Of a stretch of 64,000 nt of DNA, positions 1 to 64,000 are shown in pieces. How positions within the stretch are numbered: position 1 is the stretch's first letter; every line of letters starts with the position of its first letter. The translations under genes and the position numbers were made by a program. Source of the DNA: Marinobacter adhaerens HP15 (GTDB lineage Bacteria; Pseudomonadota; Gammaproteobacteria; Pseudomonadales; Oleiphilaceae); assembly GCF_000166295.1 (NCBI RefSeq), contig NC_017506.1, forward strand, positions 4,357,912 through 4,421,911. Reading direction: 5' to 3'. The notes under the pieces are model-generated. The model saw only the letters and a list, made by a program, of their open reading frames with translations. It was not told the DNA's origin and did no database searches.

Positions 1-350
1 ATACCGCGGGTCATGAGATCCGTACGCAGCTCCGCCAGGGGCTTCTCATTCAGGAAGCCGGTGAGGTAGTAGCTGGCATAGGGGAGCAGTTCTCCGCGAC
101 CGAGTCCGACAAACAGATTGTTGAACTCTCGCTCGGCGTCATACGGGTTGGTGCGTTCGGCGAGGGCTGCCAGGTTTTTGCAGGCCGAACCGAGGGGCGT
201 CTCGTCGCCTTGTAATGAAGCCAGCCCTTTCAGCAATTCACTGGAGGGCGGGTCTACAAGCAGGACGCCAAGCAGCTGATAGATCTGGGCCCTGGCACGA
301 TCTTCTTCAGAGATCGAACGCGGGCACTGGATTTCCGCAGTGTTACTCAA
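1..350 (-). CDS. TorD-family molybdoenzyme chaperone, 3' end cut by window edge
   Basis: About 116 residues of the N-terminal part are visible; the gene runs off the left edge. The segment around residues 70-105 reads EFNNLFVGLGRGELLPYASY, the conserved TorD/DmsD core, followed by a YLTGFLNEKPLAELR-type helix. TorD-family proteins are cytoplasmic chaperones that hold a molybdenum or tungsten enzyme apoprotein until cofactor insertion. I chose the TTG at 350 because a purine-rich GGAACAGGA precedes it and no ATG exists in frame nearby. It lies 109 bp downstream of DUF3306 on the same strand, an arrangement known from FDH loci of pseudomonads and relatives, so its client is probably a formate dehydrogenase encoded left of the window. 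The family assignment is firm; the client is inferred. Confidence 0.82.
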   Translation of the reverse strand, partial: MSNTAEIQCPRSISEEDRARAQIYQLLGVLLVDPPSSELLKGLASLQGDETPLGSACKNLAALAERTNPYDAEREFNNLFVGLGRGELLPYASYYLTGFLNEKPLAELRTDLMTRG

Positions 351-459
351 TTCCTGTTCCTTCTAATTATTATGTGCGGCCTGTCACGCTATTCTAGTAC
401 ACAATCCAGAATATTGGCCTGACCGACCTTTAATTTGCTAATAGCTGAAACGTATTCTG

Positions 460-1086
460 CTAATAGTCAAAACGCATACGAGGACGGAATCGTGGTTCCG
501 GCTCCTCTTCTGAGTAGGTCGCCTCTTCTTGGGCAAGCTGCTGCTCGGGAAGTTCCGTCGGCGTTGCCATATCTTCCAGTTCGGGACTGTCCTCAGAATC
601 CGGTTCCTCGGCGGTTGTGGAATCAGGCCCTGCCAACGATGAGACTGCCTGCTTTTCCGACTGATCGTCCACGACGTCCGCGGCTTTTTTGGCTTTGTCG
701 ACGAGCCCCTCTCCAACCTTGTATAGAGTTTTCACTGTCTGTCCGGCCGTCGAGGCCAGTGTGTAGTCCTCATCGTAATCATTGAGGCCGTCCAGAACGG
801 CCAGTACCGGGTTCGATTTCCAGAGTCCCCTCAGGGCCTTGCGGCGGAGGAACTCCGGAATTTCCTTGCGCATGAATCCGGTGATGTCCGTACCCAGTTC
901 AATGTTTTCCGGGTCAGGCAGGCCATACTTCTCTAGCAGCTCGTGTTCCGGCAATGCTTCATTGATTGCCAGTTCCTGCTCCTCCGGGGCTGGCTCAGCC
1001 TCGATAACCGGAGGAGGGGATGGTTCCGGGCGCTTGGCGGCTTCGGCCTTCTTGCGAGCCCAACGCTGGAGTCTTGATTCGGCCAT
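460..1086 (-). CDS. DUF3306 domain protein of FDH locus
   Basis: 208 residues. The N-terminus (MAESRLQRWARKKAEAAKR) followed by a proline-rich stretch is the usual opening of DUF3306 proteins. The central part (residues about 40-105: LPEHELLEKYGLPDPE, FMRKEIPEFLRRKALRGLW, LNDYDEDY) is the conserved module. The C-terminal 100 residues are acidic and low-complexity, ending in an arginine-rich tail. No membrane segment or catalytic motif is visible. The function of the family is not established; it is found almost only beside DUF3305, TorD-like chaperones and FDH subunits. Its ATG overlaps the stop codon of DUF3305 by one base, so the two are translationally coupled. Confidence 0.85.
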   Translation of the reverse strand: MAESRLQRWARKKAEAAKRPEPSPPPVIEAEPAPEEQELAINEALPEHELLEKYGLPDPENIELGTDITGFMRKEIPEFLRRKALRGLWKSNPVLAVLDGLNDYDEDYTLASTAGQTVKTLYKVGEGLVDKAKKAADVVDDQSEKQAVSSLAGPDSTTAEEPDSEDSPELEDMATPTELPEQQLAQEEATYSEEEPEPRFRPRMRFDY

Positions 1087-1664
1087 TACTGAATTCTCGG
1101 CTTTTTGATGTTCGCAGGGGCACGGTAGACGTCGCTTTCCTGGCGAATGCGCGGGTCGCCCTTGGCATCCTCGGCGCCATCAACGCGAACTTCATCGCGG
1201 CGACGTTTCTTGAACGGCTCCTCGATGTAGTGCATGTCGATAAATTCCTTGATCCAGGCCGCCATTGATTCGGGAATAGGAACCGCCTCAACTATACTTT
1301 CGCCACTATCAAGGGCATCCAGTGCTTCATGGGCGCTGGCCGTAATAGTGCTCACGACCCATCCGGAGGGCGACTGGCTCGTTACATCTCTATCCATGAT
1401 GATCCATACGGATGGAACGGCCATGTTCAGTGAGACCAGATAGCCTTCGACGTCGGCCCGAAAAAGCTCCATCGTAACGGTGCTCGCGTGGTAATCGACC
1501 ACGTCTTCCTCGCGAACCAATTCTTTCCAGAATGCATCAGGTGCACCAGGTATAACGGCAACCGGCTTCCAGATTTCTTTTACCCAGCGAGTGACGCCCG
1601 GGGATCGACGAACGACAGCGCCAACCCTCAGCTCGCGTTTCCACTGTTCTGTACGACTACTCAT
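1086..1664 (-). CDS. DUF3305 domain protein of FDH locus
   Basis: 192 residues from the chosen start. The line RTEQWKRELRVGAVVRRSPGV near the N-terminus and LFRADVEGYLVSLNM in the middle match DUF3305, a family of unknown function that accompanies formate dehydrogenase maturation genes. An ATG four codons further upstream (1676) is possible, but GAGAAG sits just ahead of the ATG at 1664 with good spacing, so I prefer the shorter form. First gene of the minus-strand unit DUF3305-DUF3306-TorD. Cytoplasmic, no signal peptide. A role in FDH assembly or cofactor delivery is inferred from the neighbourhood only. Confidence 0.85.
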   Translation of the reverse strand: MSSRTEQWKRELRVGAVVRRSPGVTRWVKEIWKPVAVIPGAPDAFWKELVREEDVVDYHASTVTMELFRADVEGYLVSLNMAVPSVWIIMDRDVTSQSPSGWVVSTITASAHEALDALDSGESIVEAVPIPESMAAWIKEFIDMHYIEEPFKKRRRDEVRVDGAEDAKGDPRIRQESDVYRAPANIKKPRIQ

Positions 1665-1807
1665 GGTGCTTCTCATTTTTTGTTATAGCGTAAAACTAGC
1701 AGGGCACAAAAGATTATCCAATTGTCCAAAAGATAATGCCTGTGGCATGCTCGAAAAGCGATACGTAAGCGTATACGTATAAAAACAACGAAAGAGTCAA
1801 TTTCCTG
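1665..1807. promoter_or_regulatory. divergent intergenic region of FDH maturation genes
   Basis: This 143-bp spacer separates the minus-strand DUF3305 unit from the plus-strand polyferredoxin unit, so promoters for both should lie here. It holds an AT-rich centre and an inverted repeat ATACG-TAAG-CGTAT at 1761-1774 that runs on into ACGTAT. I looked for a ModE-type site (CGNTATATA-N6-TATATNNCG) and found only a weak resemblance, so the regulator is unknown. Confidence 0.4.
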
Positions 1808-3787
1808 ATGACGGCACATAAGACCTTATTACTATGCAGCTGCGACAAATCACAGACCTTCGATTCAGAGGCTTTGCGCAAAGCCGCAGGCGCTGAGCAG
1901 GCGATTGCAGTTGATCAACTGTGCGGCAAGGAATTGAGTGTTGCCGCCGAGCATCTGGGCGCCAGCAATGATGTCCTGATTGCCTGTGGCCAGCAGGCCG
2001 CCTTGTTCGAGCGCCTTGCGGAGGACGTTCACGCCGAGATCCAACACGCCGCGCCACTCCAATCCATTGATATCAGGGATCGTGCTGGCTGGAGCGCCCC
2101 CGACGCGAAGCCCGAGCGCCTGCATGCGAAGCAGGCAGCCCTGATTGCCGCCGCCCAATTGCCGCCGCCCATGGCGCCGGCGAAAACCATTCAGTCCAAC
2201 GGCGTGTGCTGCATCGTCGGTCCTACCGAGAAGGCAATCCGGATGGCCGGACTGGTGCAGGACGAACTGGGTGTTACCTGTATTGTTAATGATGCCGGCC
2301 CCATCCAGCTGCCATCTGCCGCTTACGACGTGGCCAAGGGCCAACTGACGGGAGCCTACGGTGCACTTGGCAATTTCAAGCTGGAATTCGCCCACCTGCA
2401 ACCCTTGCACCCGGCCGGTCGCGGTGAGCTGGGTTACGAGGCGGCCAAGCCCACCGCCCGCAGCGAATGCGATGTGTTTATCGATCTGCGGGGCGGCGCC
2501 CCGGCATTTCCGAGCCACGAGAAGCGCAACGGCTACTTCTGGGCCGATCCGGAAAAGTCCGGCGAGCTGGAGCGCATTGCCCTGACGGCAAGGGAAATGG
2601 TGGGTGAATTCGAAAAAACCGTCTATTTCAGGCTCGAAGAGTCTCTGTGCGCGCACTCCCGGGCCAACAAGCCTGGTTGTACACGGTGCCTGGATGTCTG
2701 CCCGACAGAGGCTATTTTTTCCTTCGGGGATCACATCCAGATTGATTCGGATATCTGTGCCGGTTGCGGCTCCTGCGCTGCCGTCTGTCCCACCTCTGCA
2801 GTGACCATGAATGAGACGCCGTTCGAGGCGATCACCAAGGCTGTGGAAGTGATGGCCAAAGTCTACCGCGAGCATACCCACGAATCGCCCCGCCTGGTCT
2901 TCCATACCCTGGAAGCTGGCACAGAGGCCATTGCCAACCTGGCCCGCTACGATAATGGTCTCGCGGATGATCTGATCCCGATGGGGCTGGAACATGTCGA
3001 CCGGATCGGCCACGCTGAAATCATGGCGGCGTTTGGTGCCGGCTACGCCGAGGTTCTCATCCTTGCGGACAACGAGCTGGATCGCCGTGCAGTGACCGCA
3101 GAAGTGGAGCTGGCCCAGGCCATGCTCAAGGGTACCCACAACTCGCCGAGCCGGATCAGGGTTATTTCCGCCATCGAGCTTTGCGACGCCGGGGACAATG
3201 CCGGTCGCGTGAGCGACCCTGTGCTGCTGGTGGGCGGTCGCCGGGATATCACCCGGGTGACAGTGGCCGCCATGTCGGAGAAAATCGAAGAGCCGATTCC
3301 GTTGCCCAAAGGCGCGCCTTACGGTGCCATCGAAATTGATTCCGATAAATGCACCCTCTGCCTTGCCTGTGTATCACTATGTCCGACCGGCGCCCTTGGT
3401 GACCATCCGGATCGGCCCGAGGTGCAGTTCACGGAAAACGCCTGCGTCCAGTGTGGTATCTGCGAGAGTACCTGCCCGGAAACCGCCATCACCCTGAAGC
3501 CCCAGCTTGATGTGTCCAAGGCGGCGCTCAGTGCCCGGGCGTTGCACGGTGAAGAGCCCTTCGAATGCATCAAGTGTGGCACCCCGTTTGGTGTAGCCAG
3601 CACGATTAACCGCATCGTCGAGAAGCTGGAAAACCAGCACTGGATGTACAAGAACTCTGATAACGTGCAGCTCATCAAGATGTGCGATGACTGTCGGGTC
3701 AAGGCCCAGTTCCATGGCAGCACAGCGCCCATGGCCGGTGGCGAGCGCCCGCGGGTCCGCACCAGTGATGACTATCTGGACAGTTAA
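1808..3787 (+). CDS. 4Fe-4S polyferredoxin of FDH locus
   Basis: 659 residues. Four ferredoxin-type cysteine clusters are visible: CTRCLDVCP (about 291-299), [12 protein letters not shown] (317-328), [12 protein letters not shown] (about 517-528) and [12 protein letters not shown] (about 549-560), plus extra cysteine pairs near the C-terminus ([13 protein letters not shown]). No signal peptide or membrane segment, so it is a soluble cytoplasmic electron carrier. Proteins of this architecture sit beside DUF3305/DUF3306/TorD and FDH genes and probably pass electrons to or from the dehydrogenase; the exact partner is not established. The first 270 residues lack recognisable cofactor motifs. First gene of a four-gene plus-strand operon with mrp only 17 bp downstream. 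Confidence 0.85.
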
Positions 3788-3804
3788 AAACAACAGGACA
3801 CACC

Positions 3805-4653
3805 ATGGTTGAGTACACCGAAGTAGGAAAAAATCCGAATCTGATCGGAACTGACGCTCCAAGGCCTCAGGACAAGAACCCGAGGGGCGTCGATCGCATC
3901 ATTGCCATTGCGTCGGGCAAGGGCGGCGTTGGTAAATCGACCGTGTCGTCCAACCTGGCGGTGGCCCTCGCCTCGAAAGGGCTGAAGGTCGGCTTGCTGG
4001 ACGCTGACGTCTATGGCCCGAGCCAGCCCCGCATGCTGGGGGTTTCCGGTCGTCCGTCCAGCCCGGATGGAAGCACCATCCTGCCGCTGAGAAATCACGG
4101 CGTAACGCTGATGTCCCTGGGCCTGATGGCACCGGAGGACGAGGCTATCGTCTGGCGCGGGCCGATGCTGATGGGCGCCTTGCAGCAGATGATGAACCAG
4201 GTTGAATGGGGCCGGCTGGACGTGCTGCTGGTGGATCTTCCGCCGGGCACCGGTGATGTCCAGATGACCCTGAGCCAGAAGTTCTTCGTGGCGGGTGCGG
4301 TCATTGTCTCGACACCTCAGGACATCGCCCTGATGGATGCTCGCAAGGGCATTGATATGTTCAAGCGAATGGACGTTCCGCTGTTCGGGCTGATCGAAAA
4401 TATGGCGTCGTTTATTTGCGATGGCTGTGGCAAGGAACACCATCCCTTTGGGCACGGCGGCGCACGAGCCGAGGCAGAGAAACTGGGCTCGCCCTTCCTC
4501 GGAGAGATTCCCCTGGATCTCGATATCCGGTTGGGATCGGACGGCGGAGTTCCGATTGTGGTCTCGAAGCCTGACAGCCCCCAGGCCCAGGCTTTCCAGC
4601 GCATCGCCGATGAAATTGTCGCCTCTGACGTCTACGCCCGGGCCATCCAATGA
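3805..4653 (+). CDS. Mrp/NBP35-type P-loop Fe-S carrier ATPase
   Basis: 282 residues. A deviant Walker A GKGGVGKS at residues 38-45, the [15 protein letters not shown] switch region and [15 protein letters not shown] identify the Mrp/ApbC/NBP35 family, which binds and transfers 4Fe-4S clusters in an ATP-dependent manner. A CxxC pair ([13 protein letters not shown]) near residue 207 matches the cluster-bridging cysteines of the family dimer. The N-terminal DUF59/FSCA domain of housekeeping Mrp is missing, so this is a dedicated paralogue, probably loading clusters into the polyferredoxin or FDH. It overlaps the next gene by ATGA. The assignment to family is firm; the client is inferred. Confidence 0.9.
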
Positions 4654-5354
4654 TCGAATCACCCCAGTTCCCACCGTTACTAACGGGAGAAGTGGTGCCC
4701 AGACACATGGACCCGTTTGATAAAGCCGTCAGCCGGGCGATCGCGGGCGTCGATTCCGGCACGGTGTTCTACTCCGAGCAAGACGACACCCTGCGCGCAG
4801 CCCTGGTCCTGGCGCCCGAAACACCGCTTGAAGAGGCGATTCAGGCAGTCTATGTGGCCCAGATCGGCCTTGCCGAGAGTCTGGGCGCGCTGGCCCCGCC
4901 CGAAGTGCCGGTGTACTTTGAGTGGCCTGACCGCATCAAGGTAAACGGTGCGCTCTGTGGCAGTGTTCGTTTCGCATCGGATGTGTCTGATCCCAAGGCC
5001 TACCCCAACTGGCTGGTGATTGGAATTGAGGTGCCTTTTATTCCGAAGACGGACCAGCCGGGAGAAAACCCGGATGAGACCTGTCTGTATGAAGAAGGCT
5101 GCATCGAAATCACACCCATGGTCCTACTGGAAAGCTGGTCCAAGCACACGTTGCTGTGGCTGACCTACTTTTTGGACAGCGGCTTTGAGCGGGTACACAA
5201 CGAGTGGCGGCCAAGGTGCGACACCTTGGGCAAAAGGATTGAACGGCCCAGACCAGGTACCTTCGTTGGCCTGGATGAAAAAGGCCGGATGCTGTTGCGT
5301 CAGGATGTCATGACCGAGACGCTGAGTTTGATCGAATTCGCGGAGCACGTATGA
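4650..5354 (+). CDS. biotin/lipoate ligase-like protein with DUF4444-type C-terminus
   Basis: 234 residues. The N-terminal half resembles the biotin/lipoate protein ligase fold ([32 protein letters not shown], a divergent substrate-site line [23 protein letters not shown]). The C-terminal part ([36 protein letters not shown]) fits DUF4444. It sits in the FDH maturation operon, overlapping mrp upstream and the next gene downstream by ATGA each time. The expected GRGRxGR ligase motif is not visible, so ligase activity is doubtful; a lipoate- or cofactor-related role in FDH assembly is only a guess. Confidence 0.65.
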
Positions 5355-5827
5355 AACTGGCCCGAACCCTTCAGTTGGATATTTCCGACGAAAACGTATT
5401 TGAAAAGCCTGCACCCAGCGGTGAGTGGGCGATCTCCGGTGGCTTCGAGTTTTCCAACTGGACTGAGGGAGACCTGAAAGGCAAAGCCCGTCAGGCGTTC
5501 AGTAACGGCTGGTACAGCATTGAATCAGGCGGGCGCGCCAGTTTCGTGGGGGTCTGCAACATTACCGAACCGGAACTGGAGCATGTTCGCCGGACTCTAG
5601 CGCAGACCTTTGTTGACCATTACGGCGCGCCGGATATCGACGCGGCCTACCCGGTTGCCTGTGAGGAAATCGACCAGATGCGCAGCATGTGCGAGGACTT
5701 CGAGGACAACACACTGTTGATGGTCAGCCGCACCCTGACCGAGCTGGGTGTCGAGGAAACCTACCGTTCCCGGGGGCCTCAGGATGCCTCACTGGAAGCG
5801 TTTGCGGTTCACGGCAGCGTCGACTGA
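5351..5827 (+). CDS. small FDH-locus protein, DUF6505-like
   Basis: 158 residues, last gene of the four-gene plus-strand unit; start overlaps the previous stop by ATGA. Sequence lines such as LARTLQLDISDENVFEKPA, GEWAISGGFEFSN, KGKARQAFSNGWYSIES and CEDFEDNTLLMVSRTLTELG match my memory of DUF6505, found next to the ligase-like protein above. No catalytic residues, signal or membrane segment can be recognised. Its stop codon abuts the stop codon of convergent moeA (5827/5828) with no space for a terminator, so the two transcripts must overlap. Confidence 0.6.
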   Translation: MKLARTLQLDISDENVFEKPAPSGEWAISGGFEFSNWTEGDLKGKARQAFSNGWYSIESGGRASFVGVCNITEPELEHVRRTLAQTFVDHYGAPDIDAAYPVACEEIDQMRSMCEDFEDNTLLMVSRTLTELGVEETYRSRGPQDASLEAFAVHGSVD

Positions 5828-7075
5828 CTACAGACCGAAGCTGCCGTATGGAATAAACCGCACGGGAGTGCCCGGCTCAATCTGCTGGGCACTTTCATCC
5901 AGTTCCACCAGCCCCTCGGACCAGGCCAGGCCGGTCACCCGGCCGGAGCCTTCCGAACCGAACACCTCTACCTGCCCATCCCGAACCCGTGCCCGCAGCA
6001 TCTCGCTGCGCCCGGGCTTTTTGTTTTTCGAAAAATTCGCCGGCATCACGTAGGCCTGGGGTTCGAACCATTCACCGCCTGCAAGTAATGCCATTGCAGG
6101 GGCACCAAAACGCAGGGCACAGACCCAGGCGGCGACCGGATTGCCCGGCAGGCCCACCACAGGCGTGCCCTGGAACATGGCGAGGGCCAGCGGGCGGCCA
6201 GGTTTGATGGCAATGCGCCAATTGCTGATGTCGCCGTGGGCTTTCAGGGTCTTCGACACGTGATCTTCGTCACCGGCCGATACGCCGCCACTGGTGAGGA
6301 TCAGATCGCACTCTTGCGCCCCTGTTTCCAGAGCCGATTTGACCTCGTCAGCCCGATCGAGTGCATGACCAAGGTCCACCAGCTCGTAGCCCAGTTGCGA
6401 GACCAGGGCGCTGAGCATCGGCCGGTTGGCGTCGTAGATTTGCCAATCAGTGACTGTGGCACCCACCGGTTTTACCTCATCGCCGGTAGACAGAACGCCA
6501 ACCCGCAGCTTCTGGTAGACGTCGACCGACTCCACCCCAACGCTGGCGAGTACGGAAATCTGCGTGGGTGTCAGGCGAGTTCCTGCGATCAGGATTCGAT
6601 CCTGTGCCTGGATGTCTTCACCGGCTTTGCGGGCATTGGCGCCCGCTTTCAGAGTGCCGTTCAGATACAGCTGGCCATCCCGGACTTCGCAGTCTTCTTC
6701 GAGGACCACTGTGTCTGTCCCGGATGGAATGACTGCGCCGGTGAGAATCCGGATCGCATGTCCCGCGGGAACCTGGCCTTTGAAAGGCTCGCCGGCGGCA
6801 CTGCGACCATCGACCAGAGGCAGTGTGCAGGGAACATCCGTTACAGGGCCCGCCAGTGCATAGCCGTCAACCGCCGAGTTGTTGCTTGGTGGGTGCGCCC
6901 GGGGAGCGTAGACGTCGCTTGCCAGGATACGGCCGTTTACCCGGGATAGGGGAACGGCGTGTTCAGTCTCCACCACAGGGTGCAACCGTGAACGCAAACG
7001 CTCAAGGGCCTCTTCGACCGGGGTCCAGTTGACGCCGGGGGGCAGGGCAAAGCAGTCGTTGCGAAGCGGTTTCAT
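5828..7075 (-). CDS. moeA: molybdopterin molybdenumtransferase MoeA
   Basis: 415 residues. MoeA inserts molybdate (or tungstate) into adenylylated molybdopterin, the last step of basic Moco synthesis. Visible hallmarks: SAVDGYAL near residue 67, GAVIPSGTDTVV, the TSGGVSAGDEDHV motif around residue 270, and GRPLALAMFQGTPVVGLPGNPVA near 300. Length is normal. It is the last gene of the minus-strand operon fdhD-mobA-mobB-moeA, 26 bp after mobB. Placed between W uptake and FDH genes, it probably loads tungsten or molybdenum for the FDHs. A housekeeping second copy may exist elsewhere. Confidence 0.95.
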   Translation of the reverse strand: MKPLRNDCFALPPGVNWTPVEEALERLRSRLHPVVETEHAVPLSRVNGRILASDVYAPRAHPPSNNSAVDGYALAGPVTDVPCTLPLVDGRSAAGEPFKGQVPAGHAIRILTGAVIPSGTDTVVLEEDCEVRDGQLYLNGTLKAGANARKAGEDIQAQDRILIAGTRLTPTQISVLASVGVESVDVYQKLRVGVLSTGDEVKPVGATVTDWQIYDANRPMLSALVSQLGYELVDLGHALDRADEVKSALETGAQECDLILTSGGVSAGDEDHVSKTLKAHGDISNWRIAIKPGRPLALAMFQGTPVVGLPGNPVAAWVCALRFGAPAMALLAGGEWFEPQAYVMPANFSKNKKPGRSEMLRARVRDGQVEVFGSEGSGRVTGLAWSEGLVELDESAQQIEPGTPVRFIPYGSFGL

Positions 7076-7101
7076 GGATCTTCGGCTCCTGGTTATGCCG
7101 T

Positions 7102-7593
7102 TCAGGCTTGCTTGCGGTTCAGAATAAAATCAGCGATGGCGGGAATGTCGTTGATGTCGAAAACGGGCCCCGAGAATTCGGCAGCGTAGTCCGACGCCAC
7201 AGCAACAATGCTCGGGTCCTCGGTGAACAGCGGTGACCTCGAACCTTCTCGTCGATGCACTTCGATCTTGGCGTGGGTGTGGGTTTTGAATCCCTCCACC
7301 ACGACCCAGTCACAGGGGCTCAGTCGTGCCAGCAATTCATCCAGCGTCGGTTCCGCCGCTCCCCGGAGTTCGTGCATGATGGCGAAGCGCTGGCCACCAG
7401 CGAGGATGACCTCCCGGGCGCCGGCGTCGCGATGCTTGTAGCTGTCTGTTCCGGGTTGATCCACATCCACCATGTGGTGGGCGTGCTTGATCGAATTGAC
7501 CGTTAACCCCCGACTGGACAGCTCACGAATCAGGGCCGAGGCCAGGGTGGTCTTTCCGGAGTTTTTCCAACCTACAATGCCGATGACGTTCAC
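7102..7593 (-). CDS. mobB: molybdopterin-guanine dinucleotide biosynthesis adaptor MobB
   Basis: 163 residues from a GTG at 7593. The P-loop GWKNSGKTTL sits at residues about 7-16, followed by IKHAHH and a DWVVVEGFK Walker-B-like segment. MobB is a GTP-binding partner that helps MobA make the guanine dinucleotide form of the cofactor used by DMSO-reductase-family enzymes such as FDH. The open frame continues upstream within mobA, but the GTG start overlaps the mobA stop as GTGA and places the P-loop at the usual distance from the N-terminus, which decides the start. Confidence 0.92.
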   Translation of the reverse strand: MNVIGIVGWKNSGKTTLASALIRELSSRGLTVNSIKHAHHMVDVDQPGTDSYKHRDAGAREVILAGGQRFAIMHELRGAAEPTLDELLARLSPCDWVVVEGFKTHTHAKIEVHRREGSRSPLFTEDPSIVAVASDYAAEFSGPVFDINDIPAIADFILNRKQA

Positions 7594-8177
7594 TTCAGAT
7601 TCTGCTCCGCCCAGGCCAGATCTTCCGGCGTATTGATGTTGAAAAAGTCGCCCTCGTTGAACACCACCAGGGTTTCGCCCTGGGCCTGAGTCCACTGGCG
7701 GATCTTGCGAACCCCATCGTTCAGGGCCGCCCGAAGGTTGTGGCGCAAGGATACCTGCCAGCGACCAAAGGTTGGCTGTGGCAGTCGACCCCGCTCGGGG
7801 TCCGGCGTGGCTGCCAGTACCACCGGGGTATCATATCCGGCCAGTCTTTCGGCCAGGTCCCGGGGAAAGGAGGGGGTGTCCGCGGCAACGCTGATCAGCC
7901 AGTCATGGCCCTGCTCGGCCGCCCAGTCCATGCCAGCCAGTACACCGGCCAGCGGGCCGGGAAAGCCCTCGATGGAGTCTGCGACCACTGGCAAACCCAG
8001 ATCGTCAAACCGATGGATATCGCCGTTGGCATTCAGTACCACCGCGTCGACCTGCGGCGTGATTCGCTCAATAACCCGCTGGATCAATGACTGGTCGCCG
8101 AGCATAAGGCGGCCTTTGTCGCCGCCGCCCATCCGGTTTGCCTGGCCGCCGGCCAGGATGACTGCGCAATCGGTCAC
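7590..8177 (-). CDS. mobA: molybdenum cofactor guanylyltransferase MobA
   Basis: 195 residues. The N-terminal nucleotide-binding signature LAGGQANRMGGGDKG (residues 9-23) and the ISVAADTPSFP segment identify MobA, which adds GMP to molybdopterin to give MGD. The C-terminal INTPEDLAWAEQ is typical. It starts 12 bp after fdhD and overlaps mobB by four bases, so fdhD-mobA-mobB are co-translated. The MGD form is required by both FDH types in this window. Confidence 0.95.
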   Translation of the reverse strand: MTDCAVILAGGQANRMGGGDKGRLMLGDQSLIQRVIERITPQVDAVVLNANGDIHRFDDLGLPVVADSIEGFPGPLAGVLAGMDWAAEQGHDWLISVAADTPSFPRDLAERLAGYDTPVVLAATPDPERGRLPQPTFGRWQVSLRHNLRAALNDGVRKIRQWTQAQGETLVVFNEGDFFNINTPEDLAWAEQNLK

Positions 8178-8189
8178 GCCGTGCCTCCG

Positions 8190-9059
8190 TCAATCATGCT
8201 GAGCCCCTTTTCGACGCAGCTTTTTGTCTTCATCGGGAACCTGCGAGAGGTCCTGATCGAACACCAGGCGGTGTTGGCCGCTCAGACAGGTGAATTTCTT
8301 GCCTCGCATCCGCCCGATCAGGGTCAGCCCGACTTGCCGGGCAATATCGACGCCCCAGGCGGTAAAGCCGGAGCGGCTGATCAGAGTGGGAATGCCCATG
8401 AGCGATGTCTTGATCACCATTTCCGAGGTGAGTCGCCCGGTGGTGTACAGCACTTTATCGGCCGCAGAAATATTGTTCAGGTGCATCCAGCCAGCAATCT
8501 TGTCCACGGCATTGTGGCGCCCGACATCCTCCATATAGGCGAGGATTTTCTGGCCCTGGCACAGCGCGGTGCCGTGGATGGCGCCGGTCTCCATGTACAG
8601 GCTGGGTGTGTGGTTGATCTGGTAGGAAAGGTCATAAAAGGTGCTGGTGTGTACCGGAGTGTCTGGCAAAGATAGCCCTTCCAGTCCGGCCATCATATCG
8701 CCAAAGACCGTGCCCACCGCGCATCCGGAGGTACGGGTTTTCTTTTCCAGCTTGTCCTCAACATCAGTAACGCTGGAGGTTCGAACCACGGCAACCTCAA
8801 GTTCCTCATCAAAATCGATCCCGGTGACCTCATCGGTCTCTTTCAGCATGCCCTGGTTGAGCAGGAAGCCGAGGGCCAGGTACTCGGGGTGATCGCCAAT
8901 GGTCATCGCCGTGACGATCTCCTGGCTGTTCAGGTAGATGGTCAGTGGGCGCTCTTCGATCACGCTGATCGATTTGGCCTCGCCGTTTTCGTCAACGCCT
9001 TCTACCGGCCGGGAAAGCCGGGGATCCGTGGGATCGGGAAGTATGGGATCAATCGTCAT
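8190..9059 (-). CDS. fdhD: FdhD-family sulfurtransferase lacking the CxxC pair
   Basis: 289 residues. FdhD takes sulfur from IscS and sulfurates the Mo/W-bisMGD cofactor before insertion in FDH. Family marks are ERPLTIYLNSQEIVTAM near residue 35, AVGTVFGD, ILAYMEDVGRHNAVDK and TTGRLTSEMVIK. The loop that in E. coli FdhD carries two cysteines (CGVC type) reads TSGCAVGT here, with a single cysteine. The paralogue at 55.4 kb keeps the pair (GCGLCGTE). This single-cysteine form sits with the tungstate importer and the DUF3305/3306 locus, so it probably serves that FDH. First gene of fdhD-mobA-mobB-moeA. Confidence 0.93.
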   Translation of the reverse strand: MTIDPILPDPTDPRLSRPVEGVDENGEAKSISVIEERPLTIYLNSQEIVTAMTIGDHPEYLALGFLLNQGMLKETDEVTGIDFDEELEVAVVRTSSVTDVEDKLEKKTRTSGCAVGTVFGDMMAGLEGLSLPDTPVHTSTFYDLSYQINHTPSLYMETGAIHGTALCQGQKILAYMEDVGRHNAVDKIAGWMHLNNISAADKVLYTTGRLTSEMVIKTSLMGIPTLISRSGFTAWGVDIARQVGLTLIGRMRGKKFTCLSGQHRLVFDQDLSQVPDEDKKLRRKGAQHD

Positions 9060-9124
9060 TTTTGTTATAGCCGTTTCATGAATGCCGCAGAATGGAAGTT
9101 GTACGGAGATTGGCAGAGATTAGC

Positions 9125-9154
9125 TTATTTGGCATTCGGGAAAAACAGCTGCTT
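9125..9154 (-). pseudogene. 3' remnant of a second tupA gene
   Basis: Read on the minus strand, these 30 bases encode KQLFFPNAK followed by TAA. The intact tupA just upstream ends QQLFFPNAQ followed by a stop. About 23 of 30 bases match, and most differences fall in third codon positions, as expected for two diverged coding copies rather than a recent duplication. The upstream codon is a stop, so only the tail survives. It lies between the tupA terminator and fdhD. Confidence 0.5.
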
Positions 9155-9158
9155 TCAG

Positions 9159-9197
9159 CCAATAAAAAACCCCGGCATGGCCGGGGTTTTCTATTGG
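9159..9197 (-). terminator. rho-independent terminator after tupBCA
   Basis: A GC-rich stem CCCCGGC / GCCGGGG closed by a short loop is flanked by A-tract and T-tract and by an outer CCAATA...TATTGG extension, giving a hairpin that works in both directions. It lies downstream of tupA and upstream of fdhD on the minus strand and should separate the two transcripts. Confidence 0.8.
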
Positions 9198-9245
9198 CGT
9201 AAAACCGGGTCAGGCCGGGGGCCTTAGAACTTTGCCCGATTTGTC

Positions 9246-10052
9246 CTACTGGGCGTTCGGGAAGAACAGTTGCTGCCCGTCTACCTTGAAGTCGGCAATT
9301 GCCTTTTGTCCATCGTCGGACAGCAGCCAGTTATGCCATTTTGCGGCCATCTCATGCTTGAGATGCGGGTGCTTCTCTTCAGAAAGCAGCAGGCTGCCGT
9401 ACTGGTTGAACAGCACTTTGTCACCTTCGAAGAGCAGCTTCAGGTTCTGGCGGTTTTCAAATGCGACCCAGGTTGCGCGGTCTGACATCACATAGGCATC
9501 CATGGCGGCGGCAGTGTTGAGGGTGGGCCCCATGCCGCTGCCCAGTTCGCGATACCAGCTGCCGCCCGGTTCAATACCGGCACTTTCCCACAGGCGAAGT
9601 TCTGCACGGTTGGTGCCACTGTCGTCACCACGAGAGGCAAACGGTGCCTCTGCTTCAGCAATGGCAGACAGCGCTTCAGCGGCGGTCTTCGCTGCGCTGA
9701 TGTTGGCCGGATCATCGGCAGGGCCAATTAATACAAAGTCGTTGTACATCACGTCGGCCCGCTCTGTGGCGTAGCCGTTCTCCACAAAACGTTTCTCGCC
9801 TGCGGTGTCGTGTACCAGAAGGCTGTCGGCATCACCACGGCGAGCGATTTCGAAGGCCTGGCCGGTACCAACGGCGACAACGCGCACTTCGATGCCAGTG
9901 GCGTCCTCGAACTTTGGCAGGATCGAATCAAACAGGCCCGAGCTCTCAGTTGAGGTTGTCGAGGCCAGCGTTATGTAATCTTCGGCGTGGGCGCTGAAGG
10001 CCAGGCCCATGGTAGTGACGGCTGCAAGAACCAGATTAAGGGTCTTTTTCAT
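9246..10052 (-). CDS. tupA: tungstate ABC transporter substrate-binding protein TupA
   Basis: 268 residues from the ATG at 10052, which has GGAG eight bases upstream and begins a signal peptide MKKTLNLVLAAVTTMGLAFS-AHA. The mature N-terminus ITLASTTSTESSGLFD carries the TTST oxyanion motif of TupA/WtpA-like proteins, and GTGQAFEIARRGDADSLLVHD is the second conserved block. TupA binds tungstate (and less well molybdate) in the periplasm. An in-frame ATG ten codons upstream has no ribosome site and would bury the signal peptide. It ends the operon tupB-tupC-tupA, an order with the binding protein last. Tungstate selectivity is inferred from family. Confidence 0.92.
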   Translation of the reverse strand: MKKTLNLVLAAVTTMGLAFSAHAEDYITLASTTSTESSGLFDSILPKFEDATGIEVRVVAVGTGQAFEIARRGDADSLLVHDTAGEKRFVENGYATERADVMYNDFVLIGPADDPANISAAKTAAEALSAIAEAEAPFASRGDDSGTNRAELRLWESAGIEPGGSWYRELGSGMGPTLNTAAAMDAYVMSDRATWVAFENRQNLKLLFEGDKVLFNQYGSLLLSEEKHPHLKHEMAAKWHNWLLSDDGQKAIADFKVDGQQLFFPNAQ

Positions 10053-10121
10053 CTTGTTATCTCCATCTTGGGTTTCATTCATCGGGTGAGCAGTGGATTG
10101 GTCGGGTTTTATGGTGGCGCA

Positions 10122-10865
10122 TCAGGCGACAAGTTCACCGGAAATAAAAGCTTGTGCCTGGCGCGACACCGGCGTTTCAAAAAACACGTCTGCAGGCGTG
10201 TGCTCCTGTACCTGGCCACCAGAGAGAAACAGAACGTCGCCGGCAAGCCGCCTGGCCTGGTGCAGGTCATGGGTTGTCATCACAATGCGTGTGCCCTGGT
10301 CATGAAATTCCTTAACGGCGGTTTCCACGGCCTTTATCGCAGCGGGGTCCAGTGCGGAGGTGGGTTCATCCAGAAACAGCACTGCCGGTGAAAGCGACCA
10401 GGCACGTGCCAGTGCCAGGCGTTGTTTCTCGCCGCCGGACAGCACCCGCGCAGGCGTGTCGGCGCAGGAGGAGAGGCCAAACCGGGCCAGGGCTTCGAGA
10501 GCCAGCTCTGTGCGCAGCTTGCGTGGCACATTGTTGACCGCCAGTGCGTGCCGGAGGTTGGCCAGCGCCGAACGGCGCAAAAGGATTGGCGTCTGAAAAA
10601 CCATGGCCTGGCGGGGCGCACTGGCGCCTGACCAGCTCACGGCGCCCTCCGTCGGTGTCAGCAGGCCGTGCGCCAGTCGCAGCATGAGGCTCTTGCCGGC
10701 GCCATTGGGGCCCATTACCAGCGTGGGGCCGGGGCCATCGAGCGTGAACGAGCAGGGACCAAAAAGCCGGTGCCCGAAAGGGTTGAACTCAACGTTTTCA
10801 AAACGCAGCGAAGGGGGTGCGCTGAGCTCGATCGAATTGTTGAGAGGCACGTTCAACGAAGTCAT
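10122..10865 (-). CDS. tupC: tungstate ABC transporter ATP-binding protein TupC
   Basis: 247 residues. Walker A GPNGAGKS (about residues 53-60), signature LSGGEKQRLALARA, Walker B VLFLDEPTSALD and the switch histidine in MTTHDLHQARRLAG are all intact. It energises tungstate uptake with TupB. Its ATG overlaps the tupB stop by four bases. 69 bp separate it from tupA. Confidence 0.93.
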   Translation of the reverse strand: MTSLNVPLNNSIELSAPPSLRFENVEFNPFGHRLFGPCSFTLDGPGPTLVMGPNGAGKSLMLRLAHGLLTPTEGAVSWSGASAPRQAMVFQTPILLRRSALANLRHALAVNNVPRKLRTELALEALARFGLSSCADTPARVLSGGEKQRLALARAWSLSPAVLFLDEPTSALDPAAIKAVETAVKEFHDQGTRIVMTTHDLHQARRLAGDVLFLSGGQVQEHTPADVFFETPVSRQAQAFISGELVA

Positions 10866-11560
10866 TCCATGCGCCTTTTTGCCATTTCACTCAGAATGTA
10901 GGCCGTTGCGTTGATGGCCATAACCAGGGTCAGGAGCACGATGCCCAGACCCAACGCCAGGGGCAGGGCGCCCTTGCTTGTTTCCAGCACGATGGCTGTG
11001 GTCATGACCCGCGTTACACCATCAATGTTGCCGCCAACCATCATCACGGCGCCTACTTCGGCGCTGGCCCGCCCGAACCCTGCGAGCAGAACGGTCAGCA
11101 GGGCGAAGCGGGCATCCCACAGCAGGGTGGGCATCATGCGCGCCCTGGACATGCCCAGAGAGACAAACTGTTCCCGGTATTCACCAAGCAACTCCTCCAC
11201 TTTTTGCCGGGAAAGCGCAGCGAGAATAGGCAATACCAGAATCACCTGCGCAATCACCATGGCGCCGGGCGTGAACAAAAGCCCCAGCTCCCCGAGAGGC
11301 CCGGCCCGCGACAGCAGAAGGTAAACGCCAAGCCCGGCCACAACCGGAGGTAATCCCATGAGCGCATTCAACGCCACAATTACCCCGCCGCGCCCGGGGA
11401 ACTGCCACAACGCGACTGCCGCACCGAGCGGAAAACCCAGCGTTGCCGCGATCAGGACTGCCAGAAGCGAAACCTGCAGCGAAAGCACCACGATCTGGTA
11501 CAGCGAGGCGTCGAGATTCACCAGTAGCGACAGCGCTACGTAAAACGCATTATCTTCCAC
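10862..11560 (-). CDS. tupB: tungstate ABC transporter permease TupB
   Basis: 232 residues, hydrophobic throughout with about five to six membrane segments. The segment EYREQFVSLGMSRARMMPTLLWDAR is the ATPase-coupling loop region (EAA-type) and ASAEVGAVMMVGGNIDGVTRVMTTAI is the conserved TupB/ModB-type stretch. First gene of the tup operon, transcribed divergently from the HTH/PBP-like regulator at 11679. Together TupABC bring tungstate in for the FDH. Confidence 0.92.
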   Translation of the reverse strand: MEDNAFYVALSLLVNLDASLYQIVVLSLQVSLLAVLIAATLGFPLGAAVALWQFPGRGGVIVALNALMGLPPVVAGLGVYLLLSRAGPLGELGLLFTPGAMVIAQVILVLPILAALSRQKVEELLGEYREQFVSLGMSRARMMPTLLWDARFALLTVLLAGFGRASAEVGAVMMVGGNIDGVTRVMTTAIVLETSKGALPLALGLGIVLLTLVMAINATAYILSEMAKRRME

Positions 11561-11678
11561 AGCAGCGTCTCCTTAGTGTTGAGCATCGTGGCGTTTTTAA
11601 CTACGCTTTGCACAGCCTGCTGAAAAATATGCAGCCAAAAACAGTCTGGTGCTTTTGCCCGATCCGCCGGAGAAACCG
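11561..11678. promoter_or_regulatory. divergent tupB / regulator intergenic region
   Basis: A 118-bp spacer between tupB and the divergent regulator, expected to carry both promoters. It holds an imperfect inverted repeat GCGT-TTTTAACT-ACGC at about 11591-11606, a possible operator. The regulator gene's ribosome site GGAGAAACCG directly precedes its ATG. Confidence 0.4.
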
Positions 11679-12563
11679 ATGTCCCTTCCCGCCTATCTCA
11701 CTACGGCCGAGGCCGCCGAGTATCTGCGCCTGAAAGAACGCAAGGTCTACGATCTGGTCAGCCAGGGTGTCATTCCCTGTGTGCGAATTACCGGAAAGCT
11801 ATTGTTCCCACGCCAGCGTATTGATTTGTGGCTGATGAACCATCTGGAAGGGGACGACGCGATCAGTGCGCCAACCCCGCCGGTGCTGGTGGGTAGTCAG
11901 GACCCGCTGCTCGAATGGGCGGTAAAGGAGAGCAACGCAGAGCTGGCCATGTTGTGCCAGGGAAGCGGTGATGGGGTGCAGCGGCTGGTCGATGGTCGGG
12001 CCATGCTCGCGGGTATGCATATCTGGCACGCCGAGAGCGAGCGTTATAACGATCCGGCAACCCTGGGTTTGACCGGGATGCGAGACCTGGTGCTGATTCG
12101 TTGGGCCAAGCGACAGCAGGGCCTGCTCCTGGCGCCGGGCAATCCCCACAAACTGACACAACTGGAGGATATCGCGCGGCCCGGTCTTCGCCTGGCCCAT
12201 CGACAGCCGGATGCCGGTGTCAGTCATCTGTTGCAGAGCCTGCTTGCCCGCCATCGTATCGAGGGCAGTCAGCTGACCTGGGCCGAGCATCCTTCACTCA
12301 GCGAGGATGATCTGGCCCTGGCCATTCGCCAGGGGGAGGCGGACGTGGGCATAGGTATAGAAGCGGCGGCAAGGCGGCAGGGCCTGGCGTTTATCCCGCT
12401 GCAGCAGGAGCATTTTGACCTGGCCATGCGCCGGCGTCATTACTTCGAACCCGCCATGCAGCGATTGCTGGCTTTTGCCCGCAGTGAACGATTTGTTCAG
12501 CGAGCGGAGGCATTGGGTGGTTATAATATCAGTGAGCTTGGAAACGTTGTGTACAACGCCTGA
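11679..12563 (+). CDS. HTH regulator with periplasmic-binding-like sensor domain (oxyanion-responsive type)
   Basis: 294 residues. Residues 1-55 are an excisionase/MerR-like winged HTH (LTTAEAAEYLRLKERKVYDLVSQGVI). The rest is a PBP-like domain of the ModA/TupA-like fold (LLEWAVKESNAELAMLCQGSGDG, MHIWHAESERYN, DVGIGIEAAARRQGLAFIPL). Such proteins are one-component regulators that sense molybdate or tungstate in the cytoplasm. The start at 11679 is decided by GGAGAAACCG directly ahead; an upstream in-frame ATG has none. Its divergent position to tupBCA suggests it controls tungstate uptake and perhaps the adjacent molybdate transporter. The ligand is inferred. Confidence 0.8.
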   Translation: MSLPAYLTTAEAAEYLRLKERKVYDLVSQGVIPCVRITGKLLFPRQRIDLWLMNHLEGDDAISAPTPPVLVGSQDPLLEWAVKESNAELAMLCQGSGDGVQRLVDGRAMLAGMHIWHAESERYNDPATLGLTGMRDLVLIRWAKRQQGLLLAPGNPHKLTQLEDIARPGLRLAHRQPDAGVSHLLQSLLARHRIEGSQLTWAEHPSLSEDDLALAIRQGEADVGIGIEAAARRQGLAFIPLQQEHFDLAMRRRHYFEPAMQRLLAFARSERFVQRAEALGGYNISELGNVVYNA

Positions 12564-12601
12564 GCAAAAATAATAAACAGGCAGATCAAGCAGGGGCCTG
12601 C

Positions 12602-13732
12602 ATGGGGTCAATCGGAAACAGAACTGTCAAAGAGTTCAGCGGCGCTTTGGGAGACATTGGTACCCTGCTGCCACTGAGCCTTGGTGCTATTGGCGTGGCC
12701 GGGCTGGCGCCGGTACCGGTTCTGCTGGGGTTTGCCCTCTTCTATATCGCCACCGGTCTGTATTATCGACTGCCGGTGCCTGTGCAACCCATGAAAGCGG
12801 TGGCCGCGCTTCTTCTTACCACCCAGGTCAGCGCCCAGAGCCTCGTTGCCAGTGGTGTTCTGATCGGCGCGATTCTTCTGATTCTCGGTTCAACCGGGTG
12901 GATCAACCGGGCTGCGCGCCTGGTACCGGGGTCGGTGTTGAGCGGCCTGCAGTTGGGGCTGGGGTTGTTGTTGGCCAGCATGAGCCTGGAACTGATGACT
13001 ACCTCTTTGCCGTTGGGGCTCCTGGTCCTTGCGTTGCTGGCCGTCACCCTGAAACTTTTCCCCAGTTGGCCTGCGGCATTGCTTGGTCTTGCCGTGGCGA
13101 TGGTTCTCGGTGCGCTGCTGGGCTCCCCCGGGCTACCGCTACCCGCCGATCCGGCGATTTTCTCGATGCCGGAGCTGCCCTCAATGGATGACTGGCAGCA
13201 GGGATTTTCCATCCTGGTGCTGCCACAACTGGCGCTGACCATCACCAACGCGATCGTTCTGACGGCCCTGGTGGTCGGGGATTATTTCGGCGACCAGTCC
13301 CGGGTTTCGCCTGCGCGTCTTTCCGTTACAACCGGCCTGGCCAACCTGTGCCTGGTTCCGTTCGGTGCCTTGCCCATGTGTCATGGCGCTGGCGGTGTTG
13401 CAGCACACTATCGGTTCGGTGCCCGCACGGGCATTGCGCCGGTCCTGCTGGGCGTGGGTTTGCTTCTGGTGGCAATCGTACCCGGCGGGTTGTCGTTTAT
13501 CGCGGCTGTACCCGCGGCCGGTCTTGGCGCCTTGCTCATGGTCGCAGCTGTTGAGCTTGGCCTCACCAGGCGTCTCTGGACCGCGAAACCATCCTGCTGG
13601 CCGGTGATCGGAATCACCGCACTGATTACCTTCTGGGCCGACCCGTTTTTCGGATTCCTGGCCGGGGTGGCGGCGGAGACGTTCCGGACTGCCTGGTTGC
13701 GGGGACGATTCAACGGTGTGCATCAGGACTGA
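12602..13732 (+). CDS. MOT1-type molybdate/sulfate transporter
   Basis: 376 residues with roughly ten hydrophobic segments. The motif EFSGALGDIGTLLPL at residues 11-25 and the PVPVQPMKAVAALLL segment are the two signatures of the MOT1 molybdate transporter family (also annotated as putative sulfate/molybdate transporter). A second conserved stretch reads GALPMCHGAGGVAAHYRFGART. It is an inner-membrane transporter. Located 38 bp after the oxyanion regulator on the same strand, so it probably gives the cell a second Mo/W import route next to TupABC. Substrate is inferred from family. Confidence 0.88.
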   Translation: MGSIGNRTVKEFSGALGDIGTLLPLSLGAIGVAGLAPVPVLLGFALFYIATGLYYRLPVPVQPMKAVAALLLTTQVSAQSLVASGVLIGAILLILGSTGWINRAARLVPGSVLSGLQLGLGLLLASMSLELMTTSLPLGLLVLALLAVTLKLFPSWPAALLGLAVAMVLGALLGSPGLPLPADPAIFSMPELPSMDDWQQGFSILVLPQLALTITNAIVLTALVVGDYFGDQSRVSPARLSVTTGLANLCLVPFGALPMCHGAGGVAAHYRFGARTGIAPVLLGVGLLLVAIVPGGLSFIAAVPAAGLGALLMVAAVELGLTRRLWTAKPSCWPVIGITALITFWADPFFGFLAGVAAETFRTAWLRGRFNGVHQD

Positions 13733-13742
13733 GAGAGCTGCC

Positions 13743-15437
13743 TCAGTCTCCCAATACCCCCCGAATGCCAACGTTTTTATCCTGCGGATCAAACAAAGCG
13801 CCCGGATTCAGGATGCCCTGAGGATCCAGGAAGTGCTTGCCCGCCGCCAGGGTCTGACGAAACAGCGGTGATGTCTGCTGCTCATAGCCAAAGCGATGAT
13901 CCCGGCCAACGGCGTGGTGATGGGTGACGGTAGCGCCTTGCTCGGCCAGCACTTCCATGGAGATGCGCTTGAGCTGTTTCCACTTTTCCAGGGCTTTGCC
14001 CAGATCGCCGGTGGTGTCGCCCACGCAATAAAAAGTGAAATAGGGTGCGGGACCGTCCGGGTAAACGTGAGTAAAACGGCAGGAAAAGGAAAACGGACGT
14101 TGCGTGATCTCCCTAAGCGCGGTCTCCATGGTGGATTTTACCGCCTTGTAGAGCTCCGGGAACTTGTCCCAGGTAATCGCGGTTTCGAAGGTGTCGGCAA
14201 TCATGCCCATGGCTGTCAGGCGGTTACGCCAGTAGGGCATGCGAATAAAAGCATTACGCCACGACTCGGCCTCGCTGGCCCCTTTCTCTGAATGATCCGG
14301 GTTATAGGAAATGCCATCTTTTTGCAGAACGCCGCCATGCTCCTCGGCAATAGCAACGGCCCTTTCGATTTTCTGGTCTTGGGGATGGTCTGCGGATTCG
14401 AAGCCAAGAACCAGAACGGCGCAAGGCCTGTCAGCAATCCGGTTGATGATCACTTCGGCTTCATCGAGCAGGCGGCAGTTGGATGGAAACAAGCCCGATT
14501 GCGCAATCTGCCGGACCGCATCGACGCCTTTCATAAAACCGTCAAACCGCACCGAGGCCGTTGCTCTCCAGGTGGGACGGTGCTGCAGTCGCATGGTTGC
14601 CTCGGTAATGATGCCCAGGGTTCCCTCCGAACCACAGATCATGCGATCTGCCGAGGGACCGGCACCTGAGCCGGGCAAGGCCCGGGTCTCGATAATGCCT
14701 TTGGGCGTGATCAGCCTGGTTGCTTCCACCATGTCTTCAATGTGGGTGTAGACGGTCGCAAAGTGCCCGCCAGCGCGTGTGGCGAGCATGCCTCCCAGGC
14801 TCACAAAGGGAAAGCTCTGCGGATAGTGGCGCAGCGTCAATCCGTGCTGTTTTAACTGCCGCTCAAGATCCGGGCCTTTGATACCAGCCTGAATCCGTGC
14901 CCGGCGGCTGACCGGATCGATCTCCAGAATCCGGTCCAGGTTCTCCATATCAACGCTGATGGTCGCCCGGTAGCTGTCGCCAACATCGGGCTCAACGCCG
15001 CCACAGACGCTGGTGCCGCCACCAAAGGGGATAAGTGCAATGTTGTTTGCGGCCGCATAGCTGAACAGTTGCTGGATGTCGTCTTCGGTTTTGGGAAAGG
15101 CAACGGCGTCGGGCGGATTATGTACTTGCCGCATCAGCATCCGGGCCATATCGGCGTAGGACTTTCCGTAGCTGTGCACCAGACGGTCGTAGGGCGTCGT
15201 GGAAATAATGTCTGACAGGTGCTCGGGAATCGTTGGTAATCGGGACGCGGGAAGCTCGAAGTCTTCAACCGCTGGTGGCTCAATCTCCACCAGACCTTCC
15301 GGTACAAACATTTTCGTGACCGTTTCGATCATGGCATGTTCGTCCGGGTGCAGATCCTCGTCCTCATAGCCCCAGCCCCAGAACCGCAGGGGTTTGCGAA
15401 GTGACTTGGTGCCGGATTCAGGCATCTGGTTCTCCAT
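13743..15437 (-). CDS. FAD-binding oxidoreductase, alkylglycerone-phosphate synthase-like
   Basis: 564 residues. An N-terminal RFWGWGYEDED line, the PCMH-type FAD-binding core (IALIPFGGGTSVCGGVEP near 160, LRHYPQSFPFVSLGGMLATRAGGHF, MICGSEGTLGIITEATMRL) and a C-terminal histidine cluster HHHAVGRDHR match the AGPS-like branch of the VAO/PCMH flavoprotein family. In eukaryotes AGPS forms ether lipids; bacterial members are mostly uncharacterised, so the true substrate is open. The first or the fifth codon ATG could be the start. It converges on the MOT1 gene and is not obviously in an operon. Confidence 0.8.
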   Translation of the reverse strand: MENQMPESGTKSLRKPLRFWGWGYEDEDLHPDEHAMIETVTKMFVPEGLVEIEPPAVEDFELPASRLPTIPEHLSDIISTTPYDRLVHSYGKSYADMARMLMRQVHNPPDAVAFPKTEDDIQQLFSYAAANNIALIPFGGGTSVCGGVEPDVGDSYRATISVDMENLDRILEIDPVSRRARIQAGIKGPDLERQLKQHGLTLRHYPQSFPFVSLGGMLATRAGGHFATVYTHIEDMVEATRLITPKGIIETRALPGSGAGPSADRMICGSEGTLGIITEATMRLQHRPTWRATASVRFDGFMKGVDAVRQIAQSGLFPSNCRLLDEAEVIINRIADRPCAVLVLGFESADHPQDQKIERAVAIAEEHGGVLQKDGISYNPDHSEKGASEAESWRNAFIRMPYWRNRLTAMGMIADTFETAITWDKFPELYKAVKSTMETALREITQRPFSFSCRFTHVYPDGPAPYFTFYCVGDTTGDLGKALEKWKQLKRISMEVLAEQGATVTHHHAVGRDHRFGYEQQTSPLFRQTLAAGKHFLDPQGILNPGALFDPQDKNVGIRGVLGD

Positions 15438-15576
15438 CTGTGAAGGGGCTGCCCCGTTACTCTGAACACTTCATCCTTTGAAATGATATCCTCGTACACC
15501 ACTATCAGACACGCAAATAAATCCTGAATGCCGCTATCCTTCAGGCCACCTTTAATGAGGAGTTCGAGCCTTACCC

Positions 15577-15969
15577 ATGAAAGTTATTATTCGTTATTTT
15601 TTCCGCACCCTGCGTCTGGTACTGACGCCCTTTATGCTACTCAGCGAAAAGCTCAGCACGCCAGAGAGCGTGAATCGAAGCGCTGAAGAGCAGGCCCGTG
15701 TCGATGAAGCCAGCAAGGATCTCGCCCTTTACCAGTTCAAGGCTTGCCCGTTCTGTATCAAGGTAAGAAAGGAAATTGCCAGGCTGGGTCTCAACATCGA
15801 AACCCGCGACGCCCAGCATGACCCGGAGCATCGTGCGGCGTTGGAAGCCGGTGGGGGTCGTGTCAAAGTGCCCTGCCTGAAGATTCGGCATGAGGATGGC
15901 AGTGCAGGTTGGTTGTACGAGTCTGGTGAGATCAAGGCATGGTTGCAGGAGCGGTTTGAGCCGGCCTGA
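15577..15969 (+). CDS. glutaredoxin-like / GST N-terminal domain protein
   Basis: 130 residues. A hydrophobic N-terminal segment (residues 4-22) could anchor the protein to the membrane. The thioredoxin-fold part begins near residue 49 with LYQFKACPFCIKVRKEI, carrying the CPFC dithiol motif, and ends VKVPCLKIRHEDGSAGWLYESGEIKAWL, the glutathione-side cis-proline region. It is probably a membrane-tethered glutaredoxin-like thiol oxidoreductase. It stands alone between the FAD oxidoreductase and the alicyclic-acid cluster. Confidence 0.85.
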   Translation: MKVIIRYFFRTLRLVLTPFMLLSEKLSTPESVNRSAEEQARVDEASKDLALYQFKACPFCIKVRKEIARLGLNIETRDAQHDPEHRAALEAGGGRVKVPCLKIRHEDGSAGWLYESGEIKAWLQERFEPA

Positions 15970-16010
15970 GTGCGTTTATTGATGGAGTGGGCCTGGTCAG
16001 CCACTCAGCA

Positions 16011-16481
16011 TCATTTCTCCGGAATGGTCGACTCCAGTGAAATGTCGATAAGCTCATGCTGAAGCTTTTTCAGAAGGTGAAGCAGGCTGACACCGTCATC
16101 AAAACTCATCCCTTGCATGGCCTGTCTGTAGAACTCGGCAATCGAGTCTTGCAGCCGGTCCCAGAAAAGCCGACCAGACTCGGTCAGAACGACCAGTCTG
16201 GCTCGGCGATCCTGGGGGTCCGGTATCCGGACGACATGCCCGTCCCGCTCCATTCGTTTGAGCACTCCGTCGAGGTTTTGTCGACTGACGTAGAGGTACT
16301 CTTTCAGTTGATTGAATGAGGTGCCGTCTTCGAAGCCTTCCCGCGACAGTGCGCCCAGAACCGCCCACTGCACGGCGCTGATGCCCATTTCATTCTGAAC
16401 CTGGCGCTGGAGAATGTTTCCGGTCTGGAACAGGCGGAAAAACAGGCGGTTGGGTATGCCTCCGGATTCATTGACGATCAT
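16011..16481 (-). CDS. badR: MarR-family regulator, BadR-like
   Basis: 156 residues from the ATG at 16481, which has AGGAG five bases upstream; the frame extends upstream to a GTG overlapping the dehydrogenase stop, but that start has no ribosome site. The winged helix is clear: ISAVQWAVLGALSREG, SFNQLKEYLYVSRQNLDGVLKRMERDGHVVRIPDPQDRRARLVVLTESG. In Rhodopseudomonas palustris the MarR protein BadR represses cyclohexanecarboxylate genes and is released by an alicyclic acyl-CoA. This gene ends the ali/bad operon here, so the same role is likely. The symbol rests on context. Confidence 0.8.
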   Translation of the reverse strand: MIVNESGGIPNRLFFRLFQTGNILQRQVQNEMGISAVQWAVLGALSREGFEDGTSFNQLKEYLYVSRQNLDGVLKRMERDGHVVRIPDPQDRRARLVVLTESGRLFWDRLQDSIAEFYRQAMQGMSFDDGVSLLHLLKKLQHELIDISLESTIPEK

Positions 16482-16564
16482 CTGCACTCCTGTAATGCCC
16501 TGCTGGCGGCTGAACCGGTGAGGGCGGTTTTCGGCGTCCTGAATCACGGAAGGCATGGGACGCG

Positions 16565-17704
16565 TCACTTTGGCAGGTATTCGCGGGCGATAATGTTTTT
16601 CATGATCTGCGCGGTACCGTCACCTATCTGAAGGCCCAGAACATCCCTCAACCGTTGGGCGAAAGGCAGATCCTCACCCCATCCGGTATGGCCATGGGCC
16701 AGCAGGCACTGTTTGACCACGTCGAAGGCGAGCTTTGGCCCCCACCACTTGTTCATGGCTGCTTCTGCGTTGTGGGGCCGATTGTTGTCCTTGAGCCAGA
16801 GCGCATGGTAGCACTGCATGCGGGCCGCATGAACATAGGTCTGGTATTCGGCCAGCGGGTGGGTCAGACCCTGGAATGCAGACAGGTTCTGGCCGAAGGC
16901 GGTACGCTCGGTCAGCCACTGCCAGGTTTCATCCAGGGACTGCTGGGCCACCGCCAGGCATTGCAGGCCGATCAGGGCGCGGCTGTAATCGAAACCCTGC
17001 ATCACCTGTTTGAAGCCTTTGCCCTCGTCGCCCATCATCTGGCTGGCGTGAACTTCCACGTTATCGAAGAAGATGGAGCCGCGGCCGATAGCGCGCTGGC
17101 CGTTGTCTTCGAAGCGGGTTGTGGTAATGCCCGGGCTGTCCATCGGAACCAGAAACGCGCTGATGCCGGAAGCGCGCTGTTCCACCGTCCCGGTGCGGGC
17201 AAACACCACCGCCACATCGGCCTGGTCGGCCATGGAGATGGAGGTTTTTTCGCCGTTGAGCACGTAGACGTCGCCCTTTTTCTCCGCTTTCAGACGCAGG
17301 TTGGCAGCGTCGGAGCCCCCGTGGGGTTCGGTCAGCGCGATACAGGCTACTTTCTGGCCGCTGGTCATACCGTGCAACCATTCTTTGGCAAGGTCGGGCG
17401 CGGCGTGGCTCGCGATAATCTGGCCGTTGAGGGAAGTCAGAAGGGGAATGTAGCCAACGTTGAAATCCCCTTTTGAGATCTCCTCGATGATCAGGCCGCT
17501 GGTAACACAGTCCATGCCGCTGCCGCCGAATTCCTCCGGTAGCTCGCCACCGAGCAGTCCCATCTCGCCGAGTTGGCGGATGACGTCCTTTTCGATAATC
17601 CCTTCCTGGTCTCGCTTGCGATAGCCCGGAGCCAGAACCTCGGCACTGAAGCGGGCCACAACCTCGCGAATCGCGTTCTGTTCTTCATTGAAACCGAAAT
17701 TCAT
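16565..17704 (-). CDS. aliB: acyl-CoA dehydrogenase, probably cyclohexanecarboxyl-CoA dehydrogenase
   Basis: 379 residues. The acyl-CoA dehydrogenase fold is clear: KVACIALTEPHGGSDAANLRL (flavin contact), NGEKTSISMADQADVAVVFAR, GKGFKQVMQGFDYSRALIGLQCL and C-terminal HGHTGWGEDLPFAQRLRD. In the ali pathway AliB oxidises cyclohexanecarboxyl-CoA to cyclohex-1-ene-1-carboxyl-CoA. The neighbours BadI, BadH and AliA homologues support this over other acyl-CoA substrates. It follows badI by 24 bp and has a GGAGAG ribosome site. Electrons would pass to ETF and then to the ETF-QO at 56.6 kb. Confidence 0.78.
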   Translation of the reverse strand: MNFGFNEEQNAIREVVARFSAEVLAPGYRKRDQEGIIEKDVIRQLGEMGLLGGELPEEFGGSGMDCVTSGLIIEEISKGDFNVGYIPLLTSLNGQIIASHAAPDLAKEWLHGMTSGQKVACIALTEPHGGSDAANLRLKAEKKGDVYVLNGEKTSISMADQADVAVVFARTGTVEQRASGISAFLVPMDSPGITTTRFEDNGQRAIGRGSIFFDNVEVHASQMMGDEGKGFKQVMQGFDYSRALIGLQCLAVAQQSLDETWQWLTERTAFGQNLSAFQGLTHPLAEYQTYVHAARMQCYHALWLKDNNRPHNAEAAMNKWWGPKLAFDVVKQCLLAHGHTGWGEDLPFAQRLRDVLGLQIGDGTAQIMKNIIAREYLPK

Positions 17705-17728
17705 GATGCTCTCCGGGCTATCTGGCCG

Positions 17729-18511
17729 TTACTTGTAGTACTTGCGGAATTCCGGCTTGCGCTTTTCCAGGAAGGCGTTCACGCCTTCTTTGGACTCGTC
17801 GGTGTCGTAGTAGAGGCTCAGGGCCTGCATGCCGAGGGCGCCGATACCGGCAATGTTGTCGCTGTCGGCATTGAAAGAGCGCTTGGCGATGGAAATGGCC
17901 GTTGGGCTTTTTTCCAGGATTTCCTCGCACCACTTCTGCACTTCCTCGTCCAGTTGCTCTGGCGGAACCACGGCGTTGACCAGGCCCCACTCCAGCGCCT
18001 GCTGAGCGGAATACTTGCGGCACAGGTACCAGATCTCCCGGGCCCGTTTCTCGCCCACGACTCGGGCCAGGTAGGCGGTGCCAAAGCCGGGGTCCACTGA
18101 ACCCACTTTGGGGCCGACCTGGCCGAAGATGGCGGTTTCCGAGGCAATGCTCAGATCACAGATCACGTGCAGCACGTGGCCGCCCCCGATGGCGAAGCCA
18201 TTGACCCGGGCGATCACCGGTTTTGGCACTTCGCGAATGGTGCGCTGAAGCTCTTCCACCGGCAGGCCGATCAGGCCACGGCCGTCGTACTGGCCCTCGT
18301 GTGCGCCCTGGTCACCGCCGGTGCAGAACGCTTTTTCACCGGCGCCCGTGAACACGATGACGCCGATATCCTTGTTCCAGCCGGCGCGGTTAAACGCGTC
18401 CAGCAGTTCCATGCAGGTCTGTCCCCGGAAGGCGTTGTAGCGGTCCGGCCGGTTGATGGTGATGGTGGCGACGCCGTTGTTTTCGTCGTATAGGATGTCT
18501 TCGTAAGTCAT
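17729..18511 (-). CDS. badI: 2-ketocyclohexanecarboxyl-CoA hydrolase BadI
   Basis: 260 residues of the crotonase superfamily, closest by motif to the MenB/BadI branch: GEKAFCTGGDQ, FAIGGGHVLHVICDLSIA (oxyanion hole) and KVGSVDPGFGTAYLARVVG, followed by AREIWYLCRKYSAQQAL. BadI opens the alicyclic ring hydrolytically, turning 2-ketocyclohexanecarboxyl-CoA into pimelyl-CoA. MenB itself is excluded by the context, since neighbours are a cyclohexanecarboxylate ligase and a BadH-type dehydrogenase. Start has AGGAGA seven bases upstream. The expected badK hydratase is not among the neighbours. Confidence 0.85.
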   Translation of the reverse strand: MTYEDILYDENNGVATITINRPDRYNAFRGQTCMELLDAFNRAGWNKDIGVIVFTGAGEKAFCTGGDQGAHEGQYDGRGLIGLPVEELQRTIREVPKPVIARVNGFAIGGGHVLHVICDLSIASETAIFGQVGPKVGSVDPGFGTAYLARVVGEKRAREIWYLCRKYSAQQALEWGLVNAVVPPEQLDEEVQKWCEEILEKSPTAISIAKRSFNADSDNIAGIGALGMQALSLYYDTDESKEGVNAFLEKRKPEFRKYYK

Positions 18512-18543
18512 GGTCCGTTCTCCTGAATCGTGTAACGGGTTGC

Positions 18544-19311
18544 TTAGCCGGCCATGGTCAGGCCGCCGGATACGCTGATCACCTGGCCAGTGATGAAGTT
18601 GGCGTCGTCACTGGCGAGCAGGGCGATGAGGCCGGGGTAGTCCTCCGGTTGGGCCAGGCGCTTCATGGGCACCGCGTTGCGGAAGGCTTCAAGCAGCTTC
18701 TCCGGGTTTGGGGCGGTTTCTGCCACGCCCTTGAGCAAGGCGGTGTCGGTGGGGCCGGGGCAGACCACGTTCAGACACACATTCTTGGTGGCCAGCTCCC
18801 GCGCCACGGTCTTGCTGAAACCCACCAGGCCGGCCTTGCAGGCGGCGTAGACGGATTCTCCGGATGAGCCCACCCGGGCCGCGTCGGAGGCGACGTTGAT
18901 CACCTTGCCGCCGCCGGCAGCAATCATTCCTGGCAGCACGACATGGTGCATGTTCAGGGCGCCGGTGAGGTTCACAGCGATCAGCTGGTCCCAGAGTTTC
19001 GGCTCGGTCTTCAGGAATGGCATAAAGCGGTCGAAACCGGCGTTGTTGACCAGCACGGTGGGTACGCCCAGATCGCTTTCGATGGCGGCCACGGTGTCAG
19101 TGATCATGGCGTAATCGGTGATGTCGGCGGCGTAAGCTTTTGCCCGGCCTCCAGCTTCGGTAATCAGGTCTGCCGTGGCCCGGGCGGTGCTTTCGTCGCG
19201 GTCCAGCACCGCCACCAGGCTGCCTTCCTCAGCAAAGCGCAGGCACACGGCACGACCAATGCCGCCACCGCCACCGGTCACGATGACTGTTTTTCCCTCG
19301 AGGCCTCTCAT
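18544..19311 (-). CDS. badH: 2-hydroxycyclohexanecarboxyl-CoA dehydrogenase BadH (SDR)
   Basis: 255 residues. Short-chain dehydrogenase with the NAD-binding TGGGGGIG motif at residues 11-18, NNAG, catalytic S-x(12)-YxxxK as SGESVYAACKAG, and a C-terminal FITGQVISVSGGLTMAG. BadH oxidises the ring hydroxyl to the ketone that BadI cleaves. I chose the ATG at 19311 (AGGAG nine bases upstream, MRGLEGKTVIVTGG), not the upstream in-frame ATG. It lies 32 bp upstream of badI and 35 bp after aliA on the same strand. Confidence 0.85.
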   Translation of the reverse strand: MRGLEGKTVIVTGGGGGIGRAVCLRFAEEGSLVAVLDRDESTARATADLITEAGGRAKAYAADITDYAMITDTVAAIESDLGVPTVLVNNAGFDRFMPFLKTEPKLWDQLIAVNLTGALNMHHVVLPGMIAAGGGKVINVASDAARVGSSGESVYAACKAGLVGFSKTVARELATKNVCLNVVCPGPTDTALLKGVAETAPNPEKLLEAFRNAVPMKRLAQPEDYPGLIALLASDDANFITGQVISVSGGLTMAG

Positions 19312-19346
19312 GATGACTTGCTCCTGTTGTTGTGAGATCAATGGGA

Positions 19347-21011
19347 TTAATGGTGTTTGTTCGGTTCCAGGCGAACGTTTCTGGCCTGCTCGCGCAGTTT
19401 GAATTTCTGGATCTTTCCGGAGGCCGTTCGAGGCATGGCCTCGATCACTTCCAGGTATTCAGGCAGGTAGTTTTTGGACAGTTGCTGTTCGGTCAGGTAG
19501 GTCTTGACCTGTTCCAGGGTCAGGTCGGTGGCGTTCTCATCCAGGGTGACATAGGCGCACAGGCGCTCACCCAGGCGTTCGTCCGGGCAACCGACCAGGG
19601 CGACATCGACAATGCCCGGGAACTTGTAGAGCAGGTTCTCTACCTCCACTACGGGAATGTTCTCACCGCCTCGAATCACCACGTCCTTGGTTCGGCCGGT
19701 GATGCGGATGTAGGCGTCTTGATCCATGCGAGCGAGGTCGCCGGTGTTGAACCAGCCGGATTCGTCCACGCCATAGAGTTCGGGGCGTTTGAGATAACCG
19801 ACAAACAGGCTGGAGCCGCGAACCAGCAGGCTGCCTTCTTCACCGGCAGGCAGTTCGTTGCCCTGGAAATCGGTGACTTTCACTTCCATGAAGGGCATGG
19901 CCTTTCCGTCGGACTGGCTGGCCCGCTCGGCTGGATCTTCCGGGCAGGTCATGGTGACAGCGCCGTTTTCGGTCATGCCCCAGGCGGAGACGATCTTTGC
20001 CTTCAGTACCTTGCCGGCCTGCTCAACCACGGCGCTCGGGATCGGTGCGCCGGCGGAGACGAAGATCCGCAGGGAATCCAGTTCACCTTCGTGCTTGGGT
20101 GCGGTCTTGACCAGATCGGCCAGGAACGGAGTGGCGGCCATGGTGAAGGCCGGCTTTTCGGCACCAATCACCTTGCAGACATAGTCCGCGTCCCAGATGT
20201 CTTGCAGGATGGCAGTGGTGCCCAGATAGACGGGCATCATGATGCCGTACATGAAGCCCGTCTGGTGGGCCAGGGGGGAAGCCATCAGTACCTTGTCATC
20301 GGAAGTCAGGTGCAAGCGGTCGGCGTAGGGTCGAACATTGGAAAACAGCGTGTTGGAGGTATGCATTACGCCTTTGGGCTCACCGGTGGTGCCAGAGGTG
20401 TAGAGGATCTGGATCGCATCGTCGGCGGTGAGTTGGCGTTCTGCGAACAGGCTCGTGATGTCCTGCTGTTTTTCCCAGGGCGTCTCCATCAGGCGTTGTT
20501 CGAAGCTGCGTTCACCTTCTCCGCCGATGACCAGCAGCGTTTCCAGAGCCGGCAACTCCCCGCGAATACCGTCAACCATCGCCTCGTAGTCAAAGTCCCG
20601 GAAGACCTTTGGAATCACCAGCAGTTTGGCTTCGCCATGCTTGAGCATAAAGCGGAGCTCCCGCTCACGGAAAATGGGCATGAGCGGATTCAGGATGGCG
20701 CCGATGCGCATGCAGGCCAGATGCAGGGCCGTGGTCTGCCACCAGTTGGGTAGCTGGCAGGCCACCACTTCCCCCTTTCCGATGCCCATAGCCGCCAGGC
20801 CCGCTGCCATGCGAGTGACTTTGTCATTGAGTTCTCGATAGGTGAGGGCGTTGCGGGTGTCGCTGGTGACCTGATAACCGACGATGGCTTCCCTGTCCGG
20901 GGTGCTGGCGACCGCTTGGTCGAAGTAGTCGGTAATGATCTTGTCGTTCCACGCGCCGCTTTTGATCATCGCGGCACGGCGTTCCGGATTAAGAGTGATG
21001 CCTGTATCCAT
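19347..21011 (-). CDS. aliA: cyclohexanecarboxylate-CoA ligase AliA
   Basis: 554 residues from the ATG at 21011, preceded by AGGTG. The adenylate-forming signatures are present: ILYTSGTTGEPKGVMHT, SAWGMTENGAVTMT, GWFNTGDLARMDQDAYIRITGRTKD and MPRTASGKIQKFKLRE with the catalytic lysine. AliA activates cyclohexanecarboxylate to its CoA ester. First gene of the operon aliA-badH-badI-aliB-badR, with a good promoter about 80 bp upstream. Other medium-chain or alicyclic acids are possible substrates; the assignment to cyclohexanecarboxylate depends on the linked badI/badH. Confidence 0.83.
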   Translation of the reverse strand: MDTGITLNPERRAAMIKSGAWNDKIITDYFDQAVASTPDREAIVGYQVTSDTRNALTYRELNDKVTRMAAGLAAMGIGKGEVVACQLPNWWQTTALHLACMRIGAILNPLMPIFRERELRFMLKHGEAKLLVIPKVFRDFDYEAMVDGIRGELPALETLLVIGGEGERSFEQRLMETPWEKQQDITSLFAERQLTADDAIQILYTSGTTGEPKGVMHTSNTLFSNVRPYADRLHLTSDDKVLMASPLAHQTGFMYGIMMPVYLGTTAILQDIWDADYVCKVIGAEKPAFTMAATPFLADLVKTAPKHEGELDSLRIFVSAGAPIPSAVVEQAGKVLKAKIVSAWGMTENGAVTMTCPEDPAERASQSDGKAMPFMEVKVTDFQGNELPAGEEGSLLVRGSSLFVGYLKRPELYGVDESGWFNTGDLARMDQDAYIRITGRTKDVVIRGGENIPVVEVENLLYKFPGIVDVALVGCPDERLGERLCAYVTLDENATDLTLEQVKTYLTEQQLSKNYLPEYLEVIEAMPRTASGKIQKFKLREQARNVRLEPNKHH

Positions 21012-21090
21012 CTTTTTCACCTGTTCGTTCCGGTTTTTGTTATTAAAAGGCCTGGCTGAAGCTGAAATCTGGTCCAGCCTCATTAGCTTC

Positions 21091-21127
21091 ACAATACGCC
21101 TCGCCAAAATAATATGTCAACATGTTG
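21091..21127 (-). promoter_or_regulatory. aliA operon promoter with overlapping palindrome
   Basis: On the minus strand a perfect -35 TTGACA (21120-21115) is followed after 18 bp by a -10-like TATTGT (21096-21091). A perfect 10-bp palindrome CAACATGTTG at 21118-21127 overlaps the -35 edge. It is a plausible binding site for the BadR-like MarR protein or for the LysR protein encoded just upstream. Confidence 0.6.
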
Positions 21128-21219
21128 CTTTAAAAGTGCAAGGCGATGGCCATTTCCTTTGCCAGTTATTCTCAGGTGTTCAATACGTTAGACAGGACGA
21201 CGGATGCCGCGATGGTGGT

Positions 21220-22116
21220 TCATTGAAGATTTGCAAATTCCAGAATCAAGGCGCGCAATTTACCTGCCGCCGGTGAAAGCGGTCTCCCGCAGCGTTGCAA
21301 GACACCATAACGGGTCCGAAGAGTTTCAATCCCGGTTACAGAAACGGTTGTCACCTTTCCGCTTTCAAGCAAGTCAGCCACGATAGGCCTGGGCGCAATA
21401 CTGATGGCCTTGCTGCCGGTAACAATGGCCGCGAGCATGGCAATATTGTCGCATTCTATTCTCCGTTTAAGCCCGCCTTGTTGGGCGCTCATGGCCTGGA
21501 TATTCCGTTCCATATCTTCAGGAACACGGGTCATGGCCAGGGGATAATCGAGCAAATCGCCCCAAACGACCCCTTTTTTCCGGGCCAACGGGTGATCATG
21601 GCGACAAAACACAACAACCTCGGGCTGCGGCAAATGGGTAATGTCCAGGTCCGGATCGCCAGACAATTCGCCGGTATCGGCCACAAACAGCTCTATCTCA
21701 TGATCCAGCAGCGCAAGGCGTAAGTCCTGCCAGTTATCTGTTCGAATGTTGAGGCGGATTCCCGGGTATTGATCCACAAACCGGGCACAGACCTTATCCA
21801 TCAGGGCCAGCGCCGGATAGGGGCCAGTTCCGATACTCAATTCGCCTGTCTCAAGCTCGTCGATGGCCTCGACTTCCTGCCTTAAAGATTCTGCCGCGGC
21901 CAGCAGGCCCCGGACATGAGGCAGAGCGGCCCGCCCATGTGCGGTTAAAACCACTCCGAAGCGCCCCCGATCGAACAGTCTTGCCCCGAGTTGGCGTTCC
22001 AGTTCCTGGATGCTGCGGCTTAACGCCGGTTGAGACAGGTGCACGACCTCAGAGGCGCGAGCAAAACTGCCGCACTCAACCAACGCCATGAAGTGCCGGA
22101 TGTGTCGTGTGTCCAT
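21220..22116 (-). CDS. LysR-family transcriptional regulator
   Basis: 298 residues from MDTRHIRHFMALVECGSFARAS, the standard LysR opening; an ATG nine codons upstream is less likely. The HTH (SQPALSRSIQELERQLGARLFDRG) is intact and the effector domain has GTGPYPALALMDKVC and CRHDHPLARKKG. It lies upstream of the ali operon on the same strand and divergent from the alkyl sulfatase gene, so it could control either. I cannot name the effector. Confidence 0.85.
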   Translation of the reverse strand: MDTRHIRHFMALVECGSFARASEVVHLSQPALSRSIQELERQLGARLFDRGRFGVVLTAHGRAALPHVRGLLAAAESLRQEVEAIDELETGELSIGTGPYPALALMDKVCARFVDQYPGIRLNIRTDNWQDLRLALLDHEIELFVADTGELSGDPDLDITHLPQPEVVVFCRHDHPLARKKGVVWGDLLDYPLAMTRVPEDMERNIQAMSAQQGGLKRRIECDNIAMLAAIVTGSKAISIAPRPIVADLLESGKVTTVSVTGIETLRTRYGVLQRCGRPLSPAAGKLRALILEFANLQ

Positions 22117-22260
22117 GGCACTATATCTATGCGTTTTGCGCATGTTAAGTCAAGAAACATTGCATTGGATGAACGGAACACCTCGCTTCAAACTGCAGTT
22201 ACGTGGCGCACGATTCAAAACCAACAAAACCCAGGTGCCGCCAAAAAGAGGAGATTCCGC

Positions 22261-23913
22261 ATGCTACCCCTATTCAAGAAGGCCATGCTGGCAGCGTTAG
22301 GTGCCGGTTTGCTGTTCCCGGCGATCGCTCAGGCCGAAACCTCCAAGCCGGCAACTGCGGTGACAGCAAAGGTTAACCAGGCAGTCCTTAACGAGCTGCC
22401 GTTTGCTGACACGCGATCATTTGAGGATGCGCGCCGTGGTTTCGTGGGTGCGCTGCCGAATGGTCGGGTAGTGGACGAAGAGGGGCATGTGGCCTGGGAC
22501 ATGGAGCCCTACGCCTTCCTCAATGGTGATTCAGCGCCGGATTCCGTTAACCCAAGCCTGTGGCGCATGGCGCAGTTGAATGCGATCCATGGGCTGTTCG
22601 AGGTGGTGGATGGCATGTACCAGGTCCGCAACATGGATCTGTCCAATATGACCATCATCGAGGGCGACAGCGGCCTGATCGTTATTGATCCCCTGCTTAC
22701 GCCCGCCACGGCCCGCGCCGGTCTGGAACTCTATTACCAGCACCGAAGCAAAAAGCCCGTTGTGGCCGTGCTTTATACACACAACCATGCGGATCATTTC
22801 GGGGGTGTGAAAGGTGTGGTTAATGAGGAGGATGTTCGGGCCGGGAAGGTGCGGATCTATGCTCCGGAGGGGTTCATGGAGCATGCCATTGCAGAGAACG
22901 TGATCGCCGGCAATGCGATGACCCGTCGTGCCACCTACCAGTTTGGCGCCGGCTTGCCTCCAGGGGTTAGAGGTCATGTTGACACCGGACTTGGCAAGGC
23001 ATTGGGTAGTGGCGGGCTCAGCCTCATTGCACCCACGGATACGGTACCTGACAACGCCAACCTGACCATTGATGGCATTGATATTGAGTTCCAGATGGCC
23101 CACGGCACCGAAGCCGAATCTGAGATGATGATGTATTTCCCCCAATTCAGGGTGCTCAACACCGCCGAGATCACCAGCCAACACCTGCATAACATCTACA
23201 CCATCCGCGGAGCCGCGATTCGGGACGCCAATTCCTGGTCCAAATTTATCGATAAGGTGCTGGTTCGCTTCGCCGACCGCGCGGAGATTCTGGTGGCCCA
23301 GCATCACTGGCCGATCTGGAACCCGGAAGACATCACGCATTTTCTGGAAGTTCAAAGGGACCTGTACAAACATATCCATGATCAGACGGTTCGTATGATG
23401 AACCGTGGCATGTTGCCCGGGGATATTGCTGAAAACCTGCAGTTGCCTGAAAGCCTGAACCAGGAATGGTCAGCGCGCGGTTATTACGGAACCGTCAGCC
23501 ACAATGCCCGCGGTGTATATCAGCGCTACATGGGCTGGTATGACGCCAATCCCGCCAACCTAAACCCTTTGCCACCTCGTGAAGAATCGAGACGCACCAT
23601 TGATTACATGGGCGGCGAGGCGGAAGTGCTCCGAAAGGCCCGTACAGACTTTGCCGACGGCGACTATCGCTGGGTGGCATCAGTAATGCGACATCTCGTT
23701 TATGCCAACCCTGAAAACCGTGAAGCGCGCGAACTCGGGGCGGACGCTCTCGAGCAGCTTGGCTATCAGGCTGAGGCAGGCACCTGGCGCAGTGCCTACC
23801 TTGTTGGCGCGCACGAATTGCGCCACGGCGTGATTACACCGAAACATGTGGGGCTGCAGCCAGACCTGATGCAGGCGCTGGAAACCAGCATGTTTTTTGA
23901 TGCCATGGGGTAA
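22261..23913 (+). CDS. alkyl sulfatase (SdsA1/BDS1 type), N-terminal and catalytic part ended by frameshift
   Basis: 550 residues before an early stop. GAGGAG precedes the ATG, followed by a signal peptide MLPLFKKAMLAALGAGLLFPAIAQA. The metallo-beta-lactamase zinc motif THNHADHFGG is near residue 177. Further marks are HGTEAESEMMMYFPQF, NTAEITSQHLHNIYTIRGA and WSARGYYGTVSHNARGVYQRYMGWYD, all typical of SdsA1-type alkylsulfatases that release fatty alcohol and sulfate from SDS-like detergents. The family normally continues into a C-terminal SCP2-like domain of about 110 residues. That domain is encoded directly downstream in another frame. One G missing from a GGGG run (23907-23910) accounts for the break. 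It overlaps functionally with the GMC alcohol dehydrogenase that follows. Confidence 0.88.
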   Translation: MLPLFKKAMLAALGAGLLFPAIAQAETSKPATAVTAKVNQAVLNELPFADTRSFEDARRGFVGALPNGRVVDEEGHVAWDMEPYAFLNGDSAPDSVNPSLWRMAQLNAIHGLFEVVDGMYQVRNMDLSNMTIIEGDSGLIVIDPLLTPATARAGLELYYQHRSKKPVVAVLYTHNHADHFGGVKGVVNEEDVRAGKVRIYAPEGFMEHAIAENVIAGNAMTRRATYQFGAGLPPGVRGHVDTGLGKALGSGGLSLIAPTDTVPDNANLTIDGIDIEFQMAHGTEAESEMMMYFPQFRVLNTAEITSQHLHNIYTIRGAAIRDANSWSKFIDKVLVRFADRAEILVAQHHWPIWNPEDITHFLEVQRDLYKHIHDQTVRMMNRGMLPGDIAENLQLPESLNQEWSARGYYGTVSHNARGVYQRYMGWYDANPANLNPLPPREESRRTIDYMGGEAEVLRKARTDFADGDYRWVASVMRHLVYANPENREARELGADALEQLGYQAEAGTWRSAYLVGAHELRHGVITPKHVGLQPDLMQALETSMFFDAMG

Positions 23914-24236
23914 GGATTGACCCGGAAAAAGCGGCCGGAAAGCACCTGGTGATCAACTGGTCCATCACCGACAAGAGCGAAGATTATCGGCTGAACCTCC
24001 AGAACGCCACGCTGACCCATCGGTCGGGGGAGCTGGACGAGCATGCCCACGCCAGCGTGAGTATGTCCCGAGCGGTTCTGGACAATATCCTCCTGCAAAA
24101 AACAAGTTTCCCGGAGGCGGTGCAGGCCGGCGATATCCAGGTTGAAGGATCAGTGGACGCCTTCTTTGGCCTGCTGCAAATGCTTGAGCAGCCGCCATCA
24201 AACTTCGCCATCATTGAACCGGTGGCGGTGCAATGA
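23908..24236 (+). pseudogene. detached C-terminal SCP2-like domain of the alkyl sulfatase
   Basis: Read from 23908 in the plus-one frame, the sequence continues VRIDPEKAAGKHLVINWSI and runs to the TGA at 24236, giving the SCP2-like C-terminal domain expected for SdsA1-type enzymes (domain that binds the alkyl chain). An ATG at 23949 could start a separate product but would cut the domain. One added G in the run at 23907-23910 restores a single reading frame of about 658 residues. Either the gene is recently broken or the base is a homopolymer sequencing error. Its stop overlaps the next gene's start by ATGA. Confidence 0.8.
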
Positions 24237-25861
24237 TCTACAACAGCTTTGATTACATCGTCGTCGGTGCTGGCTCTGCCGGCTGTGTACTGGCAGACCG
24301 CCTGTCAGCCGACGGCCGATATTCTGTCTGCGTGCTGGAGGCCGGGCCCGGCAAGGGTTCGTTCACAATCCGGACGCCGGGCGCTTTTGCTGCCCACATG
24401 TTCATCAAGACATACAACTGGGCGTTCAACGCCCGACCCGACCAGCAACTGCGTGGTGGCCAGCCTCTGTTTACCCCTCGTGGCAAGGGGCTTGGGGGGA
24501 GTTCGTTAATCAACGGTATGTTGTATGTGCGGGGCCAGAAAGAGGATTACGACGAGTGGGAGGCTCTGGGTAATGAAGGCTGGGGCTATGCCGAGATGTT
24601 GCCTTACTTCCTGAAATCGGAACACCACGAGACACTGGCCGGAACGCCTTATCATGGCAAGGGCGGCAACCTTTATATCGGTGCCCCGGAAACGGCCGAA
24701 TATCCGATGTCTGGAGCCTTCGTTGATGCGGCCCGGCAGACCGGTTTTCCCTACAGCAGTGATTTTAACGGCGCCGAACAGGAAGGTGTGGGGTATTTCC
24801 ATCTGAACATCAAAAACGGCCGCCGGTTTGGTGTCGCCGATGCGTACCTGAAGCCCGCGATGAGCCGCCAGAACCTCACCGTGCTTACCGAAGCGCGAGT
24901 CAAAAAACTGGTGCTCGAGGGGAATCGGGCCGTTGCAGTTGAGCTTCGCCACAAAGACAGCGACCTTGTCTTGAATGCGAACCGGGAGATCATCCTGAGT
25001 GGTGGAGCTATCAATTCACCACAGTTGCTTCAGCTTTCCGGCATCGGGGATCACGATGCGCTGGAAAGCCTCGGTATCCGGTGCCGGCACGAATTACCGG
25101 GAGTGGGCAAGAACCTCCAGGAGCACGTGGATGCCTGTGTGCTGGTCTCAAGCCGGAAAAACAACGGCTTCACGGCCTCGCTCGGCGGCCTGCTGAAAAT
25201 GGTCCCGGATACCATCCGATACTTCCTCAGTAAACGGGGCAAGCTCGCTAAATCCATCACCGAGGCTGGCGGTTTTATCAAATCCAGTGACAGCGTTAAT
25301 CGCCCGGATGTTCAGCTCCACATGCTGCCGCTGCTGTTTGATGATAGCGGTCGGGACCTGAAACTCATGTCCAACCCAGGTTATTCAGTGCATGTCTGTG
25401 TGCTGCGGCCGAAGAGCTCAGGCACCGTAACCATAACGTCGGCCGATCCGTTTGCAGCGCCGGAAATCGACTACAACTTCTTTGCCGATCCCGATGACTG
25501 CAAAGTCATGGTGGATGGTATCCGCCAGGCCCGCCGGATTCTCGCGGCGAAGGCCTTTGACGATTATCGGGGTGAGGAACTCCACCCGGGCGCAGATCGC
25601 CAGTCTGACGAGCAGATCATCGAAAAGGTGAAGGAAAAGGTGGGCCTGGTATACCACCCGGTGGGCACCTGCAAAATGGGAACTGACAGGATGGCGGTCG
25701 TGGACCCACAACTCAGGGTGCACGGGCTAGGGGGCCTCCGTGTGGTGGACGCGTCCATCATGCCACGGCTGATTAGCGGCAATACCAACGCGCCTACGAT
25801 TGCCATCGCCGAAAAGGCTGCTGACATGATTCTCGAAACGGCGGCAGGTTCCGACACCTGA
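24233..25861 (+). CDS. GMC-family FAD alcohol dehydrogenase
   Basis: 542 residues. Rossmann FAD motif VVGAGSAGCVLADRLS (residues 10-25), the GMC signature GKGLGGSSLINGMLYVRG, and the C-terminal catalytic region YHPVGTCKMG...NTNAPTIAIAEKAAD with conserved His and Asn are complete. It resembles AlkJ/BetA-type dehydrogenases that oxidise primary alcohols to aldehydes and pass electrons to the quinone pool. It overlaps the sulfatase gene by four bases, so the pair should degrade alkyl sulfates through the alcohol to the aldehyde. The specific alcohol is inferred from this pairing. Confidence 0.88.
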   Translation: MIYNSFDYIVVGAGSAGCVLADRLSADGRYSVCVLEAGPGKGSFTIRTPGAFAAHMFIKTYNWAFNARPDQQLRGGQPLFTPRGKGLGGSSLINGMLYVRGQKEDYDEWEALGNEGWGYAEMLPYFLKSEHHETLAGTPYHGKGGNLYIGAPETAEYPMSGAFVDAARQTGFPYSSDFNGAEQEGVGYFHLNIKNGRRFGVADAYLKPAMSRQNLTVLTEARVKKLVLEGNRAVAVELRHKDSDLVLNANREIILSGGAINSPQLLQLSGIGDHDALESLGIRCRHELPGVGKNLQEHVDACVLVSSRKNNGFTASLGGLLKMVPDTIRYFLSKRGKLAKSITEAGGFIKSSDSVNRPDVQLHMLPLLFDDSGRDLKLMSNPGYSVHVCVLRPKSSGTVTITSADPFAAPEIDYNFFADPDDCKVMVDGIRQARRILAAKAFDDYRGEELHPGADRQSDEQIIEKVKEKVGLVYHPVGTCKMGTDRMAVVDPQLRVHGLGGLRVVDASIMPRLISGNTNAPTIAIAEKAADMILETAAGSDT

Positions 25862-26045
25862 TCGAAAGGTTTATTCACTGGCATTAAGTGGCATCCACGG
25901 TCCGGTGGGCATTCTCCGTGTCATTTCACAGAGAACTGCGCCCAGCAGCTCAGATCACGAAGCGGATAGGAGGTCGGGCAGGAGTGCCACATATGTGTAG
26001 GCACAGGAAGTGCCCCAGCGTTTGCGAACGTAAAAACATCAAGGT

Positions 26046-27617
26046 TCAGACAAAGCGGTCCCAGGGAACAGCGTCCTCCTGGAACGGTCGGGCAATCAGG
26101 TAGCCCTGCACTTCATCGCTCCCGACTTTTTTGACTAATTTGAGCTGATCCTTTCTTTCAATATTCTTCAGAATAACGCGCACGTCCACTTCGCCAAGGC
26201 GTGCTTTGATTATTCTCAATTGATCCTGCTCGTGTGCTTCGCGGGCCTTCCAGGAAAGCAAACCTGCATCAACCTTGATGGCATCGAAGAAATCCACACC
26301 CGCGGGGTTAAAGAGATTGAAATGCTGAGAGCCATAGCCATCGATGACAATTTCAACGCCGAGTTTCCGGATGGCTGCAAGTGTCTCGGGGGAAGTTGCC
26401 AGTGCACGCTTGAATGCCGATTCGTCGATCTCTATTCCGAGTCTGGATGCCCTGATTCGACTGGTGGAGAGCCTTTGGCGCAGATGCATCAGCATTTCCT
26501 CCGAAAACAGCTCTCTTGTGCTCAGATTGATTGATACTGCGACATTTTTGCCCTTGTCGATTCGGGCCTCCATAAGCTGAATGACCTGATCGATCACCCA
26601 TATATTGAACGGGAGTGACAAGCGGGTGTTTTCAATGAAAGCCAGGAATGATCTGGGGTACAGCGTTTTCCCGCCGCGATCCCAGCGAACCAGGGCTTCC
26701 ATACCGGTGAAGCGCCCGGACATGGTGTCCAAACGTGGCTGGTATTCGAGAAACAGCTCCTGATTTTTCAGTGCCTTTCCGACATCATTGATGGTGACGC
26801 CTGCATCGTCAGATTTCCAAGACTGCCGAGTTTCAGTCGTTGAACTTTTCGAATCTGATGCTCCGGCCTGCTTCTCCCGTGCGGATTTTGAACCGGGCTG
26901 AAGCTGCCTGATATCTGCATCCAACAACAGGTCGGAGACATCTGAGCGATTGAAACCCTCCAGGAGCTCTTTAATTTCCTTCGCAGAGTACTTTTTGGAT
27001 AGGACTGAAAAAATGAAATCTTCGTCAGTCACGGAATCCAGTTCTTTTGGGCCCTCGACGCGTTGGCTGACATGCCGGAAGAAATCCTCAAGCAACTGGG
27101 CCACAGTTTCTTTGCTGGTTATTTCAAGTAGGCTTTCAGCATTTTCAAACTTGATGAGGTATTTCTTTCGGTCCGGGTCGACGTCATACCCATCGTCGCT
27201 TGACGATGTTTGCAGCTGAACACTGTGTTCGCTCGACCCCAGGGCAGCATCAGAGTCTTGAGGTGCGAGGGTGTGCACCATTTTACGAAAGAGCCCAATA
27301 ACGAGAGCGATGACGATCAGCCAGAACAGGTAGACGATGTCTGCGAACAGATGCTCGCTGCTCGTCCTCAGGTGGTACAAGATGCCGAAAGTAACGATGC
27401 TGGTTGCAACGCCAGACGCCATCCCCAGAATGGCCGAGGCCACCACAACAGGGGCCAGCAAATAACTGATCAGAGCTACGCCGCTTTCGCTTGAAACGGA
27501 GAGCGCCCAAATAATCAAAAAGAACTGGCAGGCTGCCGCGAGTATGGTCAGGAGAATAACCCGATCCACTGACCATTTCTGGGTTGCAGCTGTGAGCGAT
27601 ATCAAAAAGCCGGTCAT
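26046..27617 (-). CDS. membrane-anchored EAL-domain protein, catalytically degenerate
   Basis: 523 residues. Residues 1-115 hold about four membrane helices. A linker follows and then an EAL fold starts near residue 285 (FLEYQPRLDTMSGRFTGMEALVRW). The EAL glutamate and SINLST asparagine remain. The metal-binding DDFGTG loop reads IDGYGSQHF, and the AEGVE segment reads LKNIE, so key aspartate and glutamate ligands are lost. C-di-GMP phosphodiesterase activity is therefore unlikely; the protein may act as a c-di-GMP or protein-binding receptor. It lies 15 bp downstream of the LOV-GGDEF-EAL gene and so is co-transcribed with it. Confidence 0.85.
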   Translation of the reverse strand: MTGFLISLTAATQKWSVDRVILLTILAAACQFFLIIWALSVSSESGVALISYLLAPVVVASAILGMASGVATSIVTFGILYHLRTSSEHLFADIVYLFWLIVIALVIGLFRKMVHTLAPQDSDAALGSSEHSVQLQTSSSDDGYDVDPDRKKYLIKFENAESLLEITSKETVAQLLEDFFRHVSQRVEGPKELDSVTDEDFIFSVLSKKYSAKEIKELLEGFNRSDVSDLLLDADIRQLQPGSKSAREKQAGASDSKSSTTETRQSWKSDDAGVTINDVGKALKNQELFLEYQPRLDTMSGRFTGMEALVRWDRGGKTLYPRSFLAFIENTRLSLPFNIWVIDQVIQLMEARIDKGKNVAVSINLSTRELFSEEMLMHLRQRLSTSRIRASRLGIEIDESAFKRALATSPETLAAIRKLGVEIVIDGYGSQHFNLFNPAGVDFFDAIKVDAGLLSWKAREAHEQDQLRIIKARLGEVDVRVILKNIERKDQLKLVKKVGSDEVQGYLIARPFQEDAVPWDRFV

Positions 27618-27632
27618 AAACTCGATCGTCGC

Positions 27633-29291
27633 TTAAAGAAAGTGGTCGATTTTTAGTGGCTTGGAGAAAAGATAGCCCTGGCCGATTGTGACACCCTCCT
27701 CAAGGAGGATTGCTGCCTGGTTTGCGTATTCAACGCCTTCAGCGATCACATCGAAACCGAATTGCTTTCCGAGGGATACAACAGAGCGAATGATGGCAAG
27801 ATCATCATGATTGGACTGGTTCAGATTCATGACAAATTCCCTGTCAATTTTCACAACGGATGCTCCCAGGCGCCTGATGTAAGAGAGGCTGGAGTAACCG
27901 GTACCAAAGTCGTCGAGAATAATGTCAAAGCCTGCCTCTCGCAGAGCAGCCAGGTTCTTCGCTGCCGACTCGTATCCGTCGATTGAGAGGTTTTCAACGA
28001 CTTCGAGGCTGACTTTCCCCTTCACATCACAGATAGCGGTTGCGGTATCAATGAACGCTTGGATGAACTCCCTGTCCAGCAGCGAGAAGGGCGACAGGTT
28101 CATCGAAACCTTGATGTCACCATAGCGCTCCCAGATATCTGGCAGATCATTGCAGATTTGCTCCAAAAGATTGAGCGTCAGCGCATTGATGTAGCCTGAG
28201 TTCTCACATAAAGGGATAAAGCGCCCGGGCGAGACAGTGCCGTGTTCCGGGTGGTCCCAGCGGGCAAGCGCTTCGAATCCAACGACATCCTGGGTCTCAA
28301 GGTTTAGCTGGGGCTGGTAGGCAACGTAAAACTCTTCCCCCTGAAGTGCCGTCGGTATATGTCCTGCCAGGAGCTGATCAGCCTGGGCGCGCCGCAAGTC
28401 GCTGTAGGTAAACTCAACGACACGATTTCGACCCTCGTCCTGCGACTGAGCCAAAGCGAAACTGCAAAAGCGAGTGCTTTCGTCAATCAGAGAGTAGGGC
28501 AGCCTGCTAATGAAGCCGCCGTTGAAGGTAAGTTGAAACATCTGCCCATCAATCCTTACCGGTCTCAGAGTGCTTTCGCAAAGACCTTCCAGCGTCTTGT
28601 CGAAGTCGTCTTCACCGTCTTCCTTTGAGGGTACAATGACGATGAATTCTCCCTCTCCAGCACGCGCGAGAATCGCCTCGTTGCAAAGCTGCATTTGCAA
28701 CCGATCCCGAATTTCGAGAATGGCCGTGTCTGCCGCACTGTTACCCATAAACCCGCGCAGGTTCGCAAGGCCGTTGACGCTGATCGTACCCAAGGATATT
28801 GACGCCTGCTCTTCAGGTTTATTCATCGCTCCCATTTTTATCAGCTCCACTGCCATGGCGGGAGTCGGTAACTGAGTCAAGTCATCGTATGGAAAGTGAA
28901 ACGGGACGTTCCTGTTGTTGCGATCCAGATCCTTAATATCATTCTGGATACCCAGGTAATGAGTCACAGACCCTTTTCCGTTGCGAATCGGTGTCAGGTA
29001 GAGGTCGTTCCAGAAAGCCGCGCCGTCCTTCCTGTAATTTTTGATGACGATGCGATGGGTTTTGCTTTGCGCAATCGCAGACTTGATGGAACCGATAACG
29101 GTCTGACTGGTTTCTTCTCCCTGAAGAAAGCGACAGTTCTTGCCCATGATTTCCGGCCGCTCGTACCCGGTGAGGGAACAAAAAGCATCATTGCAGTAGA
29201 TGATGGGGAAATCCTCTACGCAGCTGCTTATGACAATTCCGCTGTTCGAAGAATCAAAGCATTGAAGTGCAATGTCAGAAATCGATTCCAT
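27633..29291 (-). CDS. LOV-GGDEF-EAL blue-light-responsive c-di-GMP phosphodiesterase
   Basis: 552 residues. The N-terminal LOV domain has the flavin-adduct motif GKNCRFLQG with the photoactive cysteine at residue 53, NYRKDGAAFWNDL and the YLGIQND glutamine strand. The GGDEF domain is degenerate (ARAGEGEFIVIV in place of GGDEF), so no cyclase activity is expected, though GTP could still modulate the protein. The EAL domain is intact: FEALARW, SMNLSP, ILDDFGTGYSSLSYIRRL, KIDREFV, IAEGVE and QGYLFSKP. It should hydrolyse c-di-GMP under control of blue light. Middle gene of a three-gene c-di-GMP unit, 5 bp after the PAS-GGDEF gene. Confidence 0.9.
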   Translation of the reverse strand: MESISDIALQCFDSSNSGIVISSCVEDFPIIYCNDAFCSLTGYERPEIMGKNCRFLQGEETSQTVIGSIKSAIAQSKTHRIVIKNYRKDGAAFWNDLYLTPIRNGKGSVTHYLGIQNDIKDLDRNNRNVPFHFPYDDLTQLPTPAMAVELIKMGAMNKPEEQASISLGTISVNGLANLRGFMGNSAADTAILEIRDRLQMQLCNEAILARAGEGEFIVIVPSKEDGEDDFDKTLEGLCESTLRPVRIDGQMFQLTFNGGFISRLPYSLIDESTRFCSFALAQSQDEGRNRVVEFTYSDLRRAQADQLLAGHIPTALQGEEFYVAYQPQLNLETQDVVGFEALARWDHPEHGTVSPGRFIPLCENSGYINALTLNLLEQICNDLPDIWERYGDIKVSMNLSPFSLLDREFIQAFIDTATAICDVKGKVSLEVVENLSIDGYESAAKNLAALREAGFDIILDDFGTGYSSLSYIRRLGASVVKIDREFVMNLNQSNHDDLAIIRSVVSLGKQFGFDVIAEGVEYANQAAILLEEGVTIGQGYLFSKPLKIDHFL

Positions 29292-29296
29292 GCAAG

Positions 29297-30691
29297 TTAC
29301 CCGTCAGTTTTGATGCCGTTTCTTCCTTCAGACTTTGCTTCATAAAGGAGCTGGTCTGCGTGTTTGAGGACTTTATTTGCGCTGCTTTGAACAGCGGAAA
29401 ATTCAGAGATGCCCGCACTGAAAGTTAGTGCAACGTCTATGCCATCGATTGTCTGGAGTTTCGACCTGGTCTTCCTGAGTATTTTCTTTCCGACTTCCAG
29501 GGCAGATTGAACTCCGGTGTTCGGTAGAATAATCAGAAATTCTTCGCCGCCCATTCGACCGAAGGTATCGACCTTTCTGACATTCTTGCTCACCAAGTCT
29601 GAGAACTGGCGTAGCACAAGGTCACCGAAATCATGGCCATGCTCGTCGTTAATCGCCTTAAAGTTGTCAATGTCGATCAGAATCACGCTCGAACGTTCCT
29701 GGTAGCGGTCGAAGCGTTCAGACTGGTCGCGCAGGAACTCGCTGAGATATCGGCGATTAAAGACCCCGGTCAGGTAGTCCTTGCTTGCTACTTCTTTTAG
29801 CTCAAGCTCAAGGTTTTTTCTATCGTCTATAGCAATCGTGATGCCATTCCATGTCACGCTTCCGTTTGGTTGCAGTTTTGGAATGGCAGTCCCCTCAAAC
29901 CACCGAGTTTTGCCTTTGACCGTTGTTCGGTATTCAGCTTTCCAGTGAGTCATCGTGCGCTTCGATTCGGCCAAACTCTCGCGAACAAAAGGCAGATCTT
30001 CGGGCTCGATAATATCGAACGCCAAGTCCGGGTTGGCCAGGAATTCCCTGTTTTCAATTCCGAAAAACTCTTTGGTTTTTATGCTGATATAAGAAAAGTA
30101 ATGACTTGAATCCGGATACACTGTGTAAGAGAAAACGATGCCAGGTAATGAATCGGCGAAGTTTTCGAAAAACAGTTCTTTGGTTAGCCTGTCAGTCACA
30201 TCTTTGAACGTTGCATAGCGACACGAAATTCCCTCCTTCGCGGAACTCTCGCAGACGGTTGTCTCCAACCACAGGATTTGTTCATCGCTCCCTATCAGCC
30301 GGCACAAAAACGTACCGTGATCATGAGCCATCGGTGGCCTTTTCGGGTCCAGCTTTTCGAGAAGCCTGGCGATGTCCTGTGGGGTCATCAATTCCGAAAG
30401 GTTAATTTCAGTGCCCCTTTTGGAAGGCCCCAAAAGACCATGGAATGCCTCGTTTACAAGGACTTTTTCTGTTGTAGCGTCCCACCGCATGGAGGCAACA
30501 CTGTCAGTGAATTCGGACGGAAATTGACGATCAATTTCGAGCTTCGGCGCTGAGGGTCCCGGTACTGGAGATCTACCGGCCACGCTGTTTATCCATGTAC
30601 GCGAGGTCCTTGTGTGTAGTGAAAAGTTGCACAGGCTACAGAAATAGGTACGCACGTCCTGTGGGTAGTTACCAGTATCGAGGTGCGACAT
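29297..30691 (-). CDS. PAS-GGDEF diguanylate cyclase
   Basis: 464 residues. Two PAS-like regions (about 60-160 and 165-290) precede a GGDEF domain with active-site GGEEF (GRMGGEEFLIILP) and an inhibitory I-site RKVD exactly five residues ahead of it. It should make c-di-GMP and be feedback inhibited. The N-terminal 40 residues are unlike the rest and contain CSLC; the true start may be further in, but no well-placed ribosome site decides this. First gene of the unit; a palindrome overlaps the predicted start codon. Confidence 0.87.
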   Translation of the reverse strand: MSHLDTGNYPQDVRTYFCSLCNFSLHTRTSRTWINSVAGRSPVPGPSAPKLEIDRQFPSEFTDSVASMRWDATTEKVLVNEAFHGLLGPSKRGTEINLSELMTPQDIARLLEKLDPKRPPMAHDHGTFLCRLIGSDEQILWLETTVCESSAKEGISCRYATFKDVTDRLTKELFFENFADSLPGIVFSYTVYPDSSHYFSYISIKTKEFFGIENREFLANPDLAFDIIEPEDLPFVRESLAESKRTMTHWKAEYRTTVKGKTRWFEGTAIPKLQPNGSVTWNGITIAIDDRKNLELELKEVASKDYLTGVFNRRYLSEFLRDQSERFDRYQERSSVILIDIDNFKAINDEHGHDFGDLVLRQFSDLVSKNVRKVDTFGRMGGEEFLIILPNTGVQSALEVGKKILRKTRSKLQTIDGIDVALTFSAGISEFSAVQSSANKVLKHADQLLYEAKSEGRNGIKTDG

Positions 30692-30700
30692 TTTGTCGCA
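30684..30700. promoter_or_regulatory. perfect inverted repeat over the PAS-GGDEF start
   Basis: TGCGACA-TTT-TGTCGCA, seven-base arms. The predicted ATG of the minus-strand cyclase (30691-30689) lies inside it. It is either an operator or an mRNA hairpin hiding the start codon. If it is an operator, translation may begin further downstream. Confidence 0.45.
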
Positions 30701-31005
30701 GTAGGTGGGTTCGTATTTTTATGAAGTCTTTAAGTGGTGTGCGAGATTCCACGCGGCTTCAATCAGTCAGAAACCATAGAGTCGTTTTATAGAGGGTTGT
30801 CGACCGCCCGGGTAGAGGGCTATTTCGATCAAAGGAGAGGTATGTTCATCCTCGGCATGGTGCTCGACTGCTGCCCTTGCGTATCTTTAGAAGTATGGAT
30901 TTTAGGAGGTGCAATCATGCGATCGGGTCGCAAGATGTCCGTCAACGTGCTGCCCTCCAGAAGCCTTTCTCCAGGTACCGGTCTGAGCACGGTTTTTTCG
31001 CTTTT

Positions 31006-31204
31006 AAACAAAAGCGAACATTCGAGTCAGGGCTTTTATCCGGAGTCTCCAAGCCAATCACAGCCATTTCATCCAGTATGATGGGGAGAGCAAATGGTAG
31101 ACGCTGAATGATTACATGGCAGAGATAGTCATGCTCGGCTAAGCTATTGTTTTATCAATTGATGTGCAGCGCGGTTGATGGCTCAAAGTCAGTAATAATG
31201 ACGC
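31006..31204 (+). repeat. 199-bp direct repeat, copy A
   Basis: Aligns without gaps to 36439-36637 at roughly 80-85% identity by eye. Both begin AAACAAAAGCGAACATTCG and end AATGACGC. The two copies bracket the gene-cassette array in the same orientation. A minus-strand reading frame is open in both after a shared TAA, but differences are spread over all codon positions, so I do not call a gene. Confidence 0.85.
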
Positions 31205-31234
31205 AGTGAAATTTCTGCAATGATAAAGCGCGCT

Positions 31235-31252
31235 GCCTAATTGCTGTTAGGC
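31235..31252 (+). other. left junction core site of the cassette array
   Basis: GTTAGGC at 31246-31252 matches the integron core-site consensus GTTRRRY, and GCCTAA at 31235-31240 is its inverted partner. The first cassette gene starts nine bases later. This is where an attI or an upstream attC would end; too little remains to say which. Confidence 0.5.
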
Positions 31253-31260
31253 ACCATTTT

Positions 31261-32040
31261 ATGTCAGTTACGAAACCATATCGCCGGACATGCCGCCAGT
31301 TTGTAGATGGCAGCTATGCGGAAGGTGGACGTTGGCAGTACCTTCTTCATAAAAAGTTCGCCAACGAGCCGCAGCACTTTATCCGAGCGTTTTTGATGCT
31401 CCAAGATGATTTGGAAGAGCTCTTTACGTTCATTGAGCCTGCGGATCAAAACCTGAACGCCTACTCGCATCGAACCCAACAGCTACTGACAAGGTGCTGC
31501 ATTGAAATCGAAGCAAATTTGACAGCAATTTTGCTAGAGAATAACTATCCGAAAACTAGTAGTGACCTAACCATGAAGGATTACAAGTTGGTCGAGTTTT
31601 CACACCGGTTATCTCATTATCGGGTTCGAATACCAGGATGGCGCGGCACACAGGGAACAAGAATGCCGTTTTCGCCGTGGGGTGGATCTACTCAAGATCC
31701 TTTGCCTTGGTATCAGGCCTATAATCAAGCCAAGCATGACCGGCACGCTCACTTTCACCTGGCGACTTTTGATGTGTTATTGGATGCCATATGTGGACTA
31801 GCGGCACTTCTGGCTGCTCAGTTCCATCAAGAAGACTATTCACCACAAGAGAAAACACTTGGTGTCGGGGCTAGCTACAGTTACGACACCGATGATGGAA
31901 TGTCGACGAGCATTGGGGGCTTCTTCAGAATCGAATTTCCAACAAATTATCCCTTTAGCGAGCGCTACGATTTTGATTGGGAAGCGCTTCGACAGTTGCC
32001 TGATCCGTTTGATGAATTCGATCACGCTGCTTATGCCTAA
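31261..32040 (+). CDS. cassette protein 1, unknown, HEPN-like C-terminal helix pair
   Basis: 259 residues, no signal peptide. I do not recognise the family. The middle part is helical and includes NQAKHDRHAHFHLATFDVLL, whose R/H-rich helix followed by a hydrophobic helix (AICGLAALLAAQF) recalls HEPN-type proteins, many of which act in toxin-antitoxin or phage defence. An RNxxxH catalytic motif is absent. The C-terminal 60 residues are acidic and aromatic. First gene after the array's left core site, so it would be the best expressed cassette in a functional integron. Its stop lies within the start of an attC site. Confidence 0.75.
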   Translation: MSVTKPYRRTCRQFVDGSYAEGGRWQYLLHKKFANEPQHFIRAFLMLQDDLEELFTFIEPADQNLNAYSHRTQQLLTRCCIEIEANLTAILLENNYPKTSSDLTMKDYKLVEFSHRLSHYRVRIPGWRGTQGTRMPFSPWGGSTQDPLPWYQAYNQAKHDRHAHFHLATFDVLLDAICGLAALLAAQFHQEDYSPQEKTLGVGASYSYDTDDGMSTSIGGFFRIEFPTNYPFSERYDFDWEALRQLPDPFDEFDHAAYA

Positions 32041-32118
32041 CCAGTGCAGGCACGGCGACGCCCATTACATTGCGCCTTCGGCTCCATTTCACGGGCGCGC
32101 ATGCTGCAAGCGTTATAT
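32036..32118 (+). repeat. attC site 1
   Basis: Starts CTAACCAGTGCAGGCA and ends TGCTGCAAGCGTTATAT. The two ends are complementary with an unpaired base, as in integron attC recombination sites. About 83 bp. Confidence 0.8.
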
Positions 32119-32134
32119 GGATGGGGAGAAATGA

Positions 32135-32722
32135 GTGTCTAGGCAGGTTGCGCTAATTGCACGCTGGAATGAGAAAGCTACCGATTTAGGGACCCGGCTG
32201 CTGGCGCTTTCTTGTTTTGATAACAACCGCTTCGTCAATGGTCGGAATGCCATTGAGGACGATGTGATGTCCTTCGAGTCATTGAGCCTTGAGATCACTA
32301 CCGAAGTTATCGATTTACTCCACGAGTATTGCTTTATTTTGCGCAAACTAATCGAAAGAGCGGATTGTGTGGCTCAAGCCAAAAAACTTTATCCGCACCA
32401 AGGCGAAGAATCTATCAGTATCAATAAAGACGGTCCTGATGAGCGAAAGGTAATGCTTTGCCAAAAGGATTTGTGGTGGATTTTGGGGAGGGTTATTCAC
32501 TCTCAGTCTGTAGTGGTGCTGGGGGGAGACACCAATCTGCTTCGGGTATACGGTGATGGCAAAACTCGAAGCTACAGCGATGGCTATTGTTATGTTTCGG
32601 TCGAGTCGGATTTTGATAACGAGGTACAGCACATTCTCCACATTCCTTCGCTGGTCCACGTTTTTTCATTCTCGGCCCTAGCTATCGAGATAAAGGAAGT
32701 GGTACGCGAGAACACCATATAA
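32135..32722 (+). CDS. cassette protein 2, unknown
   Basis: 195 residues from a GTG at 32135 with GGGGAGAAA upstream. No known domain is recognised. It is a soluble, mixed alpha/beta-looking protein; a segment ALSCFDNNRFVNGRNAIEDD and a later VVLGGDTNLLRVYGDGKTRSYSDGYCYVSVE are its most distinctive parts. Single gene of the second cassette, ending in attC 2. GC content is lower than in the core genome. Confidence 0.65.
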   Translation: MSRQVALIARWNEKATDLGTRLLALSCFDNNRFVNGRNAIEDDVMSFESLSLEITTEVIDLLHEYCFILRKLIERADCVAQAKKLYPHQGEESISINKDGPDERKVMLCQKDLWWILGRVIHSQSVVVLGGDTNLLRVYGDGKTRSYSDGYCYVSVESDFDNEVQHILHIPSLVHVFSFSALAIEIKEVVRENTI

Positions 32723-32786
32723 CCAAGGGCTGCAGCCGACTGGTTTTCTGCTGCTCCAAACCGGCGGCGGAGCCCGGGCGTTAGAT
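32717..32786 (+). repeat. attC site 2
   Basis: Starts ATAACCAAGGGCTGC and ends GAGCCCGGGCGTTAGAT, whose GTTAGAT fits GTTRRRY. About 70 bp, ends directly before the next cassette gene. Confidence 0.8.
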
Positions 32787-32809
32787 TGCCTTCCAGCAGG
32801 ATGCTCTAT

Positions 32810-33427
32810 ATGAAAACACTTGCAAAGCTATGGCGAGAAGTACGGTCAGCGAGTTCAGTTGCACTTGCAGAACTGGAATCCGCACCTGGACCTAAACCAA
32901 CTTCTCAGATGTGCGAATTTCTAATCCTTGGGGAGGATCAACGTATTGAGCTACACATGGGGGTCGACCCAATCGCACTGATGAGGAGTGTTTGGATGAC
33001 TTGCGTCCACCGAAGACGTCAAGGCGGATCGACAGTTGCCATGCAGTTGGTGCGTACATTGACACAGAGGTATGAGCGAACGATATGGCGCAAAATCAGC
33101 GAAATTGTCCTAGCAGTGCGTCTCACATATACGTTTGATCGGAAGGACATTGCCCGTATTTATCTATGGGTGGCCTACTACGGCTGGAACATGCACGGAT
33201 TCCAGCAGGCTTTCGAGGGGATCTCGAAGGCCACTGGCAACGACTCAAAAATCGGCGCGGCGAATCTTGTGGCGCGCCTTAAATACCCACAACCACGTCA
33301 TCTAGATGAACGGCAACTCGGTCGAATTAGCCGCAGAGTTCACCATCTTCTCGCGCTTGATTCGGGCTCTACAAAACGCGGTACTTTCTCAGGCATTGCA
33401 AATCATGGAACCATTTCGAATTCCTGA
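32810..33427 (+). CDS. soluble GT51-type peptidoglycan transglycosylase-like protein
   Basis: 205 residues from the ATG at 32810. All transglycosylase landmarks of penicillin-binding proteins are visible in order: GEDQRIELHMGVD (catalytic Glu at residue 42), RQGGSTVAMQLVRTL (71-85), WRKISEIVLAVRLT (second Glu at 98) and IARIYLWVAYYGWNMHGFQQA. No signal peptide or membrane anchor is present and there is no transpeptidase domain, so unlike MtgA or PBPs it appears cytoplasmic, away from polymerisable lipid II. Its last 23 bases overlap the nucleotidyltransferase gene in another frame, and no attC separates the two, so they form one two-gene cassette. Function unknown. Confidence 0.75.
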   Translation: MKTLAKLWREVRSASSVALAELESAPGPKPTSQMCEFLILGEDQRIELHMGVDPIALMRSVWMTCVHRRRQGGSTVAMQLVRTLTQRYERTIWRKISEIVLAVRLTYTFDRKDIARIYLWVAYYGWNMHGFQQAFEGISKATGNDSKIGAANLVARLKYPQPRHLDERQLGRISRRVHHLLALDSGSTKRGTFSGIANHGTISNS

Positions 33428-34073
33428 TCCGCTTCGTAATCTTAGAGGCGCACATCCAGAAGCGGAGGCGGTGCTCGCAGCCGCACGTAGTGGTGGCAAT
33501 AGCTCATGTGTCGCATTGGCGCGCCTATGGCTGACGGAAGGAATCCCATATGCGTTCGCTGAATGCCCGGCGGTTTTCGAGGTGCTGCGCGGATGGTTGG
33601 CGACCCGGCTTGACGTCGATCCTAAAGAAATCTCGCTTACGGGAAGCGCCAGAATCGGCAGCTCGATCTCTCCTGGTAAACAAGGAATTAAGTTCTCGCC
33701 AAGTTCCGATCTTGACTTATTTGTCGTGTCAGAATCACTGTTCGGAAAGTTACGGGATGAATTCAACCAATGGACTTACGAGTTCGATGGTGGGATCGTC
33801 AAAGCTGCGAATTCTCGGGAGCACGCTTTCTGGAAGGACAATGCCGCGCGCGGAATCGGGCTTTTGGCCCGAGGATTTATTGATCAAAAAATGATCCCAA
33901 ATCTGTCCAATTATCCGACTGTAAAGAGCATTAGCCAGGGTATGTGGCTGTTGACAGAAAAACTCCGGCTAACTGACGGGGCGCCAACGCCAACGCACGC
34001 ATCCATCCGCTGCTATAGATCTTGGAACCATGCAATTCAGCAGATCTCACTGAACCTAGGAAGCATAGCGTGA
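33405..34073 (+). CDS. nucleotidyltransferase-fold protein in two-gene cassette
   Basis: 222 residues from the ATG at 33405. The polymerase-beta-type motif is complete: LTGSARIGS (Gly80-Ser81) then SDLDLFVV with Asp102 and Asp104 about 20 residues later. This suggests transfer of a nucleotide to a protein, RNA, small molecule or another nucleotide (CD-NTases of CBASS and MNT antitoxins share the fold). The C-terminal half is helical and unlike any family I can name. The frame is open further upstream, but the start inside the transglycosylase gene gives a compact protein and likely translational coupling. Confidence 0.75.
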   Translation: MEPFRIPDPLRNLRGAHPEAEAVLAAARSGGNSSCVALARLWLTEGIPYAFAECPAVFEVLRGWLATRLDVDPKEISLTGSARIGSSISPGKQGIKFSPSSDLDLFVVSESLFGKLRDEFNQWTYEFDGGIVKAANSREHAFWKDNAARGIGLLARGFIDQKMIPNLSNYPTVKSISQGMWLLTEKLRLTDGAPTPTHASIRCYRSWNHAIQQISLNLGSIA

Positions 34074-34091
34074 GTCGTTGGAGGAACTGGC

Positions 34092-34147
34092 ATCTAACAA
34101 GTGAATCCAGGTGACGACTACGGCGCACCTGATTCAAGCATTAGCTC
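34092..34147 (+). repeat. attC site 3
   Basis: Starts TCTAACAAGTGAATCCAGGT and ends CACCTGATTCAAGCATTAG; the arms CCAGGTG-like/CACCTG and GAATC/GATTC pair. Short form, about 56 bp, with ATTAGCT in place of the GTTRRRY core. Confidence 0.7.
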
Positions 34148-34165
34148 TAAAAAATTAGGATAGAG

Positions 34166-35023
34166 ATGGACTGGAAAGAATACGAAAAGGAGATTTTCGA
34201 CCATTTTAAGGGCCAATACCCGACCGCCGAGATTAGCTTGGATGCACGGAAAACCGGACTGTATTCAAAGGCTGAGCGCCAAATCGACATTTTGATCGAG
34301 CAATACGTAGCTGGAAACCGGATCACCATCGCTATTGACGGGAAATATCTGAATAAGAAGGTCGATGTCAAAGCAGTCGAAAGCTATATCGGCATGCTTG
34401 AGGACATTGGAGCCCACAAAGGCTTGCTAGTCTCGAAAGAGGGATTTTCGGAGGCAGCATACAACAGAGCACATTTCGGGCCCACCGAAATTGAATTGGA
34501 CATCCTTAACTTAGAAGAACTTAGACACTTCCAATCGTATGGTGCGATTCCATATGCTGGAGACTGTGGTGCTTTAATTCCTGCTCCATTTGGCTGGGTT
34601 GTCGATATTCAAACCACACCTGCCTGGCTGGCGACGGTCTATCAGCAAGGCCGCACACTAGATGACGCCATGAAAGATGGTGAATTCATGTATGTTCAGT
34701 TCTGGAATCGCCGACAGGGCGGCCATGAGCTAGGGGACTTGCTAAACCTTCAAAAGGAAAATCTGCTGAAAGTTGATCCGGAATGCGTGATCGAATTTCT
34801 ACCAACGATTAAACGAAAAGACGCCGAAACGAAGCTTCGGGTTGCTCATGTAAGTCAATATCCATCGCCAGAATACACGGGATTTGTACAGTTTACGGAT
34901 TTTATTTTCTTCTGTGTCTTGTTCTCTCCAGAAAATAGGTCAAAAAGCAACATCCGGAAATTAGAAAACATCATGGAAGCGGTGAGACCTATTAAAATTG
35001 AACAACATAAAGCTAACCAGTAG
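34166..35023 (+). CDS. Mrr-like restriction endonuclease-fold protein
   Basis: 285 residues. Residues 1-100 fit the Mrr_cat/PD-(D/E)xK fold: YEKEIFDHF, AERQIDILIEQ (catalytic Asp), ITIAIDGKYLNKKVD (the usual ECK reads DGK), SYIGMLEDIGAHKGLLVSKEGFSEAA. The C-terminal 170 residues are unfamiliar. Proteins of this type cleave modified or invading DNA or act as nuclease effectors. It is a single-gene cassette and its stop codon lies inside attC 4. Nuclease activity is plausible because Asp and Lys are retained. Confidence 0.8.
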   Translation: MDWKEYEKEIFDHFKGQYPTAEISLDARKTGLYSKAERQIDILIEQYVAGNRITIAIDGKYLNKKVDVKAVESYIGMLEDIGAHKGLLVSKEGFSEAAYNRAHFGPTEIELDILNLEELRHFQSYGAIPYAGDCGALIPAPFGWVVDIQTTPAWLATVYQQGRTLDDAMKDGEFMYVQFWNRRQGGHELGDLLNLQKENLLKVDPECVIEFLPTIKRKDAETKLRVAHVSQYPSPEYTGFVQFTDFIFFCVLFSPENRSKSNIRKLENIMEAVRPIKIEQHKANQ

Positions 35024-35088
35024 CGCAAGCTGACCGCTTTTCCGGCGCAGTAGCGCCTCCAAATCGGCCGCTTCGCATGGCGTTATGT
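35013..35088 (+). repeat. attC site 4
   Basis: Starts CTAACCAGTAGCGCAAGC and ends CGCTTCGCATGGCGTTATGT. About 76 bp with an internal palindrome GGCGCAGTAGCGCC. The preceding gene's TAG is part of the site. Confidence 0.75.
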
Positions 35089-35115
35089 GGTTTGGGCCTC
35101 AGAAAAGGGAGTTTT

Positions 35116-35535
35116 ATGAACGTTTTTAAGCACGGCTTGGTTGCTTGTTTTTTAATCGCTCTCGCCGGGTGCCAATCACCCATGAGTGACATGATGAACA
35201 ATAACTTTGTGGCTATCACGCCTGAGCCAGTGCCTGAAGGTCTTGCGGGTTCATGGACAGGTAATATGGGTCCTTACCTTGTCACTATGAAATGGCAGTC
35301 CGATGGGCATGGTTTGTTCTGCTATTCCTACGGCACCGCTGACGTCCTACAGAAATTAAAATTTTCCGGGGGCAAGATACAGATTCAGGACGGCACCAAG
35401 CTGATACTGAAGGAGCAGAATCCTGAATCCATTACGGTCTATGCTCCCTATGCTGCCGGCAAAGACACGGTCCTCCTCACCGATCCGGACTATAAAAATG
35501 CCTCGGGCTTCTGTGCCAAGGCGGTAAACACATAA
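35116..35535 (+). CDS. cassette lipoprotein
   Basis: 139 residues from the ATG at 35116, with GGGAG upstream; a longer frame exists but lacks a signal. The signal peptide ends in the lipobox LAGC (FLIALAGCQSP), so the mature protein starts with a lipidated cysteine. The residue after it is Gln, not Asp, which favours outer-membrane sorting. The rest (VPEGLAGSWTGNMGPYLVTMKW, LFCYSYGTADVLQKLKF) suggests a small beta-rich fold. Similar lipoproteins of unknown function occur in integron cassettes of other gammaproteobacteria; I cannot give a role. Confidence 0.8.
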   Translation: MNVFKHGLVACFLIALAGCQSPMSDMMNNNFVAITPEPVPEGLAGSWTGNMGPYLVTMKWQSDGHGLFCYSYGTADVLQKLKFSGGKIQIQDGTKLILKEQNPESITVYAPYAAGKDTVLLTDPDYKNASGFCAKAVNT

Positions 35536-35595
35536 CCAGTCGCACCAGGACACAGTCTGTGGCCGCTGGACGCCCATGACTGGTCAGCGTCATGT
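35531..35595 (+). repeat. attC site 5
   Basis: Starts ATAACCAGTCGCACCAGG and ends CATGACTGGTCAGCGTCATGT; CCAGTC/GACTGG arms pair. About 65 bp; the right core reads GTCATGT. Confidence 0.7.
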
Positions 35596-35607
35596 TTTTC
35601 TATAAAT

Positions 35608-36357
35608 TTGACTCAATTTCAGCTAACCGTGCTAGGAAAAGCCTCAAAAACCAGAGGCTACGGGGGCTATGCTGCTGCATCCTGTAGGAGGCACCTAGAA
35701 AGAGCATGGGAGCTCAGGGAGAGGATGCCCGAGGTTTCGGTATTTTTGGCAATTACTGCGGAAGAGGAAGCGGCCACGGCTATTTTTCATGCTCTCAGAA
35801 AACGAAAGTATGATCACGCGGATAAACTCAAGGGTTGGGATCATAGATACAAAGCAGGTGTTTACCCCTTTCTTAGGCTAATTGGGGACGTCCTCAGTCC
35901 TCCAGAGGGCTCTCTGCCTCTTACACTCTATTTCGACGAAGAGGATAAGGCCAAAGCCGATATTCTTAGAATTAGAATGCCAATTAGTGTTAAGGATGGG
36001 CTGCAATTCTATTTGATTCCTGAGCCACCTTTAGGTCTGGTTTCGACAGGCCCAGATGGAAAAGTCAGGGATTACGCCAAAGAAGTCAGAAGCGTTGCCT
36101 CCGAAAAGGGTATTGAGTCTATTTATAAATATATAAAGGGATTGGCGAATGAAAGGAATAAAATGCTTTACGCCACGGACTCTTCGCTCCCAAAAGTTGA
36201 AGATGCAAGCGCGGCATATAAGCGACATTCCGGTGCAGCACTATTGAACTTAATCATATACCTTCTTATTGAGCCGCATAAGAAACAGAGCCTTCCGCAA
36301 GAGGCTCTTGATGCATATCTGAGAATTCTTAACAGGATCGAAGAGAACGAAACATAA
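35608..36357 (+). CDS. cassette protein, AbiV/HEPN-like
   Basis: 249 residues if the TTG at 35608 is used; a GTG at 35629 is an alternative. The N-terminal part GYAAASCRRHLERAWELRERMPEVSVFLAITAEEEAATAIFHAL (split helices, residues 19-62) resembles the helix pair of AbiV abortive-infection proteins and HEPN domains. Near residue 187 ANERNKMLYA looks like an RNxxxH nuclease motif with Tyr in place of His. The likely role is in phage defence or stress, but this rests on weak similarity. Last gene of the array; its stop is in attC 6. Confidence 0.65.
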   Translation: MTQFQLTVLGKASKTRGYGGYAAASCRRHLERAWELRERMPEVSVFLAITAEEEAATAIFHALRKRKYDHADKLKGWDHRYKAGVYPFLRLIGDVLSPPEGSLPLTLYFDEEDKAKADILRIRMPISVKDGLQFYLIPEPPLGLVSTGPDGKVRDYAKEVRSVASEKGIESIYKYIKGLANERNKMLYATDSSLPKVEDASAAYKRHSGAALLNLIIYLLIEPHKKQSLPQEALDAYLRILNRIEENET

Positions 36358-36400
36358 CCAGGCAATGCACGCGACGAGCGGGTGCATTGCGGCGTTGACC
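36353..36400 (+). repeat. attC site 6
   Basis: Starts ATAACCAGGCAATGCAC and ends GTGCATTGCGGCGTTGACC; GCAATGCAC and GTGCATTGC are perfect complements. Very short, about 48 bp, last site of the continuous array. Confidence 0.75.
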
Positions 36401-36409
36401 GCCCATCCT

Positions 36410-36456
36410 GAATGTCCGCTTTGCGACCGAGCCGAGCTAAACAAAAGCGAACATTC
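36410..36456. repeat. dispersed hairpin repeat, complete copy
   Basis: Left arm GAATGTCCGCTTTGCGACC, right arm AAACAAAAGCGAACATTC, together an inverted repeat of about 13-15 bp arms with a 20-bp loop. It follows attC 6 directly. Related copies or half copies lie at about 31006, 42152, 43950, 45266, 46015 and 46677. Confidence 0.75.
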
Positions 36457-36637
36457 GCGTCAGGGCTTTCCTCCAGAGCCTCCAAATTAATCATAGCCGT
36501 TTCATCCAGTATGGTTGGAGGAGCAAATTGCAGACGCTGAATGATTACATGGCAGATATGGTAATGCTCGGCTAACGTACTTTTTTATCGATTTATGTGC
36601 AGCGCGATTAGTGGTTCAAAGTAAGTAAAAATGACGC
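36439..36637 (+). repeat. 199-bp direct repeat, copy B
   Basis: Gap-free partner of 31006-31204, same orientation, 5.4 kb to the right. The right arm of the dispersed hairpin forms its first 18 bases. The remaining 148 bp up to the ATPase gene end (36638-36785) hold nothing I can name. Confidence 0.85.
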
Positions 36638-36785
36638 GGGTGCTCTCAACCTTCGTGTGTCTCAGGATCAGTTGCACCTTCATCAGAATCCTCGTGTGCA
36701 GGTAACTCAGTAAAGCTTTCATGCGACGCACTGTGTGCGTACCATTCTTGCCCAAGCCATTCACAAAATTTCGGACGCGCTAAGG

Positions 36786-39488
36786 TCAGAATTCGGAAAA
36801 CTGCTCAAGAAGACCGGGGTTGGTTGTGTGCCGACGGCCCTCAGCGATGTCATCTGCTGGATCCTGATGTAGTGCGACCTTCACCTTCACGCGCTGCAGA
36901 AGGAAGCTGCTCCGGTATTTTTCGTTTACGCCGATTGCCCCCGTGACGGAGTCGTTAACGAGATCAAGAGCTTCCTGGAACTTACTCAGCTCAAGTTTCA
37001 CCTGCGACAAATTATGAGCCAACCAGATCCAGCCGCTCTTGTCTTCGATTGCCTCAAGGATAGCCTCTGCCTCCTCGTAGCGGCCAAGTTTATAAAGCGA
37101 CTCTCCCCATTTGCGTTTCTGATAGGGGTTGGGGGCCTTCAGAGTCTCGAACGCTTCTAGAGCGCGGTTCAGGTAAGTGGGGTGGTCATCGACGCTTGCT
37201 GCGAGCAGCATGATCTCTGCGTAGCTGCCGCGGCTCTGGTCATCGTCCAGCATCAACGGTGTAGGTTCAGGCAGACGCGCCAGTACATTCTGGACCCGCT
37301 CCGGCGCATGCCAAACCAGCGCGCGGACGAAGCTCGCGACAGAGTGATAGCCTTGCGGTATGCCGATCGCAGCACTGTACAGCGCTTCCGACAGAAATAA
37401 CTCTTCATGCTGTTCGATGAGTTCGCCAGCCCAAGTTTGACGCGCGCCATTGAGTGCATCGCCTAGTGCCATCAGCAGTGAGGGAGACACGCTGCCGTTG
37501 TCCTGTTTCGTAGCGATGATTTCTGATGCATAACGCTGTGCCGTCTCATAGCACTGATGCCTGCGGCTGCAAGATCGCACCAGTTGAAGTTTGGCTTCAT
37601 TCAGGGAATAACTGGCGACCACCTCTTGGAACAAGTGCTCGGCTTCGGAATGCTTCCCCAAGCTACGGAGTGTCTTTGCATGATGGTACTTGATTTCTGC
37701 GGCTTGACGGGCATCGAGGTCAACCATGGCTGCAAGGTCGTCATAGGCTTGCACGATCGTCCCTAGCCATTTTATCGCAGCCTCTTCCCCTGATATATGC
37801 CGGAAATAGCGCTCCTTAGCTTCGATTGACTCGAGAACTACCAGGATCGCGACCTCGTTTTTAGCCGCGCTCAGCGACCTGAGCCGATTTGCATCTTCCA
37901 GTGGGTTGGGCAGCAATTGGTTCTGAATGGCGCTGCCCATCCAGACCATCGACAATGCGTAGAGAAAGGCCGGACGCCGATCACCTTTCTCGACATTTCT
38001 GGCAATCTTGTCCTTCAGCTGCGATGCGATCAGCTGCAGGCCATGTCCATGCCCACGGATTTGCTGGAGAATGAACTCATCGAGCTTACTATCGATTTGT
38101 CTCGCCTTCTCGTCGGTTAGCCAATTCAACGACTTCAGCGCCGTGAAGACGATATCGTGGATTCGGATTGACGCTTCACTTTCAGGCGCGGTCAGCCCGT
38201 GACGCTCGAACGCTCTCAAGCGTAGCGGTCCAACAACGAACTTGAAGAACGCGCGATCGCAGTGGCTCTGGCCCGCCCATTGGAACAAACACAGCTCTTC
38301 CTCTAGTGCCGGTTTCAACCGTCCTAGAATACGGTCAGCGAGCCTTGCGCCGCCAACCGGCAGTTTGGCTACGTTGACGCAGTCCTCGGCAAGATCGCTC
38401 CACGAAACGCCCTCGTGCGCGGCGGCATTAAGCATCACTAGGCTAAGAGGATGGCCGCCGACTGCGCGCCAGATAGTCTGGAACGCCTTTTTGGACGGCT
38501 GGGTTTTTAGCCCTTTGCCGAGCAGTTCGCGAGCCAGCGTCTCCTCCATGGTAGGCATAGCGAATGCTCCAGGTGAGGGTGTTTGCCGTGTGATCAGAAT
38601 CCGAGAGTTCGGCCCACACAGTGCGGCTAGTTGGTCGATCGCGAGACTCGAGCTGGCATTGTCTATAACTAGGAATGTGCGGTTTCTGCGCAGCAGGGCG
38701 CTGACATTACGCTCAGCACCGCCGCGCTGAACCGGGACCGACGAGAGTCGCTCGACACCGTCGATGTCGCGACCGCTGACCCAAAACCTGTATTCGAAAT
38801 AGCATTCGTTGCGCAGTAGACACGCGGCTGCGGCTTGCGACTTCCCAATGCCGCCAATGCCGCCGATCTCAACACACGCCGTTTTTTCGAGCCTCCGATC
38901 AAGTTCAGTGTCGACTGCGCTATTTGGTACGTAAAGAGCGCTTATTGGCGGCGCGCGCAACGAGGCAGGGTGGTCATCTCGAATATCGGCCAGAACTGGC
39001 AGATGCTGGGCAAGGTCGTCGATTGCGTCGTCCCGCAGCATCAGCGTATCGATGATGGCCTCAGCGATCGACCGGCTATCCATGAGATGGAGGTGTCTCC
39101 CATTCATCCGTGTCTGCTGTAATGCTGTGTTGACCATCGCTTCGATTACGCCGGTTTGCGCACGCTGGGAGCTCAGAAGATAGATGTCCTCGGCGCGCGG
39201 CGCTAGGGATAGGGTGTGATCGAGATCCCCCCAAGGCTTGGTCATCGCACCGGAGAAGTATCCCTGCACGATCGAAGCCTCGACGACCAGGCTCCCATCT
39301 TCCGACACGGCATCTAGCGCACCACCGACTGGGCTGCCGCCGACCGACGACCCTCGATGTACGAGCTTCACATCGCGCAGATACTCAATAAACACGACCC
39401 CGAACCGCTCGAAGATCGAGCCCGGCGCCAAGATGCCAAGCGAGTCAATCACTCGCTGGATAAGCAGATTACGGGTCTGCGGGTTCAT
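36786..39488 (-). CDS. STAND/NB-ARC ATPase with nuclease-like N-terminus and TPR repeats
   Basis: 900 residues. Residues 1-165 resemble a PD-(D/E)xK-type effector (Glu27, Asp59 in GGALDAV, Glu70 in LVVEAS, then YFSG...DLDHTL and IYLLSSQ), though the lysine of ExK is not seen. Residues 205-480 are the NTPase: Walker A GGIGGIGKS (209-217), Walker B FLVIDNA (272-278), RILITRQ sensor and the NB-ARC-type GGHPLSL. The remainder is helical repeats of TPR type (HHAKTLRSLGKHSEAEHLF, YKLGRYEEAEAILEAIED). This is the architecture of antiviral STAND sensors (Avs and relatives), where the repeats detect a phage protein and oligomerisation activates the effector. It lies 65 bp downstream of the kinase gene on the same strand. 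Confidence 0.8.
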   Translation of the reverse strand: MNPQTRNLLIQRVIDSLGILAPGSIFERFGVVFIEYLRDVKLVHRGSSVGGSPVGGALDAVSEDGSLVVEASIVQGYFSGAMTKPWGDLDHTLSLAPRAEDIYLLSSQRAQTGVIEAMVNTALQQTRMNGRHLHLMDSRSIAEAIIDTLMLRDDAIDDLAQHLPVLADIRDDHPASLRAPPISALYVPNSAVDTELDRRLEKTACVEIGGIGGIGKSQAAAACLLRNECYFEYRFWVSGRDIDGVERLSSVPVQRGGAERNVSALLRRNRTFLVIDNASSSLAIDQLAALCGPNSRILITRQTPSPGAFAMPTMEETLARELLGKGLKTQPSKKAFQTIWRAVGGHPLSLVMLNAAAHEGVSWSDLAEDCVNVAKLPVGGARLADRILGRLKPALEEELCLFQWAGQSHCDRAFFKFVVGPLRLRAFERHGLTAPESEASIRIHDIVFTALKSLNWLTDEKARQIDSKLDEFILQQIRGHGHGLQLIASQLKDKIARNVEKGDRRPAFLYALSMVWMGSAIQNQLLPNPLEDANRLRSLSAAKNEVAILVVLESIEAKERYFRHISGEEAAIKWLGTIVQAYDDLAAMVDLDARQAAEIKYHHAKTLRSLGKHSEAEHLFQEVVASYSLNEAKLQLVRSCSRRHQCYETAQRYASEIIATKQDNGSVSPSLLMALGDALNGARQTWAGELIEQHEELFLSEALYSAAIGIPQGYHSVASFVRALVWHAPERVQNVLARLPEPTPLMLDDDQSRGSYAEIMLLAASVDDHPTYLNRALEAFETLKAPNPYQKRKWGESLYKLGRYEEAEAILEAIEDKSGWIWLAHNLSQVKLELSKFQEALDLVNDSVTGAIGVNEKYRSSFLLQRVKVKVALHQDPADDIAEGRRHTTNPGLLEQFSEF

Positions 39489-39553
39489 GGAAAGCTCCGG
39501 GTTTCAGATCTATCGCGATGGGCGACGGTCGCTAAGTGTGTTGCCGGAGGTTG

Positions 39554-40165
39554 TCATAGCAAAGGTTCGACTAAGCGCCAGATGTCTCGCGCCACCCCAT
39601 CCGGTGACTGATTTGCGTCGATGACATGGCAGCGTTCCGGCTCCTGGTGTGCCACCGCGATGAGAGCTTCGCGGATGACTGCGAAATCCCGCGCCGCTTC
39701 CGCCGGGTCAAGAACGCCGTCGCGGCGCTGCTCCCGCCGGCCATGAGCTACGGCAAGGGGAAGGTCTAGGATAATCGTAAGATCTGGGAGTGTGGGGCCC
39801 ACGACAATGTCGCGGGTCGACCGGAACAGCAGGTGGAGATCAGCATCGGACACCGCGACTTGAAGAGCGTAAGTCGAGTCGATGAAGCGATCAGAGATGA
39901 CCCACTGGCCACTAGCTAATGCTGGCCGGATAACACTGCGCACATGATCAAATCGGGCAGCGCTTACCAGCAAGAGCTGCTCTGTCGGAGCGAGTGGTCG
40001 GTCAGAGTGCGTTAGAATCGCACGGACCTCTGCCCCCAAATGGCCTCCATCCGGTTCCTTTGTCTGTAGTACCGATTGGCCGATATCTCTAAGATGCTCA
40101 ACAAGTAGTTTAACTTGCTCGGTCTTCCCGCTACCGTCAATGCCCTCGATACTAATAAATGGCAT
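39554..40165 (-). CDS. thymidylate kinase-family nucleotide kinase
   Basis: 203 residues. P-loop GIDGSGKT at residues 8-15, a TKEPDGG version of the TREPGGT loop, the DRFIDSTYALQ motif (92-102) that binds the nucleoside and an arginine-rich lid RREQRRDG. These make it a full-length dTMP-kinase homologue. Housekeeping tmk is normally beside holB and pabC, not here, so this is a dedicated paralogue, divergent from a radical-SAM gene and upstream of a STAND gene. It may phosphorylate an unusual nucleoside monophosphate made by the radical-SAM enzyme. That link is inferred. Confidence 0.85.
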   Translation of the reverse strand: MPFISIEGIDGSGKTEQVKLLVEHLRDIGQSVLQTKEPDGGHLGAEVRAILTHSDRPLAPTEQLLLVSAARFDHVRSVIRPALASGQWVISDRFIDSTYALQVAVSDADLHLLFRSTRDIVVGPTLPDLTIILDLPLAVAHGRREQRRDGVLDPAEAARDFAVIREALIAVAHQEPERCHVIDANQSPDGVARDIWRLVEPLL

Positions 40166-40208
40166 GCAAATCCTTCATTAATAAAAATCAAACACGCAAT
40201 GGTGTTTA

Positions 40209-41669
40209 ATGAATCGCTCGAATACAGTTACATTCGTATCTGCCGGTATGTTATCGCCCAAGAAGCGCGATCATATACTTGCGCGCCGGCAACTCTATCT
40301 TAATTACGGTGCATTATCGCTGGCAACGACCCTAGATACCATGGGAACCTCCACCTTGTTGGTGCACGGCGAGCACCGCGAACCCGCCGATGTCCTAGAC
40401 ATGTTGCTGGATAAAGGAGTATTTCCGTCTCGGTTGCCGATAATGCTATCCATCCCCAGCTTCTACGCTCTACCATGGGCGCAGACTTTTTGCAGGCTAG
40501 TGCGCGACATTGATCCGGACGCTAGGGTCATTGTCGGTGGGCGTTGGGTAGTCGGCCCGGATCCTGACTGGTTGCACGCGAAACTACCAGAGGCTGATTT
40601 GTTGGTTCCCGGTCTGGCAGAACCGCTAATAGCGAGCCTGCTCACGAACGCGCCGGACCTACGCCTCCTGCCTGCCTCGAAGCCAGATGTCGTCCTAAAC
40701 CATACCTTGGTATCAGGCTTCGAGCGCTATCAACCGAGCATTGAGGCATCACGTGGTTGTGGTATGGGGTGCTCGTTCTGCGAAGAGCGGGATATCCCTC
40801 TAGAGAAGTTGGGTGAACCGCAGCAGTTTGCTAGAGCGCTTGCGGCAGTTTCTAGTCAGTATGGGGACAGCGAGATTCGGCCCTATTTTCAATCATCGAT
40901 GTTCGTCCCCAATGAGAAATGGGCCACCGGTCTAGCGAAAGCATTCCAAGCCGACGGCCTCAATGTGGCGTGGCGGACGGAGAGCCGCGTCGATGTCCTT
41001 ACGCCTGAAACGATTGCCTGTCTTGCCGGGGCAGGATTGAAGGTGCTCGATCTGGGGCTCGAGACGGCCTCCCCGACGCAGATTCTAAACATGCGCAAAT
41101 CCCGCCATCCGGACCGCTACCTTGAGCGAGCGTCTATTTTGCTTAAGGCGTGCAGCGATCACGGTATCGCCGCCAAGGTCAATGTCTTGCTTTACGCCGG
41201 GGAAACGACCAAGACTCTTGAGGAAACGCGTTCGTTTCTCGATGATCACAAGAGTTCTATTGCCGGAGTTTCGGTTGGCCCAGTCGTGGCGTATGGCCCA
41301 CCGAAGACCGCGAATATTCTTCTGAATGAGTGGTCGAGGAGCGGTGCTACGCCGGTCGACCCAAGTAGCGCGAACGACAGCGGGATATCAATGATTCATC
41401 TCAGTCATGATTTTGACGCAAAATCGGCTGAGGCCGCGAGCTTGCATTTGTCTAGGCGCTACATGGATGCAAAGGCATATTTTTACCTGAAGAGCTTCTC
41501 ATATTATCCGCGCGATTACGCGCGCGCAGACTTCGACCGTGACGTTGCTGCAAGCGATACATCGCAGTTGCCGTTTCGCACAGCCGAAGGAATAACAGGG
41601 GCAGACACTCGAGAAAAAGCCACACACAGGGGGCAGGCCTCCCTTGCAGTGACTGAGCAAGTTCGTTAA
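40209..41669 (+). CDS. radical-SAM enzyme with B12-binding-like N-terminus
   Basis: 486 residues. The 4Fe-4S/SAM motif is SRGCGMGCSFCEE (Cys184, Cys188, Cys191). N-terminal residues 1-160 look like the cobalamin-binding Rossmann domain (SIPSFYALPWAQTF, ARVIVGGRWVV, ADLLVPGLAEPL) but no DxHxxG cobalt-ligand motif is visible, so B12 may not be bound. The TIM-barrel continues with WRTESRVDVLTPE, LKVLDLGLETASP and AAKVNVLLYAGET. The C-terminal 100 residues are unique. It is transcribed away from the kinase with only 43 bp between the start codons, so the two promoters overlap. The substrate is unknown; prokaryotic viperins, also radical-SAM enzymes beside nucleotide kinases, offer a functional analogy, not homology. 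Confidence 0.85.
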   Translation: MNRSNTVTFVSAGMLSPKKRDHILARRQLYLNYGALSLATTLDTMGTSTLLVHGEHREPADVLDMLLDKGVFPSRLPIMLSIPSFYALPWAQTFCRLVRDIDPDARVIVGGRWVVGPDPDWLHAKLPEADLLVPGLAEPLIASLLTNAPDLRLLPASKPDVVLNHTLVSGFERYQPSIEASRGCGMGCSFCEERDIPLEKLGEPQQFARALAAVSSQYGDSEIRPYFQSSMFVPNEKWATGLAKAFQADGLNVAWRTESRVDVLTPETIACLAGAGLKVLDLGLETASPTQILNMRKSRHPDRYLERASILLKACSDHGIAAKVNVLLYAGETTKTLEETRSFLDDHKSSIAGVSVGPVVAYGPPKTANILLNEWSRSGATPVDPSSANDSGISMIHLSHDFDAKSAEAASLHLSRRYMDAKAYFYLKSFSYYPRDYARADFDRDVAASDTSQLPFRTAEGITGADTREKATHRGQASLAVTEQVR

Positions 41670-42060
41670 ACAGATATGTAAGAATATAGAACACCTAAAA
41701 GATTCCTTGCCCCCCCTTCGCTTTTAGGGCTCTCTGGCGGAATGAGTGGAATCATCCCCAATTCCATTCTCCAGCGGAATGGAGGCTAATTATAAATGTC
41801 AGCCTGGCAGTGGCGGCTACCAGCGGGGCCAGAGAAACGAGGCACAGGTACTCGGAAAAGGCCCAGGGACAGGCACTGACGGGAAGCGGTGGGGCCGTCA
41901 GCCGAAAATTTGGTCTGGGTCTGGTAGCGTGAAGCATAAGTTCATTTGTCGCATCCTGCGGGGTGTTTTCGATCAAAGTGAATCCACAAATCCGGGTGCC
42001 GAGATGTGGAGCAGCCGGTCAAGTTGGTAGCCAGAGATCGAAGTATGCTGTTGTCTCGCA
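41670..42060. other. 391-bp gap without convincing gene
   Basis: Small open frames on both strands have no ribosome site and no recognisable protein. The stretch lies between the radical-SAM gene and an isolated attC site and may be the remains of a decayed cassette. Confidence 0.4.
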
Positions 42061-42141
42061 CTAACCAGGCCAGTCATACGACGGCTTTTCCATTCCGCCT
42101 TCGGCTCCCTTCCAAAGCCGCGTATGCTGAGCGACGTTAAT
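42061..42141 (+). repeat. isolated attC site 7
   Basis: Starts CTAACCAGGCCAGTCATACG and ends CGTATGCTGAGCGACGTTAATC; the inner arms CATACG/CGTATG and the GACGGC.../...GCCG stretches pair. It has the build of the attC sites at 32-36 kb but stands 5.7 kb from the last of them. Confidence 0.65.
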
Positions 42142-42151
42142 CGTCCTACCT

Positions 42152-42199
42152 GAATGTACGCTTTGCGACCAAGCCCGAGCAAACAAAAAGCGAACATTC
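42152..42199. repeat. dispersed hairpin repeat, complete copy
   Basis: Left arm GAATGTACGCTTTGCGACC, right arm AAACAAAAAGCGAACATTC. As at 36410, it comes directly after an attC site. Confidence 0.75.
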
Positions 42200-42287
42200 A
42201 GCGGACCGGGGTAAGTCCACAGTGCGATTGACCTGCCCCCAATTATTGAACCGCTTACTGCCTGGTAAGTTTGGTTTGTTTTTTCCT

Positions 42288-42310
42288 GGCCCGTTTTCGC
42301 GGGCCTTTTT
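42288..42310 (+). terminator. rho-independent terminator
   Basis: Stem GGCCCG / CGGGCC with loop TTTTCG and a following TTTTT. It would end plus-strand transcripts ahead of higBA and shield that operon from read-through. Confidence 0.75.
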
Positions 42311-42407
42311 GTATGGTTCGCAAGTGCAACCGGATGATGCGTTTTCGTGGTAAACTGCAACACTCCCGCCAAGTGTTTTCTTGACTCCCCATATTATAAA
42401 AATTTGT

Positions 42408-42443
42408 GTTATTATAACCAAATCGTATTTCACGTTTAACGTG
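42408..42443. promoter_or_regulatory. higBA operator region
   Basis: Two perfect palindromes lie upstream of higB: GTTATTATAAC (42408-42418) and CACGTTTAACGTG (42431-42443). A TTGACT at 42381-42386 could be a -35 element. HigA-type antitoxins autoregulate through such palindromes. The line GCGTTATAAGG directly after also resembles an attC core, see rejected items. Confidence 0.5.
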
Positions 42444-42465
42444 CAGCGTTATAAGGTGGGTGATC

Positions 42466-42744
42466 ATGATCAAGAGCTTTAAGTGCAAGCACACAGAGGA
42501 GCTTGTAAAAACAGGTAAGACTCGGCGTTTCAATGCAATCCAGCGAACGGCCGAGCGTAAGTTACAGCAGCTGCTAAGCGCTGAAGCTCTTAAAGATTTA
42601 AAGTCTCCGCCCGGGAATAGACTTGAGCCGCTTTCTGGAGACAGAGAGGGGCAACACAGCATCCGGATCAATGACCAGTGGCGGTTGTGTTTCCGCTGGA
42701 CAGATGAAGGGGCGGAAGACGTGGAGATTGTTGATTACCACTAA
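42466..42744 (+). CDS. higB: HigB-type mRNA interferase toxin
   Basis: 92 residues from the ATG at 42466 (AAGGTGG upstream). Sequence marks of the RelE/HigB family are present: [64 protein letters not shown] (split over residues 35-85) and EIVDYH with the C-terminal histidine. HigB cleaves mRNA on the ribosome. It precedes its antitoxin, the order typical for higBA. The pair may stabilise the accessory region. Confidence 0.93.
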
Positions 42745-42756
42745 GGAGGTCGCGCA

Positions 42757-43071
42757 ATGGTTACTGTAGGTATGCGCCCTATCCATCCAGGAGAGATTTT
42801 ACTTGAGGATTACCTTGAGCCTCTTGGCATGAGTGTGAATGCGCTTTCAAAAGAACTTTATGTTCCTGCACAGCGCCTGAACGAGATTGTTCGCGAGCGT
42901 CGTGGTGTGTCCGCGGATACGGCCATGCGTTTGGCCCGTTACTTTGGGACTACCGAGCAGTTTTGGCTCAATTTGCAGACTGACTACGATCTGCGCCGTG
43001 CCCGTGAGGAGAAAGCCGACCAAATCAATAAACTGATTACGCCTCGTAAGCCTGGCCATCACGCTGCCTGA
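42757..43071 (+). CDS. higA: HigA antitoxin, XRE-family
   Basis: 104 residues, 12 bp after higB, with a perfect AAGGAGG ribosome site. RPIHPGEILLEDYLEPLGMSVNALSKELYVPAQRLNEIVRERRGVSADTAMRLARYFG (split) is the HigA/VapI helix-turn-helix. It neutralises HigB and represses the operon, probably through the two palindromes upstream. Confidence 0.95.
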   Translation: MVTVGMRPIHPGEILLEDYLEPLGMSVNALSKELYVPAQRLNEIVRERRGVSADTAMRLARYFGTTEQFWLNLQTDYDLRRAREEKADQINKLITPRKPGHHAA

Positions 43072-43232
43072 ACTCTACTCTTTGCCGCTCTTGGTCTCCA
43101 AGACGTAAGCGATCGCCGAGGTTCTCCCTTCAGCGCTGGCTGATCGGGGTTCGCTCTACTTAAGCCTGGCCAGCAGAAAACAGGCTTTTTAACCATACTT
43201 ATGGTTCCTATCCCTCAAAAGAGGGCTACACC

Positions 43233-43847
43233 ATGACATTTCCAATTGGCAAATCTCCCTGGAATAAGGGAAAGCTCGTGGGCCAAAAACTTCCTCTCAA
43301 ACTGGAACAGATCTGGGCTATACGTATTCGATTAGAAATCGCAAAGAACATCCGCGAGTTGGCGATGTTCAACATGGCGATTGATTGCAAACTCCGATCC
43401 TGCGATATGGTTAAGCTTCTGGTTCGAGATATTTCCAGAAACGGAGAGGTACTGGATAGGGCCCAAGTCATTCAGCAGAAAACCAGTCAACCTGTCCAGT
43501 TTGAGATAACGAAAAAGACGCGCGAATCGGTTGAAGCGTGGATCAAATTGCGCGGTCTTACAGGTATGGATTATCTGTGGCCGAGTCGGATGAGACAGTT
43601 TGACCACATCACTACTCATCAATATGCCCGTCTCGTCAAAAAATGGATTACCAGCATTGGACTTGATCCTTCAGTCTACGCAACCCACTCAATGCGACGT
43701 AGCAAAGCGACATTGATCTACAAGAAGACCAAGAATCTTCGAGCGGTGCAGTTGCTATTGGGACACACAAATATGTCCAGTACCGTGCGATACCTTGGTG
43801 TCGAGGTGGAGGATGCTTTGGAGATCGCGGAGAGTATTGAGATTTGA
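43233..43847 (+). CDS. short tyrosine recombinase (catalytic domain only)
   Basis: 204 residues, AGAGGG before the ATG. The catalytic pattern can be followed: RSCDMVKLLVRDI (first Arg), HSMRRSKATLIY (His-x-x-Arg), LLGHTNMSSTVRYLGVE (His and nucleophilic Tyr). The N-terminal core-binding domain of phage and integron integrases is absent; the protein starts with a short basic stretch. Proteins of this size are widespread in accessory regions of gammaproteobacteria. It lacks the alpha-I2 insertion of integron integrases, so it does not explain the cassettes. Confidence 0.88.
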   Translation: MTFPIGKSPWNKGKLVGQKLPLKLEQIWAIRIRLEIAKNIRELAMFNMAIDCKLRSCDMVKLLVRDISRNGEVLDRAQVIQQKTSQPVQFEITKKTRESVEAWIKLRGLTGMDYLWPSRMRQFDHITTHQYARLVKKWITSIGLDPSVYATHSMRRSKATLIYKKTKNLRAVQLLLGHTNMSSTVRYLGVEVEDALEIAESIEI

Positions 43848-43949
43848 TGGGGTAAAGCTGCCCTCAAGCGTAGATTACTGGTGATCGAAGCTTCTCTCGG
43901 AGTCAGGCGATGAGCAATTTCGGGCTCTGCCAGGGCCCCTCCATTGCCT

Positions 43950-43966
43950 AAACAAAAGCGGACATT
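43950..43966. repeat. half copy of the dispersed hairpin repeat
   Basis: AAACAAAAGCGGACATT, the right arm only. It lies in the 227-bp spacer between the recombinase and the MerR gene, which otherwise holds only the MerR promoter region. Confidence 0.5.
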
Positions 43967-44074
43967 GGCCTGGCTTTCGGGAAATTGTAGGCTGACTCAA
44001 AACCACGTTCATTGTTGACCCGTCTATAACTTCATAGTTTACCTTCTATCTGTAGTAGCAAAGTTGGGGGTGTC

Positions 44075-45243
44075 ATGTATCGAATCTCAGAGCTGGCTGC
44101 ACAGCTCAATCTATCCCGATCAACTTTGTTGTATTACGAAAAAAAGGATTGATCACTGGCAAGCGTCAGTCGAACGGATATCGATTTTACGGGGAAAAGG
44201 ACCTCCAGCGCCTTCGACTGTTGCAACAGCTACAAGCCGGGGGGCTGAGCCTTCAGGAGTGCAAGGACTGCCTCGATGGCAAGCTCGATAGAGGCATGCT
44301 GCAACGCCGAATGGTGCAGTTGAATGCTGAGATCGAAGCAAAGCAGAGAGCCAGTCGCCTGCTTTCTGCATTGCTCGGTAAAGGCTCGTTGCGTGCCTGG
44401 CACCAGGTAACTGACCGGGTCGCACCCGACGCCTACCTAGATTGGATTAAACAGCAAGGCTTCAGTGAGCGGCAAGCCCTGCATTTGAAATGGTTATCTA
44501 AAGATATGAATCAACATGACCAATACATGGCCGACTTTATGGCCGTTTTCCAGGGCCTTGACCGTTGGGGACCAGGTTCTGAAGAAGATACTGTTAAAGC
44601 TCTGGCCCGAGTGCCTATCGTACCAACTCAAGTTGTTGATATCGGCTGTGGCAAGGGCCTTGCCACTATCATACTTGCCGAAAAGACAAAGGCTCAGGTC
44701 GTGGCCGTGGACAATGAAGCAAGCGCAATAGAGGCGTTGAAACAACGGCTTGTTGAGCAAGGCCTTCAAGACCGAGTGAGAACCGAATGCGCAAGTATGA
44801 CGGATTTGCCATTCCAGACTGGCAGCTTCGATCTCGCTTGGGCAGAAGCGTCGGCCTACGTTATGGGCTTTGAGAAAGCGCTTACAACCTGGAAAAAACT
44901 CTTGAAGCCAAAAGGCTGCATCGTGGTGAATGATTTGGTTTGGCTGACAGACACGCCAAGTCAGACCGCCGTGGACTTTTGGCATCAAGAATATCCTGAC
45001 ATGCAATCAGTTACTTTACGTGAGCAACAAATCCGGCGGGCGGGATATACGGTAATTGATCATTTTTCCCTGAGCCAGCAGGCATGGGCAAATTGTTATG
45101 AACCTTTGCGTTCACGCCTCAATGAATTGAAGCCTCAGATGGCCGAGTCGACGGCACTGGCCGACATTGATCGAGAAATTGGAATTATTGACCAGTATCT
45201 CGGTGAGTTTGGTTATGAGATGTTCATCTTGCAGGTCGATTAA
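44075..45243 (+). CDS. MerR-type regulator fused to SAM methyltransferase, with -1 frameshift site
   Basis: The ATG at 44075 (GGGGG upstream) opens MYRISELAAQLNLSRSTLLYYEKK, the MerR helix-turn-helix, then meets a TGA at 44150. A -1 shift at A-AAA-AAG (44140-44146) restores the expected YYEKKGLITGKRQSNGYRF and the frame runs to 45243. The downstream part has a coiled region (VQLNAEIEAKQRASRLL), then a class I methyltransferase domain: VVDIGCGKGLATIILAEK, VVAVDNEASAIE, LKPKGCIVVNDLVW. Whole length would be about 390 residues. MerR-methyltransferase fusions of this kind exist in other bacteria. The shift could be programmed, or the gene may have lost one A from an 8-A run. Confidence 0.8.
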
Positions 45244-45265
45244 ACAGAACGGCTTGCTCCATCTC

Positions 45266-45284
45266 GAATGTCCGCTTTGCGACC
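45266..45284. repeat. left half of the dispersed hairpin repeat
   Basis: GAATGTCCGCTTTGCGACC directly downstream of the MerR-methyltransferase gene. No right arm is visible nearby. Confidence 0.6.
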
Positions 45285-45404
45285 GATTGCCCTATTTGGA
45301 GGAAGAAACCCACTTCTTGAGTCATACTTAAAGGCCCCGCCCTGAATAGGGGTTGTACGGCCTCCCGTCACCCTCTATCAACCAACCTCACGAGAGGCAA
45401 TGGT

Positions 45405-45857
45405 ATGACTCACTTCAACCTATTACTCCCAATCACCCTGACGATGCTCGTTCTTGTGCCCACCGTCGGTGCACAAGATCAAGAAGCACAGCCGCTTCTC
45501 TACCAGACAGGCGACCCCACCGAATGGCCTCCCGAGCTGGACGCAGTCATCGCCGCGCCGGAAAATCACACAGTGCTCCTGGAAAACGAGCGAGTGCGCG
45601 TGTTCGAAGTTACCCTCGCCCCCGGTGAACTGGAGAACCTGCACCATCACCGTTGGCCCAGCGTTCTTCACATCACGGAGGCGGGTCACTTCATTGACCG
45701 CAACGCGGACGGCGAAGTCATCTTCGACTCCAGGGAGATGAGCGGGCCGCTAACGTTGCCGCTGACGATGTGGAAGGATCCGGAGGCTCCTCATTCCGTC
45801 GAGAACCTGAGTACTACGCAGAGGCTCAGGCTCCTCCGGGTCGAATTGAAGCAGTAG
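45405..45857 (+). CDS. secreted cupin-fold protein
   Basis: 150 residues with GAGAGG upstream. An N-terminal signal peptide (TLTMLVLVPTVGAQ) points to the periplasm. The core VRVFEVTLAPGELENLHHHRWPSVLHITEAGHFID has the metal-binding histidine cluster of a cupin, and the second half DPEAPHSVENLSTTQRLRLLRVEL ends the barrel. Substrate or ligand unknown. The spacer behind it (45858-46153) holds GC-rich inverted segments and a left half of the dispersed repeat. Confidence 0.8.
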   Translation: MTHFNLLLPITLTMLVLVPTVGAQDQEAQPLLYQTGDPTEWPPELDAVIAAPENHTVLLENERVRVFEVTLAPGELENLHHHRWPSVLHITEAGHFIDRNADGEVIFDSREMSGPLTLPLTMWKDPEAPHSVENLSTTQRLRLLRVELKQ

Positions 45858-46014
45858 GGGGCGCTAATTCGGCAGGCCGGGGTTCTGGCGGCGCTCTCTC
45901 AGAGCTTCGCCACCAAGCCGTCTGACCAGTCGCTTAGGCGCCGTTCCGGCCGTAAGCCGCCACTGAGCGCCCTAATCAGGGAGCTCTTAAGCTTATGCGT
46001 TCGGATTAAAACCT

Positions 46015-46033
46015 GAATGTTTGCTTTGCGACC
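46015..46033. repeat. left half of the dispersed hairpin repeat
   Basis: GAATGTTTGCTTTGCGACC, two mismatches from the consensus, in the 296-bp spacer between the cupin and the DUF3592 protein. Confidence 0.55.
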
Positions 46034-46153
46034 GCCGGTTACGAATAAATAGCGGTCAATTATTTGCGCACCGCAACGAAAAGCAATTCGTTTTATCCTT
46101 CCAGAAAATATGGAAAATAGAAATATCGATCCTGGACCAACAGAGCGAACAGC

Positions 46154-46639
46154 GTGGAATACCTCGTTTCGATGTGGGAGCTGGCTAAAGCCGGTGATAA
46201 GCAAGGTGTCGTATTTTTCATCGCCCTTTACTGCTTTTTGATAATGAGTCTTTCACTCATAGGCCAGTTGAGAATGCGACAGTGGCCTTCAGTCAGAGGC
46301 AAATTGCTGGATGGCGGCACCCGCACCTTCGGCGGGAGCGATCGATATGACGCTGATACTCGATATGTTGTTAGCGCGCTCTATGAATATGAGGTCGATG
46401 GCAAAAGGTATCAGGGCAAACGTGTCTCACCTTGGATCTTCGTCACCAATCGAAACGCTAGGGGTATTCTCGATCATCAGTTCAAAAGTGTGGATCGGCA
46501 CGGGGACTTAATTAAGATTTTCTATAACCCGAACAACCCGAAGAAAAGCACACTGTTAAAGCCCGGTAAATTCGGACTTTGCGTATCTTTCGCAATTTGG
46601 ATAGGCCCGCTGCTAGCCTACGGGGCGTCTTTTCATTAA
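46154..46639 (+). CDS. DUF3592-type membrane protein
   Basis: 161 residues from a GTG at 46154; an ATG at 46172 is an alternative. A membrane helix near residues 18-38, then the DUF3592 pattern WPSVRGKLL...YVVSALYEYEVDGKRYQGKRV and IKIFYNPNNPKKSTLLKPG, and a second helix at the C-terminus. Family function unknown. It lies alone between two copies of the dispersed repeat. Confidence 0.7.
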   Translation: MEYLVSMWELAKAGDKQGVVFFIALYCFLIMSLSLIGQLRMRQWPSVRGKLLDGGTRTFGGSDRYDADTRYVVSALYEYEVDGKRYQGKRVSPWIFVTNRNARGILDHQFKSVDRHGDLIKIFYNPNNPKKSTLLKPGKFGLCVSFAIWIGPLLAYGASFH

Positions 46640-46676
46640 ACCTCGCCGATGATGCCGGCAGCTGAAACTGAGATCT

Positions 46677-46726
46677 GAACGTCCGCTTTGCGACCTGACC
46701 TCCTCAAATTTAAAAGGCGGGCGTTC
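46677..46726. repeat. dispersed hairpin repeat, diverged complete copy
   Basis: Left arm GAACGTCCGCTTTGCGACC pairs with AAAAGGCGGGCGTTC. A second small stem GGCGGG-CGTT-CCCGCC (46716-46731) overlaps its right arm. Confidence 0.6.
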
Positions 46727-46822
46727 CCGCCTCTGACCTTTCGGTCCATTTAGGGCGCCCCTGGGCAGGTGATAAGCCTGAATAGTCCATTTGCAAGAGT
46801 CGCTGGGAGAAAATACGACCAG

Positions 46823-47290
46823 ATGTTTAGCATAATTGATTTTCTAATCGCCTCAACCTTCATCTGCATGGTTATGGCTTTAGTCGTCTGGTCGCAGGTC
46901 AAACCAGATTCAAAGGCCGATAAACAGGATCCTGAGATACGTGCTCAGCGGGCAGCCGCATTTTTTGCGCAGGCCGGCCATTGGGCAAGCTCGGCAGTAA
47001 ACTTCGTCATAGGTGTTTTGCTTGGGGTCGCAATCAACGACTTGGTTCGATTGATGTTTACCGGGGCCTGGGCTGCAGTATTTAGCATTGTCGTCTTGTC
47101 TGCTGCACTGTTTTTTATCGTTTTTTTGCATGACCGATTGGGTAGAAAACTCTTTCCGACTGGGATTCGGCCAGCTCGTGAACCAAAGGGAGTGAGTAAA
47201 AAACCGCTGTTTCGGCGTCTTAGTCTGCCTACAGGTCTTGTTCTTGGGGTTGTCGTCGCCAGTCTCGGCCTGGATGATTGGCTCTTATGA
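46823..47290 (+). CDS. small integral membrane protein, unknown
   Basis: 155 residues from the ATG at 46823; the frame is open upstream to a GTG at 46769. About four hydrophobic segments are visible (FLIASTFICMVMALVVW, SAVNFVIGVLLGVAI, AAVFSIVVLSAALFFIVF, LVLGVVVASLGLDD). I do not recognise the family. It is the last gene before the tRNA scar. Confidence 0.6.
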   Translation: MFSIIDFLIASTFICMVMALVVWSQVKPDSKADKQDPEIRAQRAAAFFAQAGHWASSAVNFVIGVLLGVAINDLVRLMFTGAWAAVFSIVVLSAALFFIVFLHDRLGRKLFPTGIRPAREPKGVSKKPLFRRLSLPTGLVLGVVVASLGLDDWLL

Positions 47291-47421
47291 GGTCTCCATT
47301 GACCCGAAGTGGCTGCGCTATCGAGATGGTGAGGTGAATCCGTGAAAGGGTCCCGTTACTGGGTGGTTATGCACCGGCCTGAAGTGACCGGGTAACAGCA
47401 AGGCACCATACAGGCACAGCC

Positions 47422-47455
47422 AAATAAAAAAGGCCTGCGTTTTCACGCAAGCCTT
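47422..47455 (-). terminator. rho-independent terminator downstream of the tRNA-Arg remnant
   Basis: Stem AAGGCCTGCGT / ACGCAAGCCTT with loop TTTC and one mismatch. Read on the minus strand it is followed by a run of T (complement of AAATAAAAAA). It sits 10 bp past the tRNA 3' end, where the terminator of the original tRNA gene would be. Confidence 0.75.
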
Positions 47456-47464
47456 CGAAAATAA

Positions 47465-47509
47465 TGGCGCGCCCGATAGGATTCGAACCTATGACCTTTG
47501 CCTCCGGAG
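47465..47509 (-). pseudogene. 3' fragment of tRNA-Arg(CCG), integration scar
   Basis: On the minus strand the 45 bases read as the anticodon loop CTCCGGA (anticodon CCG), the 3' anticodon stem GGCAA, a variable loop, the T-arm ATAGG-TTCGAAT-CCTAT, the acceptor strand CGGGCGC, discriminator G and CCA. The 5' half (acceptor strand, D-arm and 5' anticodon stem) is missing; the sequence before the loop does not pair. Such 3' fragments are left by tyrosine-recombinase elements that use the tRNA 3' half as att site. Confidence 0.85.
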
Positions 47510-47848
47510 TGCACTCTTCTTTGGTGTTCTAAGGAGGGGTTAATCGACTTAATTTGAGGTGGTTCAAATGGTTAGGTTTCAAGTTGCGCCTTCTAGAAAA
47601 CCCTTTTAATACCAATGTTTACACGATTAACGCCGAATCTGGGCACAGGGTTGTCCGGTTAGAGTTGGCAAAAACCTACCATAGCGACCGCTGCCCTCGA
47701 CCCTTGATTTCGTACTTTACTCGCCCAGTTTTACTTAAACAACTACCTGAATTTTGTCCGGTTGCAGCTGCGTTGAATTGGACATAGTTCAGCCAATTTG
47801 GACTTACATCCTAGGAGCAAAAACGAATACTACTCGTAAATTCCTGTC
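47510..47848. other. 339-bp spacer right of the tRNA scar
   Basis: An open frame at 47554-47787 (77 codons) has no recognisable product and no good ribosome site. Base composition is AT-richer than the core. By tRNA polarity this side is the element side of the scar. Confidence 0.4.
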
Positions 47849-47895
47849 AAACATGGTCAATGATTGACCATGTTTTGGGCTGAAGCCTATATAAT
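47849..47895 (+). promoter_or_regulatory. 27-bp perfect palindrome over a promoter
   Basis: Arms AAACATGGTCAAT (47849-47861) and ATTGACCATGTTT (47863-47875) are exact complements around one central base. TTGACC within the right arm (47864-47869) can serve as -35, with TATATA/TATAAT at 47888-47895 as -10 at 18-20 bp. It looks like a repressor operator for the downstream cyclase gene. Confidence 0.7.
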
Positions 47896-47959
47896 CCTCT
47901 CCTTTCCATTACCGCCGTCTTTGTTTCGTGCTGATTTCAGCACCTGTGAGTACCTGTTT

Positions 47960-48877
47960 TTGAATACTTACAACCTGCCCACTCTTTCCGATTACAAATG
48001 GTTCCTGAATACTCTTCCCGAAGCGGCCCTTGTCGTTGACGATCGCGGTGAAATCCTTATTGCTAATGAAATGGCCAAGCGGGTATTCAAATCCAACGGT
48101 GATAGCTTCCACGCAAAGCATGTCTGGGAACTCATTCCAGTTGAGAAGCGCGAAGGTCACGACGATAAGATGGCGAGCTTTCATAAATCTCCAGAGAAGG
48201 AGTCACGGATCGCAAATTCTGCGTTGGAAGCTGTGCGAGGGGACGGGACACGCTTCGCCATCGTTATTATTCTGAGGCAGATTACGTTAGCGTGCGGAAG
48301 TTACACCCTGGCGATTTGTCAGGATGTATCTGAGCAGCGTTACCTTGTGACCGGGTTGCGGAATGAACTGGACCAGGAACGACTGCTTGCCCGGACAGAT
48401 CCCCTTACGTCGATTGCTAACATTCGGAGCTTTCGGGCAGAGCTTGAACGCTCCATCGAACGTCTTTCTCGCTACGGTCGACATTTCACGCTAATCAGTA
48501 TTGATCTGGACAACTTCAAGCCGATTAACGATGAATACGGTCATGCAGAGGGAGACAAAGTGCTCATAGACGTGGGGGATACTCTCAAGTCTGGCCTTCG
48601 TAGCGGCGACTTCCCGGCACGCATCGGTGGCGACGAATTTGCGGTGTTGCTTCCTGATACGGATTTCGACGCGGCCAGGAAGTTTATCCCGCGCCTGGTC
48701 GAGACCCTGGAGAACAAGATGAAGAAGAATGACTGGCCGGTGACGTTTTCACTTGGCGTGGTGACCTTCAATGAAACACCCGGTCGAGTCGATAAAGCCC
48801 TGATGGTGGCTGATGAAACCATGTACCTCGCGAAACGGTCTGGCAAGAACAGAGCCGCAATGCGCACTTTTCAGTAA
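47960..48877 (+). CDS. PAS-GGDEF diguanylate cyclase
   Basis: 305 residues from a TTG at 47960. The frame is open from 47864, but that start falls inside the palindromic operator and ahead of the -10 box, so the later start is preferred though its ribosome site is weak. A PAS domain (FLNTLPEAALVVDDRGEILIAN, VWELIPVEKREGH) is followed by a GGDEF domain with RIGGDEFAVLLP and the I-site RSGD five residues ahead, so it should be an active, feedback-inhibited cyclase. The PAS domain lacks any cofactor motif I can name. Confidence 0.87.
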   Translation: MNTYNLPTLSDYKWFLNTLPEAALVVDDRGEILIANEMAKRVFKSNGDSFHAKHVWELIPVEKREGHDDKMASFHKSPEKESRIANSALEAVRGDGTRFAIVIILRQITLACGSYTLAICQDVSEQRYLVTGLRNELDQERLLARTDPLTSIANIRSFRAELERSIERLSRYGRHFTLISIDLDNFKPINDEYGHAEGDKVLIDVGDTLKSGLRSGDFPARIGGDEFAVLLPDTDFDAARKFIPRLVETLENKMKKNDWPVTFSLGVVTFNETPGRVDKALMVADETMYLAKRSGKNRAAMRTFQ

Positions 48878-48887
48878 GGCCTCCAGT

Positions 48888-49160
48888 CAGTTGAGCCAGA
48901 AAAAGCCGGTAGAGATGAACGCCAGTGTGGCATCTGCAACAGAGGAACAAACCGAAGTGGTTGAAAAGATCAACCAGAACATCACTCAAATTAATGATCT
49001 GGCCGGCCTGAGTGCCGATCGCTCTAGAGCTATTGATGGTATAAGCGACTCGCTTGAGAGGTATGCCAAGGAACTTGAAAATCGGACAGGAAAGTTCAAT
49101 TTGGCAGTTCGGTTCTTGAGGATTAGGGGCGATGCTCGGCCCCATCCCACCATCTCTTAA
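48888..49160 (+). pseudogene. C-terminal remnant of a methyl-accepting chemotaxis protein
   Basis: NASVASATEEQTEVVEKINQNITQINDLA and the following helix match the last, membrane-distal return helix of MCP signalling domains, ending in about 40 further residues and a stop at 49160. No sensor, HAMP or hairpin tip is present. The segment begins just after the cyclase stop. An ATG at 48915 could start a short product, but I take this as a decayed fragment. Confidence 0.75.
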
Positions 49161-49245
49161 ATTTGATATTGCCCCGGGCTTCTTCAAATATTCGTGATCT
49201 TTTGCCGCTATGGTCCATCCGTCTGACCACGTCCGTATTCGGGCG

Positions 49246-50349
49246 TCAAGGGGCAACATGATTGCTCGGAACGTAACCTTGATTCTCGCTCAAGAGCTCA
49301 TCGAAGGTTGTGATTTCTCCGGGCGAGTCGGGACAGTAGCCCGGTAGGTTTTCTACCGAATCCAAGACCGACTTTGATTGGATTAAGCCGATCAGATCTT
49401 GAACAGTCGCAAGTTTAAGATTCTCCTCTCGACATGCTAGAAGGTAGTGTTCTTCAGCAAGCTCTGAGAAAGAAAGTCCAAATTGATTCGCCGCAGCTTC
49501 CACTCCGAAACCAACATCTGCCATGCCAGCAGCTACACAGGCGGCAATGGCGGTGTGAGTGTATTCATAATGCGATGTGCAGTTCACTGCACCTAGGGTC
49601 AGCTTCTCTCGCTCCATAAGTAAGTCGAATAGGATGCGCGTCCCAGAATGCGTATCGCGACGAATGAACAGTGCATTAGACTCCGTTAGCTCTTTAAGAG
49701 ACTTTAAGGGGCCGACGCTCGGTTTCATCATTAAGCCTTCCTTACGCTTAACAAACCGAATCAATTTCAATTGAGCCCTGTTTAACTCGCTCTCATAGTG
49801 ATCTAGAACACGCTTGGCCAGAAATGGGCACGTTGGGAAGTGGAAACTTGAGATGTCGCATCGACCATTCAACAAGTCAAGCAGTGCTTCCTGAGGGTTT
49901 CGGTATTGGAGGTTAATTTCAACTTGGTCATTGTGTTGAGGTAGCAGTGATATGGCATAGCCGTGACTGGCATTAATCCGAAGTACTGCATTGCGCCCAG
50001 CCACCACTTTTTGAATCTCATCATTAATTTCTGAAGCCATGCTGTCGAGCTGAGGGCCAAGCCGCGCTCTAACTCTTTGTTCGGCCAGTAACACCCGTTC
50101 CCCAAGATCCGATAATCGAGTCCCCCTGCCTCTTTGCCGTACTACGATGGGAAACTCCAAAGCTTCGCCTAATTGGTGCAGCAGGTTCCAGGCATGGCGA
50201 TATGATATCCCTGCAAATTTTGCGGCTTCAGTTAGCTTTTCTGTCTCCCGAACCGCTTGTAGGAGAGGAAATATCGCAGGGTCGAGTTGGCTGGCATGAG
50301 TTGTATGGATAGCCCACGCTGGGAAAACAGAAAGTTTAGGTATAGCCAT
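49246..50349 (-). CDS. ModE-type HTH regulator with PBP-like domain, divergent from fds operon
   Basis: 367 residues from the ATG at 50349. The N-terminal winged HTH is of LysR/ModE type (LLQAVRETEKLTEAAKFAGISYRHAWNLLHQLGEAL, then RQRGRGTRLSDLGERVL). The rest is a periplasmic-binding-like sensor (LRINASHGYAISLLPQ, LFIRRDTHSGTRILFDLL, AAGMADVGFGVEAAANQFGLSF) similar in plan to the regulator at 11.7 kb. It is transcribed away from fdsGBA, so it probably controls that operon, perhaps in response to molybdate, tungstate or formate. In other bacteria fds operons have a LysR-type FdsR; this is a different build. Ligand unknown. Confidence 0.8.
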   Translation of the reverse strand: MAIPKLSVFPAWAIHTTHASQLDPAIFPLLQAVRETEKLTEAAKFAGISYRHAWNLLHQLGEALEFPIVVRQRGRGTRLSDLGERVLLAEQRVRARLGPQLDSMASEINDEIQKVVAGRNAVLRINASHGYAISLLPQHNDQVEINLQYRNPQEALLDLLNGRCDISSFHFPTCPFLAKRVLDHYESELNRAQLKLIRFVKRKEGLMMKPSVGPLKSLKELTESNALFIRRDTHSGTRILFDLLMEREKLTLGAVNCTSHYEYTHTAIAACVAAGMADVGFGVEAAANQFGLSFSELAEEHYLLACREENLKLATVQDLIGLIQSKSVLDSVENLPGYCPDSPGEITTFDELLSENQGYVPSNHVAP

Positions 50350-50475
50350 GCATATTGGGCTTCTTTTTAATGAGTGATAAGGTTCTTTTGTTGCATTTAA
50401 TACTACTAAATAAGAACAAGTGTGCATATATGCGGTGCGAATTTTAACTCCATCGCCTTAGGCATAGCGAGAGAG
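50350..50475. promoter_or_regulatory. regulator / fdsG divergent control region
   Basis: An AT-rich 126-bp spacer with a perfect palindrome GCATATATGC at 50424-50433 and a related GCATATTGGGC at about 50351. These are candidate binding sites for the divergent regulator. Confidence 0.45.
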
Positions 50476-50961
50476 ATGTCAGTCATGATCGAGCGGATAG
50501 TTGAAGGCTTGAAACATAAGCCCGGGGCACTTTTGCCTATTCTCCACTCTGTGCAGGATCATTTTGGGTATATCCCGGAGAGTTCTGTCCCAATTATCGC
50601 AGAGAAGCTTCAGTTGAGCCGGGCTGAAGTGCATGGGGTTATCAGCTTCTATCACCACTTCCGGAGCCATCCGGTAGGTTGCAGAGTGGTTCATGTTTGC
50701 CGCGCGGAAGCATGTCAGGCCATGGGGGGGCGAACACTTGAAGAGCATATCAAAGCCCGCTTGGGAGTGGACTATCACGGTACATCTTCGGACAACGAGT
50801 TTACCCTCGAACCGGTTTATTGCTTGGGTAACTGCGCTTGCGCACCTTCGATCCGTGTTAACGATGACATTCATGGTCGGGTAACCCCGCAGAAGTTTGA
50901 TCGCCTGGTGGACGAGCTCACCACCACTGCACTGGATTTTGTGCAAGCGAAGGGGCATTGA
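50476..50961 (+). CDS. fdsG: NAD-dependent formate dehydrogenase gamma subunit
   Basis: 161 residues; start at 50476 or three codons later. NuoE-like thioredoxin-fold protein with the 2Fe-2S ligands in CRAEACQAMGG and YCLGNCACAPSI. An upstream frame extension adds an implausible N-terminus. In soluble FdsGBA(C)D enzymes the gamma subunit passes electrons from FdsB toward the cluster chain. First gene of fdsGBA-fdhD-fdsD; two bases separate its stop from fdsB. Confidence 0.93.
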   Translation: MSVMIERIVEGLKHKPGALLPILHSVQDHFGYIPESSVPIIAEKLQLSRAEVHGVISFYHHFRSHPVGCRVVHVCRAEACQAMGGRTLEEHIKARLGVDYHGTSSDNEFTLEPVYCLGNCACAPSIRVNDDIHGRVTPQKFDRLVDELTTTALDFVQAKGH

Positions 50962-50963
50962 TT

Positions 50964-52502
50964 ATGTTGAAAAGAATCTACGTGCCCTGTGATACCACTG
51001 CATTGTCGATGGGCGCGGACAAGGTGGCAAAGTTAATAGAGCGTCATGCCAATGCCCGTGGCCTTGAGATCGAGTTGGTGCGCAACGGTTCCCGCGGACT
51101 GTTCTGGCTGGAGCCGTTGGTAGAAGTTGAAACCGATTCGGGCCGCATTGGTTTCGGCCCGGTAGAGGCGCATGACGTTGATGCGCTTGTCGATGCCGGT
51201 TTGTTCGAAGGAAAGTCTGACCATCCGCTATGCCTTGGCATGGTGGAAGACATTTCTTACCTCAAGCTCCAGCAGAGGCTGACATTCTCCCGCATTGGCA
51301 TCACGGATCCGCTGTCGATTGCAGACTACCGGTCCCACGGCGGATTCGTCGGTCTGGAGCAGGCCGTCTCCCTGTCGCCTCAGGCAATTGTTGATGAAGT
51401 GAAGGCTTCCGGTCTGCGCGGTCGCGGTGGCGCTGCTTTTCCTACCGGCATCAAGTGGCAGACCGTACACGATGAGCCCTGGCAGCAACAGAAGTACATT
51501 GTCTGCAACGCCGACGAGGGAGATTCCGGAACCTTTGCAGACCGGCTCGCCATGGAATGCGACCCCTACATGCTGATTGAAGGCATGACCATCGCCGGGC
51601 TGGCAGTGGGGGCGACACAGGGATTCATTTATCTGCGTTCGGAATATCCTGTGGCTCACCGTATTCTGAATGAAGCGATCAGTCGTGCCGAAGCCGAAGG
51701 TTATCTGGGCCGGGATGTCAGAGGCAGCGGTCGTGCTTTCAACCTGGAAGTGCGGCTAGCGGCGGGCGCCTACATCTGCGGTGAGGAAACCTCGCTTCTG
51801 GAAAGTCTGGAAGGCAAACGCGGCCTGGTTCGCGCAAAGCCGCCCCTGCCTGCGATCAAAGGGCTATTCGGCCAGCCTACAGTAGTCAATAACGTACTGT
51901 CGTTCGCCGCTGTGCCATTCATTCTTGCAAAAGGCGGCCAGACCTACGCTCATTACGGAATGGGTAAGTCCCGGGGTACGCTGCCCATCCAGTTGGCGGG
52001 CAACATTCGAAGGGGCGGTCTGATCGAACTTGCATTCGGGGTCAGCCTGAGAGAGATCCTGGAAGACTTCGGTGGTGGCACTTTCACTGGCCGCCCCATG
52101 AAAGCGGTTCAGGTGGGCGGCCCGCTGATGGCCTACATGCCGCAAAACCAGTGGGATACGCCGATGGATTACGAAGCCTTTGCCCAACTTGGCGCAGGCA
52201 TCGGCCATGGCGGCGTGGTGGTCTTTGATGACACGGTGGATATGGGCGAGCAGGCTCGGTTCGCCATGGAGTTCTGCACCGTGGAGTCCTGCGGAAAGTG
52301 CACACCCTGTCGGATCGGTTCAGTGCGTGGTCTCGAAGTGATCGACCGAATTCGTGCTGGCGAGAGCCCGGAGGCCAACCTGGTTCTGCTGGAGGAGCTG
52401 TGCGAGACCATGGTGGATGGCTCCCTATGTGCCATGGGCGGTATGACCCCATTCCCTGTACAGAGTGTGATGAAATATTTTCCGGACGACCTGACGGCCT
52501 GA
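50964..52502 (+). CDS. fdsB: NAD-dependent formate dehydrogenase beta subunit
   Basis: 512 residues, GAAGGGG before the ATG. The N-terminal part is a thioredoxin-like domain of about 110 residues, followed by the NuoF-like core: SGLRGRGGAAFPTGIKW (NADH site), CNADEGDSGTFADR (FMN site), AYICGEETSLLESLEGKRG and the C-terminal 4Fe-4S motif ESCGKCTPCRIG. It holds FMN and reduces NAD with electrons from formate. Confidence 0.96.
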   Translation: MLKRIYVPCDTTALSMGADKVAKLIERHANARGLEIELVRNGSRGLFWLEPLVEVETDSGRIGFGPVEAHDVDALVDAGLFEGKSDHPLCLGMVEDISYLKLQQRLTFSRIGITDPLSIADYRSHGGFVGLEQAVSLSPQAIVDEVKASGLRGRGGAAFPTGIKWQTVHDEPWQQQKYIVCNADEGDSGTFADRLAMECDPYMLIEGMTIAGLAVGATQGFIYLRSEYPVAHRILNEAISRAEAEGYLGRDVRGSGRAFNLEVRLAAGAYICGEETSLLESLEGKRGLVRAKPPLPAIKGLFGQPTVVNNVLSFAAVPFILAKGGQTYAHYGMGKSRGTLPIQLAGNIRRGGLIELAFGVSLREILEDFGGGTFTGRPMKAVQVGGPLMAYMPQNQWDTPMDYEAFAQLGAGIGHGGVVVFDDTVDMGEQARFAMEFCTVESCGKCTPCRIGSVRGLEVIDRIRAGESPEANLVLLEELCETMVDGSLCAMGGMTPFPVQSVMKYFPDDLTA

Positions 52503-52526
52503 CCAACGCGAGTGGAGGCAATAACA

Positions 52527-55427
52527 ATGCTGCAATATTTTGATCCCGACACGAGCGGCCTGAATCCCAATATCGACTATGGTACGCCGCCCAGTAATTC
52601 AGAAACTCTAGTCAGCCTCTCCATAGACGGCACCGATATCGCCGTGCCAGAAGGAACCTCGGTACTGCGGGCAGCCACCCTGGCGGGTATCAATATTCCC
52701 AAGCTGTGTGCATCGGACAACCTCGAAGCCTTCGGTTCCTGTCGCATGTGCGCGGTGGAGATCGAGGGCCGACGCGGCTATCCGGCCTCCTGTACCACTC
52801 CGGTGTCCGAAGGCATGACTGTCACCACTCAGAACGCCAAGCTGGCGAAGCTCCGGCGCAACATCATGGAGCTGTATATTTCAGACCACCCGTTGGACTG
52901 CTTGACCTGTCCGGCCAATGGCAATTGCGAACTGCAGGACGTGGCCGGCGCCGTGGGGCTTCGGGAAGTCCGTTATGGATTTGAGGGTGAGAACCATCTC
53001 GATGTGGAGGTGGACGACTCCAACCCCTATTTCAGCTTCGACCCCAGTAAGTGCATTGTCTGCTCCCGTTGCATACGCGCCTGTGAGGAAGTGCAGGGCA
53101 CTTTTGCCCTGACCATCGACGGCCGTGGTTTCGACTCCAAGGTGTCTGCCGGCCAGAACGATCCGTTCATGGATTCCGAGTGCGTCTCGTGCGGTGCCTG
53201 CGTGCAGGCCTGCCCCACCTCCACATTAATGGAAAAGAGCGTGATCGACGCTGGCCAGCCAGAGCACAGTGTGGTCACTACTTGCGCATACTGCGGTGTG
53301 GGCTGCTCGTTCAAGGCAGAAATGAAAGGTGACCAATTGGTGCGCATGGTTCCCTACAAGGGTGGCGATGCCAACCAAGGTCATTCCTGCGTGAAGGGGC
53401 GTTTTGCGTTCGGCTATGCCACTCACAAGGACCGGATCAAGGAGCCAATGATCCGGGAGTCGATCGACGACCCCTGGCAAGTTGTGACTTGGGAAGAGGC
53501 CATTGAGTTTTCTGCCAAGAAGCTCAAAGACACCCAGGCAAGATACGGTCGGGAAAGCATCGGCGGTATTACGTCTTCCCGCTGTACCAATGAGGAAACC
53601 TATCTGGTGCAGAAGCTGATTCGCGCGGCGTTCGGCAACAACAACACAGACACCTGTGCACGTGTCTGTCATTCCCCCACCGGCTTTGGTCTGAAGACCA
53701 CCATGGGCGAATCCGCGGGAACACAGACCTTTGATTCCGTTATGAAGGCCGACACCATAGTGGTGATCGGTGCCAACCCTACCGATGCCCACCCGGTGTT
53801 TGCCTCCCAGATGCGCAAGCGTCTTCGCCAGGGCGCAAAACTGATCGTGATTGATCCGCGCCGCATCGATCTGCTGAAAACGCCCCATGGCACTGAAGGC
53901 ATTCACCTGCCGTTACGTCCGGGTACCAACGTAGCGATGATCAACTCGCTGGCCCATGTGATTGTGACCGAGGGGCTGGAAGACAAAGGGTTCATCGAAA
54001 GCCGGTGTGAGCTCAAACAATACAACCAGTGGCGGGATTTCATTGCCGAGGAACGCCATTCTCCGGAAGCCCTGGAGGTGGTCACCGGTGTGTCTGCCGA
54101 CTTGGTGCGTCAGGCCGCGCGGGCGTATGGCGAAGCGCATAATGGAGCCATCTACTATGGCCTGGGTGTCACCGAGCACAGCCAGGGCTCCACCATGGTG
54201 ATGGGTATCGCCAACCTGGCAATGGCCACCGGTAACATTGGCCGTGAAGGTGTGGGGGTGAACCCGCTGCGGGGACAAAACAACGTTCAGGGCTCCTGCG
54301 ACATGGGCTCCTTCCCTCACGAACTGCCCGGCTACCAGCATGTGGGCGATTCGGCGGTACGGACCAAGTTCCAGGATGCATGGAATGTGGTCATAGACAA
54401 CGAGCCGGGCCTGCGAATTCCCAACATGTTTGATGCCGCCATTGCCGGAAGTTTCAAGGCCATGTATGTGCAGGGCGAGGATATTGCCCAGTCCGATCCC
54501 AACACCCAGCATGTGGAGGCGGCACTCAGTTCGCTGGATTGTCTGATTGTGCAGGATATCTTCCTGAACGAAACCGCCAAGTACGCTCATGTGTTGCTGC
54601 CGGGCTCCACTTTCCTCGAAAAGAACGGCACCTTCACCAACGCCGAGCGACGGATTAACCGGGTGCGCAAGGTGATGGCGCCAGTGGCCGGGATGGAAGA
54701 CTGGGAAGTCACCATGGCGTTGTCCAATGCGTTGGGATATCCGATGCATTACAACCATCCGTCCGAGATTATGGACGAGATTGCTCGGCTGACGCCGACC
54801 TTCACAGGAGTCAGTTACGACAGGCTGGACGATCTTGGTAGTATCCAGTGGCCTTGTAACGACGAGCACCCTGATGGAACCCCTACCATGCACACCCTCG
54901 ACTTCCCGATCGGCAAGGGCAAATTTGCGGTCACCGAGTATGTTGCTACCGAGGAAAAAACTAATCGTAAGTTCCCGCTGTTGCTTACGACCGGACGTAT
55001 CCTGAGTCAGTACAACGTGGGCGCACAAACCCGGCGGACTGAAAATAGCCAGTGGCACAGCGAGGACGTTCTGGAAATCCACCCTAGTGACGCCGAACTG
55101 CGCGGTGTTCGAGAAGGCGACTGGCTAGGCGTTTCAAGTCGCGTAGGGCAGACAGTTTTGCGGGCGCGAATAAGTGACCGCATGCTGCCCGGGGTAGTCT
55201 GGACCACCTTCCATCATCCGGGCAGCGGTGCCAATGTTATTACCACTGATAGTTCGGACTGGGCCACCAATTGCCCTGAGTACAAGGTCACGGCGGTGCA
55301 GGTAGAGAAGGTTAGTCAGCCATCCGCCTGGCAACGGCACTTTGCGCAGTTCGACGAGCGCCAGCATCAGTTATTGGATTCAAAGGCAGGCGAGGAGGAG
55401 CGCTCCGATGTCGCTTCCTTTGAGTAA
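52527..55427 (+). CDS. fdsA: NAD-dependent formate dehydrogenase alpha (catalytic) subunit
   Basis: 966 residues from the ATG at 52527 (GGAGG eight bases upstream). Domains in order: 2Fe-2S ferredoxin (CASDNLEAFGSCRMC), NuoG-type His/Cys cluster (DHPLDCLTCPANGNCELQ), two 4Fe-4S clusters (CIVCSRCIRACEE, CVSCGACVQACP), the catalytic 4Fe-4S (CAYCGVGCSF) and the bis-MGD domain. The metal ligand is cysteine in CARVCHSPT, not selenocysteine. It oxidises formate to CO2, reversibly in known FdsA enzymes. Cofactor sulfuration is expected to depend on the FdhD encoded next. Confidence 0.96.
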   Translation: MLQYFDPDTSGLNPNIDYGTPPSNSETLVSLSIDGTDIAVPEGTSVLRAATLAGINIPKLCASDNLEAFGSCRMCAVEIEGRRGYPASCTTPVSEGMTVTTQNAKLAKLRRNIMELYISDHPLDCLTCPANGNCELQDVAGAVGLREVRYGFEGENHLDVEVDDSNPYFSFDPSKCIVCSRCIRACEEVQGTFALTIDGRGFDSKVSAGQNDPFMDSECVSCGACVQACPTSTLMEKSVIDAGQPEHSVVTTCAYCGVGCSFKAEMKGDQLVRMVPYKGGDANQGHSCVKGRFAFGYATHKDRIKEPMIRESIDDPWQVVTWEEAIEFSAKKLKDTQARYGRESIGGITSSRCTNEETYLVQKLIRAAFGNNNTDTCARVCHSPTGFGLKTTMGESAGTQTFDSVMKADTIVVIGANPTDAHPVFASQMRKRLRQGAKLIVIDPRRIDLLKTPHGTEGIHLPLRPGTNVAMINSLAHVIVTEGLEDKGFIESRCELKQYNQWRDFIAEERHSPEALEVVTGVSADLVRQAARAYGEAHNGAIYYGLGVTEHSQGSTMVMGIANLAMATGNIGREGVGVNPLRGQNNVQGSCDMGSFPHELPGYQHVGDSAVRTKFQDAWNVVIDNEPGLRIPNMFDAAIAGSFKAMYVQGEDIAQSDPNTQHVEAALSSLDCLIVQDIFLNETAKYAHVLLPGSTFLEKNGTFTNAERRINRVRKVMAPVAGMEDWEVTMALSNALGYPMHYNHPSEIMDEIARLTPTFTGVSYDRLDDLGSIQWPCNDEHPDGTPTMHTLDFPIGKGKFAVTEYVATEEKTNRKFPLLLTTGRILSQYNVGAQTRRTENSQWHSEDVLEIHPSDAELRGVREGDWLGVSSRVGQTVLRARISDRMLPGVVWTTFHHPGSGANVITTDSSDWATNCPEYKVTAVQVEKVSQPSAWQRHFAQFDERQHQLLDSKAGEEERSDVASFE

Positions 55428-56262
55428 GGTAGAGGATGCGGTGATGGCGCCTGGGACACAGGAGCAAGCTCTTCCTTCGACCGTATTCGAAACGACGGTC
55501 GATGTTTGCGGCGGGATTGAGGGCACTCCGAATAGTGATCAGGTTGCAGAAGAGGTTCCGGTAGCTATGGTCTACAACGGCATCTCTCATGCTGTGATGA
55601 TGGCTTCGCCCTCTGACCTGGAAGATTTTGGTCTTGGGTTCAGCTTAAGCGAGGGGATTATTGATTGCCCGGAGCAACTCTTCCAGCTTGACGTGGGGGT
55701 TGGTAAACAGGGCATCACTTTGGAGATGCATGTCGCCGGCGAGTGTTTTGCACGATTGAAGGAGCAGCGCCGAAACATGGCCGGCCGAACAGGCTGCGGG
55801 CTGTGTGGCACCGAGAGTCTCTCTCAAGCGGTTCGTCCTATTCAAGAGGTGCCCAATCATACTTCTCCCCACAATCGATCTGTTCAGGTTGCCCTTCATG
55901 GACTACGGCAGCATCAGCCCCTGCAGTCTGAAACCGGAGCTACCCATGGGGCTGCCTGGTGTGACAGCGAGGGCATGATTCAGACGATCCGGGAAGATAT
56001 CGGTCGGCATAATGCTCTGGACAAGCTAATTGGTGCGCGGATTGCTCGGTATGGCCCCAACGCTTTCAACGACGGCTTCGCGCTCATCTCAAGTCGGGCC
56101 AGTTTCGAAATGGTCCAGAAAAGCGCGGGCGTGGGCATTCGCTGTCTGGTTGCTGTTTCGGCAGCCACGGCACTGGCAATTCGCCGGGCCGAGGAAGCCG
56201 GAATGACTCTTATCGGCTTTGCAAGACCGGGAAGGCACGTTATTTATACGCGCAAGCATTGA
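55408..56262 (+). CDS. fdhD: FdhD sulfurtransferase with intact CxxC
   Basis: 284 residues from the ATG at 55408, which has GGAGGAG upstream and overlaps the fdsA stop by 20 bases. RTGCGLCGTES carries the two cysteines that accept persulfide sulfur from IscS. Further marks are VAMVYNGISHAVMMASP, TIREDIGRHNALDKLIG and ALISSRASFEMVQK. It differs strongly from the other FdhD (8190-9059), which has one cysteine. Its place between fdsA and fdsD matches known fdsGBACD operons. Confidence 0.95.
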   Translation: MSLPLSKVEDAVMAPGTQEQALPSTVFETTVDVCGGIEGTPNSDQVAEEVPVAMVYNGISHAVMMASPSDLEDFGLGFSLSEGIIDCPEQLFQLDVGVGKQGITLEMHVAGECFARLKEQRRNMAGRTGCGLCGTESLSQAVRPIQEVPNHTSPHNRSVQVALHGLRQHQPLQSETGATHGAAWCDSEGMIQTIREDIGRHNALDKLIGARIARYGPNAFNDGFALISSRASFEMVQKSAGVGIRCLVAVSAATALAIRRAEEAGMTLIGFARPGRHVIYTRKH

Positions 56263-56295
56263 GTAGAATTTGGCAATTTATTGGGGTAAATAAAT

Positions 56296-56508
56296 GTGAG
56301 CAGTGATCAAACGACACATTTAGTTAAGATGGTTAATCAAATCAGCATTAATGCGCCAACGCAGTGTCGTGAAGAGGCGATTCAATTTGTTGCACAACAT
56401 CTTACTAAGTTCTGGGCCAGGGAAATGAAGCGCCAGATAAAGGAATACGCTATCTCTGACGGAGAGGCCTTGTCACCAATTTCTTTGCAAGCGGTTAAGA
56501 TGCTCTGA
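56296..56508 (+). CDS. fdsD: formate dehydrogenase delta subunit
   Basis: 70 residues from a GTG at 56296; an ATG at 56329 is possible but would cut the conserved start. LVKMVNQISINAPTQCREEAIQFVAQHLTKFWAREMKRQI (split) and LSPISLQAVKML match FdsD, a small subunit needed for a fully active soluble FDH. Last gene of the operon. Confidence 0.9.
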   Translation: MSSDQTTHLVKMVNQISINAPTQCREEAIQFVAQHLTKFWAREMKRQIKEYAISDGEALSPISLQAVKML

Positions 56509-56559
56509 TTCTCTAGGATCGCTTGATTTAATCAAAATGGACACACAGTAGGAAGTCAG

Positions 56560-56578
56560 GGAGGCTTATGGAGCCTCC
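56560..56578 (+). terminator. hairpin downstream of fdsD
   Basis: GGAGGCT-TATGG-AGCCTCC, a perfect seven-base stem, between convergent fdsD and the ETF-QO gene. No T-run follows, so termination is uncertain. Confidence 0.4.
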
Positions 56579-56623
56579 TCTGAAAAGGGTAATTACAAGC
56601 TATATCTCACGGTTTGGTGTCAC

Positions 56624-58276
56624 CTACATATTCGGATAATTCGGGCCACCGCCCCCTTCCGGAGTTACCCAGTTAATGTTCTGTGCAGGATCCTTGATGT
56701 CGCAGGTCTTGCAGTGAACACAGTTCTGGGCGTTGATCTGGAAGCGCTTTCCGCTGCCATCGTCTTTCTCGACAACTTCATAAACACCAGCAGGGCAGTA
56801 GCGCTGCGCAGGCTCATCGTATTTAGGCAGGTTGTCGCGGATCGGAAGGTCCGGATCGGTCAGTTTAAGGTGAACCGGCTGATCTTCCTCGTGGTTGGTG
56901 TTTGAAATGAACACCGAGGACAGACGATCGAAGGTCAGGGTGTTATCCGGCTTGGGATAGGTCACCTTCTTGCACTCGGCTGCCGGCTTCATGGTGGCAT
57001 AATCCGGAGTGGTATCGTGGAAGGTAATCGGCAGGCTGCCGCGCAGGATGTTCTGCTCAAAGTAGGCGATGGCGCCACCGACTATATTGCCGAACTTGTG
57101 CATCGCCGGGCCGAAGTTACGCTCTGCGTATAGCTCCTTGAACAGCCAGCTGTCTTCAAATTTCTTCTGGAAGCTGCTGATCTCTTCGCCGCTCTTGCCG
57201 TCCTTCAGCGCTTCGAAAACTGCCTCGGCGCCCAACATGCCGGACTTCATGGCGGTGTGGGAGCCCTTGATCTTGGAACCGTTCAGCGTGCCCGCGTCAC
57301 AGCCCAGCAAGAGACCACCCGGGAAGCTCATCTTGGGCAGGGCGTTATAACCGCCTTTAGTGATTGCACGGGCGCCGTAGGAAACGCGCTTGCCGCCTTC
57401 CAGGTGTTTCTTGATTTCCGGATGCAGCTTCAGCCGCTGAAATTCCTCAAACGGGCTCAGATGCGGGTTGCTGTAGGACAGATCGGTGATCAGGCCCACA
57501 TATACCTGGCCATTCTCGAGGTGATAAAGGAAAGAACCACCGGTGGAGCCGGTTTCTTTCAGGGGCCAGCCGGTGGTATGAACTACGAGGCCCGGCTCGT
57601 GTTTGGCCGGATCAATATCCCACAGTTCCTTGATACCGATACCGTAGTGCTGCGGGTCTTTGCCTTCATCAAGCTTGAACTCCTTGATCAGGCGCTTGCC
57701 CAGGTGACCGCGGCAGCCCTCGGTGAACAGCGTGTATTTCGCGCGCAGTTCCATGCCCGGCATGTAGCCGTCTTTTTCGGAACCGTCGCGGGCCACGCCC
57801 ATGTCGCCGGTAATGATGCCTTTTACCTGACCGTCTTCAATGATGGTTTCGGACGCGGCAAAGCCGGGATACACCTCAACGCCAAGCTGTTCGGCCTGTT
57901 CGGCGAGCCAGCGGCACAGGTTACCCAGGCTGATAATGTAGTTGCCATGGTTGTGCATGTTCTTGGGCACAAACGCATTCGGGATCTTGGTGGCGCTGTC
58001 CTGGTTCTTCAGCAGGAAAATGTCGTCCCGGGTAACGGGCGTGTTGAGCGGGGCGCCTTTCTCTTTCCAGTCCGGGAAGAGTTCGTTGAGGGCAGTGGGC
58101 TCGAATACGGTACCGGCCAGAATGTGGGCGCCGATCTCAGAACCTTTCTCTACAACGCATACGGTGAGTTCCTCGCCAGCTTCCTGTGCCAGTTGCATGA
58201 CACGGCACGCTGCCGACAGGCCCGCCGGGCCGCCGCCGACGATCAGAACATCAAATTCCATCGATTCGCGTTCCAC
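56624..58276 (-). CDS. electron transfer flavoprotein-ubiquinone oxidoreductase
   Basis: 550 residues from a GTG at 58276, which has GGAGGGG five bases upstream; an ATG five codons later is the alternative. FAD motif VLIVGGGPAGLSAACR, the membrane-contacting middle part (KEKGAPLNTPVTRDDIFLL, GGFLYHLENGQ-like region) and a C-terminal 4Fe-4S domain with CPAGVYE and NCVHCKTCDIKDP. It takes electrons from ETF, loaded by acyl-CoA dehydrogenases, and reduces ubiquinone. It thus serves the ali and liu pathways of this window. Single gene. Confidence 0.94.
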   Translation of the reverse strand: MERESMEFDVLIVGGGPAGLSAACRVMQLAQEAGEELTVCVVEKGSEIGAHILAGTVFEPTALNELFPDWKEKGAPLNTPVTRDDIFLLKNQDSATKIPNAFVPKNMHNHGNYIISLGNLCRWLAEQAEQLGVEVYPGFAASETIIEDGQVKGIITGDMGVARDGSEKDGYMPGMELRAKYTLFTEGCRGHLGKRLIKEFKLDEGKDPQHYGIGIKELWDIDPAKHEPGLVVHTTGWPLKETGSTGGSFLYHLENGQVYVGLITDLSYSNPHLSPFEEFQRLKLHPEIKKHLEGGKRVSYGARAITKGGYNALPKMSFPGGLLLGCDAGTLNGSKIKGSHTAMKSGMLGAEAVFEALKDGKSGEEISSFQKKFEDSWLFKELYAERNFGPAMHKFGNIVGGAIAYFEQNILRGSLPITFHDTTPDYATMKPAAECKKVTYPKPDNTLTFDRLSSVFISNTNHEEDQPVHLKLTDPDLPIRDNLPKYDEPAQRYCPAGVYEVVEKDDGSGKRFQINAQNCVHCKTCDIKDPAQNINWVTPEGGGGPNYPNM

Positions 58277-58356
58277 TATGCCCCTCCACAATTCAAGAAA
58301 GTTAATTTTAACCGGCTAATCGAAGTGTTGATTTTCACAAGTGTAGGTGCCTTTAG

Positions 58357-60345
<1,989 letters not shown>

Positions 60346-60361
60346 GAGTCAAATCCTATTT

Positions 60362-61273
60362 TCATGAGCCGGCTTGACAGTCTGTTGCCTGACCGACTTT
60401 CGAACCGTTTTGACGGTTCAGCTGGCTGCAGATCCAGTCGCCTGTGGCGACCAGTTTTTCAAGATCGACGCCGGTCTTGATGCCAAGGCCGTTAAGCAGG
60501 TATAGCACGTCCTCGGTTGCGACGTTGCCAGAAGCACCCTTGGCGTAGGGACAGCCGCCGAGGCCGGCGACGGAGGCATCGATAACGCTGACGCCTTCTT
60601 CCAGCACCGCATACAGATTGGCCAGTGCCTGGCCGTAGGTGTCGTGGAAGTGCGCGGCCAGTTTATCCATGGGCACATGCGCAGCGACGGCTTCGAGCAT
60701 GCGTTTGGCTTTGATCGGAGTGCCCACACCAATGGTGTCGCCCAGGGAAATCTCGTGGCAGCCCATGTCGTACAGGGCCTTGGCCACGGTGGCCACCTGT
60801 TCCGGGGCAATGTCACCTTCGTAGGGACAACCCATCACGGTTGAGACATAGCCGCGCACGGGGATGCCGTGTTTGCGTGCTTCCTCGACGACCGGCGCAA
60901 AGCGCTCGAGGCTCTCGGCGATGGTGCAGTTGATGTTCTTCTTAGTGAAGGATTCGGACGCGGCGCCAAAGACGGCCACTTCGTCGGCCTTCGCCGCCAG
61001 TGCCCCCTCAAAGCCTTTCAGGTTCGGGGTGAGGGCGGAGTAGCGAACGCCAGCCTTGCGGTTGATGCCGGCCATCACCTCGGCGGCGTCGCCCATCTGT
61101 GGCACCCATTTCGGGGATACGAAGCTGGCGGCCTCGATGTGGCTCAGGCCGCTGTCTGCCAGGCGGTCGATCAGCCCGGTTTTGATGGCGGTGGCGATCA
61201 CCGGGCCGGGCTCGTTCTGGAGTCCGTCCCGGGGGCTCATCTCAACCAGGCGAACCTGTTTGGGAAAGGCCAT
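60362..61273 (-). CDS. liuE: hydroxymethylglutaryl-CoA lyase
   Basis: 303 residues. [15 protein letters not shown] (catalytic Arg-Asp and metal site), [23 protein letters not shown] (metal histidines) and the active-site loop [14 protein letters not shown] with its cysteine are complete. It splits HMG-CoA into acetyl-CoA and acetoacetate, the last leucine-degradation step. Its start overlaps the liuD stop by one base. Confidence 0.95.
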
Positions 61274-63267
61274 CAGCCTGCCTCCTCTTCATTCACTTCA
61301 ATGGCAATCAGTTCAGCACCTTCAGAAACCTGGTCGCCCTCGGCGAAGAAGATTTCAGTGACCACGCCGTCGGCAGGGGCCTTGATGGCGTGTTCCATCT
61401 TCATGGCTTCCATGATCACCAGGCTCTGGCCCGCGGTGACCTTGTCGCCAACCTTGGCCTGCACAGCGACGATGGCGCCGTTCATGGGCGCGGCCAGGCT
61501 GCCTTCGCCGGCCATTTCCTCGAAGCCGTAGCTTTCCTTGTACACGGTGCAGTTGAAGGTGTCGCCTTCGTAGAACAGCACCAGCTGGTCGTTGTGCAGG
61601 TTGCCGTGGATGCTGATGCGATGGCCGTTGATGACCGCCTGCAGGTAGTCGTCATCCAGACGGGCCGTAAGGTTGTAGACGCTGTCACCAACGAATACCT
61701 GATAGCGATCGTCGCGCTCCAGCACCTTGAGATCGTGAATCTCTTCACCCACCTGCAGCTGCAGCGGCTGGGCAAATTCCGAGTTCATGCGCCAGCTGTT
61801 CTGGCGACCGAAGGGCGACCAGGGGTCGGTGCTGACCACTTCCCGGGATTTGCGCTGTTCCAGAACAAAACCGGCGGCAAGTACCAGGGCTTTATGGGTA
61901 TCCAGCTTGGATTTCGGGAACAGCAGTTCCCGGTGATCGTCGATAAAGCCGGTGGTCAGTTCCGCTTCCCGGAACGGTTGGGCGTCCGCCAGGGCGTGCA
62001 GGAACCGGATGTTGGTCTTCACGCCCGCGATGCGGTAGTGCTCCAGGGCCTGAACCATGCGGTTGATGGCCTGGTCGCGGGTTTCGTCCCACACGATGAG
62101 TTTGGCGATCATGGGGTCGTAATGGATGCTGATGTCGTCGCCCTCGGTCACGCCGGTGTCGACGCGCACATGGGCGCTTTCATCCGGAGTGCTCAGGTAG
62201 CGCAGGTTGCCTGTGGCCGGCAGGAAGTCCTGGTCCGGGTCTTCGGCGTAGATCCGCGCTTCCAGGGCGTGGCCCCGGGTTTTCACCTGGGACTGTTCCA
62301 GCGGCAGGGCATCACCCCAGGCCACTTTCAGCTGCCATTCCACCAGATCCTGGCCGGTGACCATTTCGGTGACCGGATGCTCGACCTGAAGGCGGGTGTT
62401 CATCTCCATGAAGAAGAAGGAACCGTCGACGTCGTACAGGAATTCAACGGTGCCGGCACCCACGTAGTTAATGGCCTGGGCGGCGCGCACGGCCGCTTCA
62501 CCCATGGCCTTGCGGGTTTCTTCGCTCAGGCCCGGGGCCGGGGCTTCTTCCAGGACTTTCTGATGGCGGCGCTGCACGGAGCAATCACGCTCGGCCAGGT
62601 ACACGCCCTTGCCTTCCTGGTCGCAGAAGACCTGGATCTCCACGTGCCGGGGCTGGGTCAGGTAACGTTCGATCAGCATGTCCGGGTTGCCGAACGCGTT
62701 CTGGGCTTCGCGCTTGGCGGCGGCCAAGGCGTCGTCAAACTCGCCCATGTTGTTCACGACGCGCATGCCTTTGCCACCGCCGCCGGCAACAGCCTTGAGC
62801 AGCAAGGGGAAGCCGCATTTCTCGGCTTCGGCCCGCAGGGTTTCAACCGACTGGTCGTCGCCGTGGTAACCGGGCACCAGCGGTACGCCAGCCTTTTCCA
62901 TGATGGCCTTGGCTGCGGACTTGGAGCCCATGGCAGCGATGGCCGAGGAGGGCGGGCCGATGAAGACAATGTTGTTGGCTTCACAGGATTCGGCAAACCC
63001 GGTGTTTTCCGAGAGGAAACCGTAACCGGGGTGGATGGCCTGGGCACCGCTCTTTTTGGCAATCTCGATGATCTTTTCGGCCCGCAGGTAGCTCTCGGAG
63101 CTGGGTGCAGGGCCGATGTGGAAGGCTTCGTCAGCCATGGCCACGTGCCGTGCATTGGCGTCGGCCTCCGAATAGACGGCAACAACGCGAATGCCCATGC
63201 GGTGGGCGGTTTGTATGATCCGGCAGGCGATTTCGCCCCGGTTGGCGATCAGTATCTTGCTGAACAT
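61273..63267 (-). CDS. liuD: methylcrotonyl-CoA carboxylase biotin-carboxylase subunit
   Basis: 664 residues. Biotin carboxylase domain ([21 protein letters not shown] at the start, [13 protein letters not shown] loop, [15 protein letters not shown]) followed by a linker and a C-terminal biotin carrier domain with the biotinyl lysine in EAMKME. With LiuB it carboxylates 3-methylcrotonyl-CoA. It lies two bases downstream of liuC in the usual liu order; liuB and liuA are expected right of the window. Confidence 0.95.
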
Positions 63268-63269
63268 TG

Positions 63270-64000
63270 TTATTCTTCCTCCGGAACCCAGTTGGCCTTG
63301 CGCTTGTTCAGGAAGGCGCTGAGCCCTTCCTGCCCTTCTTCACCCACCCGGATATCCGCGATGCGGTGTGCGGTGTCGTCAATCACGTCGTCGTTGATGG
63401 GCTTGTGGCTGACGGCGAATACCAGGTCCTTGGCGGCTTTCATGGCCTCGGGCCCGTTCATGGCCAGTTGCTGGAGCATCTCGTTGCAGCGGGCTTCCAT
63501 GGCATCGACATCGTCACAGACGATGTGTACGAGGCCGTATTCCTGAGCCTGCCTGGCGGTGAATACTTCGGCGGAGATGAAGTACCGCCGGGCCTGGCGC
63601 TCGCCGATGGCGCGCACCACGTAGGGGCTGATCACGGCCGGAATCAGGCCGAGCTTCACTTCGCTGAGGCAGAAGCTGGATTTCTCGGTGGCGATTACGA
63701 TGTCGCAGCAGGCGGCAAGGCCCACCGCGCCGCCGAAAGCGGCGCCCTGTACCAGGCCGATCACCGGCTTGGACAGGTGGTTGAGTACGTTCATCAGCCG
63801 CGCCAGTTCCCGGGAATCATCCAGGTTTTCCTGGCGGCTGTTCTCGGCCATGCGGCGCATCCAGCCAAGGTCGGCCCCGGCGGAGAAGTGCTTGCCTTCG
63901 GAGCGCAGGATGACGACTTTCACGCTGTTGTCGGCATTCACCTCGGTGAGGGTGCTGATCAGCTGCTGGATGATCACGTCGTCGAAGCGTTGCGTTTGTC
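63270..64000 (-). CDS. liuC: methylglutaconyl-CoA hydratase (enoyl-CoA hydratase family), 5' end cut by window edge
   Basis: About 243 residues are visible; the N-terminus lies beyond the right edge, since the frame continues upstream of the first ATG/GTG. Crotonase marks: SEGKHFSAGADLGWMRRM, GLVQGAAFGGAVGLAACCDIVIA and EVKLGLIPAVISPYVVRAIG with the catalytic glutamates. LiuC hydrates 3-methylglutaconyl-CoA to HMG-CoA. Position directly upstream of liuD decides the name within the large crotonase family. Confidence 0.9.
   Translation of the reverse strand, partial: QTQRFDDVIIQQLISTLTEVNADNSVKVVILRSEGKHFSAGADLGWMRRMAENSRQENLDDSRELARLMNVLNHLSKPVIGLVQGAAFGGAVGLAACCDIVIATEKSSFCLSEVKLGLIPAVISPYVVRAIGERQARRYFISAEVFTARQAQEYGLVHIVCDDVDAMEARCNEMLQQLAMNGPEAMKAAKDLVFAVSHKPINDDVIDDTAHRIADIRVGEEGQEGLSAFLNKRKANWVPEEE

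Follow-up and report, generated by a model that had tools for sequence, protein, structure and literature searches.

A mobile radical-SAM and thymidylate-kinase-like gene pair with exchangeable STAND or HD partners: a candidate anti-phage system in Marinobacter adhaerens HP15

Do a STAND ATPase, a homologue of dTMP kinase and a radical-SAM enzyme that are encoded side by side in Marinobacter adhaerens HP15 form a new defence or nucleotide-modification system, as the original prediction proposed? The three genes, here termed STAND, KIN and RSAM, were confirmed at the positions claimed for them in the window, which is the whole stretch of 64,000 nucleotides that was analysed (Table 1). On balance, we consider it probable that the locus is a mobile anti-phage system, in which a core of RSAM and KIN would alter a thymidine-type nucleotide and STAND or HD phosphohydrolases would serve as exchangeable modules.

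Table 1. Features of the RSAM/KIN unit and its edges, in positions of the window.
Feature	Position	Strand	Remarks
attC-like site upstream of the unit	36354..36402	+	hairpin z -2.62
Mobile unit	36736..42068		96.4% identity with Marinobacter sp. AC-23 over the stretch
STAND gene	36786..39488	-	900 aa
KIN gene, dTMP-kinase homologue	39554..40165	-	203 aa; PF02223 at 2.4e-39, TIGR00041 above cut-off
Divergent intergenic stretch, KIN start codon to RSAM start codon	40166..40208		43 bp
RSAM gene, radical-SAM enzyme	40209..41669	+	486 aa; Cys184/188/191
attC-like site, 3' edge of the unit	42062..42143	+	bottom strand forms a long hairpin, z -2.73

Relatives were collected by a genome scan with two exact-peptide patterns, which for this reason recovers close relatives only; 59 stretches matched and 30 encoded a relative, giving 27 distinct loci. 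With four of the five plasmid records in which RSAM matched at no less than 60% identity and more than 80% coverage, the set comprised 31 loci. Outside it stand a Nostoc relative (L044, 27% identical), L046, L088 and a second B. glumae plasmid, on which a radical-SAM gene, a tmk and a STAND match are present. Divergent RSAM and KIN genes were found at 28 of the 31 loci (24 of the 27 genome loci and all four opened plasmid loci), and a pairing of this frequency rules out that the two are chance neighbours. STAND was present at 16 loci and absent from 15, counting among the latter L014, which ends with its contig and was left unjudged; the gap is often filled by an HD phosphohydrolase. The core is thus the divergent pair and not the trio: co-occurrence beyond this strain holds for RSAM and KIN, whereas the trio does not stand as a unit. 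Neither outcome named in advance as refuting the prediction was observed, since the association extends well beyond this strain and KIN is a second, divergent Tmk. The protein clusters recurring in at least three of the 27 genome loci were RSAM, KIN, STAND and two HD families, together with an OLD/RecF-type ATPase, identified by its start sequence (L020, L027 and L034), and an ABC ATPase (L011, L029 and L035). To these are added blocks that L012, L013 and L036, which are related loci, have in common. Five of 33 RSAM relatives, with 38–56% identity, lack an adjacent KIN (L029, L032, L035, L046 and L088). Cytochrome/P450 genes surround the one in L046 and signalling genes the one in L032, which suggests that the wider RSAM family may act otherwise. 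The Nostoc relative is accompanied by a kinase of another kind.

The unit is rare, mobile and scattered across Proteobacteria. It was found in 2 of 100 genomes of the genus, 2 of 293 of the order, 2 of 369 of the class and 1 of 398 of the phylum, own genome included. In Pseudomonas aeruginosa, close relatives of RSAM (88%) occur on 124 contigs and close relatives of STAND (86%) on 152, the longest contig being equal in size. The similarity with strain AC-23 ends at both edges of the unit, and at the 3' edge it breaks off within the TAACCAG of an attC-like site; about 330 bp between the upstream attC-like site and position 36736 are not shared with AC-23. The attC reading was made by eye and by hairpin folding, in which two of four such sites folded no better than shuffles, and the motif reading of the two sites in Table 1 follows what we take to be the attC consensus. 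A home-made attC scanner gave no output, and a search of the genome for an integron integrase gave 11 partial matches, none above the TIGR02249 cut-off. A phage-borne origin was rejected, as no match was obtained in the "phages" collection and no relative was encoded by the 20 stretches of "viral_contigs" that matched a peptide pattern.

Many of the loci lie near defence genes. PADLOC models matched numbered 142 in the flanks of the unit and 34 in control DNA from the same contigs, a coarse measure that counts profile models and not proteins. The comparison covered 19 of the 27 genome loci and naive longest-ORF calls of at least 150 aa (113 of 199 eligible ORFs in the flanks, 113 of 283 in the controls). 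Among the 25 flank models listed of the 142, 22 were GajA. In most of the 25 control models listed of the 34, a single UvrD-type helicase accounted for the match, which was of GajB type. Three LmuB proteins stem from three closely related Pseudomonas blocks, Lamassu adjoins the unit in L012, and the Nostoc relative sits between DpdE/DrmMI-like and DruE-like genes.

KIN is a complete dTMP-kinase homologue, as predicted, both by its family matches (Table 1) and by its intact catalytic motifs. It is not the housekeeping tmk, which is a separate gene of the same genome; in the phylogenetic tree, 29 KINs formed one clade apart from 21 housekeeping Tmks, with a support of 100/99. At least two Tmk-family genes were present in each of the 23 KIN-carrying genomes searched, while of three KIN-less genomes two had a single one and the third a second, weak one. 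The P-loop, the DR(F/Y) motif, Arg71 and Gln102 are kept in all 29 KINs. The Tyr of the AYQ motif, which we take to lie close to the sugar, is present in 21 of 21 housekeeping Tmks and replaced by F, L or I in 28 of the 29 KINs. Judged by these residues, KIN is a dTMP-kinase paralogue with an apparently changed nucleoside pocket and an intact catalytic set.

RSAM contains the CxxxCxxC motif and the radical-SAM core. Its N-terminal B12-binding-type domain was recognized by fold, with a structural match over residues 4–469; Pfam PF02310 made no call on RSAM itself and is precomputed on some of its relatives. The nearest folds were AprD4, MgmA and OxsB. AprD4, the nearest, is not known to use cobalamin, so that on the strength of its fold RSAM may or may not bind it. 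The analogy with viperin that had been drawn for the locus was retained in part: a nucleotide kinase does adjoin RSAM at 28 of the 31 loci, but by profile RSAM is not a viperin, with no match to pVip at E<=0.1 in the PADLOC profile search; the viperin structures align with its radical-SAM core. One distant relative, P0305, gave a weak pVip match (9.7e-4). RSAM is a radical-SAM enzyme of B12 fold, with a putative nucleotide-altering chemistry.

STAND consists of an NB-ARC NTPase (about 180–456) and a TPR superhelix (about 460–900), preceded by a putative restriction-endonuclease-like domain (about 1–175) assigned by secondary structure and D59/E70/K84 alone; migrated lysines occur in PD-(D/E)XK folds. 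Avs3 and Avs4 were among its top Foldseek matches, and no PADLOC family, Avs profiles included, matched at E<=0.1. On the RSAM tree we counted five STAND changes, four of them forced, with L014 taken as STAND-less, and four changes, three forced, with L014 set aside. Thus, STAND is exchangeable and changed at least three times on this tree when L014 is set aside. Its relatives with 31–42% identity occur on three plasmids without RSAM or KIN within about 6 kb, which fits a module recruited from Avs-type sensors; phage sensing of this type agrees with the data just as well as nucleotide sensing.

HD phosphohydrolases of a SAMHD1-like or dGTPase-like type were found at 14 of the 31 loci. For the SAMHD1-like set, matches were obtained to 2o6i, an HD-domain protein (3.2e-66), and to SAMHD1 (1.4e-26); for the other set, the dGTPase model of PADLOC was matched (2e-111 and 1.7e-61). 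STAND and HD occur together in three loci (L020, L022 and L023). No HD gene lies beside the Marinobacter unit, and the genome has only a partial match of 32–38% elsewhere. In L033, RSAM and KIN are joined by a DEDDh exonuclease that is 38% identical to the exonuclease of a sister operon with the order radical SAM-exonuclease-kinase-HD, for which we know of no name. This operon is carried by rhizobial, Labrenzia and Streptomyces plasmids, and its neighbours include CBASS-like, Shedu and QueC-like genes. Its HD protein is 60–65% identical to that of L025, a Hwanghaeella locus, and its radical-SAM gene was also present in all 12 records listed of the 42 with an HD match. In its Streptomyces form, the operon is in line with genes annotated as thymidylate synthase and NDP kinase. 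The sister radical-SAM protein was rejected as a viperin, given that three such proteins matched no PADLOC family and that of S. meliloti had no informative PDB match; the similarity of the latter to RSAM in BLASTP was not significant. The dNTPase-type HD partners and the DEDDh exonuclease at other loci fit a modified-nucleotide product.

What was observed is the gene content and its conservation, the mobility of the unit, the folds predicted for its proteins, the divergence of the kinase and the defence genes nearby; substrate, product, trigger and phage resistance are inferred. The (deoxy)nucleotide altered by RSAM would be of thymidine type, with dTMP, changed at its sugar or base, as the likeliest case. 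KIN would phosphorylate the altered form, which a host NDP kinase would convert to the triphosphate. The altered dNTP might poison phage DNA synthesis or serve as a ligand. STAND would be an Avs-like receptor, triggered by a phage cue or by disturbance of the altered nucleotide, and the HD phosphohydrolase, instead of STAND or alongside it, would shrink competing dNTP pools or destroy excess product.

By analogy, RSAM and KIN could instead make a second messenger, a signal and not a poison, that silences or activates STAND or HD. STAND and HD do resemble interchangeable outputs of one enzyme core, and the HD dGTPase of Clover is described as switched by nucleotides, being activated by dTTP and shut down by p3diT (PMC12265719). 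However, the STAND relatives that lack RSAM and KIN nearby on three plasmids would suit a phage sensor that acts by itself, STAND and HD are both present at three loci, and we regard such signalling as unlikely. Still less probable is a guard of the nucleotide pool that involves no new chemistry, in which dTMP/dTTP would be tuned or sensed in the course of infection by KIN and HD, and RSAM would have the separate function, within the same unit, of modifying host or phage RNA or protein. The full Tmk catalytic set in KIN and the many substrates of B12-type radical-SAM enzymes would agree with such a guarding of the pool; against it, RSAM and KIN are a conserved pair, 43 bp apart here, while HD and STAND vary, and the KIN pocket appears altered.

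A nucleoside antibiotic or toxin pathway on mobile DNA, similar to OxsB/OxsA and beside defence genes by coincidence of island insertion, is very unlikely: no transporter recurs next to the core among the clusters of at least three of 27 loci, and STAND fits immunity. We give least credence, and very little, to DNA hypermodification with restriction, by which a modified thymidine triphosphate would mark host DNA and the endonuclease-like domain of STAND would attack unmarked DNA. The DpdE/DrmMI-like flank of the Nostoc relative would suit it, but marking through the pool would label phage DNA too, and STAND, the sole nuclease-like part, is missing from the 15 STAND-less loci.

If the anti-phage reading is correct, bacteria would possess, besides viperin, a second enzyme family that makes antiviral nucleotides, one that probably works on precursors of DNA and has swappable sensors. 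The compound made could prove to be a natural nucleotide analogue not seen before, and the exchange of STAND and HD would be a natural experiment on how a single nucleotide chemistry is linked with different immune outputs. More tentatively, at somewhat under an even chance, we suggest an antiviral-nucleotide route independent of viperin, in which a B12-fold RSAM would produce an altered thymidine nucleotide, a dedicated Tmk paralogue would charge it, and STAND or SAMHD1/dGTPase-type hydrolases would be plug-in outputs. The route would be part of a wider group, to which the plasmid operons of the order radical SAM-exonuclease-kinase-HD would also belong; we draw attention to these operons. Such a route would mirror, from other radical-SAM and kinase families, the animal set of viperin, CMPK2 and SAMHD1, known from humans.

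A literature search, judged mostly by titles and abstract openings and with thin coverage of subscription journals, found no paper on the set of RSAM, KIN and STAND or HD, which is weak evidence of absence. One of the closest described parallels is viperin with a CMPK2-like kinase, likewise a radical-SAM enzyme beside a nucleotide kinase with a proposed antiviral nucleotide; 15% of bacterial viperin genes are reported to adjoin such a kinase (PMC11249213). The novelty claimed for the trio needs one amendment, as a radical-SAM protein and a Tmk-like P-loop kinase are also listed as PDC-M51, an unpublished candidate of PADLOC-DB v2, whose PDC entries are described in PMC12988326. Compared through components A and B only, RSAM matched M51A weakly (1.1e-4), the RSAMs of L025 and L029 gave no match at E<=0.01, and the match of KIN to PDC-M51B (4.8e-11) was unspecific, a housekeeping Tmk scoring 1.8e-12. 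Exact identity is thus unsupported, and PDC-M51 seems to resemble the unit loosely.

Among the nearest folds, the diol dehydratase AprD4, solved with an aminoglycoside precursor, and OxsB of oxetanocin A formation, whose substrate is a nucleotide, are 14–16% identical to RSAM in alignment and to our knowledge have no kinase or STAND partner; MgmA modifies a protein. Avs proteins share with STAND the NTPase, the TPR at the C-terminus and, probably, an effector at the N-terminus, but the chains matched are 1534–2028 aa long as compared to 900 aa, and STAND is encoded with RSAM and KIN. SAMHD1, the dGTPase defence and Clover CloA correspond to the HD dNTPase-type partner in 14 of the 31 versions; they act alone or with a nucleotidyltransferase, whereas in the unit the HD goes together with a radical-SAM enzyme and, in most versions, with a Tmk-like kinase.

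All three genes of the unit, claimed in the original prediction to be a STAND ATPase (STAND), a dTMP-kinase homologue (KIN) and a radical-SAM enzyme (RSAM), are intact open reading frames, with gaps of 65 bp between STAND and KIN and 43 bp between the divergent KIN and RSAM. KIN is homologous to dTMP kinases over its full length, and STAND is a TPR protein in which structure points to an NB-ARC module. The GC content of the unit (0.558) does not set it apart from the window (0.557). The genome of M. adhaerens HP15 measures 4.65 Mb, and the closest named relative of the unit is that of Marinobacter sp. AC-23.

Genes of the unit and of the surrounding sequence (window positions)
Feature	Position	Strand	Evidence
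Nucleotidyltransferase-looking protein	33306-34073		No Pfam hit
Mrr-type endonuclease	34166-35023		PF04471, 7.2e-8
Weak AbiV-like protein	35608-36357		0.0064
STAND	36786-39488	-	TPR; predicted NB-ARC
KIN	39554-40165	-	PF02223, 2.4e-39; TIGR00041, 136.5 bits (cut-off 83.25)
RSAM	40209-41669	+	PF04055, 1.5e-8
MerR-type HTH fused to SAM methyltransferase domain	44149-45243		PF13411, PF13649

A pattern scan of an 84,980-species genome collection identified 27 loci related to RSAM (related loci are given L numbers). KIN lies divergently beside RSAM at 24 of these, being absent at L029, L032 and L035, and beside RSAM at all four plasmid loci opened (Burkholderia glumae, Pseudomonas, Sphingomonas and Rhizobium). 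Thus, the pair is present at 28 of 31 loci, or at 28 of 33 if two further relatives without KIN are added (L046, 38% identical; L088, 50% identical and with a stop codon). In P. aeruginosa, relatives were found for RSAM at 88% in 124 contigs and for STAND at 86% in 152, the longest contig having the same length, 6,885,412, in both sets.

The partners of this pair vary. STAND follows KIN at 13 of the 27 genome loci and on three of the four plasmids. Among the genome loci, L014 has a contig that stops about 0.1 kb past KIN and cannot be judged, and the L011 protein is split into three matches in its assembly. An HD phosphohydrolase is found at 13 genome loci and on one plasmid, either SAMHD1-like (ten loci: L019, L022-L026, L028, L030, L031, L034) or dGTPase-like (four loci: L020, L021, L032, plasmid L043); the L028 protein has just 36% identity and is encoded on the opposite strand, and that of L023 is cut near the contig end. 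Both partners occur together at L020, L022 and L023, and at least one of them at 27 of the 31 loci, the other four being L014, L029, L033 and L035. If L014 is left aside, the distribution of STAND on the RSAM tree (33 rows) requires four changes, of which well-supported branches force at least three; five changes, four of them forced, are needed if L014 is counted as lacking STAND. We therefore read RSAM and KIN as the core, and STAND and HD as plug-ins. Of the predicted trio, the pair is thus conserved beyond the strain, but STAND is not a fixed member. STAND homologues (31-42%) were also seen on rhizobial plasmids (L092, L093, L094) with neither RSAM nor KIN within about 6 kb, which suggests a stand-alone Avs-like family.

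The alternative that KIN is the strain's only housekeeping tmk was weighed with the prediction. The genome holds two Tmk-family genes, KIN and one at C1:2326646, and two or three such matches were found in all 23 KIN-carrying genomes (26 of the 27 genomes of related loci covered); two of the three genomes without KIN have one match, and the third has a second, weak one. In a tree of 29 KIN (window, 24 genomes, four plasmids) and 21 housekeeping Tmks, the two groups split with support of 100/99, although the program warns that long branches meet. KIN is an extra kinase beside a separate housekeeping tmk. The P-loop (G11/G13/K14), D92-R93, R71 and Gln102 are kept in 29/29 KIN. The Tyr of the AYQ motif and the Gly after it, present in 21/21 housekeeping Tmks, are replaced in 28/29 KIN, the former by F in 22, L in five and I in one, and the latter by V; Lys takes the place of the TREPG Arg in 28/29. 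Since this Tyr sits near the sugar in known Tmks, the KIN pocket could take an altered sugar or base.

RSAM is rare. It was found in 2/100 genomes of the genus (its own and one other; E<=1e-40) and, own genome included and with scoring limited to the top few candidates of each genome, in 2/293 of the order (1e-40), 2/369 of the class (1e-60) and 1/398 of the phylum (1e-40). The second genomes of the order and class searches are those of L088 and L046, both without partners. One clade of the RSAM tree holds members from Marinobacter, Pseudomonas, Burkholderia, Duganella, Acidovorax and Sphingomonas. Positions 36736-42068 are common to the window and AC-23 at 96.4%, and outside them only attC-like stretches match. 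At its 3' end, the shared stretch stops within the TAACCAG of an attC-like site. The AC-23 unit begins directly after another such site and is followed 3' by different sequence. Hairpin folding was clearly better than shuffles for two of four attC-like sites (z -2.62, -2.73) but not for the others (-0.72, -0.35), and no integron integrase scored above cut-off in the genome. Transport as a cassette is thus likely, though unproven.

Upstream, at 31261-36402, small genes are separated by attC-like sites at 32040, 32719 and 36354, possibly an integrase-less cassette array with defence genes. A 28-nt repeat (approximately AATGTCCGCTTTGCGACC) occurs in five copies, at 36403, 42145, 45259, 46008 and 46670, the first two within a longer 69-nt repeat at attC-like sites.

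Counted as models rather than proteins, PADLOC matches at E<=1e-20 numbered 142 in the flanks (the nearest ORFs, 113 of 199 eligible, at 19 loci) and 34 in the control (113 of 283, same contigs). GajA made up 22 of the 25 flank models shown (up to four proteins each), LmuB represents three proteins from related Pseudomonas blocks, and most of the control models shown were GajB-type hits to a single protein. At L012, Lamassu LmuA/LmuB are encoded 0.9 kb downstream, and at L030 a subunit of a type I restriction system is encoded close to RSAM; of the ten proteins in this test, four had no hit (two from L046 and one each from L026 and L031). Genes annotated as TcmP/Gp37-Gp68 adjoin the unit in B. 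glumae, and the Rhizobium WL3 unit has a gene matching QatC nearby. Against a defence setting, L046 is surrounded by cytochrome genes and L032 by signalling genes. On the Nostoc plasmid pNLP1 (L044, 341-14844), a 27% identical RSAM relative is accompanied by a different kind of kinase, a P-loop enzyme whose relative is the kinase-like portion of an anti-phage dCTP deaminase, between a DpdE-like helicase, a DrmMI-like methyltransferase and a DruE-like helicase, possibly a hybrid defence operon.

HD proteins sharing 60-65% identity with the SAMHD1-like one at L025 occur on 12 plasmids from rhizobia and Labrenzia/Roseibium, the 12 listed among 42 matching records, and each of these plasmids also carries a shorter radical-SAM gene. 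In the three opened, a radical SAM (about 377 residues with CxxxCxxC on the L089-L091, L095 and L096 plasmids), a DEDDh-type exonuclease, a P-loop kinase and HD stand in line, a sister operon for which we know of no name. It is neighboured at L089 by Shedu and QueC-like genes, at L090 by a DNA methylase and at L091 by a CBASS-like pair. In one Streptomyces form, an annotated thymidylate synthase and NDP kinase precede the radical SAM, exonuclease and kinase, and in this form and in Gluconobacter an aldo/keto reductase replaces HD. None of three sister radical SAMs tested matched a PADLOC family, and BLASTP detected no significant similarity between the two radical-SAM families. At L033, a locus of the RSAM/KIN type, a DEDDh exonuclease 38% identical to that of the S. 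meliloti sister operon lies beside RSAM. Kinases, NDP kinase, thymidylate synthase, dNTPase-type enzymes and exonuclease around a radical SAM would fit a pathway to an unusual dNTP with protection against it.

Beyond the observed gene content, kinase divergence, predicted folds, modularity, mobility and nearby defence genes, we infer a substrate, product, antiviral effect and trigger: RSAM would alter a thymidine-type nucleotide and KIN charge the product, STAND may here be receptor or executor, and HD elsewhere a pool-depleting effector or safety valve. The pairing of a radical-SAM enzyme with a nearby nucleotide kinase has a parallel in bacterial viperins, of which 15% are found next to a CMPK2-like kinase (PMC11249213). 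HD, the partner at some loci, resembles the dNTPase effector Clover CloA, which responds to dTTP (PMC12265719). No paper describing the RSAM/KIN/STAND/HD set was found by title and abstract opening. The PADLOC-DB candidate PDC-M51 combines the same two protein kinds as RSAM and KIN; it is matched weakly by our family, and its kinase model also matches housekeeping Tmk. PDCs are described as candidates that emerged from a guilt-by-embedding approach and are unpublished, most of them still awaiting experimental validation (PMC12988326). We therefore read the unit as a version of radical-SAM antiviral nucleotide systems, though there is a real chance that it is a distinct kind.
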